Below are positions 1-44,138 of a DNA stretch of 44,138 bases, piece after piece. Both the position numbers and the translations under genes were made by a program. Location of the stretch: assembly GCA_011388275.1 (NCBI GenBank), contig DSAB01000039.1, forward strand, positions 1 to 44,138. The letters run 5' to 3'. The notes under the pieces are model-generated. The model made no database searches and was not told where the DNA came from. It saw nothing but the letters and a program-made list of their open reading frames with translations. This DNA comes from a bacterium. GTDB lineage: Bacteria > Zhuqueibacterota > QNDG01 > DSAB01. Numbering within the stretch: the stretch's first letter is position 1; every line of letters starts with the position of its first letter.

Positions 1-65
1 AATTCGGAATATTCAATAATGATCATCGGGTTGTAGACGTGCTCGATTTTCATGAAGGTGAGTCA

Positions 66-380
66 ATGACCGATTCGGTAGAGGTCCGTATTGCCTGTCC
101 CCATTGTCAGACGATTTACAAAGTCGCTGTAGACAAGATTCCGGTCAGCGGCGGAGAAGCGACGTGCAGGAAATGCGGAAAGAAATTTCCAATGCGGTAT
201 ATAGCCGCGGGTCAATTCAAGACGGGAGCCGAACGGAAAGATGCGTTACGAAAACCCATATTGAAATGCCCCAAATGCGGGCATCGTCAGAATCAGGGCG
301 GCCGATGCCATGATTGCGGCGCCTCCATGGGCATTCGGATTATCACCCAAAATTCAGGACCGAAGAAGGATGAATCGTAG
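66..380 (+). CDS. Small double zinc-ribbon protein (MJ0042-type)
   Basis: This 104-residue protein carries two pairs of CxxC knuckles. The N-terminal half (CPHC then CRKC about 25 residues later, with KFPMRY after it) is the MJ0042-type zinc ribbon often found at the start of bacterial regulatory or membrane proteins. The C-terminal half has a second pair (CPKCG and CHDCG). It has no membrane segment or enzymatic domain, so a cytoplasmic zinc-binding adaptor is the most that can be inferred. I chose ATG 66 because GAAGGTGAG lies just upstream; an in-frame GTG at 39 would add nine residues without a better ribosome site. The gene is close to the left edge, so its upstream partners are unseen. 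Confidence 0.75.
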   Translation: MTDSVEVRIACPHCQTIYKVAVDKIPVSGGEATCRKCGKKFPMRYIAAGQFKTGAERKDALRKPILKCPKCGHRQNQGGRCHDCGASMGIRIITQNSGPKKDES

Positions 381-405
381 CCTATCCCTCTCGAACAGGG
401 ATAGG
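381..405 (+). terminator. Hairpin directly after the zinc-ribbon gene (possible terminator)
   Basis: A perfect 9-bp stem (381-389 with 397-405) and a 7-nt loop begins at the base after the stop codon. No U-tract follows, so termination is uncertain; it could instead protect the 3' end of the transcript. Confidence 0.35.
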
Positions 406-476
406 GTCTCCGGAGAACATTTTTCCGGGGAATGGATTCATACGGAGTGGATTTGAATTTGAAAGGGAGGGATTTC

Positions 477-1394
477 ATGCGAAGGTACCGTGTGGTATTC
501 GCGGTTTTGATGCTGATCGTATCAATCAAAGCGGATGATGCGGCCTGCGAATGGCCCTATCCGAGAGGCGCGTATCTCGGTCAGCAGCCGCCGGGCATGA
601 TTCCAAAACCCTTCGCCCCTTCCCTGATCGGCACCGGCCAGGACGAACTGAACGGTGTTTTTTCTCCGGATGGAAGGATGTTTCTCTATACGGTACGGGA
701 TTCCGCGGCGGGTTACTCCATGCGGTTCACGGAGGTTCGTAACGGCCGGTGGACCGAGCCGGTGCCGATGCCTTTTTGTTCCGAAGAAGACGAAGTCGAT
801 ATGAGCTTCACTCTTGATGGCCGCATGATGCTGTTCGCGTCGAAAAGACCCGATGAGCCGGGTCTGGAGCCCGCACAGAATTATCGGCTCTGGAAGGTCG
901 AAAGAATGGAGGGAATGTGGACCCGTCCTGAACCCATGGGACCGCCCCTGAACCGAATGGAACTGCAGCTTTATCCCTGTCTCACCCAGGACGGCACCCT
1001 CTATTTCCACGGCTTTGATTACTCATCGGAAGGAGGGACGGATATTTATCGAAGCCGTTTTGCGTATGGCCGGTATCAGCAGCCGGAAAATCTGGGGCCG
1101 CCGGTCAATTCTCCGTATGATGAAAGCGATGCCTGTATCTCACCGGATGAACGATTCATCATCTTCACGGTTTATGGACACCCCGATGGGATGGGAGGGG
1201 GAGACCTGTTTATCTCTTATAGAGAACCCGATGGGAAGTGGACATCACCCCGTATGATCGGTCCTCCCGTCAACAGCCCGGCCATGGAGTATTCTCCCAT
1301 GATCACTCCGGACGGACGTTACCTCTTTTTCAGCACAACCCGAGACGGAACCAGCGATATCTACTGGGTCGACTCCAGGGCCGTCATTCAATGA
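477..1394 (+). CDS. Exported PD40/TolB-like beta-propeller protein
   Basis: A 305-residue protein with an N-terminal signal peptide (MRRYR followed by a hydrophobic stretch) and about five WD40-like PD40 units, each marked by a [S/T]PDGR-type turn and a following hydrophobic strand: FSPDGRMFLY, FTLDGRMMLFAS, LTQDGTLYF, ISPDERFIIF, ITPDGRYLFF. The repeats form a TolB/OmpA-associated style propeller, usually periplasmic and used for protein or ligand contacts rather than catalysis. The blade loops contain acidic GGxDIY-type motifs. I used ATG 477 because AGGGAGG sits 6 nt upstream and the signal peptide begins there; the longer frame from 432 has no ribosome site. The specific partner is unknown. 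Confidence 0.8.
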   Translation: MRRYRVVFAVLMLIVSIKADDAACEWPYPRGAYLGQQPPGMIPKPFAPSLIGTGQDELNGVFSPDGRMFLYTVRDSAAGYSMRFTEVRNGRWTEPVPMPFCSEEDEVDMSFTLDGRMMLFASKRPDEPGLEPAQNYRLWKVERMEGMWTRPEPMGPPLNRMELQLYPCLTQDGTLYFHGFDYSSEGGTDIYRSRFAYGRYQQPENLGPPVNSPYDESDACISPDERFIIFTVYGHPDGMGGGDLFISYREPDGKWTSPRMIGPPVNSPAMEYSPMITPDGRYLFFSTTRDGTSDIYWVDSRAVIQ

Positions 1395-1673
1395 AAGGAA
1401 CCATGACTCTGTTCTGTGAACTTTAATCGATTGCCATGCGGGCCATGTGCATTGGCTGTCCGCTATCGTATTCCGTAATAAAGAGCATCAAAACGGCAAT
1501 CTTACAGGCTGCAAAAACCTGCTGATTTACCGAGACAACTGCTCTACTCTCCGGGTCAATAGAGATCTGAAAAATACAATCCCGTTAAAAAAGGACTTAA
1601 ACTTGCCGAATGCAACCTTTATTATGGAGAGCCGATTTATGATTACGGACCGAATTAGAACAAGGAGACTTCT

Positions 1674-3236
1674 ATGAGCGGCAAAAAGCAGACTCGGAAA
1701 ATATTCGAAAGCAAGAAAAAGAAAGACGAAAAAAGATCGGCTTTCCTGCGTGTACTGGATTCAATCGAGAAGGTGGGCAACAAGCTTCCCCATCCGGCCA
1801 GTCTTTTCGCGATTTTTGTTTTGATCATTATTCTGGTTTCTGATCTGGTCACCCGTTTGCAGGTGACCGCGGTTCACCCGGGAACGGGTGAATTGATTCG
1901 GCCGGTCAGCCTGCTGGCTCCGGATGGATTGAGATGGCTCTATACCAGTCTGGTTGAAAACTTTGTCCTTTTTCCACCTTTAGGGGTTGTACTGGTTGTT
2001 CTGATCGCTATCGGAGTCGCCGAAGGAGCCGGATTGATTTCAGCCCTGCTTCGCCATATGGTGCTGGCCGCTCCAAGGAGGCTGGTTACGGCTGCGGTGA
2101 TCGCAGCGGGCATTTTATCCCATCTGGCATCCAGCGCGGGATATGTATTGCTGGTGCCCCTGGGAGCCATGGTCTTTGTCGCGTTCAAACGGCATCCCAT
2201 GGCCGGGATCGCGGCGGCTTTTTGCGGCGTATCCGGAGGATTCGGAGCGAACTTTTTTATCGGGTCCATCGATCCCATACTGGCCGGACTCAGCGAATCG
2301 GCGGCCCATCTCGTTGATACGGAAATGCACATCAGTCCGACTGTGAATATGTATTTCATGTTCGTTTCATCTTTTTTGCTTATCCTTGTCGGTTCCTGGA
2401 TTACGGAAAAGATCGTTGAGCCCCGGCTCGGCCCGTATGAGGGTGAAGCCGCTGAAGATTTCGAAAACGTTACTCCCGGGGAACGGAAGGGCCTTATCTG
2501 GGCGGGAATTTCAGTCCTGGCCGTTCTGGCTCTTTTTCTGCTGCTGGTTCTGCCTGCCAACGGACTGTTGCGCGATCCGGTAACCGGGTCTGTTTTGCAT
2601 TCGCCCTTCATGACCGGTCTGGTCAGCTTTTTATTTATCTTTTTCTTGGTTCCCGGACTTGTTTACGGGCTTGTCGTGGGAACGATCAGAAACGATCGCG
2701 ATGTGATCAAACACATGACCAATTCCATGAAAGGGCTGGCCGGTTATATCGTGCTGGTCTTTTTCGCCGGTCAATTCGTCTATTGCTTCAAAGAGAGCAA
2801 TATGGGGGTGCTTCTGGCGATCAATGGTGCTGAAATGCTCAAATCCATCGGTCTGACGGGCGTTGGTCTTTTGGTCGCGTTTGTCGTGGTCTCGGCCTTT
2901 ATCAATTTGTTCATGGGCAGCGCTTCGGCCAAATGGGCCATTATGGCGCCGATTTTTGTACCGATGTTTATGTTTGTCGGGTATCATCCCGGCATCACCC
3001 AGGCGGCTTTTCGAATCGGAGACTCCATTACCAACATTATCACACCCATGATGTCCTATTTCGCCCTGATTGTCGCTTTCGCGCAAAAATATGACGAACG
3101 TTATGGAATGGGGACGATCATCGCGACCATGCTGCCTTATACCTTGATTTTCTTTATTTCCTGGTCTCTGCTTCTGGCCGTGTGGATGCTTCTCGGACTT
3201 CCGACCGGACCGGGCGCGCCTATCTTTCTGCAGTAA
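1674..3236 (+). CDS. AbgT-family transporter
   Basis: A 520-residue polytopic inner-membrane protein with about 11-13 hydrophobic segments. The conserved AbgT features are visible: an N-terminal charged tail then EKVGNKLPHP, a GGFGANFFIGSIDPILAGLS segment in the first half, and INLFMGSASAKWAIMAPIFVPM plus GDSITNIITPMM in the second half. The family includes the p-aminobenzoyl-glutamate importer AbgT and the sulfonamide exporter MtrF, and is thought to be ion-coupled. Substrate cannot be assigned from sequence. The N-terminus is unusually lysine-rich (about ten Lys in the first 25 residues). The start has AAGGAG 7 nt upstream. The preceding 279 bases hold no convincing gene or promoter, and a strong terminator follows, so the gene is probably a single transcription unit. 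Confidence 0.9.
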   Translation: MSGKKQTRKIFESKKKKDEKRSAFLRVLDSIEKVGNKLPHPASLFAIFVLIIILVSDLVTRLQVTAVHPGTGELIRPVSLLAPDGLRWLYTSLVENFVLFPPLGVVLVVLIAIGVAEGAGLISALLRHMVLAAPRRLVTAAVIAAGILSHLASSAGYVLLVPLGAMVFVAFKRHPMAGIAAAFCGVSGGFGANFFIGSIDPILAGLSESAAHLVDTEMHISPTVNMYFMFVSSFLLILVGSWITEKIVEPRLGPYEGEAAEDFENVTPGERKGLIWAGISVLAVLALFLLLVLPANGLLRDPVTGSVLHSPFMTGLVSFLFIFFLVPGLVYGLVVGTIRNDRDVIKHMTNSMKGLAGYIVLVFFAGQFVYCFKESNMGVLLAINGAEMLKSIGLTGVGLLVAFVVVSAFINLFMGSASAKWAIMAPIFVPMFMFVGYHPGITQAAFRIGDSITNIITPMMSYFALIVAFAQKYDERYGMGTIIATMLPYTLIFFISWSLLLAVWMLLGLPTGPGAPIFLQ

Positions 3237-3342
3237 TCTTAATTACCGTATTTCCCTCGGACCGCTGAACATCCCAAAGGCTCGCGGGAAATGCCTGAAT
3301 GGTTTTACCATGATGTCAATGTGGGATCCGTTCAAACCCGAA

Positions 3343-3369
3343 AGCCGGCTGAAAGCCGGCTTTTTTTTT
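3343..3369 (+). terminator. Rho-independent terminator after the AbgT transporter
   Basis: AGCCGGCT is repeated with a GAA loop between the copies (3343-3350 and 3354-3361). Because AGCCGGCT is self-complementary, the two copies form a G+C-rich stem followed by nine T residues. This is a classical intrinsic terminator about 110 nt after the transporter stop. Confidence 0.9.
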
Positions 3370-3466
3370 GATTAACAAACAGCCCGGCTGCATCTTTCGA
3401 AAGCAAAGTTTATTCGAATCCAGATATTTGCGGCCAGGTCGTTGTTCGGGATTATCCGCTTTCGGC

Positions 3467-3495
3467 TTGACATTTCCCAATGTATTGTGTAGATT
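3467..3495 (+). promoter_or_regulatory. Probable promoter of the sigma/FecR/STN-TonB operon
   Basis: TTGACA (3467-3472), a 17-nt spacer and TAGATT (3490-3495) give a good housekeeping-type match about 75 nt upstream of the sigma-factor start. ECF operons are often self-activated from a different sequence, so a second promoter may exist. Confidence 0.55.
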
Positions 3496-3569
3496 GAATT
3501 TACTTTTGAATGCAATGAAAGATCTTCGGGCAACGGCTCTCTCGGACATTTACAGGATTCGAAAAAAGA

Positions 3570-4085
3570 ATGGACAAGACAACCGATCAGGAACTGGCGG
3601 CTGCTGTTCGTGATTCCGATCGAAATGCTTTCAGGCTGCTTTACGAGAAATATTACAGGCCATTATATCTATTTCTCTGTCATCGCACCCGTTCCGGTGA
3701 CCTGGCGCAGGATTTTGTCCAGGAGTTGTTTACACGTATCTGGACACATCGGCGGAATATCGATCCTTCTCAGTCTTTGAAAGCCTATCTCTATCGAATC
3801 GCCAACAATCTGGTTATCGACCATTTCCGCAAGAGAAAATCCGAGATGTCCTATCGTGCGAATCTGGATATGAGCCCGTCAGGGAAAAACGCGATCGAGA
3901 CCCAAATAACCGTCATGACGGCGATTGATCATCTGCCGGAAAAGCTGAAATCCGTTTTTACAATGAGCCGGTTCGAGGGATTGACCTATCAGGAGATTGC
4001 CGAAATTTGCCGGATTTCCATCAAGACCGTTGAGAGCCGCATGAGTCAGGCCTTGAAGCGGCTTCGCAGAGAGGTTTCAGCCTGA
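3570..4085 (+). CDS. ECF RNA polymerase sigma factor (FecI/Bacteroidetes type)
   Basis: A 171-residue sigma-70 family protein with only regions 2 and 4, as in ECF sigma factors. Region 2 (about residues 22-95) contains FRLLYEKYYRPLYLFL, the helix around QDFVQELFTRIW and the -10 contacting stretch LKAYLYRIANNLVIDHFRKR. Region 4 (about 115-170) shows LPEKLKSVFTMSRFEGLTYQ and a helix-turn-helix with IAEICRISIKTVESRMSQAL. It should direct RNA polymerase to a small regulon when released from the anti-sigma factor encoded next. The ribosome site is weak (A-rich GAAAAAAGA), but no other start keeps the N-terminus intact. The length is typical of the family. Confidence 0.92.
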   Translation: MDKTTDQELAAAVRDSDRNAFRLLYEKYYRPLYLFLCHRTRSGDLAQDFVQELFTRIWTHRRNIDPSQSLKAYLYRIANNLVIDHFRKRKSEMSYRANLDMSPSGKNAIETQITVMTAIDHLPEKLKSVFTMSRFEGLTYQEIAEICRISIKTVESRMSQALKRLRREVSA

Positions 4086-4181
4086 TGTTCCAGATAAAAA
4101 GGGAGAAATACAGATAGGGACAATTTCGTATCACACGTATATAAGATTGAAGCATGAAACGATAGAAGGGAGATTGAGGAA

Positions 4182-5189
4182 TTGAACCGATCAAGACAAA
4201 TGAAACTGATTTCAAAAGTGCTGGCCGGGGAGGCTTCCGATCGGGAAAAGACGATACTGGAAGCCTGGATAAATGCCTCAACCGGCCACCGGGAACTGTA
4301 CCGCGAAATGCAGTCCACGTGGAGCCTTCTGGAGCCGCCTGAAGTCGAAAACATTCCTTCGGTCGAGGAAGAGTGGAAGAAGCTGGTTAACCGGCTTGAC
4401 TCGATTGCCTTCGAACAGCCGTCTGAACGTCTGTTCGAACGTTTGAGAAAATTTATTGTTTATCGAAGGAATTTGATGAGGCCGGCATGGGCGTTGGCCG
4501 TGGTGATTATCGTCATGGCAGGCCTCTTTCTCCTTCGTGACAGAGGAACTTCGAACGCCTATCAGGAAGTCGTCACTCTGAACGGGCAGAAATCGACGAT
4601 TATTCTCGCCGATGGTTCGCGAGTCACATTGAACAGTGGAAGCCGTCTTCAGTTTGAAAAACCTTTTTTCGGAGAGTGCCGTCAGGTTGTACTTTCTGGA
4701 GAGGCTTATTTCGAAGTCAATCCCGATAAACGACCCTTTATCGTGGAAGCGGGCAACGCCCGCATGACGGTTCTGGGCACTGAATTCAATGTCAAGTTCC
4801 GTGAAGGTGCCACATCGGTCATTGTGAAGAGCGGAATGGTTAAGGTCGAATCGGAGCTGGATAACGTGAATGTTATTCTTCAGAAGGATCAGATGAGCCT
4901 TCTCACGCCTAAAGGACATCCTGAAGAACCCCGGCAGGTCGACGCCGAACATTTACTGGGATGGCTGAGGGGAAAACTGGTTTTCGAAAAGACGTCTCTT
5001 CATGATATCGTCGATGAACTTGTCAGGACCTTTGATGTCTGTATCTTACTTCAATGTGATGAATCAGCGCAACAGACTTTAACCGCCACTTTCGATGAAA
5101 AGGTGTCGATTGAAACCGTTCTTTCCTCGATCTGTCTGGCGGTGGGTGCCGGTTACCGCAAGGAAAATGAAGAGTATATTATATTCTGA
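4182..5189 (+). CDS. FecR-family transmembrane anti-sigma factor
   Basis: A 335-residue protein with the standard FecR layout. A cytoplasmic N-terminal DUF4880-like helix bundle (about 1-60, with DREKTILEAWI) would hold the sigma factor; one membrane helix follows (about 101-118, PAWALAVVIIVMAGLFLL); a periplasmic FecR domain (about 125-230) has the hallmark strands TIILADGSRVTLNSGS and VLSGEAYFEVNPD and the TVLGTEFNVK motif; and a DUF4974 domain ends the protein (about 265-335, LVFEKTSLHDIVDEL). The start is probably TTG 4182, downstream of GAAGGGAG; ATG 4200 is possible but has no ribosome site. It lies 96 nt after the sigma gene and 15 nt before the STN-TonB gene, so the three are likely co-transcribed. 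Confidence 0.92.
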   Translation: MNRSRQMKLISKVLAGEASDREKTILEAWINASTGHRELYREMQSTWSLLEPPEVENIPSVEEEWKKLVNRLDSIAFEQPSERLFERLRKFIVYRRNLMRPAWALAVVIIVMAGLFLLRDRGTSNAYQEVVTLNGQKSTIILADGSRVTLNSGSRLQFEKPFFGECRQVVLSGEAYFEVNPDKRPFIVEAGNARMTVLGTEFNVKFREGATSVIVKSGMVKVESELDNVNVILQKDQMSLLTPKGHPEEPRQVDAEHLLGWLRGKLVFEKTSLHDIVDELVRTFDVCILLQCDESAQQTLTATFDEKVSIETVLSSICLAVGAGYRKENEEYIIF

Positions 5190-5204
5190 AAAAGACAGGG
5201 TGCC

Positions 5205-6323
5205 ATGAAAGTGATTCTGAAAAGATTTATTGGACCGGCTGCGGTTCTGATTCTTGCTGCGGCATACGCGCAGAATCCGGTTTCTGAAAAACCGATCACT
5301 CTTCATGCGGAGAATCAGCCGCTTCGTTCTGTGCTCCAGAAGATTTCCAATCAATCCGACGCATCCTTTATTTTTGCAGACGGGCTCGTGGACGGAAAGA
5401 CGATTTCATGCCGATGGAGTAATGTAAACCTGGATTCGGTGTTGTTTGAAGTGGCGAACAAATCCCGTCTGGCCTATCAGATGCTGCCCGGCCCGTCTGT
5501 CGTGCTGTACCCTCTGCCTTCAACAGATTCAACAGCCTATCGGACGCTGCCGACACGTTCAATGATACCTCCTATACTGCAGCGTAAGATCACGCCGGTT
5601 TATCCACCCCTGGCCCAAAACGAGGGGATTGAAGGCAGTGTTTTAATGAATTTCCTCATCACCGAACAGGGTGATGTGAAGGACATTCAGATTGTGGAAT
5701 CTTCCGGGTATGCCATTCTGGACAGGGCAGCCGCGGCCTTTGCCGAACGTCTCAGATTTGATCCGGCAAGACAGGGAGACGAGCCGGTCGATGTCAGAAT
5801 GTCCTGGGGCCTGAATTTCCATCTGCTGAACCGGGAATATCTGCCCCTTCAATACGTCAGTAAAATCAATGCATTGACAAAGTATCTCGAATACACACCG
5901 GAAGACCGCGATCTGGTGCTCGAACAGTTGTTGAAAATACATATCGATTTCGTCGATTACTACAGTGAGAAACCTCAATTAAACTTCAATCAGTCTATCG
6001 AAAAAGTCATACAGCCCGATATTGTTGAAGCGTGGCACCTCTACTGGGACAAACATCCTCTCCATTTTCTGGTCTTTCATGATTATATTTCGCGGTATCA
6101 ACGGGGAAGCGCTGTGGAGAAGGCGGAAGGTCATCTGTATTATTATGCAAAGAAACAGGTCCGGCGGATTCTTGATATGAGTCAAAACAATCCGGCAAGA
6201 AAAGAGAAAGACAATGTATTCATTTCCGATATCACGGCTTATTTGCAGGATAAGTATTCAGGGAAATCCTGGGTTGATTCAATTAAGGAGGTGAGCGCCG
6301 AACAGTATACTCGTCGAAACTGA
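5205..6323 (+). CDS. Periplasmic STN-TonB C-terminal hybrid protein
   Basis: A 372-residue exported protein with an unusual domain order. After a signal peptide (1-22, ending AYA) comes an STN domain (about 30-95; ITLHAENQPLRSVLQKIS, FIFADGLVDGK, VNLDSVLFEV), the module that in FecA-type receptors contacts FecR. Residues about 122-210 form a TonB C-terminal domain (RKITPVYPPLAQNEGIEGSV, a DVKDIQIVESSGY strand and RLRFDPAR). The last 160 residues are helical, tyrosine-rich and unrecognised. There is no receptor barrel and no obvious TonB membrane anchor beyond the signal sequence. Position directly after FecR suggests that the STN domain signals to it. Whether the signal peptide is cleaved or kept as an anchor cannot be told by eye. 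Confidence 0.8.
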   Translation: MKVILKRFIGPAAVLILAAAYAQNPVSEKPITLHAENQPLRSVLQKISNQSDASFIFADGLVDGKTISCRWSNVNLDSVLFEVANKSRLAYQMLPGPSVVLYPLPSTDSTAYRTLPTRSMIPPILQRKITPVYPPLAQNEGIEGSVLMNFLITEQGDVKDIQIVESSGYAILDRAAAAFAERLRFDPARQGDEPVDVRMSWGLNFHLLNREYLPLQYVSKINALTKYLEYTPEDRDLVLEQLLKIHIDFVDYYSEKPQLNFNQSIEKVIQPDIVEAWHLYWDKHPLHFLVFHDYISRYQRGSAVEKAEGHLYYYAKKQVRRILDMSQNNPARKEKDNVFISDITAYLQDKYSGKSWVDSIKEVSAEQYTRRN

Positions 6324-6455
6324 CCCCTCATTGCCGTCCGTGTTTGTTTGGAAGCGATGGTCAGTTGTATTTGAGAAGGGCTGCCGGAATCCTGCGAAAT
6401 GATCGTTTGATATGAGTAGACAACCGATTATGAAACAAAGAACAAGGAGGCGATC

Positions 6456-7079
6456 ATGTGTACATTTAAATGGTTTATTACAGGACTGGCTGTTATTCTG
6501 ATGGGCTGTGCAGGAACCCGTCCCGTTCAGGAAAGCGCAGGATTCAATTTTGATTATCAGGGCCATACCTATCATATTCGAAGCATTATCCCCAAATCCA
6601 TGGTAGGTTATAACCTGCTCTTTTTACGGAAGGGTGATTCCGTTGTCAGGAGTGCTATTGATAAAGATCAGAACGGACGGATCGATGAACTGACAGCGGG
6701 AGACTGGACTATGGACCAGGCACAGGCCGTGTATCAGGCGGGTTTGGAAGCCGCCCGATCCCGGCGCGTTTATTATCAAATTCCTCTGAACAGAGTATAC
6801 CGGACTGTCGACGGAAAAAATGAATACATTTTACAAACCTATTCGCTTGCCGTCGGTGAAATATACAATAAATTGCAGGTCATCAACAAGTGGATGAGAC
6901 AGAATCAGGTCGTGGTTCTCGACTTTGATGCTGATGGATTGTTGAATGCATTTGAAGATGGGAAGGGCAGTTTGAATCAATATCAACAGACTTATGAATC
7001 CATTCTGGAAAGAGGATTGAGGGAAGGATTCATCGTCAAAACATCCGCCGGAAAATACGAGGTGGCCGCTCGACGCTGA
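6456..7079 (+). CDS. Lipoprotein with EF-hand-like calcium loops
   Basis: A 207-residue protein with a lipobox (VILMGC, Cys18), so it should be lipid-anchored in the envelope. Two DxDxDG-type loops stand out: residues 69-80 (DKDQNGRIDELT, lacking the usual acidic twelfth position) and 156-167 (DFDADGLLNAFE, a complete EF-hand pattern). The rest is not recognised; a helix-rich middle (TMDQAQAVYQAGLEAARS) separates the loops. AAGGAGG 6 nt before ATG 6456 fixes the start. The gene lies 132 nt after the STN-TonB gene and could belong to the same regulon, but a separate promoter is equally possible. It ends opposite the convergent ferritin-like gene. Confidence 0.75.
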   Translation: MCTFKWFITGLAVILMGCAGTRPVQESAGFNFDYQGHTYHIRSIIPKSMVGYNLLFLRKGDSVVRSAIDKDQNGRIDELTAGDWTMDQAQAVYQAGLEAARSRRVYYQIPLNRVYRTVDGKNEYILQTYSLAVGEIYNKLQVINKWMRQNQVVVLDFDADGLLNAFEDGKGSLNQYQQTYESILERGLREGFIVKTSAGKYEVAARR

Positions 7080-7160
7080 TACATCGCGATGCGGCAGGTG
7101 TGCATGTTTCGGCAGATGCTGATTCGTGACCCGAATCCGTCATGAACGTCCTTATCATGA

Positions 7161-7197
7161 AGAAACCCCATCGCCGGGTTCAGGCGATGGGGTTTCT
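7161..7197. terminator. Long bidirectional terminator between convergent genes
   Basis: A perfect 15-bp stem (7161-7175 with 7183-7197) with a 7-nt loop lies between the ends of the lipoprotein gene and the ferritin-like gene. The stem begins AGAAACCCC and ends GGGGTTTCT, so it carries short U-rich sides in both directions. Confidence 0.8.
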
Positions 7198-7220
7198 GCT
7201 TGGATGGTTCTTAATACTGT

Positions 7221-7712
7221 TTATTTGAGTATCTTCTTAAAATCTTCCTTCAGCGACTGAAGATCCTCTTCATGCTCCACTTCATCGCTGACAATCTGCA
7301 ATGCCAGATTATAGGTGATTGGATCGATATCCCGAGTTTCCTGCATCATCTTGTGATAGGTCGTAATGGCGCATTGTTCGCCTTTGATGTTCTGATCAAC
7401 GACAGGGACAATATAGGGATCTTCCGGCGGATCGTATCCGCAGTTGGTGAAGGAATACCATTCTTTCGGGGAGAGAACCGGAGTGCCTCCCAGCTGAATG
7501 ATTCGCGTGGTCAGCAGGTCCGCATGACGCAGTTCGTCTGCAGCATGCTCGAGCAATTCAGCCATGACGGCGTCTTTCATGGGTCCTTCAACGACTTTGG
7601 CCCCGATCCAGTACTGATAGTAGGCCAGCCATTCATCGGCATAGGCCTTATTCAGGAGTTCGATGATACGATCCGCATGTTCACCGACCATTTCTCTGCC
7701 TTTTGTACCCAT
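7221..7712 (-). CDS. Dps-like ferritin (DPSL / thioferritin type)
   Basis: A 163-residue four-helix ferritin-like protein. The diiron ligands are visible: Glu27 (ADEW), Glu60 and His63 (ADELRH), Glu112 (GEQC) and Glu144 and His147 (SDEVEHEED), i.e. two ExxH motifs as in bacterioferritin-type ferroxidase sites. Two cysteines, Cys91 and Cys114, sit 23 residues apart before and inside the third helix, resembling the paired cysteines of the DPSL or thioferritin group known from Sulfolobus, Pyrococcus and Bacteroides. Such proteins form 12-subunit cages that use peroxide to oxidise and store iron. AAGGAGG precedes the start on the minus strand. It faces an exported oxidoreductase gene across a shared control region. 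Confidence 0.85.
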   Translation of the reverse strand: MGTKGREMVGEHADRIIELLNKAYADEWLAYYQYWIGAKVVEGPMKDAVMAELLEHAADELRHADLLTTRIIQLGGTPVLSPKEWYSFTNCGYDPPEDPYIVPVVDQNIKGEQCAITTYHKMMQETRDIDPITYNLALQIVSDEVEHEEDLQSLKEDFKKILK

Positions 7713-7721
7713 TTATTCGCC

Positions 7722-7740
7722 TCCTTAATTTATTTAAGGA
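7722..7740 (-). promoter_or_regulatory. Inverted repeat overlapping the ribosome site of the ferritin-like gene
   Basis: TCCTTAA (7722-7728) and TTAAGGA (7734-7740) form a perfect 7-bp inverted repeat with a 5-nt spacer. One arm contains part of the AAGGAGG ribosome site of the minus-strand gene. It could be an mRNA hairpin that hides the ribosome site, or an operator for a stress repressor. Confidence 0.4.
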
Positions 7741-7807
7741 CAGAAACTTGTTATCTCTCACCAAGCCCGATGCTCTCTCCAAAGAATATGAATTGTTCAG
7801 CATAAAC

Positions 7808-7836
7808 AAGATACAAAATAAAACCATTTTTAACAA
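7808..7836 (-). promoter_or_regulatory. Possible promoter of the ferritin-like gene
   Basis: Read on the minus strand, TTGTTA (7836-7831) and TATCTT (7813-7808) are separated by 17 nt, about 95 nt upstream of the start codon. The match is moderate. Confidence 0.4.
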
Positions 7837-7849
7837 CAGCAAAAATCGA

Positions 7850-7878
7850 TTGCATATCAGCCGTACAATTGATATACT
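7850..7878 (+). promoter_or_regulatory. Probable promoter of the Tat oxidoreductase gene
   Basis: TTGCAT (7850-7855), a 17-nt spacer and TATACT (7873-7878) lie about 50 nt upstream of ATG 7930. It is divergent from the ferritin-like promoter. Confidence 0.55.
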
Positions 7879-7929
7879 TTAAAAAGGTCGAAAGTTTGGA
7901 GTCTTTATCTTGTCAGGGAGGTAAATATT

Positions 7930-9276
7930 ATGAATAATCACCGGATGGCACATATAACGAATAAACTGTCACGACGGAAGTTTTTTCGAATCGGAGGAGC
8001 GGCTGTTGCGGGTGGCTCACTGAGCCTGATCCAGGGATGCGGCCGTTCAGAAGGCATGATTCGAAAATACCGGACTCTGGGACGAACCGGATTCAAGGTT
8101 TCCGATATCGGATTCGGTACCGGAAGGTTGAGGGATCCCGTTTTGGTGCGTTATGCTTATGACAAGGGTATCAACTATTTTGATACCGGAGAATCCTATG
8201 GCCGGGGAGCTTCGGAAAGCGCCATCGGCGAAGCCCTGAAAAATATGGACCGAACCCGAATATTCATTACCACCAAGCTCAATGTCAGTGAAAAGGATAC
8301 TTTGGAAACGATTTTGGAACGGTTTCAAAAGTGCCAGGAACGGCTGAACACGGGTATGATTGATGCGTTGTATTTGCATAATCCTTCGTCCAGGGAAATC
8401 CTGAACCATTCGGCTTTTCATGAAGCGGTCAGTCGGCTTAAAGGGGATGGAAAGATCCGTTTTATCGGTGTTTCCTGCCATGGGCCGCAGGGGCCCGGAT
8501 CCATGGCCGAGATTTTATGCGCGGCTGCGGAGGACGGCCGTTTTGATCAGATGCTGCTGGTCTACAATTTTATGAATCATGAAGAAGGCAGCCGGATCCT
8601 GGACGCTTGCAGAAAAAACAATGTCGGCACAACGGCCATGAAGACCGCTCCGGGCATTTTCAAGGCCGAATCATTCGATCCCGAAAACTTGAGCAGCGAA
8701 CAATCCGAATGGCTGAAACGGCAGGTTGAGCGGGGAATGTCACGGGAACAGGCTGTTGAACGTCTGCAGAATTACCAACAGGGTCAAAGGGAGACTTACG
8801 AGAAAACCCTTCCTTTTATCGAGGCTCATGGTATCGATTCGGCCGATCACCTTCGGCTCGCCGCAATACAGTGGGTGCTGGCTGATAAAAGAATGAACAC
8901 GGCCTGCGTTTCAATGAACAGTTTTGATGAAATCGACAAGGTGGTCGGCATATCGGGCACTGCGCTGACACGTTCGGAAGCCGATAATCTGAAACAGTAT
9001 GCCGCTGCATTCAGCCATCGCTATTGCAGACATGGATGCAATCTCTGTTCGAGCGCCTGCATTCACGGGCTGCCGGTCAATGACATCATGCGTTTTGTCT
9101 ATTATTATGAATTTCATGGTGATCAGAAGAGCGCCATGCAGGAGTATCGTAATCTGAGTAAACGAAACGGTTCGCTTTGTACAGACTGTACGGCACCCTG
9201 TCTGGATGCATGTCCACACGGTTTTGATGCCCAGATCGGTCTGGTTCGGGCTCATAAAATGCTGACCCTGGCGTAG
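7930..9276 (+). CDS. Tat-exported aldo/keto reductase with C-terminal Fe-S cysteine clusters
   Basis: A 448-residue protein that starts with a twin-arginine signal (SRRKFFRIGG, Arg15-Arg16) ending in a possible lipobox Cys37 (IQGC). Residues about 45-345 form an aldo/keto reductase barrel with the catalytic tetrad Asp85, Tyr90, Lys116 and His150 (FDTGESYG, TTKLN, YLHNPS). The C-terminus adds about eight cysteines in CRHGCNLCSSAC and CTDCTAPCLDACPHG, an arrangement expected to bind [4Fe-4S] clusters. It probably acts in the periplasm or on the outer face of the membrane as an oxidoreductase; NADPH use there would be odd, so electrons may pass through the clusters instead. AGGGAGG precedes the start by 8 nt. 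Confidence 0.88.
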   Translation: MNNHRMAHITNKLSRRKFFRIGGAAVAGGSLSLIQGCGRSEGMIRKYRTLGRTGFKVSDIGFGTGRLRDPVLVRYAYDKGINYFDTGESYGRGASESAIGEALKNMDRTRIFITTKLNVSEKDTLETILERFQKCQERLNTGMIDALYLHNPSSREILNHSAFHEAVSRLKGDGKIRFIGVSCHGPQGPGSMAEILCAAAEDGRFDQMLLVYNFMNHEEGSRILDACRKNNVGTTAMKTAPGIFKAESFDPENLSSEQSEWLKRQVERGMSREQAVERLQNYQQGQRETYEKTLPFIEAHGIDSADHLRLAAIQWVLADKRMNTACVSMNSFDEIDKVVGISGTALTRSEADNLKQYAAAFSHRYCRHGCNLCSSACIHGLPVNDIMRFVYYYEFHGDQKSAMQEYRNLSKRNGSLCTDCTAPCLDACPHGFDAQIGLVRAHKMLTLA

Positions 9277-9329
9277 TATTCGAATAGATGGTAAAGCGGT
9301 GAAATCTGTTATCAAAACGCGAGGATAGA

Positions 9330-10142
9330 ATGATGAAACATATAACGGTTTATTTGCTGTTTGCCTGTATTCCGGTCATGGCGGCTGATTTTCCCGAGCT
9401 TAAAGGGTGGGAACCGGCCGGCCAAGTCACTGTGTACGATGCCGACAATCTTTGGGAGTATATCAACGGAGCGGCCGAACAGTTCATTGCCTATGGTTTT
9501 GAGCGGCTGCTCTCGAAAGACATATCCCGGGAACAGCTGGTTGTTACCGTGGATATCTATGATATGGGCTCGGTGCTGAACGCCTTTGGAATGTTCAGTC
9601 TGGAAAAGCCCGATACGCCTGTATTGGAAATCGGCGGAGGCGGGGTTGTTTCACCGCCCTATCAATGCCTGCTGTACAAGGACCGTTTCTACGTAAAGAT
9701 CAATACTTATGAGGGAGAGTTCACCGAATCGTCGGGACGGGAACTTTTGGAAGCCCTCGCAGAGTCTTTGCCGGGCCGCAGCGGAATTCCGGATGAGATC
9801 GGTCTTCTTCCTGAAAAAGACCGTGCGGCCGGGTCGGAAGGATATGCCCGCGAGTCGTTTCTGGGGCTCTCCCGGTTGAACAACTGTCTGTACGCACGCT
9901 ATGAAAATAAAAATACCTATCAGATCTTCATTATGCTGTTGTCTGAGCAAGAGGCCGAATCTTTGTGGAAGGATCTGGAATCCGGCTGGGAAAACCGCTC
10001 AGTCAGAGGTGATCGCATACTGGTCCGGTCAATACCCTATCGGGGCATGGTGGGAATCAAACCCTGGAGAGGAAAATTGATCGGAGTCGCCGATATACAG
10101 AGTGAAAAAGAGCTGATAAAACTCCTTCGAAGTTTAGAGTAG
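9330..10142 (+). CDS. Exported DUF6599 family protein
   Basis: A 270-residue protein with a signal peptide (KHITVYLLFACIPVMAA) and the DUF6599 signature: a WEYINGAAEQFIAYGFERL stretch early on, strands such as VVTVDIYDMGS, and GGGVVSPPYQCLLYKDRFYVK. The family is exported and has no established function; related genes are common in Deltaproteobacteria and FCB genomes, often beside redox or heme proteins. Two adjacent ATG codons (9330 and 9333) follow GAGGA; either may start. It follows the Tat oxidoreductase by 53 nt with no terminator between, so the two are probably one operon and may act in the same periplasmic process. Confidence 0.75.
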   Translation: MMKHITVYLLFACIPVMAADFPELKGWEPAGQVTVYDADNLWEYINGAAEQFIAYGFERLLSKDISREQLVVTVDIYDMGSVLNAFGMFSLEKPDTPVLEIGGGGVVSPPYQCLLYKDRFYVKINTYEGEFTESSGRELLEALAESLPGRSGIPDEIGLLPEKDRAAGSEGYARESFLGLSRLNNCLYARYENKNTYQIFIMLLSEQEAESLWKDLESGWENRSVRGDRILVRSIPYRGMVGIKPWRGKLIGVADIQSEKELIKLLRSLE

Positions 10143-10165
10143 TACAAACTGGAAACAAACCGGTT

Positions 10166-10204
10166 TAAAAAAAAATGTCCGTGCAGAAAGGTATCTGCAC
10201 GGAC
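10166..10204 (-). terminator. Terminator-like hairpin in the minus-strand orientation
   Basis: An 11-bp perfect stem (10177-10187 with 10194-10204, 6-nt loop) is flanked on its left by nine A residues (10167-10175). On the minus strand this is a stem followed by a U-tract, a classical intrinsic terminator. On the plus strand no T-run follows. No minus-strand protein gene lies to the right, so it may end a small RNA. Confidence 0.55.
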
Positions 10205-10512
10205 TCTACAAGGGGTAAATAGAAAAGGGGGTTATTCCTACATTTGAGGGAATATGCAATTCATATGCCAAAATATATTGAAATATCGTAAGGTTAGATA
10301 AAACATATTATTATGTTACGGTAAAACGGTTTTACTGCCTCATCGCGGAGATGAAAGATATTACAATTTCGTCATCACATATTTCAGAATGAATTGTCTG
10401 AAATATGTCTTTGAAAAATGATTCCGCGTATCAAAGAATGCCGATCGAACCTTCAAGGAACCTTTCATTCCCACCGATTTCTTTTCCGGATACAGAATAC
10501 GAGTAAAACTGA

Positions 10513-10541
10513 TTGACAAAAAAGCTGAAAAACACTAACTT
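10513..10541 (+). promoter_or_regulatory. Probable valS promoter
   Basis: TTGACA (10513-10518), a 17-nt spacer and TAACTT (10536-10541) are placed 48 nt upstream of the valS start codon. No T-box elements are visible in the leader. Confidence 0.5.
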
Positions 10542-10588
10542 GTTAAAATACAGACTGAGACGGTATTGACAACTTAATTAGAGGATAT

Positions 10589-13318
10589 ATGATCACTTTG
10601 GATAAAGCATACGATCCGACACAAGTCGAATCCAAATGGTCCGTTTACTGGATCGAGCATGATCTTTTTCACGCCAGGGCGGACAGCCCCAGGCCGAAAT
10701 ATACGATTGTCATTCCTCCGCCCAATGTGACAGGCATGCTGACCATGGGGCATATTCTGAACAACACGATTCAGGATCTGCTGATCCGATGGAAACGCAT
10801 GGAGGGGTATGAGACTCTGTGGCTGCCCGGGACGGATCATGCCGGCATTGCCACACAAAATAAAGTAGAAGCGGCTCTAAAAAAGGAGGGACTGTCACGT
10901 CATGATATCGGACGTGAGAAGCTTCTCGAGCGAATATGGGAGTGGAAGAATCAATACGGAGGTATCATATTAAAGCAGCTTCGTCGTCTGGGCGCTTCGT
11001 GTGACTGGAAACGGGAGCGTTTCACCATGGACGAGGGATTAAGCCGTGCCGTTACCGAAGTTTTTGTCCGTCTTTATAAAAAGAAACTGATTTACAGAGG
11101 GCGGAGACTGATCAACTGGTGTCCCCGGTGTCATACCGCGTTGTCCGATGAAGAGGCTTCTTCAAAGGATATTCAGAGCAAATTCTGGCATATCACCTAT
11201 CCTCTTGAAAGCGAAGAAGGAGAGGTTGTGGTTTCGACCACCCGTCCCGAAACGATGCTGGGCGATACGGCTGTCGCGGTTCACCCGGATGATAAGCGCT
11301 ACCGAAGTCTGATCGGAAAATCCGTAATCCTTCCACTGATGGATCGCCGGATTCCTGTTGTGGCCGATGAACACGCGAACCCTGAAAAAGGCAGCGGAGC
11401 CGTCAAGATCACGCCGGCCCATGATTTCGATGATTTTGAAGTGGGGCAAAGGCATAAACTTGATCAAATATCGGTTATCGATAAGACCGGGCGGATGAAC
11501 AAGAACGCCGGAATGTACAAAGGAATGGACCGGTTCGAAGCCCGAATGAAGATTCTGGAAGATTTGAAAGCAAAGGGACTGCTGCGGGAAGAGGAGCCCC
11601 GCACGATCCCCATACCTCACTGCTATCGATGCGATACGGTTGTGGAACCCCATCTGTCCGACCAGTGGTTCGTCAGAATGAAACCTCTGGCCGAACCCGC
11701 CGTTGAAGCCGTCCGATCGGGCCGCATCCGTTTTCATCCGAGACACTGGGAAGACACCTATTTTCACTGGATGGATAATATTCGCGATTGGTGCATCAGC
11801 CGGCAGATCTGGTGGGGACATCGAATCCCGGTCTATACTTGCCGGAACGGTCATGTTTTTGTCAATCGCGAAAAACCGGAAGTCTGCCCGACATGTGGCG
11901 ACGATCTTCCGACTCAGGATCCAGATGTGCTGGATACCTGGTTCTCTTCGTGGCTCTGGCCTTTCAGTACCCTTGGATGGCCGGAAAAAACACGGGATCT
12001 CAAAGCATTCTTCCCCACGGACACCCTGGTTACCGGGCCGGATATCATCTTTTTCTGGGTCGCCCGCATGATCATGGCTTCTCTGGAATTCATGAAAGAG
12101 ATTCCGTTCACAGACGTTTATTTCAACGGCATGATTCGTGATCTGTCTGGACGAAAAATGTCCAAGTCTCTGGGCAATTCACCGGATCCTCTCTGGCTGA
12201 TTGAAGGGGCTGACGCAAAAACCATCAGGGAGTTCTCGGCTGACAATCCTTCCTACAGAGACGGTATTCACGCCTACGGCGCCGATGCGGTGAGGCTGAC
12301 CATGGTGTATCTGACGCCTCTGGGCGGTGATATTCATTTTGATCACACACTGGTTGAATTTGGACGAAAGTTCTGCAACAAACTTTGGAATGCCGCCCGG
12401 TTTGTTCTGATGAACACAGACGAGACAGCGCCGGGAGGAACGGTTCAGCCCGGCACTTTGACGGGCCTTCCGGAACGGTGGATTCTAAGCCGCCTTCAGA
12501 GAACCATTGCCGATGTCAGGCGATATCTGGAAATGTTTCATTTCAACGACGCTACTCGAACCCTTTACGCGTTTGTCTGGGGCGAATACTGTGACTGGTA
12601 TCTGGAGTTGGCCAAACCCTGTCTGTACAACCGGAATGACCCGGAATCCCAACAAATGACCAGACGAACAGCCCGGGAAGTTCTGGAGACTCTTTTACGC
12701 CTTCTGCATCCGTTTATCCCTTTTATCACGGAAGAGATATGGCAGTCTCTTCCCCATGATCGGAATAAAAGCAATGCGGTTAAAAGCATCCTGCTTCAGC
12801 CGTATCCGAAGCCGGAGCCGGAATGGCTCGACGAGACCGCGGAAACGGAGATGGATCGCGTCCAGGCGGTTATTGGAGCCATACGGAATATTCGAGGAGA
12901 GATGAATGTGCCTCAGGATACCAAGGCGCCGGTCATGATCCGAGGCGGACGCGATCAAACGGCATTGATCGAGGCGTCCGCGGTCTATCTGGAAACTCTG
13001 GCGCAGGTTTCCATGCTGACCGTTGGAGAGAAACTCGAGAAACCGGCTCACTCGGCAACGGCTCTGGCGCAGAATCTGGAAATTTTTCTTCCTTTGGAGG
13101 GAATCATTGATATTCGCCGGGAGAGGGAACGCATTGAAAAAGAGCTGCAGCGTATGGAGGGTTTTTTAAAAAACCTGGAAACCAAACTGCAAAATCCCGA
13201 ATTCAATAAGAAGGCTCCCGAAGACGTGGTGTCCAGAGAGAAGAAGAAACATGACGATTTTCAAGAGAAGATCAACAAGCTTCGGCATACACTCTCCCTG
13301 CTGGATGAAGCGTCTTGA
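10589..13318 (+). CDS. valS: Valyl-tRNA synthetase
   Basis: A 909-residue class Ia aminoacyl-tRNA synthetase that charges tRNA-Val. The ATP-binding HIGH equivalent is PPPNVTGMLTMGH (about 44-55) and the KMSKS loop is at residues 523-527 (GRKMSKSLGNS). Between them lie the editing domain, with the conserved STTRPETMLGDTAVAVHP stretch, and the WCISRQIWWGHRIPVY signature. An anticodon-binding domain follows, and the end (about 840-909, rich in RERERIEKELQRMEG) is the coiled-coil tRNA-binding arm typical of ValS and absent from IleS. Length and motif order are normal. It heads a run with the DUF4139 gene (39 nt later) and recG. Confidence 0.97.
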   Translation: MITLDKAYDPTQVESKWSVYWIEHDLFHARADSPRPKYTIVIPPPNVTGMLTMGHILNNTIQDLLIRWKRMEGYETLWLPGTDHAGIATQNKVEAALKKEGLSRHDIGREKLLERIWEWKNQYGGIILKQLRRLGASCDWKRERFTMDEGLSRAVTEVFVRLYKKKLIYRGRRLINWCPRCHTALSDEEASSKDIQSKFWHITYPLESEEGEVVVSTTRPETMLGDTAVAVHPDDKRYRSLIGKSVILPLMDRRIPVVADEHANPEKGSGAVKITPAHDFDDFEVGQRHKLDQISVIDKTGRMNKNAGMYKGMDRFEARMKILEDLKAKGLLREEEPRTIPIPHCYRCDTVVEPHLSDQWFVRMKPLAEPAVEAVRSGRIRFHPRHWEDTYFHWMDNIRDWCISRQIWWGHRIPVYTCRNGHVFVNREKPEVCPTCGDDLPTQDPDVLDTWFSSWLWPFSTLGWPEKTRDLKAFFPTDTLVTGPDIIFFWVARMIMASLEFMKEIPFTDVYFNGMIRDLSGRKMSKSLGNSPDPLWLIEGADAKTIREFSADNPSYRDGIHAYGADAVRLTMVYLTPLGGDIHFDHTLVEFGRKFCNKLWNAARFVLMNTDETAPGGTVQPGTLTGLPERWILSRLQRTIADVRRYLEMFHFNDATRTLYAFVWGEYCDWYLELAKPCLYNRNDPESQQMTRRTAREVLETLLRLLHPFIPFITEEIWQSLPHDRNKSNAVKSILLQPYPKPEPEWLDETAETEMDRVQAVIGAIRNIRGEMNVPQDTKAPVMIRGGRDQTALIEASAVYLETLAQVSMLTVGEKLEKPAHSATALAQNLEIFLPLEGIIDIRRERERIEKELQRMEGFLKNLETKLQNPEFNKKAPEDVVSREKKKHDDFQEKINKLRHTLSLLDEAS

Positions 13319-13357
13319 AGCACAATCCCGTTTGCATAAAAAATGGGGGATAGCCCA

Positions 13358-14704
13358 ATGAAAACGAACTGTATTCTTCTGATCAGCCTGTTGGCCTGGG
13401 GATCGGCCATGGGTCAGATCTCCGTAACCGTCTATAATCAGAATATGGCTTTGGTGAAGGAAGTGAGGGAGGTGGAGGTGGAAAAGGGACTCTCCCGCTT
13501 GTCCTACCGGGATGTTGCCGAGCAAATGGATCCAACATCGGTCCATTTTCGTTCTCTGACGACACCCGACCGTCTGTTCGTACTGGAACAGAATTTCGAG
13601 TACGATCTGGTGGGTGCGGTCAAGATACTCAACAAGTACATCGACCATCAGATTCAGGTAGTGCTTGAAAACGGACAGGTTTTTAACGGCGTTCTTCTGA
13701 GCAGCTCAGGCAGTCATGTCGTGATCCGTACTTCCGACGGAAAGATTCAGGTTATCAGCGCCTCCGGAATCCAGCATTTCGATTTTCCGCGCCTTCCGGA
13801 GGGTCTGATAACCCGGCCGACTCTGATCTGGAATGTTCAAAACGAGGGTCCCCGAAAACACAACACGGAACTGACCTACATGACATCAGGCATGACCTGG
13901 CATGCGGAATATGTCGGCCTGGTGAATGCCGAAGACTCGGGCATGTCCATTGGCGGCTGGGTCTCCATCGAGAATCATTGCGGCGCTTCTTTCACAGATG
14001 CGAAGCTGAAACTGGTCGCGGGTGATGTGCACCGGGCACGACGTCCGCGGGGAGACGGTTTTGAACTGGAAGAGGCTCGAATAACAGCCAGAGCGGCGCC
14101 TCAACCCTTTGAGGAGAAAGCGTTCTTTGAATACCATCTCTATACACTGACCCGTCCGGCTACGCTGAAAAATAACCAGACCAAACAGATTTCCCTGTTC
14201 CCTTCAGCCGATGTTCCGATTTCCAAGATATTTGTCTATGACGGCGTCCGTCAGGGTGAAAAAGTCCAGGTGTTTCTTGAATTCGTCAACAGTGAATCAC
14301 AGGGATTGGGTCTGCCTCTTCCCAGGGGGAAGGTCAGGATTTACAAGGAGGATCAGGACGCACAGCGTGAATTTATCGGTGAGGACTGGATCGACCACAC
14401 GCCCCGTGATGAAAAAGTCCGCCTCTTAATGGGAAACGCTTTTGATCTGAAAGGAGAGAGAAAGCAGACAGAACGAAAAACCATCACTCAAAGGTCTTTT
14501 GAAGAATCCTATGAGATTCAGCTGAGGAATCATAAAGATACGAATGTGACGATTCAGGTTGTGGAGAACCTGTCCGGTGACTGGGAAATCAGGGAATCCA
14601 CTTATCCGTATGAAAAGAGGGATGCCCGGACCGCTGTGTTTCATCTTCCGGTTCCGGCCCGGAAATCCATCACTCTTGCCTACCGAGTATTGATTCGTTA
14701 CTGA
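13358..14704 (+). CDS. Exported DUF4139 domain protein
   Basis: A 448-residue protein with a signal peptide (MKTNCILLISLLAWGSAMGQ) followed by the DUF4139 fold: an opening ITVYNQNMALVKE-like strand (SVTVYNQNMALVKEVREVEV), an early domain covering the conserved DPTSVHFRSL, and a large C-terminal beta domain (ELTYMTSGMTWHAEYVG, VSIENHCGASFTDAKLKLVAG, and ending ARKSITLAYRVLIRY). Proteins of this type are secreted or envelope-associated and their function is not established. ATG 13358 has GGGGGA 7 nt upstream and begins the signal peptide; the in-frame ATG 13343 is rejected. It lies between valS and recG and is probably transcribed with them. Confidence 0.8.
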   Translation: MKTNCILLISLLAWGSAMGQISVTVYNQNMALVKEVREVEVEKGLSRLSYRDVAEQMDPTSVHFRSLTTPDRLFVLEQNFEYDLVGAVKILNKYIDHQIQVVLENGQVFNGVLLSSSGSHVVIRTSDGKIQVISASGIQHFDFPRLPEGLITRPTLIWNVQNEGPRKHNTELTYMTSGMTWHAEYVGLVNAEDSGMSIGGWVSIENHCGASFTDAKLKLVAGDVHRARRPRGDGFELEEARITARAAPQPFEEKAFFEYHLYTLTRPATLKNNQTKQISLFPSADVPISKIFVYDGVRQGEKVQVFLEFVNSESQGLGLPLPRGKVRIYKEDQDAQREFIGEDWIDHTPRDEKVRLLMGNAFDLKGERKQTERKTITQRSFEESYEIQLRNHKDTNVTIQVVENLSGDWEIRESTYPYEKRDARTAVFHLPVPARKSITLAYRVLIRY

Positions 14705-14727
14705 ATCGCATCCGCCCGCCCGATTGT

Positions 14728-16824
14728 ATGATGACATTGAATTCCCTGATACTTGAGACCCCCGTTCAGTACGTCAAGGGGATCGGTCCAAAGCGGGCCG
14801 CTCTTTTGGCCCGGGCGGGAGTGCGTACGGTAGAGGATCTGCTTCATTATTATCCCCGACGATATCTGGATCGAAGCCGTGTGGTTCCTATACGTTCTCT
14901 CGCAGCCGGCGATCAAGTGACGGTCGTCGGCACAGTTTTGTCCAGGGAAGTTCGCCGGGGACGCCGAAACCGGTTGATCGTTTCTGTGGGTGACGGCACG
15001 GGCATCCTGCAATGTGTCTGGTTTCAGGGTATTTCGTACCTGTCCGATGTTTTCAACAACGGCGAAACCGTGGCATTCAGCGGCAAGGTGACTGTATACC
15101 GAGGTCCCCAGATGGTGCACCCGGAGTATGACCGGCTGTCCGAAGCGGATGAAAATAATCCTCTGAATACAGGAGGAATCATTCCGCTCTACCCTTCGAC
15201 AGAGGGATTGCGTCGGGTGGGACTGGACAGCAGGGGTTTCCGGCGTATTTTGGGAGCCGTTCTGACCGGAGTTGAGGGAAACATTCATGAGATCCTGCCG
15301 AAGAGGATCATTGAGCGATGCCGTCTCGTTTCTATCGGGCAGGCGCTGTCACAGATCCATTTTCCGAACGATGAAGACTCTCTTCAAGCTGCGCAGAGAC
15401 GCTTGAAATTCGATGAACTGTTCTTCCTTCAACTGGTTCTGGCTCATCAAAAAATGTCCCGAAGCCAGGAACAGGGAATCGCATTTGATCAGCCGAAACC
15501 CCTGACACGTCGGTTCCTGTCCGGACTTTCCTTTCACCTCACAGGGTCTCAGCAGCGTGTGATCGATGAGATAGAGGCGGACATGGCCGCGCCGCGGCGA
15601 ATGAACCGGCTTCTTCAGGGTGATGTCGGATCAGGCAAGACCGTTGTGGCTATGGCCGCTCTTCTCGGGGCCATTGACCACGGTTATCAGGCCGCCTTGA
15701 TGGCTCCTACTGAAATACTGGCCGAGCAGCATTATATGACATTACGGGAGTGGGCCGATGATCTGGGAGTCCGAATCGCTTTATTAAAGGGAGGACAGAA
15801 AAGCGGAGAACGGCAGACCGTGCTCGAAGATTTGAGCCGGGGAACCGTACAGCTGATCATCGGGACGCACGCACTGGTTCAGGAAAAGGTCATTTTTTTC
15901 TGTTTGGGTGTCGTCGTTATCGATGAGCAGCATCGTTTTGGTGTTTTGCAGCGCGCCAAGCTTCGGCTCAAAGGATGGAAACCCGACGTGCTGGTTATGA
16001 CAGCGACACCCATTCCCAGAACGCTGGCTCTGACTCTGTACGGCGATCTGGATGTGTCCGTGCTCGATGAGATGCCTTCAGGACGGATACCGGTGCGGAC
16101 CTATTGGAGAACTCACGACCGGCGCGAGAAAGTCTACGCGTTTCTTCATGAAGAAGTCCTGAAAGGCCGTCAGGCTTATGTGATATTTCCCCTGGTTGAA
16201 GAGTCGGAAAAGCTGGATCTGGCCGCCGCGACGGAGGGTTATCAGGCGCTGACTGTGCATTTTCCCGATTTGCGAATCGCGCTCCTGCATGGGCGTATGA
16301 AATCGGAAGAGAAGGAAGAAACCATGAAGGCGTTCAAGGCCGGATTGGTCCAGGTCCTGGTTTCCACAACCGTGGTGGAGGTTGGTGTGGACGTTCCAAA
16401 CGCCACGATCATGGTCATCGAGCACGCCGAGCGTTTCGGTCTCACCCAGCTCCATCAGCTGAGAGGCCGTGTCGGACGTGGAACGCATGCGGCCAGCTGT
16501 ATTCTCCTCAGCTACGGACGCCTCACGGATGATGCGGTAAGAAGACTCGACACCATGGAGAAAAACCATGACGGCTTGCGCATCGCGGAAATCGATCTGG
16601 AGATCCGCGGACCCGGTGAACTGAGCGGAACGCGGCAGCATGGCGATCTGGGGCTGCGAATCGCCAATTTGATCACCGATGGAAAGCTGCTCGAGCTGGC
16701 CAGACGGGAAGCGTTTGATCTGACAAATTCGGATCCGAAGCTCAGAAGACAGGAGCATGTCAAAACCCGGGAAGCGCTGATGAAAAGGAGTAAACATCAA
16801 TACGGTCTGCTGCAAGTCGGCTGA
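14728..16824 (+). CDS. recG: ATP-dependent DNA helicase RecG
   Basis: A 698-residue helicase that reverses stalled replication forks and processes branched recombination intermediates. The N-terminal wedge domain begins with VQYVKGIGPKRAALLARAG, the helix-hairpin-helix-like RecG start, and contains an OB fold (about 65-140). The SF2 motor follows: Walker A GDVGSGKT (298-305), DEQH box (399-402) with HRFG, TATPIPRTLALT, and motif VI QLRGRVGRG. A C-terminal RecG segment with GPGELSGTRQHG completes it. The length matches the family. Two adjacent ATGs (14728 and 14731) are possible starts; no strong ribosome site is visible, fitting translation from a multi-gene message 23 nt after the upstream stop. 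Confidence 0.96.
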   Translation: MMTLNSLILETPVQYVKGIGPKRAALLARAGVRTVEDLLHYYPRRYLDRSRVVPIRSLAAGDQVTVVGTVLSREVRRGRRNRLIVSVGDGTGILQCVWFQGISYLSDVFNNGETVAFSGKVTVYRGPQMVHPEYDRLSEADENNPLNTGGIIPLYPSTEGLRRVGLDSRGFRRILGAVLTGVEGNIHEILPKRIIERCRLVSIGQALSQIHFPNDEDSLQAAQRRLKFDELFFLQLVLAHQKMSRSQEQGIAFDQPKPLTRRFLSGLSFHLTGSQQRVIDEIEADMAAPRRMNRLLQGDVGSGKTVVAMAALLGAIDHGYQAALMAPTEILAEQHYMTLREWADDLGVRIALLKGGQKSGERQTVLEDLSRGTVQLIIGTHALVQEKVIFFCLGVVVIDEQHRFGVLQRAKLRLKGWKPDVLVMTATPIPRTLALTLYGDLDVSVLDEMPSGRIPVRTYWRTHDRREKVYAFLHEEVLKGRQAYVIFPLVEESEKLDLAAATEGYQALTVHFPDLRIALLHGRMKSEEKEETMKAFKAGLVQVLVSTTVVEVGVDVPNATIMVIEHAERFGLTQLHQLRGRVGRGTHAASCILLSYGRLTDDAVRRLDTMEKNHDGLRIAEIDLEIRGPGELSGTRQHGDLGLRIANLITDGKLLELARREAFDLTNSDPKLRRQEHVKTREALMKRSKHQYGLLQVG

Positions 16825-16868
16825 AACACTGTGAAAGCTTATCAGCAAGCCCGGGAAGGAACCAATCA

Positions 16869-17036
16869 ATGGACATTGCGTTTAACCGAAGTGTTTTCAG
16901 CGTTTTCTCCAAAACCATCGAACAGAGGCACCATGACATTCGAGCGGAGTTTTCCCGTTTTGCGGGCTTAGAGAGTCTTTGCGCACTGCGCGGCCGCAGG
17001 AGCCCGGGAAATCGGCTGCGGGCAAGTATTTCTTGA
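16869..17036 (+). CDS. Possible 55-residue small protein
   Basis: A short frame with ATG 16869 and AAGGA 7 nt upstream encodes a basic peptide (MDIAFNRSVFSVFSKTIEQR at its start). No family is recognised. The decamer AGCCCGGGAA occurs both just before it and near its end. It overlaps the promoter-like sequence of the next gene by a few bases. The ribosome site is the only support. Confidence 0.2.
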   Translation: MDIAFNRSVFSVFSKTIEQRHHDIRAEFSRFAGLESLCALRGRRSPGNRLRASIS

Positions 17037-17061
17037 TTTCATGGAAAATTTGGCGTATCTT
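17033..17061 (+). promoter_or_regulatory. Probable promoter of the DUF2723 gene
   Basis: TTGATT (17033-17038), a 17-nt spacer and TATCTT (17056-17061) lie about 40 nt upstream of the start codon and would open the envelope glycosylation block. Confidence 0.5.
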
Positions 17062-17099
17062 TTTCGTGTTTACACACTGAAAGATTTCAGGAGGAATGG

Positions 17100-19817
17100 A
17101 TGGACTCTTCAATCGACAACCGATTCAGGCATTCGCAGATGATTTTCGGGGCCGCTGTTTTTCTGGTTTCACTGATCGCTTATATACGTACAATCGCTCC
17201 CACGACTTCATTCTGGGATTGCGGAGAGTTTATCGCCTGTTCCTATATTCTCGGAGTCATGCATCCGCCCGGGGCTCCCCTGTATATGCTGATCGGCCGT
17301 ATCATGACGATGCTTCCGGTTGCCGGTGATATCGGGCTTCGTGTGAATCTCTTTTCAGCCCTTGTAAGCGCTCTTTCCGTATGGTTCACCTACCTGATCG
17401 TTCTGCAGCTCATCAAACGCTGGCGGGGTGAGGCCAAAAGCGGATGGGATCAGCTCATCCTCATTTCAAGCGGATTGATCGGTGCCCTGGCACTGGCCTT
17501 CAGCGACAGCTTCTGGTTCAATGCCGTGGAGGCCGAAGTGTATGCGTTTTCCATGTTTTTTACGGCTCTGGTCATCTGGCTCGCCCTAAGGTGGGGTGAA
17601 CGCTCTCAAGCCGCGGGGAACGTGCTGCTCATTTTTTTCATCTTCTATATGCTTGGTCTGGCGGCCGGCGTTCACCTTCTCAACATACTGGTCTTTCCCT
17701 TTGTAATGCTCATCGTATTTTTCCACGACAATCAGAAAGCGCGGCGGTTGATGCTTCTCCTCGCCGCACAGGCGCTGGTTCCCTTTTTTCTGTATGTGGT
17801 TTTTTATCAGTATAATCCGGCCAAAATGACCTACGCCAATCTGCTGGCCCATCAGGCCAGGGCGGCTTCATTTTTGAAATGGTTCGGACTGATCTGGCTG
17901 GCTTCGACCCTGGTCTATATTTACCTGAAAGACAAGGCTGTGTTCAGGTTATGGCTTGTGATCCCGGTGCTCATGGTGGTTGCCGTCTCCGTGTATCTGG
18001 CGATCTATATTCGGGCCAATATGCAGCCGCCCATTAATGAAAACGATCCTTCCACTCTGCCGGCCATGATGGATTATTTATCCAGAAAACAATACGGAAC
18101 CGAGGACGCATTCCTGACATTTTTATTCCGCAAGGCCGATTTCTGGAACTACCAGATACAGCTCATGTACACGAGATATTTCGCCTGGCAGTTTATCGGA
18201 AAGGGCACGACTCTCGATGCCATCGACAGAATTCGGGAGATCATCAGTCTTCGCGGATTGTACGGATTGCCCTTTCTTCTGGGTTTGTGGGGGGCGGTGC
18301 ATCACTTTTTCAGAGACTGGAAACGGGGTCTGGCCGTTCTGATTCTTTTCATCCTGACCGGCATCGGGATTATTCTGTATGTGAATCAGCCCGATCCCCA
18401 GCCTCGCGAGAGGGATTATTCCTACGTGGGTTCCTTTTTCGCCTTCGCGTTGTGGATCGGCATCGGTCTCGCCGGTTTGCTGGAATGGCTGTCCGATTGG
18501 CTGGCTTCGAAAAAGCTGCGGCCGCTTTTTAGAAAAATCGTTTTGGGGACGTTGGTGGCGGCTCTTTTCGCGGCGGTTCCAGTGAATATGTTCGCCTTTA
18601 ATTTTCATTCTCATGACCGGTCCGGCAATTATGTGGCATGGGATTATTCCTACAACATTCTTCAAACCTGCGAACCCGATGCCGTTGTCTTTACCAATGG
18701 AGACAACGACACCTTTCCTCTCTGGTATTTGCAGGAAGTCGAGGGGATTCGCAAAGATGTGCGTGTCGTCAATCTCTCCCTTCTCAATACATCCTGGTAT
18801 ATCAAGCAGCTGCGTGATCACGAACCCAGGGTTCCCATAGGGCTGACCGACCGGCAGATCGAGGAGATCGGGTATTTTCAATGGGAGACCCGTGTCGTGG
18901 AGATTCCTGTGCCGGAGGAGGAGCTTCAAAAGGCGCGCAACGCGCTGATTGAGGATGAGATAGAAATCGAAGAAGATGATTTGTCTCCTCGAATTCGTTT
19001 TACCGTGGAACCCACATTTCCCGAGAACAATCCGCAGGCTTTGAGAGTTCAGGATCTGATGATTCTGCGGATCCTGGAGCAGAACAGATGGAGACGTCCG
19101 ATTTACTTCGCCGTGACCGTTTCACAGAGCAATCAACTGGGTCTGTATGATTATTTGCGCATGGACGGTCTCGCCTATAAAGTGGTTCCCTATAAAGTCA
19201 GAAGCATAGATCCGGACATTCTGCGTGAGAATCTCCTGAATAAATTCCAGTATCGCGGCCTGAATGATCCCGATGTTTATCTGAATACCGGTATCATCAA
19301 ACTTCTTATTAATGTGCGTCAGGCGTTTTTGCAGCTGGCCGGTTATTATATCGATCATAATCAGGATCACGAGGCTCTGGATGTTCTGGATGAAATGGAA
19401 AAACGCATTCCCGGAAAAGTTGTGCCGTACTCTCATGAAGCGGTCGCTCTTTCCATCGCCGAGCATTTTCAGAGGGCGGGGCGCCAGGTAGCGCTTTCCG
19501 ATTTCACCAGCCACATTCTGAAAGGCACTCAGGTTGGACGCCGCGACAGGATACGACTTGCCAATTACTATTCACAGATTTTTCAGGACTGGGAAAAGGC
19601 GGAAGAAATCTGTCGTGAACTGATTCAGGCCGATCCTGATGATGTGGAAGCTTACTCGGTTCTGTTCAACGTATACCGCATGTCCAGGCAGTACGGCAAG
19701 GGAATCGAATTGCTGGAAGATTGGCTGCTGCGGTATCCCGGCGATCAGGGTGCTTTGAGAGAAATGGAAAACATGAAAAGACTGGCCGGAGAAGATACAG
19801 CGGAAGTTCGCCAGTAA
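17100..19817 (+). CDS. DUF2723 membrane glycosyltransferase-like protein with TPR tail
   Basis: A 905-residue protein with about 11-13 membrane segments in its first 500 residues. The DUF2723 core is clear near the N-terminus: TSFWDCGEFIACSYILGVMH followed by PPGAPLYMLIGR, resembling the GT-C fold of protein O-mannosyltransferases with the acidic residue in an early periplasmic loop. After the last membrane segment comes a periplasmic part with TNGDNDTFPLWYLQE and then helical TPR-like repeats to the end (AEEICRELIQADPDDVEAYS). It probably moves a sugar from a polyprenyl-phosphate carrier to a protein or glycan outside the membrane. CAGGAGGA sits just before ATG 17100; an ATG at 17096 in another frame is too close to it. 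Confidence 0.85.
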   Translation: MDSSIDNRFRHSQMIFGAAVFLVSLIAYIRTIAPTTSFWDCGEFIACSYILGVMHPPGAPLYMLIGRIMTMLPVAGDIGLRVNLFSALVSALSVWFTYLIVLQLIKRWRGEAKSGWDQLILISSGLIGALALAFSDSFWFNAVEAEVYAFSMFFTALVIWLALRWGERSQAAGNVLLIFFIFYMLGLAAGVHLLNILVFPFVMLIVFFHDNQKARRLMLLLAAQALVPFFLYVVFYQYNPAKMTYANLLAHQARAASFLKWFGLIWLASTLVYIYLKDKAVFRLWLVIPVLMVVAVSVYLAIYIRANMQPPINENDPSTLPAMMDYLSRKQYGTEDAFLTFLFRKADFWNYQIQLMYTRYFAWQFIGKGTTLDAIDRIREIISLRGLYGLPFLLGLWGAVHHFFRDWKRGLAVLILFILTGIGIILYVNQPDPQPRERDYSYVGSFFAFALWIGIGLAGLLEWLSDWLASKKLRPLFRKIVLGTLVAALFAAVPVNMFAFNFHSHDRSGNYVAWDYSYNILQTCEPDAVVFTNGDNDTFPLWYLQEVEGIRKDVRVVNLSLLNTSWYIKQLRDHEPRVPIGLTDRQIEEIGYFQWETRVVEIPVPEEELQKARNALIEDEIEIEEDDLSPRIRFTVEPTFPENNPQALRVQDLMILRILEQNRWRRPIYFAVTVSQSNQLGLYDYLRMDGLAYKVVPYKVRSIDPDILRENLLNKFQYRGLNDPDVYLNTGIIKLLINVRQAFLQLAGYYIDHNQDHEALDVLDEMEKRIPGKVVPYSHEAVALSIAEHFQRAGRQVALSDFTSHILKGTQVGRRDRIRLANYYSQIFQDWEKAEEICRELIQADPDDVEAYSVLFNVYRMSRQYGKGIELLEDWLLRYPGDQGALREMENMKRLAGEDTAEVRQ

Positions 19818-19852
19818 TTCCGGTCTGACAGCGGGATTTGGAAAGGTTCGGA

Positions 19853-20902
19853 ATGAAAAGCCATCCAGGGGTGACCGTGGTCATTCCTCATTCCAACGGC
19901 AAAGATCTCCTTCGCCGTTGTCTTCTTGCCCTGGGGAAGACACAGTACCCTGTCATTGAAGTTCTGGTTGTTGACAACGGATCCACGGACCGCAGTGTGT
20001 CCATGGTGCGCAGTGAGTTTCCGGGTGTACGGATTGTTCGAAGCAGAAAGAATCTGGGGTTTGCCGCGGGATGCAATCTGGGGATTCGGGCGTCAGGCAC
20101 TCCTTTTATCGCTCTCTTGAACAATGATGCTGAAGTGACGCCCGGTTGGCTGAACCCACTGATTCAATGCGCTCTGGAGAATAAACAGGCGGCGGCTCTG
20201 CAGCCGAAAATTCTTTCTTTGAAAGAGCCCGGCCGCTTCGATTACTGCGGCGCCGCCGGAGGAGAGATTGATATTTTCGGCTATCCTTTCGCGCGGGGCC
20301 GGCTTTTTGAAACCCTGGAAAAGGACACGGGTCAATACGATAAAACCGGCAGGGTTTTTTGGGCCAGCGGGGCCGCATGTCTTTTGCGTCGATCGGCCCT
20401 GGAAAGAGTCGGCTTGCTCGATGAGCGGTTTTTCGCCCATATGGAAGAGATCGATCTGAACTGGCGTTTGCATTGGGCGGGTTATTCGGTTTGGACGGTT
20501 CCGAAAGCGGTGGTGTTCCATCAGACCGGCGGAACCCTGGGTCAGGGCAGCATTCGGAAAATGGCTCTGAATCATCGGAATAATATATTGATGCTTCTTA
20601 AAAATGTCCCCGGGATCACGCTGTCCTGGATTCTTCCGCTGCGAATACTCCTGGAAATGATCACTGCGGCCGGTTCCCTGTTCACTGGACGGTTCAACCG
20701 GACAGCCGCTGTCTTGTGGGGCATGTCCGGGGTTCCGGGCAAACTGCCGGCGGCTCTGAGTGAGCGCCGCCGTATAAAGAACTCGGCGTGTGTTCCGGAG
20801 AACGAGATCATGCGTCAAATGTTCCGGGGAAGCGCCGCCCTGGCCTATTATGTGCGGGGCATTCGAACAGCCGAATGTTTAATGGGAATCCGTCGAACAT
20901 GA
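19853..20902 (+). CDS. GT2 family glycosyltransferase (rhamnosyltransferase-like)
   Basis: A 349-residue GT-A fold enzyme of family 2. The nucleotide-sugar site is seen in VTVVIPHSNGKDLLRRCL, VLVVDNGSTDRSVSMV and NLGFAAGCNLGIR, with the metal-binding DxD equivalent NNDAE. The acceptor part has FFAHMEEIDLNWRLHWAGY, typical of rhamnosyl and related transferases, and a basic C-terminal extension with one hydrophobic segment that may sit on the membrane. Donor and acceptor sugars are not assignable. ATG 19853 follows GGAAAGG by 6 nt; an in-frame TTG at 19838 is rejected. It overlaps the next gene by four bases (ATGA), so translation is coupled. Confidence 0.88.
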   Translation: MKSHPGVTVVIPHSNGKDLLRRCLLALGKTQYPVIEVLVVDNGSTDRSVSMVRSEFPGVRIVRSRKNLGFAAGCNLGIRASGTPFIALLNNDAEVTPGWLNPLIQCALENKQAAALQPKILSLKEPGRFDYCGAAGGEIDIFGYPFARGRLFETLEKDTGQYDKTGRVFWASGAACLLRRSALERVGLLDERFFAHMEEIDLNWRLHWAGYSVWTVPKAVVFHQTGGTLGQGSIRKMALNHRNNILMLLKNVPGITLSWILPLRILLEMITAAGSLFTGRFNRTAAVLWGMSGVPGKLPAALSERRRIKNSACVPENEIMRQMFRGSAALAYYVRGIRTAECLMGIRRT

Positions 20903-21900
20903 AGAGATCCGCACTCATGTTCTTTCTGCTGCGATTGTTGAAATTCACGGTCAGCGGCGGTCTCATCATCTACCTGCTCAATCGATTCGGCTTCGAAAAG
21001 ATCATTTCGGAACTAGGCACTTCGGATATCGGCTGGCTGGTGGTGGCCGGATTGTTTTTTATCACCAGTCACCTTGCGGGAAGCGTTCAGTGGTGGGCTC
21101 TTCTTCGATGGGAAGGAACCCGCATCGCCTGGCCCCGTGTGCTTTCCTTCTATTTTGTCGGACTATTTTTTAATAATTTTCTTATCAGCAATCTGGGGGG
21201 CGATTTTTTCAGAATGATGGATATTCGCCGATCAACACAAAACACCGCTGCAGCGGTTTCCACCGTTTTTCTCGACCGTTTTCTTGGACTTTTTATCCTG
21301 TCGGGTATGGCTGTGGCGGCTTCCATTTTTATTACCGCATTCAAAGCGGCTCCCGTTCGTTTGAACGGCCTGACCGTTCTATTGGCCGCAGGCTGGCTGA
21401 TGATGATCGTTTTTCTGTTTGACAAACGTTTAACGAGTCCTTTCGCCCGCCTTATGAAAAAATGGCTGCCGGAAAATTTTACATTAAAATCAAGAGAGAT
21501 TTACCTGATTATTCATCATTTCGGCCGTCAGGGACGCCTGCTCATTCAATTGCTGGGACTGTCCTGTGTCATTCAGGGGCTGCGTATCCTGGCTCATTAT
21601 GCGGCAGCCCGATCGTTGGGAGTTCATATTTCACCGGTCGTTTTTTTCGTTTTTGTTCCAATCATTGCCATGGCAGCCGCTCTGCCTGTCAGCTTCGGAG
21701 GAGTGGGGCTTCGGGAACAGATGGGGGTCATTCTGCTGGGCAGTGTGGGCATACCGAGTGTTCAGGCATTCTCAATAGAATTTTTAGCCTATTTAACGGC
21801 CATTGTGAGCAGTCTTCCGGGTCTGTTTGTCTTTGCCGTCAGGAAAAGAGTCGTGTTGTTAAAGGATGATTCATTTCAGGCAAAAGGGAGAAAATCATGA
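20899..21900 (+). CDS. UPF0104 / lysylphosphatidylglycerol synthase-like membrane protein
   Basis: A 333-residue integral membrane protein with about eight hydrophobic segments, in the AglD/YbhN/MprF flippase-like family. Family features include LISNLGGDFFRMMDIRRSTQ and the late ALPVSFGGVGLREQMGVILL motif. Members move or handle lipids and lipid-linked sugars, and in archaea the related AglD is linked to glycan assembly. Here, between glycosyltransferases, a role in lipid-linked intermediate handling is plausible but inferred. I start it at ATG 20899, which overlaps the preceding stop codon; the longer frame from 20788 would run deep into the GT2 gene. The end overlaps the following lipoprotein gene by ATGA. 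Confidence 0.85.
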   Translation: MKRSALMFFLLRLLKFTVSGGLIIYLLNRFGFEKIISELGTSDIGWLVVAGLFFITSHLAGSVQWWALLRWEGTRIAWPRVLSFYFVGLFFNNFLISNLGGDFFRMMDIRRSTQNTAAAVSTVFLDRFLGLFILSGMAVAASIFITAFKAAPVRLNGLTVLLAAGWLMMIVFLFDKRLTSPFARLMKKWLPENFTLKSREIYLIIHHFGRQGRLLIQLLGLSCVIQGLRILAHYAAARSLGVHISPVVFFVFVPIIAMAAALPVSFGGVGLREQMGVILLGSVGIPSVQAFSIEFLAYLTAIVSSLPGLFVFAVRKRVVLLKDDSFQAKGRKS

Positions 21901-22931
21901 ATATAAACCGGAAATTCGAAAGATGGGGCTGGTTGCTTCTGGCGTCAATTTTTCTTTTCTATGCTTGCCAGAGAAAACCCAGAAGTTACTGGAAAGAAGG
22001 AACGATTGCCGTGATGGCCGATTCGACGGACTGGATAGGAATCCAGCCGGAACTTCGGGCGGCTTTTGAACGTGTGGTGAGGACACCCCAGAAGGAGTCT
22101 TATTACTCGCTTCGCTGGGTGAGTCAGTCTGAATTCGACCGGTATCTCAATTATCGATATCTTATTCTGGCCGGAACCCTTCAGTCTACCGGAAGAGTGG
22201 GAGAATTGGTCAAGGGAGTGGTTACGGATCCACAGATTCGAAGCTGGGTGGAAGAAGGAAAATATTTTTACTTCATTCAGAAGGAGCAATGGGCCAAAGA
22301 TCAGTTTATGCTGATATTGGTGTGCCCCGATCTGGAGGAATTGAAGGATAAAATCGAAACCAACGCCTCGATACTCTATGAAATTATCGACATGGATTTC
22401 AGGGAAAAATTACTGGAAGACATGTTTAAAAAGGGAGAACAGACCGAAATTGAAAAGAGGCTGATGGCTTTTTACGGTTGGTCCATCCGCGTGCAGCATG
22501 ATTATTTCCTGGCTCAGGAAGTCTCCGAGAAGGGTTTTTTGTGGTTTCGGCGCATGTATCCGGAACGATGGATTTTTGTCCGCTGGATCGATGGAGGGGA
22601 CATGACGATGCTTAATCAGGAGTGGGTGGTTAGTGAAAGAAATCGTATCGGAGGCGAATACTACAGCGGAGACCGGGTTTCCGATCGATACCTGTACTCA
22701 AGCTCGACGCATTTCCTGGGAAGACCGGCTTTGTTTACCGCGGGTTTATGGGAAAATACCGGGAAGGTGGCAGGCGGACCTTTTCGCAACCACACTTTTT
22801 ATGATGAATTGTCACGGCGTGTGTATATGATCGATGTGGCGGTATTCAATCCGGGTGAAGATAAAACGCCCTATCTCATTCGGCTGGACGTCATCGCCAA
22901 TACGTTTAGAACGATATTTGATCCTGAATAG
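21897..22931 (+). CDS. DUF4837 family lipoprotein
   Basis: A 344-residue protein with a signal peptide ending in a lipobox (LFYAC, Cys24). The body matches the DUF4837 pattern of Bacteroidetes and related phyla: a first half with KEGTIAVMADSTDW and a second half containing WGWSIR-like FYGWSIRVQHDYFLAQE, FLWFRRMYPERWIFVRW and GRPALFTAGLWEN. The function is unknown. Its start overlaps the stop of the upstream membrane protein by four bases, so it is translationally coupled to the glycosylation genes and could be an outer-membrane accessory. The ribosome site GGGAG is inside the upstream gene. Confidence 0.78.
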   Translation: MNINRKFERWGWLLLASIFLFYACQRKPRSYWKEGTIAVMADSTDWIGIQPELRAAFERVVRTPQKESYYSLRWVSQSEFDRYLNYRYLILAGTLQSTGRVGELVKGVVTDPQIRSWVEEGKYFYFIQKEQWAKDQFMLILVCPDLEELKDKIETNASILYEIIDMDFREKLLEDMFKKGEQTEIEKRLMAFYGWSIRVQHDYFLAQEVSEKGFLWFRRMYPERWIFVRWIDGGDMTMLNQEWVVSERNRIGGEYYSGDRVSDRYLYSSSTHFLGRPALFTAGLWENTGKVAGGPFRNHTFYDELSRRVYMIDVAVFNPGEDKTPYLIRLDVIANTFRTIFDPE

Positions 22932-22942
22932 GAGCCATTCGC

Positions 22943-23410
22943 ATGAAAAAAGAGTATAAAGTCGCCATTATCATGGGCAGCGATTCCGACCGCGATGCGA
23001 TGGACCATTGCGGTCGCATACTGTCGTTTTTGAAAATTCCTTATGAAATGGAGGTAATGTCGGCCCATCGCGATCCCGACCGCGTGGACGCGTTCGCCCG
23101 GGAGGCGGAAGCAAGGGGTATCAAGGTGGTCATTGCCGGAGCCGGAATGGCGGCCGCTCTGCCCGGAGTTGTGGCGGCCCGAACGCTGCTTCCGGTCATC
23201 GGCGTGCCGCTTGCCGGGTCGCCTCTCAATGGTCAGGACGCGCTCTATTCGATTGTCCAGATGCCTCCCGGCATTCCCGTGGCCACGGTGGCGATCGGAT
23301 CCGCGGGGGCGAAAAACGCCGCGGTTCTGGCTGCTGAAATACTGGCACTGACCGATCCGGCAATACGGGAAAGACTGGTCGATTTCCGAAGCCGCGGCTG
23401 CAAGATATAG
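22943..23410 (+). CDS. purE: PurE, N5-carboxyaminoimidazole ribonucleotide mutase
   Basis: A 155-residue PurE that shifts the carboxyl group of N5-CAIR to give CAIR in purine synthesis. The class I pattern is present: MGSDSD (11-16) for phosphate binding, MSAHRDPD with the catalytic His42, AGAGMAAALPG (65-75), PVIGVPLAGSPLNGQDALYS and the QMPPGIPVATVAIG strand. In most class I enzymes the AGAG loop reads AAHLPG; here Ala72 replaces that His. A partner PurK is not in the window. The GGAG ribosome site overlaps the upstream stop codon, so it seems co-transcribed with envelope genes, an unusual location. Confidence 0.93.
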   Translation: MKKEYKVAIIMGSDSDRDAMDHCGRILSFLKIPYEMEVMSAHRDPDRVDAFAREAEARGIKVVIAGAGMAAALPGVVAARTLLPVIGVPLAGSPLNGQDALYSIVQMPPGIPVATVAIGSAGAKNAAVLAAEILALTDPAIRERLVDFRSRGCKI

Positions 23411-23431
23411 GCATCGGCAGGAATCACAGGC

Positions 23432-24157
23432 ATGCGGACCGGCGAAAAGACATTGATTATTATTCCCACCTACAATGAAGTGGGAAATATTGAAAAGCTG
23501 ATTCCACTGGTATTGAAACAGAATCCGGGAATCGAAGTTCTTGTAATCGATGACAGTTCACCCGATGGAACGGCGAAGGCGGTCAAGAATGTCATGGCCC
23601 GTACGGAAAGAATTCACCTTATTGAACGTCATGAAAAACTTGGGCTGGGAACTGCCTATGTCACGGGATTTCAATACGCTCTGCAAAAGAAATATGATCT
23701 GATATTTGAAATGGATGCGGATTTTTCTCATGATCCGAAGGAGATTCCCCGTTTCCTGGATAAGATAAAAGACCATGACCTGGTCATTGGATCCCGGTAC
23801 ATACGCGGTGTGAACGTGGTCAATTGGCCGATTTCCAGGCTTCTGCTGTCATGGGCCGCCAATCGGTACACCCGCATCGTGACAGGGCTTCCGGTCAAGG
23901 ATGCCACCAGTGGATACAAGTGTTTTCGCCGTGAGGTTCTGGAGTCGATTGACTTGAGTCAAATCCATTCGGACGGATATGCTTTTCAGATCGAAATGCA
24001 TTTTAAAGTCTGGGAAAAAGGATTTCGAATTCTGGAAATTCCCATTGTGTTTGTCGATCGATATGAAGGGGACTCCAAGATGAATCCGGGTATTGTCCGT
24101 GAAGCCGCCTGGATGGTATGGAAGTTGAGATTCCTGAGTCTCTTTAGGCGATTATAG
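23432..24157 (+). CDS. Polyprenol monophosphomannose synthase-like GT2 (Dpm1 type)
   Basis: A 241-residue cytoplasmic GT2 enzyme close to bacterial and archaeal dolichol/polyprenol phosphate mannose synthases. Seen are TLIIIPTYNEVGNIEKLIP, VLVIDDSSPDGTAKAV, GLGTAYVTGFQYAL, the metal site MDADFSHDP and the acceptor motif IGSRYIRGV. The segment DATSGYKCFRREVL and the end motif FVDRYEGDSKM are typical. It has no C-terminal membrane anchor, so it is the short Ppm1-catalytic/Dpm1 form. The product, a polyprenyl-phosphate sugar, would be the donor for a GT-C enzyme such as the DUF2723 protein in this cluster; that link is inferred. Start ATG 23432 has an AGGA-type site upstream. Confidence 0.9.
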   Translation: MRTGEKTLIIIPTYNEVGNIEKLIPLVLKQNPGIEVLVIDDSSPDGTAKAVKNVMARTERIHLIERHEKLGLGTAYVTGFQYALQKKYDLIFEMDADFSHDPKEIPRFLDKIKDHDLVIGSRYIRGVNVVNWPISRLLLSWAANRYTRIVTGLPVKDATSGYKCFRREVLESIDLSQIHSDGYAFQIEMHFKVWEKGFRILEIPIVFVDRYEGDSKMNPGIVREAAWMVWKLRFLSLFRRL

Positions 24158-24161
24158 AACC

Positions 24162-26234
24162 ATGATGAAGGCTCTTTCGGTCATTGTTGTCAGCTATAAT
24201 GTGAAGGCGTTTCTTGAAAAGGCCCTCGTGTCCATTGAAGAAGCTGTTAAAACGATAGACAGTGAAATATGGGTAGTCGACAACGCATCCACAGACGGAA
24301 GCCCGGCTATGGTCAGGAAACGGTTTCCGCACGTGAAATTGCTGGTCAACAAAGACAATGTCGGATTCGCCAGGGCCAACAATCAGGTCTTGAAACAATG
24401 CAGCGGACGAAAAATCTGTCTTGTGAATCCGGACACGCTGATCCGTAAAGATACGTTCAGGGTCTGCATGGAGTGCCTCGATCAGCATGAGCAGGCCGGA
24501 GCCGTGGGATGCAAGATCGTCAATCCCGACGGCAGCTTTCAGCTTTCATGCCGAAGGGGTTTCCCCGATCCGTGGTCTTCATTTGCCAAGGTGACGGGTT
24601 TGAGCCGGCTTTTTCCGAAGAGCCGTTTTTTTTCCGGGTACAACCTGACCTATTATCACCCGGATACCATGACCGAGGTGGACAGTTTGTCCGGGTCGTT
24701 CATGATGGTGCGCAGGGAAGTGATCGAGGGCGCAGGATTTCTCGATGAGAGATTTTTTCTGTATGGCGAAGATCTGGACTGGTGCTGCCGTATCCGGCAA
24801 AAAGGGTGGAAAATACTGTACTGTCCCGAAACACAGATAATCCATTATAAAGGGCAGAGCGCTTCGGCAGCGCCCTTTGACAGCCTTTGGTACTTCTACA
24901 AGGCCATGCGCCTTTTCGTAAAGAAACACCATCACAGCCGGTGGGCGATACCGCGATGGCTTCTTGATTTGGGAATTTTTTTTCGGGCATTCCTGTCATT
25001 CGGAGGCAAATGGCTTCACCGGTGGGGAGCATTGATCGCGGACGCGGTTTTGCTCCAGGCGGGACTTGTTCTTTCCATCTGGATCCGTTTTGGCGATCTG
25101 TGGTACTGGCCGCATTACATGCCGATCAATGCTGCGTACACCCTGGTATGGCTTCTCTCTCTTTTTTTTATGGGAGTCTACACAGGGCGAAACGGTTCTG
25201 CCGGTTCTGTCGTAACGGCCGTGTTCATTGGATGGCTGTTTAACACATCCATCACCTTTTTTCTGCCCGGCGCAGCCTTCTCGAGACAGGTGATTCTTCT
25301 CGCCGGAGCGGTCGATGCCTGCATGCTGGGCGGCTGGAGATGGTTAAAACAGAAACAGATCAGCCGGTTGAAGGGTGCGGGAATATCTTGTCTTCCGGGA
25401 GCAGGAAAGCAGCGTGTCCTGTTCATCGGATGGGATGACAACGTCGAACAATGGCTGAACGGCGTCGGAAAACGGAAAGAGAAAATGACGATCCTGGGCC
25501 GGGTTACAACCGGGTCGCCAGCAGGCACACACGATGCTCCCATTCCGGTTCTGGGACATATCGATGATCTGGAACGGATCATTTCAGTTCACAAGGTACA
25601 GAAGCTGATCCTGGCTCCCCGTGCGGTTTCCGGCTTGTGGCTTCATTCCGTTTTGGGGCTGGCTCACCGACTTAATGTGTCGGTCAGACTGATACCTTCC
25701 GAAAATGAACGGTGGATGGGGCTTCCGGCTGCGGAATCACGGCCGGAGGCGCCTCTTCGGGTTCTGAATACCCGTTTTTCGTCTGAGTTCCATGTGGCGG
25801 CCAAACGTCTGATGGATATTCTTATCGCACTTTGCACGCTTCCGGCCGTTTTAATCCGAATGTCGGTTGTGCTGTTTGATCGAAACTGCTGTTTATTCAG
25901 TAGTGAGATCGCAGATGGTTTCGGACATTGTGTCAGAGTCTTCATCATCAAACGCAATGATCAAAAATCGGTTCGATGGCCTCGCGCCCCCTGGGTTCTG
26001 TCCATTCTCAAAGGGGAACTGAGCTGGGTTGGGTCACTGGTTGAGCCATGCTGCAAAGCCTTGCCCGGCCGGGGTTACAAACCCGGATGGACAGGGCCCA
26101 ATCAGCAGAGGAACAGCGAAACGCTGTCACCATCCGATCAGGAAAAAAATGACTGGCATTATCTGCAAAATCATTCTATCTTAATAGATGTCCAATTATT
26201 GATTCGCTGCATTATCCGGAGAATTGCCGGATAA
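24162..26234 (+). CDS. GT2 fused to a membrane/Rossmann unit and degenerate phosphoglycosyl transferase
   Basis: A 690-residue fusion. Residues about 5-245 are a GT2 catalytic domain (SVIVVSYNVKAFLEKALVSI, WVVDNASTDGSPAMV, NVGFARANNQ, NPDT as the metal site, DLDWCCRIRQKGW). About 285-405 holds four or five membrane segments, then a Rossmann CoA-binding-like domain (VLFIGWDDNVEQWL), as in WcaJ/WbaP-type initiators. The last 145 residues resemble the catalytic domain of those enzymes (AAKRLMDILIA, LKGELSWVG, GYKPGWTGP, ILIDVQLLIRCI), but about 35-40 residues are missing, including the catalytic Asp-Glu pair. It is probably an active GT2 with an inactive scaffold. It starts 4 nt after the preceding stop. 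Confidence 0.78.
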   Translation: MMKALSVIVVSYNVKAFLEKALVSIEEAVKTIDSEIWVVDNASTDGSPAMVRKRFPHVKLLVNKDNVGFARANNQVLKQCSGRKICLVNPDTLIRKDTFRVCMECLDQHEQAGAVGCKIVNPDGSFQLSCRRGFPDPWSSFAKVTGLSRLFPKSRFFSGYNLTYYHPDTMTEVDSLSGSFMMVRREVIEGAGFLDERFFLYGEDLDWCCRIRQKGWKILYCPETQIIHYKGQSASAAPFDSLWYFYKAMRLFVKKHHHSRWAIPRWLLDLGIFFRAFLSFGGKWLHRWGALIADAVLLQAGLVLSIWIRFGDLWYWPHYMPINAAYTLVWLLSLFFMGVYTGRNGSAGSVVTAVFIGWLFNTSITFFLPGAAFSRQVILLAGAVDACMLGGWRWLKQKQISRLKGAGISCLPGAGKQRVLFIGWDDNVEQWLNGVGKRKEKMTILGRVTTGSPAGTHDAPIPVLGHIDDLERIISVHKVQKLILAPRAVSGLWLHSVLGLAHRLNVSVRLIPSENERWMGLPAAESRPEAPLRVLNTRFSSEFHVAAKRLMDILIALCTLPAVLIRMSVVLFDRNCCLFSSEIADGFGHCVRVFIIKRNDQKSVRWPRAPWVLSILKGELSWVGSLVEPCCKALPGRGYKPGWTGPNQQRNSETLSPSDQEKNDWHYLQNHSILIDVQLLIRCIIRRIAG

Positions 26235-26255
26235 TTTTCAACAAGGAGGGATCGA

Positions 26256-27212
26256 GTGGGAGAAATTGTCCTCGATTTTGAAAGGCCCATTGTAGAACTT
26301 GAGAAAAAAATTACGGAAATGAAGGCCTACGCGGTTGAGGAAAACGTGGAATTGGCCGATGAGATCAAGCGCCTGGAGACTCGGCTGTACCGTCTGATGC
26401 AGGACACCTATTCCAAACTCAACCGCTGGCAGAGGGTTCAATTGGCGCGTCATCCGAATCGCCCCTACACACTGGATTACGTGGAAAGGATCTTTACGGA
26501 TTTTATTGAAATCCACGGTGACAGACAGTTCGCGGATGACCCCGCTTTGGTGGCCGGCCTGGCCCGTTTGAATGGTGAACCCGTGGTGGTTCTGGGCCAG
26601 CAGAAAGGGCGAACCACCAAAGAAAAGTTGTACCGAAATTTCGGAATGATGAATCCCGAAGGATATCGAAAGGCGCTTCGGGTGATGAAATTGGCGGCAA
26701 AATTCAAAAAACCGGTCGTCATTCTGATTGATACTCCGGGCGCTTATCCGGGCATCGGCGCCGAAGAGAGGGGACAGGGCGAGGCCATTGCGCGCAATCT
26801 CTTCGAAATGTCTCATCTGCCCGTACCCATCATTATCGTCATCATCGGAGAAGGCGCTTCCGGAGGGGCTCTGGGAATCGGTGTCGGTGATCGCATATTG
26901 ATGATGGAGAACGCGTGGTATTCCGTGATTTCACCGGAAGCCTGTGCCGCCATTCTGTGGAGGGATTCGACCAAGGGTGTGCTGGCGGCCGAGGCGTTGA
27001 AGCTGACTGCGGGCGATCTGATCGAACTGGGTGTGATCGATGAGGTGATCCAGGAACCTGTTGGCGGCGCCCAGCGTGCCTATGACGAAGCGGCTCGAAA
27101 GGTAAAAGAACATATTGTGAAGAATCTCGATTCCATTCGGGATATTCCTCCTGCGGTATTGATCGAAAACCGTATCAATAAATATGGGAAAATGGGTTTT
27201 TTCAAGGAGTAG
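26256..27212 (+). CDS. accA: Acetyl-CoA carboxylase carboxyltransferase subunit alpha
   Basis: A 318-residue subunit that, with AccD, transfers carboxyl from biotin to acetyl-CoA, making malonyl-CoA for fatty acid synthesis. The crotonase-like carboxyltransferase core is complete: FTDFIEIHGDRQFADDPA, VVVLGQQKGR, FGMMNPEGYRKALRVM, LIDTPGAYPGIGAEERGQGE and GEGASGGALGIGVGD, ending in the AYDEAARKVKEH region. The N-terminal helical segment (LDFERPIVELEKKI) is normal. The start is GTG 26256 with AAGGAGGG 6 nt before. accD is not in the window. The downstream thioesterase gene begins 4 nt after the stop, so the two are translated together. Confidence 0.96.
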   Translation: MGEIVLDFERPIVELEKKITEMKAYAVEENVELADEIKRLETRLYRLMQDTYSKLNRWQRVQLARHPNRPYTLDYVERIFTDFIEIHGDRQFADDPALVAGLARLNGEPVVVLGQQKGRTTKEKLYRNFGMMNPEGYRKALRVMKLAAKFKKPVVILIDTPGAYPGIGAEERGQGEAIARNLFEMSHLPVPIIIVIIGEGASGGALGIGVGDRILMMENAWYSVISPEACAAILWRDSTKGVLAAEALKLTAGDLIELGVIDEVIQEPVGGAQRAYDEAARKVKEHIVKNLDSIRDIPPAVLIENRINKYGKMGFFKE

Positions 27213-27216
27213 GTCT

Positions 27217-27579
27217 GTGGCCTCCATGTTTCATGTTCATGAACAGAGAATCCGTTATGCGGATACCGATCGAATGGGTTTTGCCTATCAGGGTATTCTT
27301 CTGCCTGTTGTTGAAGCCGGCTGCCGCTATCGCCGACCGGTTCGGTACGATGAATGGATTCGTGTGGAAACCGGAGTCACAACCGTGACGCGGGCCAGGT
27401 TAACCATCGAATACCGGATTGTCGGTTCTGAGGCCGAAACACGGGCCAGTGGATTGACGGTTCATTGCTATATGAACCGCAACGGCCGGGCTATACGCAT
27501 ATCACCAGATTGGATCGATTTTTTCCTTGGGAATTCAAAGATTCCATTCGAAGATAATTCGGAATTGTTTGTTAAATAA
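27217..27579 (+). CDS. Hotdog thioesterase (YbgC/4HBT family) with internal deletion
   Basis: A 120-residue protein of the 4-hydroxybenzoyl-CoA/YbgC thioesterase family. The catalytic aspartate motif is present (YADTDRMGFAYQG), as is the later LLPVVEAGCRYRRPVRYDE strand pair. The two are directly joined: about 28 residues that normally lie between them, including the long central helix of the hotdog fold (the ...YL.WFE..R.E.LR... region), are missing without a frame change. Activity is therefore doubtful. GTG 27217 follows AAGGAG by 7 nt; ATG 27226 is an alternative. It lies between accA and a Trm112-like gene, suggesting an original role on acyl-CoA. Confidence 0.75.
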   Translation: MASMFHVHEQRIRYADTDRMGFAYQGILLPVVEAGCRYRRPVRYDEWIRVETGVTTVTRARLTIEYRIVGSEAETRASGLTVHCYMNRNGRAIRISPDWIDFFLGNSKIPFEDNSELFVK

Positions 27580-27594
27580 CAGGTGGGACTGTTT

Positions 27595-27759
27595 ATGCTT
27601 GAAAAGAAACTTCTGGATATCCTGGTCTGTCCGAAGTGCAAAGGCGGACTTGAATACGATCAAGAAAATGAAAAACTGATCTGCCGGATCTGCCGGTTGA
27701 AATACCGGGTGGAAGAGGATATTCCCGTCATGCTGATCGATGAGGCGGAATCCTTTTGA
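27595..27759 (+). CDS. Trm112-like / UPF0434 zinc-ribbon protein
   Basis: A 54-residue protein: it begins MLEKKLLDILVCPKCKG and continues with CRICRLKYRVEEDIPVMLIDEA. The two CxxC pairs (CPKC and CRIC) and the DIPVML ending are the hallmark of the UPF0434/Trm112 family, small proteins that in eukaryotes activate methyltransferases and in bacteria are often found beside lpxK or kdsB. Bacterial partners are not established. The upstream GGTGGGA can serve as ribosome site. It lies 15 nt after the thioesterase stop and is probably part of the accA run. It is a typical full length for the family. Confidence 0.88.
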   Translation: MLEKKLLDILVCPKCKGGLEYDQENEKLICRICRLKYRVEEDIPVMLIDEAESF

Positions 27760-27936
27760 CAGTGGGCCCGGACAGGGAGAAACAGCTTGCTTTTTATGGA
27801 TACTATACTAAATTGGGTGTACAATCGAGGGCTCCGGGCGAAGAGGGCGCCTTTATCCATCTTCTTCGGTGTGCAGGGATCCCGTTTTATTCAATAAATC
27901 CAACATCAATTCAAACCGAGTTCAGGAGGTTGCACA

Positions 27937-29220
27937 ATGGGTGAAGCGTACAATCCGTACAAGACAGCTCAGGCACAATTCATGAAAGTGGCGGATCTCT
28001 TGGGTCTTGACCAGTCTTCCAAGGATCTGCTCGGCAATACGCAGAGGGAATATCATTTTTCCATACCGGTTCGCATGGACGACGGCACGGTGAAAGTATT
28101 CCGCGGTTTTCGGGTTCAGCACAGCGACGCCCGCGGACCCTGCAAGGGCGGAATCCGTTTTCATCCTCATGAAACGATCGATACCGTCCGGGCGCTGGCC
28201 ATGTGGATGACGTGGAAGACCGCTGTGGTGGATATTCCGCTGGGCGGAGGAAAGGGCGGAGTAATTTGTGATCCCCATAATTTGAGCATGCGTGAACAGG
28301 AAGGAATCTGCCGGGGATGGATTCGACAGATCGCCAATGATATCGGACCGCTGCGGGATGTTCCCGCTCCGGATGTGATGACCAACAATCAGCACATGCT
28401 TTGGATGATGGACGAATATGAATCCATACACGGCGGAAGGTATCCTGGCGTGATTACCGGAAAACCCGTGGGAGTCGGCGGATCTCTGGGACGTACCGAA
28501 GCCACGGGTTACGGATTGATCTATACGGTTCGTGAAGCCATGAAAGAACTCGGCATGGATCCGAAAAACACCACGGCCAGTTTTCAGGGATTCGGAAATG
28601 TATCGCAATATGCCATTTCCCTGCTCACGGAATTGGGAAGCCGGATTGTGGCCGCCTCGTATTGGGATCAGGCAGACCGGAAAGCGTACACGTTCAGGAA
28701 AGAATCCGGACTGAACATGGAAGAGCTGTGGCCCATCACGGACAAATTCGGCAGTATCAATAAAGACAAGGCCCGGGACTTGGGATATGAGATTCTGGAT
28801 GAGAACGCGTGGCTCGAGCAGGATGTCGATATTCTGCTTCCGTGCGCTCTGGAAAATCAGATCAATGCCGATAAAGTCAAAATGATGAGCAAAAAGGTCA
28901 AGATTATTGGAGAAGGAGCGAACGGTCCGACGAATCTGGACGGTGACAAGGCTATTCAGGATCGTGGTATTTATATGATCCCCGATTTTCTCGCCAATGC
29001 AGGCGGTGTAACCTGCAGCTATTTTGAACAGGTTCAATGCAATATGAATTACTATTGGGAGAAGGATGAGGTGCTGCAAAAGCTCGATACCAAGATGACA
29101 TCCGCGTTCCATGCCGTTCATGAGCTGGCGAAGAAACGCAAGCTCTATATGCGTGATGCGGCCTATGTCATTTCCATCGAGCGGGTCGCGCATGCCTCAA
29201 AACTGCGTGGATGGCTGTAG
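27937..29220 (+). CDS. gdhA: Glu/Leu/Phe/Val dehydrogenase (glutamate dehydrogenase)
   Basis: A 427-residue oxidoreductase that interconverts glutamate and 2-oxoglutarate plus ammonia. The active-site lysines are visible: Lys70 in GPCKGGIRFHP, Lys94 in MTWKTAVVDIP and Lys106 in GGGKGG, with the conserved Asp in DVPAPDVMTN and the GVGGSLGRTEATGYG motif. The second domain has a Rossmann nucleotide site (FQGFGNVSQYAI) and the closing EGANGPT and LANAGGVTCSYFEQVQ motifs. Size fits the hexameric, about 420-residue class; NAD versus NADP preference is not certain. AGGAGGT lies 7 nt before ATG 27937. It is followed by a strong terminator, and 177 nt separate it from the Trm112-like gene. Confidence 0.94.
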   Translation: MGEAYNPYKTAQAQFMKVADLLGLDQSSKDLLGNTQREYHFSIPVRMDDGTVKVFRGFRVQHSDARGPCKGGIRFHPHETIDTVRALAMWMTWKTAVVDIPLGGGKGGVICDPHNLSMREQEGICRGWIRQIANDIGPLRDVPAPDVMTNNQHMLWMMDEYESIHGGRYPGVITGKPVGVGGSLGRTEATGYGLIYTVREAMKELGMDPKNTTASFQGFGNVSQYAISLLTELGSRIVAASYWDQADRKAYTFRKESGLNMEELWPITDKFGSINKDKARDLGYEILDENAWLEQDVDILLPCALENQINADKVKMMSKKVKIIGEGANGPTNLDGDKAIQDRGIYMIPDFLANAGGVTCSYFEQVQCNMNYYWEKDEVLQKLDTKMTSAFHAVHELAKKRKLYMRDAAYVISIERVAHASKLRGWL

Positions 29221-29247
29221 CAGGGCACAGTCGCTATAGGATAATCG

Positions 29248-29279
29248 GGGGAAGCCCTTAAGGCTTCCCCTTACTTTTT
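29248..29279 (+). terminator. Rho-independent terminator after gdhA
   Basis: GGGGAAGCC (29248-29256) and GGCTTCCCC (29262-29270) form a 9-bp stem with a 5-nt loop, followed by TTACTTTTTG. It ends the gdhA transcript 28 nt after the stop codon. Confidence 0.9.
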
Positions 29280-29280
29280 G

Positions 29281-29309
29281 TTGCAATGGTACGGGAAAAA
29301 CTGTATATT
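29281..29309 (+). promoter_or_regulatory. Probable promoter of the PEP/pyruvate-binding protein gene
   Basis: TTGCAA (29281-29286), a 17-nt spacer and TATATT (29304-29309) directly follow the gdhA terminator and precede the start codon by 34 nt. This supports initiation at ATG 29344 rather than an upstream codon. Confidence 0.6.
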
Positions 29310-29343
29310 TCCAGAAGCAGTTGTGCTTTGGAAGGAGAAAGGA

Positions 29344-32109
29344 ATGAAGGCCCGGAATGATAATAAGCTTGAAAACCTTCTGAAGGATCTTCAGGAGCGT
29401 AAAAAAGAGCTGAACTGTCTGTATAAAGTTGAAGAATTACTGAACAATCCCCAGAAGCCTCTGGAGGACCTTCTTCGGGATGTTCTGGATATCATTCCGA
29501 CTGGCTGGCAGTATACGGAGCTGTGTTTGGTCCGCATATCCTACAAAGATCAGGTTCTTGAAACTCCGGGTTTCGAGGAAACCCCATGGATGATCACGGA
29601 AGAGATCCGGATTCAGGAAAAGAAGGCGGGCGATCTGACGGTGGCCTACAGTCATGAAGTGCCCCACAGTCAGGGCCAAATCTTTCTTGAAGAAGAGATC
29701 CGGCTTCTTCGAACGATCGCCGATCGGCTCAGCCATACACTCCTGCATTACGAATTGAAGAAGACATTCACCAAATGGCAGGGGATTCAGGAGGATTTTT
29801 CCCATAACAAACTCGAGAAGTGGCGTGCCATCATGGAGACGCTGAGGCGGTCCGACAAGAAACTTTTTATTTATATATCCAGAAAGATGCTTCGAAATCT
29901 CTGCCTGAGCGGCAGTGAACAGGCCAATAAGCTTCTGAAAACATTCAATATGGACCAGGATGAAAGAAGAATGGCCGTCAGTGACGACAACCGGCCGTTG
30001 ATCAAGCAGAAAATGCGCCGTCTGCTCGAGTTGAGTGATCAGATCTTTCATCTGGCCGCTGAAACCATGGATGAAGACCAGATACTGTATAATATCGAGA
30101 AGTGGATTCAGGAGGATAAATCCAAATTTCTGGTCAAGGCCATCGACAATCCCAATTCCTCCTTGCATGAAATCATAGACGCCATTACCCGGTACCGGTA
30201 TATCGAAGCAGAAGGAATCAAACTGTCTTCTTCCATTCGCAAGGGTCTGCGGGTTTCGCTCGTACGGCGTTTTTTTTACGACCAGCTTGAATTTATCAAT
30301 GTAGCGAAAAAATATATCGAGGTTCGGGATTATTACGATATTGTCAGCCACATCATCTTTCACGCAGACAGCCGGGGAAGCCTTGGAGGCAAGAGCGCGG
30401 GCTTGTTCCTCGCGTCCCGAATTCTGGAAAACCTTACATCCAAATATGAGGTTTTCAAGGATATTCAGGTTCCAAAGACCTGGTACATTCCTTCTGATGG
30501 TTTGATCAACTTTCTGTATTACAATGATATGGAAGAAGTCAATGAACAGAAATACAAGAACATCGAAGAGATTCGGTTTGAGTATCCGAATCTTATTCAG
30601 ATCTTCAAGAACGCCCAATTTCCGGCGCGGATAACCGACGGCCTGAAAACCGCCATCGAGGATATCGGCGATCATCCTCTCGTCGTCCGAAGCTCCAGTC
30701 TGCTGGAGGACCGTCTGGGGGCCGCGTTTTCCGGCAAGTATAAGAGTCTGTTTTTAGCCAACCGGGGCAGCAAGGAAGAGCGTCTTGAAAGGCTCAAGGA
30801 TGCCATTGCCGAAATATACGCGTCCACGTTCTCACCCGATCCGATCGAATACAGAACCGAGAAGGGGTTTCTTGACTTCAATGAAGAGATGGGAATTATG
30901 ATTCAGGAAGTGGTGGGAAGCAGAATGGGCCCCTATTTTCTGCCCGCTTTTTCGGGGGTTGCTTTCAGCAACAATGAATTCAGATGGACGCCCCGTATTG
31001 ATCGAAACGACGGACTGATACGCATGACCCTGGGACTCGGCACCCGTGTTGTGGACCGTGTCGCCGATGATTATCCGGTTCTCGTGGCACCGGGGAAACC
31101 CGATCTGCGTGTGAATACCACGATGGATGAAATACTCCGTTATGCGCCCAGGAGAGCCGATGTGATCAATCTGGAGACCAATGTATTTGAGACCATCAAT
31201 ATTCTGGATCTGGTCCGTCATTACGGTCCGGATATTCCGATGGGGCATGACCTGTTCTCAAAAGTTTCGGATGGAATCATCGAAACTCCGGCCAGCGCGT
31301 TTTTCATCAATTACGAAAAAGATGATTTGATCTTGACTTTCGAAGGCCTATTTAAAAGAACCGCATTTGTTCAGGAAGTTCGTATCATGCTCGAAGTTCT
31401 TCAGGAAGTACTCGGAACCCCTGTAGACATAGAATTTGCACATGATGGCAGGCATCTTAATCTTCTGCAATGCCGTCCGCAGAGTTTTGCCGAGGAATCG
31501 ACTCCCCAGGAAATTCCGCATGATATTCCCGCACAGGATATCCTTTTTTCCGCGGATCGCCATGTGTCCAACGGCGATGTGCCGGATATCCGCTACATTG
31601 TCTATGTCGATCCCGAAGGATACCGAAAACTTTCCGAACGGTCCGATCTTCTGAATGTCGGCAAGGTCGTAGGCTGGCTCAATCAGATTCTGCCAAGGAG
31701 GGAATTCATCCTGATGGGACCGGGAAGATGGGGGAGCCGGGGAGATATCAAATTGGGTGTGAGTGTCACTTACTCTGAGATCAACAACACGGCCATGCTG
31801 TGTGAAATTGCCTGGAAAAAAGGCAATTTTACGCCGGAACTTTCATTCGGAACCTATTTCTTTCAGGATTTGGTGGAAGCGTCCATACGGTATCTTCCGC
31901 TCTATCCGGATGGCAATGGATCGGTTTTCAATCGGGAGTTTCTTTTGAACGCGGATAATCAGCTGTCCCGCCTGTGCGGTGAATTCTCTTATTTACAGAA
32001 TGTTGTGCATGTCATCCATGTGCCCGCGGCCGCTCAGGGGAAAATACTGCGCGTGGTTCTGAATGCGGACCAGGAACGGGCCCTGGGCTACTTTGCGGTG
32101 CCGCGCTGA
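29344..32109 (+). CDS. GAF-like plus PEP/pyruvate-binding domain protein
   Basis: A 921-residue protein. The N-terminus (about 12-150) resembles a GAF-type sensory domain found before such proteins (ELNCLYKVEELLNNPQKPLED). From about 345 onwards it resembles the ATP/nucleotide-grasp domain of PEP synthase and pyruvate phosphate dikinase: GGKSAGLFLASRIL around Lys350, VVRSSSLLEDRLGAAFSGKY with Arg449, MIQEVVGSR and VDIEFAHDG near the end, and a C-terminal addition with LMGPGRWGSRGD. There is no phospho-histidine swivelling domain and no PEP/pyruvate TIM barrel. So it may phosphorylate or bind a substrate other than pyruvate. ATG 29344 follows AAGGAG; the longer frame from 29278 starts in the terminator. 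Confidence 0.75.
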   Translation: MKARNDNKLENLLKDLQERKKELNCLYKVEELLNNPQKPLEDLLRDVLDIIPTGWQYTELCLVRISYKDQVLETPGFEETPWMITEEIRIQEKKAGDLTVAYSHEVPHSQGQIFLEEEIRLLRTIADRLSHTLLHYELKKTFTKWQGIQEDFSHNKLEKWRAIMETLRRSDKKLFIYISRKMLRNLCLSGSEQANKLLKTFNMDQDERRMAVSDDNRPLIKQKMRRLLELSDQIFHLAAETMDEDQILYNIEKWIQEDKSKFLVKAIDNPNSSLHEIIDAITRYRYIEAEGIKLSSSIRKGLRVSLVRRFFYDQLEFINVAKKYIEVRDYYDIVSHIIFHADSRGSLGGKSAGLFLASRILENLTSKYEVFKDIQVPKTWYIPSDGLINFLYYNDMEEVNEQKYKNIEEIRFEYPNLIQIFKNAQFPARITDGLKTAIEDIGDHPLVVRSSSLLEDRLGAAFSGKYKSLFLANRGSKEERLERLKDAIAEIYASTFSPDPIEYRTEKGFLDFNEEMGIMIQEVVGSRMGPYFLPAFSGVAFSNNEFRWTPRIDRNDGLIRMTLGLGTRVVDRVADDYPVLVAPGKPDLRVNTTMDEILRYAPRRADVINLETNVFETINILDLVRHYGPDIPMGHDLFSKVSDGIIETPASAFFINYEKDDLILTFEGLFKRTAFVQEVRIMLEVLQEVLGTPVDIEFAHDGRHLNLLQCRPQSFAEESTPQEIPHDIPAQDILFSADRHVSNGDVPDIRYIVYVDPEGYRKLSERSDLLNVGKVVGWLNQILPRREFILMGPGRWGSRGDIKLGVSVTYSEINNTAMLCEIAWKKGNFTPELSFGTYFFQDLVEASIRYLPLYPDGNGSVFNREFLLNADNQLSRLCGEFSYLQNVVHVIHVPAAAQGKILRVVLNADQERALGYFAVPR

Positions 32110-32157
32110 AAGATTTTTATATAAATGAAATTTATGATAAAAATAAAGATTTTTCGC

Positions 32158-32188
32158 TTGACTTATATCAGCAATTTCTTTACTTTTG
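32158..32188 (+). promoter_or_regulatory. Possible promoter of the [2Fe-2S] protein and Oad genes
   Basis: TTGACT (32158-32163), a 17-nt spacer and TACTTTTG (32181-32188). The second element also matches the TAnnTTTG -7 box known from Bacteroidetes. It lies about 32 nt before the start at 32220. Confidence 0.5.
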
Positions 32189-32219
32189 GAAATTTATTAG
32201 TCAATGCAAGGACAAGAAT

Positions 32220-32591
32220 TTGACTGGCACGGAAAGACTGAAACGTATCCTTCGGCAAACGCGTAAGGCGTATCAGCAGAATTCGGGAAAACCGATTCGG
32301 GTGACTGTGCATATGGGCACGTGCGGGCTGGCCTCGGGCGCCCAGGAGATTTTCGACCGTTTTGAAAAAGAGCTTCGAAAAGATCGCGCCAGAGTCGATC
32401 TGATTCAATCCGGCTGTGCCGGCCTGTGCAGCCGTGAACCCATGGTTACGGTTCATATAGCGGGAAATTCTCCGATCGTTTACGTTGACATGACACCCGA
32501 AAAAGTAAAACGAATCATTGATCATCACCTGTTCCGTGGAATTCCTGTCAGGGACTGTATGATCGGAACGGGCTGCGAGACGATCGGCTGA
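32220..32591 (+). CDS. Thioredoxin-like [2Fe-2S] ferredoxin domain protein
   Basis: A 123-residue protein similar to the thioredoxin-like [2Fe-2S] domain of NuoE/NuoF and hydrogenase subunits such as HndA/HndB. Key segments are RVTVHMGTCGLASGAQE, DLIQSGCAGLCSREPMVTV and the closing VTPEKVKRIIDHHL-like stretch (here VDMTPEKVKRIIDHH). Cluster ligands would be the GTC and GCAGLC cysteines; further cysteines near the end (DCMIGTGC) are not typical. It is not next to hydrogenase or complex I genes, so its redox partner is unknown. TTG 32220 has AAGGAC 6 nt upstream. The Oad gamma gene follows 85 nt later. Confidence 0.85.
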   Translation: MTGTERLKRILRQTRKAYQQNSGKPIRVTVHMGTCGLASGAQEIFDRFEKELRKDRARVDLIQSGCAGLCSREPMVTVHIAGNSPIVYVDMTPEKVKRIIDHHLFRGIPVRDCMIGTGCETIG

Positions 32592-32676
32592 TCGAGTCGG
32601 CGGGTACCATTTTGGACAGCGCTATGTGAAGCGCCTGTTTCTCATTTCCCGAAACCATTTAATCGTGAGGGCATCT

Positions 32677-32895
32677 ATGCTGATACAGGGTCTGGAATTT
32701 ACCATTGTCGGAATGCTGGTTGTATTTGTGTTTCTGTTTATCCTGGTTGTGCTTATGGGACTAACTGCTTCGTTTGTGCGCAAGTTGGCCGTTTATCTGC
32801 CCGAGGAAGAACCGGAAACTGAAAGTGAAGAATACACCGGAATTCACATTGCCGCCGCTGTGGCAGCGGTGACTGTATATCAAAATCAATCATAG
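32677..32895 (+). CDS. OadG-type small subunit of a sodium-pumping decarboxylase
   Basis: A 72-residue protein with a short N-terminus, one membrane helix (FTIVGMLVVFVFLFILVVLM) and an acidic tail (PEEEPETESEEY), the plan of the OadG/gamma chain that holds the alpha and beta subunits together. The ending IHIAAAVAAVTVYQNQS is typical. ATG 32677 has GTGAGGG 5 nt upstream; an in-frame start at 32626 has none. It precedes the alpha gene by 21 nt, giving the order gamma, alpha, beta. Identification rests on context as much as sequence, because gamma subunits are poorly conserved. Confidence 0.82.
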   Translation: MLIQGLEFTIVGMLVVFVFLFILVVLMGLTASFVRKLAVYLPEEEPETESEEYTGIHIAAAVAAVTVYQNQS

Positions 32896-32916
32896 AAAAA
32901 AGCGAGGATTCAAAAT

Positions 32917-34701
32917 ATGGCGAAAAAACGAGTTGAAGTGATGGTAACGGCCTTTCGGGACGGTTTTCAATCGGTCTATGGCGCAAGAGTACAAACCAAG
33001 GATTTCTTGCCGGCCGTCGAAGCGGCGGCTGAAGCCGGTATCAGCCATTTCGAAGCCGGAGGCGGTGCACGGTTTCAATCGCTTTATTTTTATTGCAATG
33101 AAGATGCGTTCGAAATGATGGATTCTTTCCGCCGGTCCGCGGGTCCGGACGCCAACCTGCAGACTCTGGCCAGAGGCACCAATGTCGTGGGGCTCGAATC
33201 GCAAAGCAGTGATATCATCAAGCTGCACGCGCAGATGTTCAAGAAGCACGGCATTACCACCATTCGAAATTTTGACGCTCTGAATGATGTGAACAACCTG
33301 GATTACAGCGGCCGCTGTATTCATGAGGCCGGCCTGAAACATGAAGTTTGTGTGACACTCATGGGGCTTCCTCCGGGATTGAGCGGCGCCCATACACCCG
33401 ATTTTTATATTCAGGTCCTGAACCGTATTCTGGAAGCGGGCATTCCCTACGATTCCGTATGTTTCAAGGATGCCTCCGGAACGGCCACTCCGGCGACTGT
33501 GTATGAAACGATTAAAAAGGCGCGGGAAATCCTCGGGAAGAACACCCACCTGAGGTATCACACTCACGAGACAGCAGGAATCAGCGTTTCCTGCTACAGG
33601 GCGGCTCTGGATGCGGGAGCCGATGGAATCGACCTGTCATTGGCCCCCTGTTCCGGAGGAACCTGTCAGCCCGATATAGTGGTTATGTGGCATGCTCTGC
33701 GCGGAACGGAATACGATCTTGGTGTGGATATCGAAAAAATACTGAAAGCGGAATCCGTTTTCAAGGATTGCATGAAAGACTATATGCTGCCTCCGGAAGC
33801 CACCACCGTGGAACCCCTGATTCCGTTTTCCCCCATGCCGGGCGGCGCGCTGACCGCAAACACGCAGATGATGCGAGACAATAACATTCTCGATAAATTT
33901 CCCGATGTGATCGCAGCGATGCGTGAAGTAGTCCACCGAGGCGGATTCGGCACCTCGGTGACACCCGTATCCCAGTTCTATTTTCAGCAGGCATTCAACA
34001 ATGTCATGTTCGGAGACTGGAAGAAGATCGCCAAGAGTTATGGAGAGATGGTTCTGGGGTATTTCGGTAAAACCCCTGTGGAACCCGATCCGGAAATCGT
34101 GAAACTGGCCCAGGAACAATTGGGTATGGAACCCACGAAAAAATCACCTCTGGAGATCAATGACGCCAATCCGGAAAAAGGGATTGAACCGGCCAGGAAG
34201 CGTCTGGAAGCGGCCGGGCTGCCAATAACCGATGAAAATTTGTTCATCGCGGCTACCTGCAAAGACAAGGGTATCGCTTATCTGAAGGGTGAAGCGGTTC
34301 TCGGAGTCAGAAAAAAGACCGTCAAAGCCAAAGGCGAAAACGGGTACACGGTCACGGTCGACAAGAAGTCCTATTCGGTTTTTATCGAAGGAGACAAGGC
34401 CACGGTGAACGGCCGGGCCTATGATATCGCTATCCAGGAAGGGATGGCTGAGAAAGCCGTGGGAACGGCTGAAAAAAGTCATGCAAAAGGAACGCCGGTA
34501 AAGGCTCCCATGCCGGGGGCTATTGTTCGCGTCCAGGTCAAGGAGGGCGATTCCGTGAAAACCGGAACGGTTCTTCTGGTACTGGAGGCCATGAAGATGG
34601 AAACCGAGATCAAGGCACCTCAAGATGGCGTGGTTGGTGCCGTTCAGGTCAAGAAAGGCGATCAGGTCACGGCCGGACAGATTCTCGTCTCCTTAACCTA
34701 G
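32917..34701 (+). CDS. Biotin-dependent decarboxylase alpha subunit (OadA/PycB-like)
   Basis: A 594-residue carboxyltransferase with biotin carrier. The HMGL-like barrel (about 5-300) has the metal ligands Asp15 (RDGFQS), Lys184 (CFKDASG) and His215/His217 (YHTHETAG); a PYC-OADA domain follows (about 300-470); a spacer leads to a biotinyl domain with Lys560 in LEAMKMETE, 34 residues from the end. It transfers carboxyl from a 2-oxo acid or acyl-CoA to biotin. The usual RDAHQS reads RDGFQS and EVWGGAT reads EAGGGAR, so substrate specificity (oxaloacetate, methylmalonyl-CoA or glutaconyl-CoA) is uncertain. No biotin carboxylase gene is nearby, which favours decarboxylation over carboxylation. 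Confidence 0.9.
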
Positions 34702-34729
34702 GACATCATGTCATATAAGGAATGATCGT

Positions 34730-35866
34730 ATGGATTTCGCGAAAGCATTGCATAATTTATGGCAGACAACGGGCGTGGCGAATTTTACATGGGGCCAGGC
34801 GGTTATGATCGTTATCAGCCTGGTTCTGATCTATCTGGCCATTCGGAAAAAATATGAACCGCTTCTGCTTCTGACCATCGGGTTCGGAGGGATTCTGGCC
34901 AATATTCCGGTAGCGGACATCTCGGGCATGAATGGATTCCTGGGGCAGATCTATCAGGTTGGAATCGCCACGGGAATTTTTCCTCTCCTCATCTTTATGG
35001 GAGTGGGCGCCATGACCGATTTCGGACCCCTGATCGCCAATCCCAAAACCGCGCTGCTTGGCGCTGCCGCCCAGTTCGGTATTTTTACCACTCTTCTGGG
35101 GGCTTTGGCCCTGACCGAGTGGCTGGGTTTCAACTTCAGTCTCAAAGATGCGGCCTCCATCGGCATAATCGGTGGAGCGGACGGACCGACCGCCATTTTT
35201 CTGGCCAGCCGGCTCTCACCCAGGCTTCTGGGAGCGATCGCGGTGGCGGCCTATTCCTATATGGCCCTGGTACCCATTATTCAACCTCCCATCATGCGGC
35301 TTTTCACCACCAGGCAGGAGCGTATGATCGAGATGAAGCAGCTGCGTCATGTTACCAAAAGGGAAAAGATCCTGTTCCCGCTGGTGGTCCTGGGCTTGTG
35401 TATTCTTCTCCTTCCCCAGGCGACTCCGCTGATCGGCTCCCTCATGTTCGGCAACCTGGTGAGAGAGTCGGGTGTCGTTGAACGGTTGAATAAAGCCCTG
35501 CAGGGCTCCATGACCAATATCGTAACCATTCTATTGGGATTGACTGTCGGATCCAAGCTGGTGGCGGATCAGTTTCTCCGTGTCGAAACGATCGGTATTC
35601 TGCTGCTGGGTCTTTTCGCATTCGCGATCGGCACCGGTACAGGAGTCTTGCTGGCAAAATTAATGAACCGTTTGTCCAGAGAACCGATCAATCCGTTGAT
35701 CGGAGCCGCCGGCGTATCCGCGGTTCCCATGGCGGCGCGTGTCGTCAATCGGGTGGGTGTTGAAAACAATGAAAACAATCATCTGTTGATGTTTGCCATG
35801 GGACCCAACGTGGCCGGAGTCATCGGATCCGCGGTTGCGGCCGGAGTCCTGCTGTCTTTTTTCTAG
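34730..35866 (+). CDS. oadB: Sodium ion-translocating decarboxylase beta subunit
   Basis: A 378-residue membrane protein with about nine to eleven hydrophobic segments. The OadB/GcdB/MmdB core is intact: [24 protein letters not shown], the re-entrant loop [16 protein letters not shown] whose Asp (in GADGPT) binds sodium, and the late [19 protein letters not shown] and [20 protein letters not shown]. It decarboxylates carboxybiotin and pumps Na+ outward. It is 28 nt after the alpha gene. A terminator follows about 100 nt later. The gene symbol follows the family; the exact decarboxylase type is not settled by the beta chain. Confidence 0.93.
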
Positions 35867-35968
35867 AAACAGGCTGCAGTTATAAAAGGCATGACCTGTT
35901 TATCCGGGCAGGCAAATAATTCGAAGTGAAATTTTGATTCGCCAATGTCGATTAGTCGACGGGCCTAA

Positions 35969-36006
35969 AAACCGGAGTGCTGCTTATGCGCTCCGGTTTA
36001 ATTTTT
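35969..36006 (+). terminator. Rho-independent terminator after oadB
   Basis: A 12-bp stem with one G-U pair (35969-35980 with 35988-35999) and a 7-nt loop is followed by AATTTTTA. It ends the Oad transcript. Confidence 0.85.
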
Positions 36007-36012
36007 ATCTTC

Positions 36013-36041
36013 TTGACTTTTGCCGCCGGACTCGCTATTTT
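36013..36041 (+). promoter_or_regulatory. Probable promoter of the lone receiver gene
   Basis: TTGACT (36013-36018), a 17-nt spacer and TATTTT (36036-36041), just after the oadB terminator. It means that an upstream in-frame ATG at 35986, which lies inside the terminator, cannot be the start of the receiver gene. Confidence 0.55.
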
Positions 36042-36102
36042 ATTGTTGATTGCGTATCAATTGCAATTGATAAACCTCTGTGAGTCGAAAAGGAGGGATG
36101 CC

Positions 36103-36483
36103 TTGGCCGATATCCTCATTGTGGACGATGAAGAAGTGTATCGGGATTTTATCGCGGAGGTCGTCAAACGTATGGGACATACTCCGGTATTGGCGTCCGA
36201 CGGCAATGAAGCGCTGGATACCTTTAAACGTTTAAAAATTTCACTTTCCATTGTTGACATTCGCATGCCCGGAATGAATGGGCTCGAATTTTTATCCCGG
36301 ATCAAAAAAACCGATCCGGCCGCAGTGATTATCATGATGACCGGTTTCCCTTCGGCCGATACGATCGTGAAAACCATTGAGGCGGACGGCTATACCTACA
36401 TCACAAAGCCCGTGCAGATCGATTATCTGATGGATATTATTCAGCGGGGTTTGGATGCTTACCGAAATACTTCACTGAAATGA
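36103..36483 (+). CDS. Single-domain response regulator (CheY-like receiver)
   Basis: A 126-residue protein made only of a receiver domain. The acidic pair Asp8-Asp9, phospho-acceptor Asp52 (SIVDIRMPG), the MMTGFP switch threonine and the Lys of ITKPVQ are all present, so it should be phosphorylated and act on a partner protein. No kinase gene is adjacent; the nearest is 3 kb away at 39705. TTG 36103 follows AGGAGGG by 5 nt. An ATG at 36098 is in another frame and the in-frame ATG 35986 is inside the preceding terminator. It is convergent with the protease gene. Confidence 0.88.
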   Translation: MADILIVDDEEVYRDFIAEVVKRMGHTPVLASDGNEALDTFKRLKISLSIVDIRMPGMNGLEFLSRIKKTDPAAVIIMMTGFPSADTIVKTIEADGYTYITKPVQIDYLMDIIQRGLDAYRNTSLK

Positions 36484-36542
36484 CCAGCATCGATGTGTCG
36501 TGCATGCCGATTCGAAGAATTTTATATAAGGTGCGAAACGGT

Positions 36543-38165
36543 TTAATCCTCTGACCGGTAGCTCTGCGCGGAATCGGCCGATTCAAGCAATTCACGGGCT
36601 TTGGACAGATATCGAAGCGCCTCCAGAAGCATTTTGTCTCTCAGCATCTGAACTTTGTACTGGGTTTCCCGGCCGAATAACCACTCTGCAAGAGCCTGTT
36701 TGATCAGGAATTGAATATCTTTTTGATTGTGGATAAAATCTTCATTGCTGATCTCAATCCCTTCCTGCCTGATATACATGAGAAACTGTTTCATACGGTG
36801 TGCATCCGGTTTGTAATTGCGTATGAAATCACTCTCGCTGTACTCCTTCAAAGTCCGGTCTTTGGCCAGCTGTTCGGTAAATGTGAAAAGCAGCCGTTTG
36901 GGTGAATTCAGTATGCGCCGTACGCACATCGCAAGTGTGTCATGGGTCGCTGACAGAAAGATATCGGGTGTAATACCGCCGCCGCCCGGAATTCGGCGTT
37001 TTAGAATCATGCTTTGATAATGAGGCCGGCCGGGATTTTCTTCCCACTGCCGGCGCAGGCTGTCATTGGTGATAATGGAATAATAATCTTCATGGGATTG
37101 GTTGTTGTAATCCCGCTGTATCACACGTCCGCTGGGGGTATGGTAACGCGCGGTAGTCATCAGGAGGGCGGATCCGTCCCGGAAACGGTATTGGCTTTGA
37201 ATCAGGCCCTTTCCGAAGCTGGTCTCACCGATAATCAGGGCGCGATCCCAATCCTGAAGAGCGCCGGCCACAATTTCCGAAGCCGACGCGGATATCCTGT
37301 CTATCATGATGACTACGGGGATTTTGGCAGGCAGCTTCTTTTTCGTACTGTAGAACTCGCGATTGGAGGAGCTGTTGCGGCCCCGGGTGGAAACAATGGT
37401 TTTTCCGCCGGGAAGAAACAGATCGGCCGTTTCAATGGCTTCATCAAGATATCCGCCGCCATTGTACCGTAAATCGAATATCAGTGTTTTCATGCCCTGT
37501 TCGAGCAGTTTATTAAATGCTTTTTCAAGCTCGTCGGAAGTAGTGGCCGAAAACCGCTGAATATGAATATACCCGACGCCCGGCTGGATTAAAAATGTAT
37601 AGGGGATTGAATGGATATGAACCTCATCCCGCTTGATCACATATTCCAGCGGAGCCGAGTATCCGGTTCTTTGCACCGAGATACGGACACTGGATCCTTT
37701 CGGGCCTTTTAGCAGAAGGGGGACTTCATCTCTGCTGATACCGATGGCTGATTTGCCTTCAATGGCGACGATCCGGTCTCCGGGCATCAGTCCGGCCGAA
37801 TCCGATGGTCCTTCAGGGATGACCGAGAGAACGGTTATTCTATCACGCAGAATATCAAATGTAATACCGATCCCTGAATATCCCTCGAAGTTCTGATTCC
37901 AGCGGTTGAACTGCTCTTCGGTAAAATATGTGGTATGAGGATCGAGCTTCTCCAGCATGCCGCGTATGGCGTCATCGACCAGTTTCTCGGGTGGAATCTC
38001 GGTCACATAATCTTCCTGAATTCTTCCCAAAATGATGTTAAACAACTGAATTTTCGAGTAGAAGGTCTTGCTCACATCGAGCATATAAAGGGAACCCAGA
38101 GAAACCAGGGCGGAGAAGATCAGAACCCCTGTCACCATTGTGGTTCGTTTCATGAATCGTTTCAT
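36543..38165 (-). CDS. C-terminal processing peptidase (S41 family, PDZ-containing)
   Basis: A 540-residue periplasmic serine protease. After one membrane anchor (TTMVTGVLIFSALVSLGSLYML) come a helical region (YVTEIPPEKLVDDAIRGMLE), a PDZ domain (GIGITF, LMPGDRIVAIEGKSAIG, LLLKGPKGSSV) and the S41 core, with the catalytic Ser in IDRISASASEIVAGAL and Lys in GETSFGKGLIQ. The last 150 residues are a helical extension. Such enzymes trim C-termini of envelope proteins and peptidoglycan hydrolases. The start is set at 38165 because a good promoter lies at 38214-38242, inside a longer frame from 38249; the ribosome site is weak. Confidence 0.93.
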   Translation of the reverse strand: MKRFMKRTTMVTGVLIFSALVSLGSLYMLDVSKTFYSKIQLFNIILGRIQEDYVTEIPPEKLVDDAIRGMLEKLDPHTTYFTEEQFNRWNQNFEGYSGIGITFDILRDRITVLSVIPEGPSDSAGLMPGDRIVAIEGKSAIGISRDEVPLLLKGPKGSSVRISVQRTGYSAPLEYVIKRDEVHIHSIPYTFLIQPGVGYIHIQRFSATTSDELEKAFNKLLEQGMKTLIFDLRYNGGGYLDEAIETADLFLPGGKTIVSTRGRNSSSNREFYSTKKKLPAKIPVVIMIDRISASASEIVAGALQDWDRALIIGETSFGKGLIQSQYRFRDGSALLMTTARYHTPSGRVIQRDYNNQSHEDYYSIITNDSLRRQWEENPGRPHYQSMILKRRIPGGGGITPDIFLSATHDTLAMCVRRILNSPKRLLFTFTEQLAKDRTLKEYSESDFIRNYKPDAHRMKQFLMYIRQEGIEISNEDFIHNQKDIQFLIKQALAEWLFGRETQYKVQMLRDKMLLEALRYLSKARELLESADSAQSYRSED

Positions 38166-38213
38166 GCGGATCCCATATTTATCCTGTTGAGAAATGATAT
38201 AGTAAATCCAGAA

Positions 38214-38242
38214 AATATACCAAACCGATTTCACAATGTCAA
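38214..38242 (-). promoter_or_regulatory. Strong promoter of the S41 protease gene
   Basis: On the minus strand TTGACA (38242-38237) and TATATT (38219-38214) are separated by exactly 17 nt. Transcription would begin near 38207, about 40 nt before the start at 38165. This is one of the best consensus matches in the window. Confidence 0.7.
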
Positions 38243-38328
38243 GGAGCATAAAGCATTTAACTGTTTCAATGCATGCCCCAAGAATGAAACGATGGCAATG
38301 AAAGGTTTCAACTTATTAAAATGGCTTG

Positions 38329-38344
38329 AATTTTAATTAAAATT
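38329..38344. repeat. 16-bp perfect AT palindrome between divergent genes
   Basis: AATTTTAATTAAAATT reads the same on both strands. It lies between the divergent protease and SH3-parvulin genes. It could be a regulator site, though AT-rich DNA makes such palindromes fairly likely by chance. Confidence 0.35.
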
Positions 38345-38450
38345 GTATTATTTTCATATTGAAATCAGTTTTCTATTCATTGTTCAATACAAAAAGACAA
38401 TTACAAATTGCAATCTATTACCGAACCTGTTGCAAGGGAGATTATTGAAG

Positions 38451-38975
38451 ATGAAACATCAATGGCTTGCAGTCCTGGCTTTTGCCTGTCTGACAGAATG
38501 GTCTTTTGGACAGGGAGGCATTCAATTTGTGAAACCCGTTCGCGAAAACCTTCGGTTGTCTCCCAATGGAAAACAGATAGCTGAAATGCTGTCCGGAACA
38601 CGTGTCGAGATTCTTGAGCGAAGCGGCGACTGGGTTCGGGTTCAGGTAGAAGGATGGATATGGTCAAAATCCCTGGTTGATGATCCAACCATGGTGGAAA
38701 ATTTCTCAGTAAGAGCCAGCCATATTCTTCTGGAAACCCGGGAAGAAGCCAATCGAATACTGGGTCTGCTGAATGCCGGTGCTTCTTTTGAGGAGCTGGC
38801 AAAAAAACATTCCATTGATCCGGCCAGCGGGTCTGCGGGAGGGGACCTGGGCCATTTTACACGGGGTGATTTGCGCCCCGAGTTCGAGAAAGCGCTGTTC
38901 TCTCTGCAGGTCGGCGGGATTACGGGTGTGATTCAAACCGAAGCGGGATTTCATATTATCAAAAGGACCGAGTAA
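38451..38975 (+). CDS. Exported SH3-parvulin peptidyl-prolyl isomerase
   Basis: A 174-residue protein with a signal peptide (MKHQWLAVLAFACLTEWSFG), a bacterial SH3 domain (about 27-75; RENLRLSPNGKQIAEML, GTRVEILERSGDWVRVQVEG) and a parvulin rotamase domain (about 82-174; VRASHILLETREEANRIL, GASFEELAKKHSID, GGDLGHFTRGDLRPEFEKAL, QTEAGFHIIKR). It should catalyse prolyl isomerisation during folding of exported proteins, with the SH3 part binding peptidoglycan or a protein. It is a compact version of PpiC/SurA-type chaperones. AAGGGAG lies 11 nt before ATG 38451. The following Yip1 gene starts 40 nt later. Confidence 0.9.
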   Translation: MKHQWLAVLAFACLTEWSFGQGGIQFVKPVRENLRLSPNGKQIAEMLSGTRVEILERSGDWVRVQVEGWIWSKSLVDDPTMVENFSVRASHILLETREEANRILGLLNAGASFEELAKKHSIDPASGSAGGDLGHFTRGDLRPEFEKALFSLQVGGITGVIQTEAGFHIIKRTE

Positions 38976-39015
38976 TACAACCAATCAGCGTAACCAGATC
39001 GCAAGGAGGAGTTCC

Positions 39016-39630
39016 ATGCAGAAAGTGAAAGAAAAGCTGTCGGCTATCGTGAACAGGGTGAAAGCCATTGTTTTCAAACCCAAAGAGACATGGCCGGTCA
39101 TCGCGACGGAAGAAGTGACAATCATGGGTTTGGGGAAGCAGTATCTTTTAATTCTCGCGGCCGTTCCCTCCATTGCCGCACTGATCGGCAACTGGATTGT
39201 CGGATATTATAATCCGTTTATCCATACGATCCGACTTTCTTTTTTCGAGTCTCTTCTTACGGCCATTCTCCAGTATATTTTGTTGGTCATCGGTATCTGG
39301 GGAACCGGTATGATCATCAGTCTGCTGGCTCCGACATTCGGATCGACCAGGGATGATCTGAAGGGATTCAAGGTTGCGGTTTTCACATACACCCCTGTTC
39401 TGGCAGCCGGGATCCTGCTGATCATTCCCTCCCTGTCACCTCTGGTGGGATTGATCGGACTGTATGGTTTCTATTTACTGTATATTGGTTTGCCTGTGGT
39501 CATGGGAACACCCAAGGAAAAGTCACTGGCCTACATTGCAGTTATTGTGATCGTTGTTATTTTGATCTTTATCATCATCTCAACGGTTACCAATGCGGTG
39601 CTGCGCATTTTCGGTCCCTCCATTCTTTAA
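39016..39630 (+). CDS. Yip1 family membrane protein
   Basis: A 204-residue membrane protein with about five hydrophobic segments after a soluble N-terminus. The Yip1/DUF1282 pattern shows in KAIVFKPKETWPVIATEE near the start, a first membrane helix (LLILAAVPSIAALIGNWIVG), and TRDDLKGFKVAVFTYTPVL before the last helices. The family is widespread in bacteria and has no agreed function; eukaryotic Yip1 acts in vesicle traffic. AAGGAGG 5 nt before ATG 39016 fixes the start. It follows the SH3-parvulin gene closely and may share its transcript. Confidence 0.85.
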   Translation: MQKVKEKLSAIVNRVKAIVFKPKETWPVIATEEVTIMGLGKQYLLILAAVPSIAALIGNWIVGYYNPFIHTIRLSFFESLLTAILQYILLVIGIWGTGMIISLLAPTFGSTRDDLKGFKVAVFTYTPVLAAGILLIIPSLSPLVGLIGLYGFYLLYIGLPVVMGTPKEKSLAYIAVIVIVVILIFIIISTVTNAVLRIFGPSIL

Positions 39631-39704
39631 GAATTTTCGCACTGAGATTCTGGAACAGGGAGGGCAAATTATCCATAATCGCGCGATCATGCCTGGAGTA
39701 ACGG

Positions 39705-41807
39705 TTGAGGATGAACAAATTCGGCAAAGAATCATTGAAACAACAGTGCCGGCTGCTCGAGCTGGAAAGGTCTTTCGCGACTGCGGTTGCAGAAAAAATT
39801 CAGCTGGATGAAGTCATCAGTGCGGCTCTGGACCTGCTTTTTCAATTGGTTGACGACCTGAAATGCGCTGAAATCTACCTGCAGGATCCCGGCACCCGGT
39901 TGCTGTTTTTAAAGGGGCAGAGGGGCCTGGCTCCCCGATATATCGGTACCGGAACGCTTCAGGAAGGAGAGGGCCTGGCCGGGCAGGTGACCGGTAAAAC
40001 TCCTTTTTTTTGCGAGAATCTGGACGATTGTTCGGATGTTGATCATGTATTGATGAAACAGGAGACGCTGGCCGCCTACGCGGGAGTTTCCATTGAGGGA
40101 CGCGGAATCCATCATGGCGTACTGGGCTGTTATTTTTCGGAGCCGAGACGATTCAGCGAGTTGGAAAGAAATTTCTTCCGTCGAATCGGACAGCATCTCG
40201 GGAATTCCATTGGAATCGCTCGAGCGCTGGAAAAGTCCGCCTTGCGGGATCGGCGTTTTACGGCGATCAGCCGTGCCATCACCGCCACCCGCCAGCTGGG
40301 CACGCTGCAGGAGGTTCTTTCCGATCTTTCCAAGGTGCTGGTTCAATCTCTGGGTTTTGATCATGCCTGGATCGGACTGGTTAATGGAGAAAACCTTGAA
40401 GGAGTTGTCGGTTTCGGAGCCGGTTTTCCGGAGCGCGATCATTCTGTCAAATTTCCCATGGCGGATAATCATTCCAACCCGGCAGTCAGGGCGGTTCATG
40501 ATCAAAAGCCGGTTGTGGTTCATTTTCTTGAAGAAGTTCCCAAAGGCGATTTTCTCGAATGGCTGAGCCCCTCTCCGGTTCAAAGCGTTGCCGTTGTGCC
40601 CATCATGCAGGAGGATCAGGCAGTCGGGGTTATCGGAGTATTTTATACGGCTGATCAGGGTTTTGAAGAGGAGGATATCAAGACCCTGGTCAGCATTGCC
40701 GATCAGGCCGCGATCGCCATGGAAAGCGGCCGTTTATATGAAAGGGTCAAGGCTTCCGAAGAACGTTATCGGACTTTGTTCCAGTCCGCCGGAACCTGTT
40801 TGGCCATTTTGGACGAGTCACTTCATTTTCAGGAGGTGAATCGGGCTTTTGAATCTCTCAGCGGTTACCGTGCCAAAGAGCTGATCGTAAAAAAGACCCT
40901 TCCGGCTTTTCTGGAAGATTCTTCTCATTCTTCAGAAAACGTAACACAGCGGTTTGCTGATCTTCCCCAGGCCTGGGAATCTCTTTTTCAGACCGAAGAA
41001 AAGGAACAGCGCATGGTTCATTTGTCGGCTGTGGCCATTCCCGGATCGGAGAAGATTCTGGTTTCCATCATCGATCGAACAGAACAGCGTGAACTGGAAA
41101 GAAGGCTTTATCGGTCGGAAGAATTGGCTGCCATTGGTGAATTGTCCGCGGGCATAGCTCATGAAATCCGTAATCCGCTTGTGGCGATCAACAATTCAGT
41201 CAACCTGCTGCAGGACGAAGCTCAATTGTCCGACGAGGGAATACAATTGCTGGATGTGCTCAAAGAAGAATCTTCTCACCTGGCCGCCATTGTGGACGAT
41301 TTTCTGAAGTTCGCCAGGCCTCAAAAACCATCCTTTAATAAAGAAGATATCAATAAATTATTGAAAGAATCTTTAAAACGCTTTACCAGCGTCAATAATC
41401 GAAATATTGTATACCATGCGAAATATGATCAAACCATCCCCTCTCTTTACGTAGACAGGCATCAGATGCAGCAGGTATTTGCCAATCTGTTTATCAACAG
41501 TATCGATGCCATGCAGGAGGGAGGAGAGATCAGCATCGAAACGCGTCTGGAGAAAAGGGGAAAGAATTCCAGATGCCGAATATTTTTCAAAGATACGGGA
41601 ACCGGAATCGGACATGACTTTCTGAACAAGATATTTCAACCCTTTTTTTCAATGAAGGAAAAAGGCACCGGAATGGGGCTGGCCATTTGTCAGAGAATCA
41701 TCAATAACCATGAGGGTGAAATAACAGTGGAGAGCGAGAAAGGCAAGGGAACCTGTTTTGAGGTGATTCTTCCGGTCCGGAATTCGGCACCGGAGAACAT
41801 ACCGTAA
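39705..41807 (+). CDS. GAF-GAF-PAS sensor histidine kinase
   Basis: A 700-residue soluble histidine kinase. Two GAF domains (about 30-175 and 205-345) bind small ligands or sense redox; a PAS domain (about 350-465; ERYRTLFQSAGTCLAILDES) follows. The kinase core has the H-box GELSAGIAHEIRNPL with phospho-acceptor His486, a HisKA dimer helix pair, and a HATPase domain (N-box FANLFINSIDAMQEG, DTGTGIG, GTGMGLAICQRI). There is no membrane segment, so it senses a cytoplasmic signal. The start is TTG 39705 with GGAG 6 nt before, or ATG 39711. The NtrC-type regulator begins 12 nt after its stop, which makes them a matched pair. Confidence 0.93.
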   Translation: MRMNKFGKESLKQQCRLLELERSFATAVAEKIQLDEVISAALDLLFQLVDDLKCAEIYLQDPGTRLLFLKGQRGLAPRYIGTGTLQEGEGLAGQVTGKTPFFCENLDDCSDVDHVLMKQETLAAYAGVSIEGRGIHHGVLGCYFSEPRRFSELERNFFRRIGQHLGNSIGIARALEKSALRDRRFTAISRAITATRQLGTLQEVLSDLSKVLVQSLGFDHAWIGLVNGENLEGVVGFGAGFPERDHSVKFPMADNHSNPAVRAVHDQKPVVVHFLEEVPKGDFLEWLSPSPVQSVAVVPIMQEDQAVGVIGVFYTADQGFEEEDIKTLVSIADQAAIAMESGRLYERVKASEERYRTLFQSAGTCLAILDESLHFQEVNRAFESLSGYRAKELIVKKTLPAFLEDSSHSSENVTQRFADLPQAWESLFQTEEKEQRMVHLSAVAIPGSEKILVSIIDRTEQRELERRLYRSEELAAIGELSAGIAHEIRNPLVAINNSVNLLQDEAQLSDEGIQLLDVLKEESSHLAAIVDDFLKFARPQKPSFNKEDINKLLKESLKRFTSVNNRNIVYHAKYDQTIPSLYVDRHQMQQVFANLFINSIDAMQEGGEISIETRLEKRGKNSRCRIFFKDTGTGIGHDFLNKIFQPFFSMKEKGTGMGLAICQRIINNHEGEITVESEKGKGTCFEVILPVRNSAPENIP

Positions 41808-41819
41808 GGGGAATCATAT

Positions 41820-43193
41820 ATGAGTGATATTCTGCTGGTCGATGATGAAAAGTCGGTAAGGTTGACAATCTCTCTCTTTCTGAAGAAGAAGGGGTATTCG
41901 GTTGAAGAAGCGGCAAATGGTGACGAAGCACTCGAGAAACTGAAGACACGGTCTTTCGATTTGGTCATCACCGATTTAAAGATGAAGCCTATTAATGGAA
42001 TGGAAGTGCTGCAGCAGACCAAGAAGCTGAATCCAATGATGGAAGTTCTTGTGATGACTGCGTTTGGCACAGTTGAGAGCGGCGTGGAAGCCATGCGGCT
42101 GGGTGCTTATGATTATATTCAGAAGCCCTTTGAAAAAGATGAATTTCTCATGATTGTGGATAAGGCTCTTGAGAGGAAAAAACTGCTGACCGAAGTGGCC
42201 CAGCTGCATGATGACTTGCAGGATAAGTACCGGTTCGAGAACATCATCGGTAAATCCAATGAGATGCTGGATGTATTTGCCATGGTTTCAAAGGTTGCCA
42301 CGACCAGCAGCACGGTACTCATCTCTGGTGAGAGTGGGACCGGAAAGGAGTTGATCGCCCGCGCCATTCACGTCAACAGCCGCAGAAAGAACCGTTCATT
42401 TATCACAATCAATTGCGGTGCATTGCCGGAGAATCTGCAGGAAAGCGAACTCTTCGGCCATGTGCGCGGAGCATTCACGGGAGCGATCAAAGACAAGCGG
42501 GGTCTTTTCCAGGAAGCCAATGGCGGCACGCTGTTTCTGGATGAGGTGGGTGAAACGTCTCTGCCCACTCAGGTCAAGCTGCTTCGCTTTCTGCAGGACG
42601 GCGAGATTCGCAGGGTTGGTGACAATGAGCCGATATTTACGGATGTGAGACTGTTGGCCGCGACCAATCAGGATTTGACCAGGCTGATTAAAGAGAGCCG
42701 TTTTCGGGAAGATCTATACTACCGTCTCAATGTGATTCCCATACATATACCGCCTTTGCGGCAGAGGAGAGACGATATACCGCTTCTTGCCGATCATTTT
42801 CTGCAAAAATTTACCGAACGCACCAAAAAAAAGATTAACTCTATCTCCCCGGATGCCATCAAGATACTTACCGGATATGACTGGCCTGGAAACGTAAGGG
42901 AACTTGAGAATGTCGTTGAACGTGCGATTATCTTAACCAACAAGACCGTGATCACACCGGAGGATCTGCCTGAAACGATACGGCATTGTGAGATACCATA
43001 CATAGATGAAACATGCGAAGCCGATTTCGGGGACAGGACATTGGAGAGGCTGGAGGAACAGCATATTCTGTCTACCCTTGAAAGATACAGTTGGAATCAA
43101 AAAAAGGCTTCGGAAATATTGGGTATTTCCACAACCACACTCTGGAGAAAGCTGAAGACATACGGCATCGAGGCAAAACGCAAAGAAGAATAG
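41820..43193 (+). CDS. Sigma-54-dependent response regulator (NtrC family)
   Basis: A 457-residue regulator with three parts. The receiver (1-120) has Asp52 as phospho-acceptor (LVITDLKM), TAFG and QKPF. The AAA+ domain (about 140-380) has Walker A GESGTGKE (170-177), the sigma-54 contacting loop GAFTGA (217-222), and the [11 protein letters not shown] Walker B. The C-terminal Fis-type helix-turn-helix (about 420-455) reads [20 protein letters not shown]. When phosphorylated by the adjacent kinase it should form a ring and activate sigma-54 promoters. I saw no clear GG-N10-GC sigma-54 element upstream of genes in the window, so its targets are probably elsewhere. Confidence 0.96.
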
Positions 43194-43277
43194 TTCCAGA
43201 TAGGAGATGATTTTTCTTAATCAAAGGACGGAGGCTTTTTCTGCGATGCAATACAAAGGCTTTGACGGGAGTCCTCT

Positions 43278-43994
43278 ATGTCTGCAGTATTGATTGTTGA
43301 TGATGAAAAGAACGTGCTTCTGACGATCTCTATCGGTTTGAAACGTTATCAGTATACCGTACTGCAGGCACAAAGCGGGCCCGAGGCGTTGAAGGTGATG
43401 GATCGCTCACCCTGCCCGTTTGTAGTGACGGATATACGCATGTCACCCATGGACGGTTTTACGCTTGCGGACAAGATCAGGGAAAAATATCCATGGGTTA
43501 AGTTGATATTTATGTCTGCATACGGTTCGGATATCCTAAAGGAAGACAAGATTAAACAATATCCTTTTCCACGGCTGACCAAACCTTTTGAAATCAACCA
43601 ATTGGTGGAGCTTCTGCAGGAACAGACTGAGGGTGCCCGGTGGAAGGAAATTCTGGTTTTGGGTGAGAAAAATAATTGGGAAAAAATAATAGGTCGGTTT
43701 TCGAAGAGTGGATGGCTTCTTCATCTGCTTGAAGACAGCACCCGTATTCCGGGACTGCTCAGGAGAAAATCTTTTCAAGGATTTATTCTGGACGGCTGCT
43801 CAACTCAGGACGATATGCCTCAAACACTCAACAGCATCGATCGTTGGGCACCCGGACGGCCTGTTTTGCTTCTGGCGGAAAGGAGCAAGGGTGGAGACGG
43901 AAAACCGGAGGATATCAGCAATGTCGTAAAGAGGGACAGGTTTATGCAGGATCACACGTGGGCTCTGAAATGTCTGGACCGATGTTTCCATTAA
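43278..43994 (+). CDS. Response regulator with receiver and degenerate second domain
   Basis: A 238-residue protein. The first 120 residues are a normal receiver: Asp8-Asp9, phospho-acceptor Asp52 (VVTDIRMSPMDG), a FMSAYG switch position with Ser, and Lys in RLTKPFE. Residues about 122-238 have the strand-helix rhythm of a receiver (EILVLGEKNNWEKIIGRF, FQGFILDGC, RPVLLLAERS), but lack the double aspartate start, so they may be a pseudo-receiver. No DNA-binding domain is visible. GGGAG 5 nt before ATG 43278 is the ribosome site. It is 84 nt after the NtrC gene, probably the third member of the same signalling unit. Confidence 0.82.
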   Translation: MSAVLIVDDEKNVLLTISIGLKRYQYTVLQAQSGPEALKVMDRSPCPFVVTDIRMSPMDGFTLADKIREKYPWVKLIFMSAYGSDILKEDKIKQYPFPRLTKPFEINQLVELLQEQTEGARWKEILVLGEKNNWEKIIGRFSKSGWLLHLLEDSTRIPGLLRRKSFQGFILDGCSTQDDMPQTLNSIDRWAPGRPVLLLAERSKGGDGKPEDISNVVKRDRFMQDHTWALKCLDRCFH

Positions 43995-44020
43995 TTTTTT
44001 AACATGTCAAGAATGTTTAA

Positions 44021-44071
44021 CCCGACTTATTCATAAATAGAAAAGATAGGATTGAAAGTCGGGATAACCCG
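44021..44071 (+). other. Overlapping alternative inverted repeats
   Basis: CCCGACTT (44021-44028) can pair with AAGTCGGG (44056-44063); the same right arm can pair with CCCG (44068-44071) across a 4-nt loop. The two pairings exclude each other, as in an attenuator or a regulatory leader. What lies to the right is outside the window. Confidence 0.35.
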
Positions 44072-44092
44072 AATAATTCACGGAACTGTTGA

Positions 44093-44134
44093 GAGTCAAA
44101 TAAAATCATATAAAACAATGATTTTATTTGACTC
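44093..44134. other. 17-bp AT-rich perfect hairpin at the right edge
   Basis: GAGTCAAATAAAATCAT (44093-44109) and its exact complement (44118-44134) flank an 8-nt loop. No clear U-tract follows on the plus strand. It may be a bidirectional terminator, or an end of a mobile element cut by the window edge. Confidence 0.5.
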
Positions 44135-44138
44135 ATAA

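Follow-up and report, generated by a model that had tools for sequence, protein, structure and literature searches.

An STN-TonB_C hybrid protein beside a FecI-like sigma factor and FecR: a candidate receptor-free arrangement of cell-surface signalling

Textbook FecI-FecR signalling requires a receptor that carries its own STN domain. The signalling domain of such receptors has the STN fold and binds the STN-containing C-terminal part of a FecR-type protein, as seen in the PupB-PupR structure (PMC7186176), and in the FoxA-FoxR pair the cleaved signalling domain binds the anti-sigma factor before induction (PMC11637429). The locus described here lies in a window of 44,138 nucleotides (the whole stretch of DNA that was analysed), and it resembles the FecIRA-type systems (FecA/FecR/FecI, PupB/PupR/PupI and FoxA/FoxR/FoxI) in that an ECF sigma factor, a FecR with an STN-like C terminus and a partner with an N-terminal STN domain are encoded in one cluster. 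The partner in the window, however, is a small periplasmic protein composed of STN and TonB_C, which lacks a plug, a barrel and a TonB box of its own. The initial annotation had placed such a trio of sigma factor, FecR and plug- and barrel-free STN-TonB hybrid at positions 3570-6323, and both the coordinates and the domains hold.

A FecR-like regulator without a known signalling receptor is also found in Leptospira, where the sigma-FecR pair LIC_12757-LIC_12756 has no known partner receptor extended by an N-terminal signalling domain (PMC12155086). A conserved STN-TonB_C adaptor offers one concrete way in which sigma-FecR pairs that have no STN receptor could read STN-less receptors. To our knowledge, no STN-TonB_C protein has been described for the Leptospira pair. 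In the open-licence full-text literature searched, no description of an STN-TonB_C protein, a FecR-TonB_C protein or a receptor-free FecR module was found, in agreement with the earlier remark that the wiring is undescribed, and a TonB_C-tail lipoprotein can now be added to it as a partner. The parts are known, and their wiring appears to be new.

The sigma factor, FecR and hybrid genes

The first gene (3570-4085, + strand) encodes an ECF sigma factor of 171 aa, which belongs to the FecI-like type as judged by its TIGR02985 (Bacteroidetes family 1 / FecI-like) score of 134.7 bits against a cut-off of 126.4. It is followed by a FecR anti-sigma factor of 335 aa with a TTG start (4182-5189, + strand), in which the FecR domain (residues 129-221, E 1e-17) and the FecR_C domain (residues 265-334, E 3e-12) each score above the cut-off, and the DUF4880-like N terminus is weak (18.2 bits vs 25). 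A hydrophobic segment at about residues 98-117 reads from the sequence as a transmembrane helix, and the protein has the layout of an anti-sigma factor, with an N-terminal anti-sigma region, one transmembrane helix, the FecR domain and an STN-like C-terminal domain. The STN-like character of FecR_C is evident from its hhalign match (95.4%) to the STN parts of STN-TonB_C proteins. The three genes run head to tail on the + strand in the order sigma, FecR, hybrid, separated by gaps of 96 and 15 bases.

A terminator-like hairpin with a T run is located at 3340-3364, between an AbgT transporter gene (1674-3236) and the sigma gene, and the module may therefore start its own transcript. A promoter-like site upstream of the sigma gene (TTGACA-17-TAGATT, 3467-3495, + strand) is a consensus match alone, of a kind that is not clearly more frequent in the region than expected by chance.

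The third gene (5205-6323, + strand) encodes the STN-TonB_C-tail hybrid of 372 aa. It begins with what looks like a conventional signal peptide, with a predicted cleavage site at AAAYA-QN, and the STN domain (residues ~26-107, 5280-5525) starts directly after it; the sequence contains no lipobox, as the first cysteine does not occur before residue 69. The TonB C-terminal domain (residues 131-207, 5595-5825) and a helical tail (approximately residues 209-372, 5829-6320) complete the protein, all on the + strand. Pfam detected neither a plug nor a barrel in the 372 aa, hence the STN domain is not part of a TonB-dependent receptor.

The TonB_C assignment passes the curated cut-offs (PF03544 / TIGR01352), with 72.1 bits against 24.6 for Pfam TonB_C on residues 131-207. 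The Pfam STN model gave no match to the window hybrid at E<=1; it scored above its cut-off in the orthologue L039 (5.5e-8, 32.9 bits), which is 35% identical to the window hybrid, and also in L189 and L192. Furthermore, a profile of six STN parts, the window's included, aligned end to end with the STN domain of FecR-linked receptors at 99.7% probability in hhalign, and an STN domain is thus encoded alongside sigma and FecR in the window. An AlphaFold2 model built from two sequences, of modest confidence (mean pLDDT 58.1, with the STN part below 50 in places), contains a beta-alpha-beta-alpha-beta-beta STN part and a TonB-like domain. Its best PDB matches in Foldseek are TonB C-terminal domains, including 6i97_D (E 1.2e-4), which is TonB bound to FoxA, and the TonB_C part resembles the receptor-bound TonB structures 6i97, 2gsk and 2grx. 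The Pfam score and the model both support the proposed TonB_C fold within residues 122-210.

Two trivial origins of the protein were discarded. An STN part carried over from FecR_C was rejected because receptor STN domains matched it better (99.7% vs 95.4%), and a chance fusion or mis-called stop was rejected because the orthologues L039 and L040 have the identical layout.

Recurrence beside sigma and FecR in two phyla

Relatives were sought in all 82 genomes returned for the phylum of the window, with mechanical ORFs as gene calls. Full STN-TonB_C-tail proteins are encoded by the window's genome (G000) and by two other genomes of its order (L039 in G004 and L040 in G009), each directly after sigma-FecR. 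The remaining modules of the phylum are built differently. In G077 (L114), FecR is followed by a 234-aa STN-TonB_C protein without a tail and then by sigma, and in G049 (L053) the order is sigma, FecR, a frameshifted STN-TonB_C gene and a TonB_C-tail lipoprotein. The frameshift (L053:7156-7887) falls inside the TonB_C part and may be a sequencing error or decay. In G061, FecR, FecR_C and TonB_C form one protein of 479 aa, and genes for a TonB_C-tail lipoprotein and for sigma come next (L113:2208-4504 and 1659-2207). Contigs end near some of the loci (L113, L191). A contig scan with the window protein alone yielded no relative, and a scan with two hybrids recovered the G004 hybrid (L118, identical in sequence) and the weak TonB-like match L119.

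No full-length STN-TonB_C protein was seen in a thin sample of other phyla that came to ~300 genomes, a few from each phylum, Pseudomonadota included. An evenly drawn sample of 396 genomes from a group assigned as Bacteroidota-type by inference (from its many FecR_C genes that are followed by ~1100-aa frames also matching FecR_C) contained two. For one of the two, 391 genomes of its class were then searched, which brought the number to seven in all (G437, G740, G968, G1052, G1014, G942 and G1055). The order in these seven genomes is nearly constant, with sigma, FecR, a TonB_C-tail lipoprotein and STN-TonB_C in succession (L166, L165, L189, L190, L191, L192, L193). The exception is G942, where sigma lies 5.4 kb away with other frames intervening; in G740, the start codon of STN-TonB_C is ambiguous.

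FecR and sigma adjoin at all 13 loci, which comprise 12 STN-TonB_C proteins and one FecR_C-TonB_C protein in 13 genomes of two phyla, although the searches used the STN-TonB_C protein alone. The check proposed for the go-between idea, whether STN-TonB_C always accompanies FecR, came out in its favour at 12 of 12 loci and at the FecR_C-TonB_C fusion, with a sigma gene beside each, and the idea has also withstood the check on the TonB_C fold. The frames are open in 12 of the 13 genomes, the motifs are conserved and the neighbours constant, and two different TonB_C proteins stand side by side in nine of the ten non-hybrid modules. The FecR tree, with 3 label changes for the modules compared to 7.3 in shuffles, is compatible with one origin or with several. 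Since 13 genomes from two phyla share the arrangement beside sigma and FecR, it is probably a genuine form of cell-surface signalling, and apparently one that has not been described.

Affinities of the TonB C-terminal domain and the tail

The hybrid shares the TonB_C fold and its motifs with TonB energy transducers; however, where the transducers have an inner-membrane anchor and a long linker, it has a predicted cleavable signal peptide, and it groups apart from the TonBs of the same genomes. In the TonB_C tree, the hybrids fall among STN-TonB_C and TonB_C-tail proteins, outside the group of those TonBs, although the alignment has few columns (101) and support for the deep split is weak (71/85). 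Support is moderate (68/93) for a single group of the three hybrids. A protein from G562 with two TonB_C domains has both of them in the TonB group. The phmmer scores of the hybrids are 15-28 bits against TonBs, and 27-79 bits against STN-TonB_C proteins, most tail lipoproteins and the other hybrids. The initial annotation had regarded the TonB_C domain as the energy-transducing partner, a view at odds with the tree, where it lies closest to the TonB_C-tail proteins, most of them lipoproteins, and apart from the TonBs of the inner membrane.

The tail of the hybrid is mostly helical and aligns with the tails of TonB_C lipoproteins. The reported length of about 160 residues was correct, whereas the label 'unknown' no longer fits a segment that is common to the TonB_C lipoprotein family. 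In both the hybrid and the TonB_C-tail lipoproteins of the same phylum, TonB_C is followed by this homologous tail. The lipoproteins, by contrast, have no STN domain, most of them have a lipobox and most lack sigma-FecR neighbours. On the simplest reading of the sequences, the window hybrid would be an STN-TonB_C protein and a TonB_C-tail lipoprotein merged around a single TonB_C domain, with the lipid anchor lost. Since the hybrid resembles a merger of two module proteins, its tail is probably a functional part. Identification of the tail as BamD was rejected, as it drew on a sub-threshold YfiO match in one relative and on weak Foldseek matches.

TonB_C-tail proteins without STN are widespread in the phylum, many with a lipobox and mostly without a FecR neighbour. 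A frequent cluster consists of a tail lipoprotein with a BatD-like protein, a TPR protein, an inner-membrane TonB, a serine-rich protein and a FadL-like porin, the Bat-like names being a reading of the sequences. At L059:3-9384 (G047), and similarly at L049, L050, L052, L055-L057 and L060, the tail lipoprotein occurs with a FadL-like porin, a second TonB and a serine-rich protein, and the TPR and BatD-like genes lie upstream. TonB_C-tail lipoproteins are also encoded near STN-less receptors in G017, G021 and G023 (by a Pfam run on two of the three, and by clustering alone in G023).

A possible adaptor and its alternatives

The genome of the window encodes 10 Plug proteins, and none of them carries an STN domain according to a tailored STN profile run on the receptor frames read at those loci; the single Pfam STN match of this genome, and the only STN found besides that of the hybrid, is in a secretin. 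Consequently, the FecR of the window has no visible receptor partner except via the hybrid, although an STN receptor could lie in the missing part, since the draft assembly consists of 155 contigs and is 96.5% complete. No receptor was seen adjoining most of the modules, the window's included. One module (G437, L166) does adjoin an STN-less receptor of 994 aa, which is encoded upstream of sigma on the same strand together with a secreted CBM35/beta-helix protein.

The reading we favour, with chances that we regard as evenly balanced, is FecI-FecR signalling of a receptor-free kind: a periplasmic adaptor would place its STN domain on FecR and its TonB_C domain on STN-less TonB-dependent receptors. 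The STN domain of the hybrid would bind FecR at the STN-like C terminus of the latter, as in PupB-PupR and FoxA-FoxR, and for this contact the domain content and the analogy to the two pairs argue strongly. The fusion of FecR to TonB_C in G061 would replace the STN contact, which speaks for an action of STN-TonB_C proteins on FecR. The TonB_C domain, in turn, might engage one or several STN-less receptors at their TonB box and thereby replace or compete with the energy-transducing TonB, a contact more weakly suggested by the fold and by a few receptor neighbours. Receptor occupancy or uptake activity would then shift the seat of the adaptor on FecR, which would be processed and release the sigma factor. 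In the split modules, the tail would come with the other TonB_C protein, which is a lipoprotein, probably of the outer membrane, and may keep the adaptor near the receptors. Such an adaptor would let a single switch serve several receptors, and the TonB C-terminal domain would gain a signalling function apart from energy transfer. A wider version is offered tentatively, at somewhat less than an even chance: one soluble or lipoprotein-assisted TonB-like adaptor would read many STN-less receptors at their TonB boxes, and a single FecR-sigma pair would receive the sum of their activities. If true, this would constitute a distinct signalling class that is uncoupled from any one receptor.

A serious rival, possible though on balance doubtful, dispenses with receptors: TonB_C would be a protein-protein module that pairs with another TonB_C or with other envelope proteins, the helical tail would be the sensor, and STN would still contact FecR, so that the signal is envelope or lipoprotein status and not TonB-dependent uptake. 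This is favoured by the separation of the TonB_C subfamily from energy-transducing TonBs, by the abundance in the phylum of tail lipoproteins that adjoin FadL-like porins without sigma/FecR, and by the adjacency of two different TonB_C proteins kept in nine of ten non-hybrid modules. The same grouping with tail lipoproteins, most of which adjoin FadL-like porin clusters and not receptors, counts against a relay from receptors. However, the fused hybrids retain one TonB_C domain, so two different TonB_C domains do not have to pair with each other, and STN-less receptors do occur near the tail lipoproteins of G017, G021 and G023 and near the module of G437.

The adaptor proposal also has to be set against a role as a brake, in which STN-TonB_C shields FecR from proteolysis, TonB_C merely titrates receptors or TonB, and loss of the protein switches sigma on. 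The cleaved FoxA signalling domain binds and protects its anti-sigma factor without inducer (PMC11637429), and the hybrid is exported and soluble as judged by its signal peptide; the parts list, however, overlaps with that of the receptor-free relay, and we consider a brake unlikely. Far less probable still is decay, with STN as the remnant of a lost receptor accidentally fused to a TonB_C gene: the frameshift inside the STN-TonB_C gene of G049 would fit, but retention in 13 genomes of two phyla, with 12 open frames, conserved motifs and constant neighbours, largely refutes it.

A lipoprotein-like ORF of 207 aa lies 132 bases downstream of the hybrid on the same strand (6456-7079) and could belong to the operon; Pfam did not match it, and the loci searched contained no relative. 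Further downstream, on the - strand, a ferritin-like protein of 163 aa (7221-7712) is a possible link to iron. In four Bacteroidota-type genomes, a recurrent similar protein (MKVLFIGGTGNISTSVSK...; NAD epimerase by Pfam in L192) is encoded near the module (L192:8650-9639, L193:5910-6905, L190:13493-14482) or near a TonB_C-tail lipoprotein (L194:1-666). Together with the GH9 (L190) and CBM35 (L166) neighbours, this epimerase-like protein hints at sugar metabolism as the regulon.
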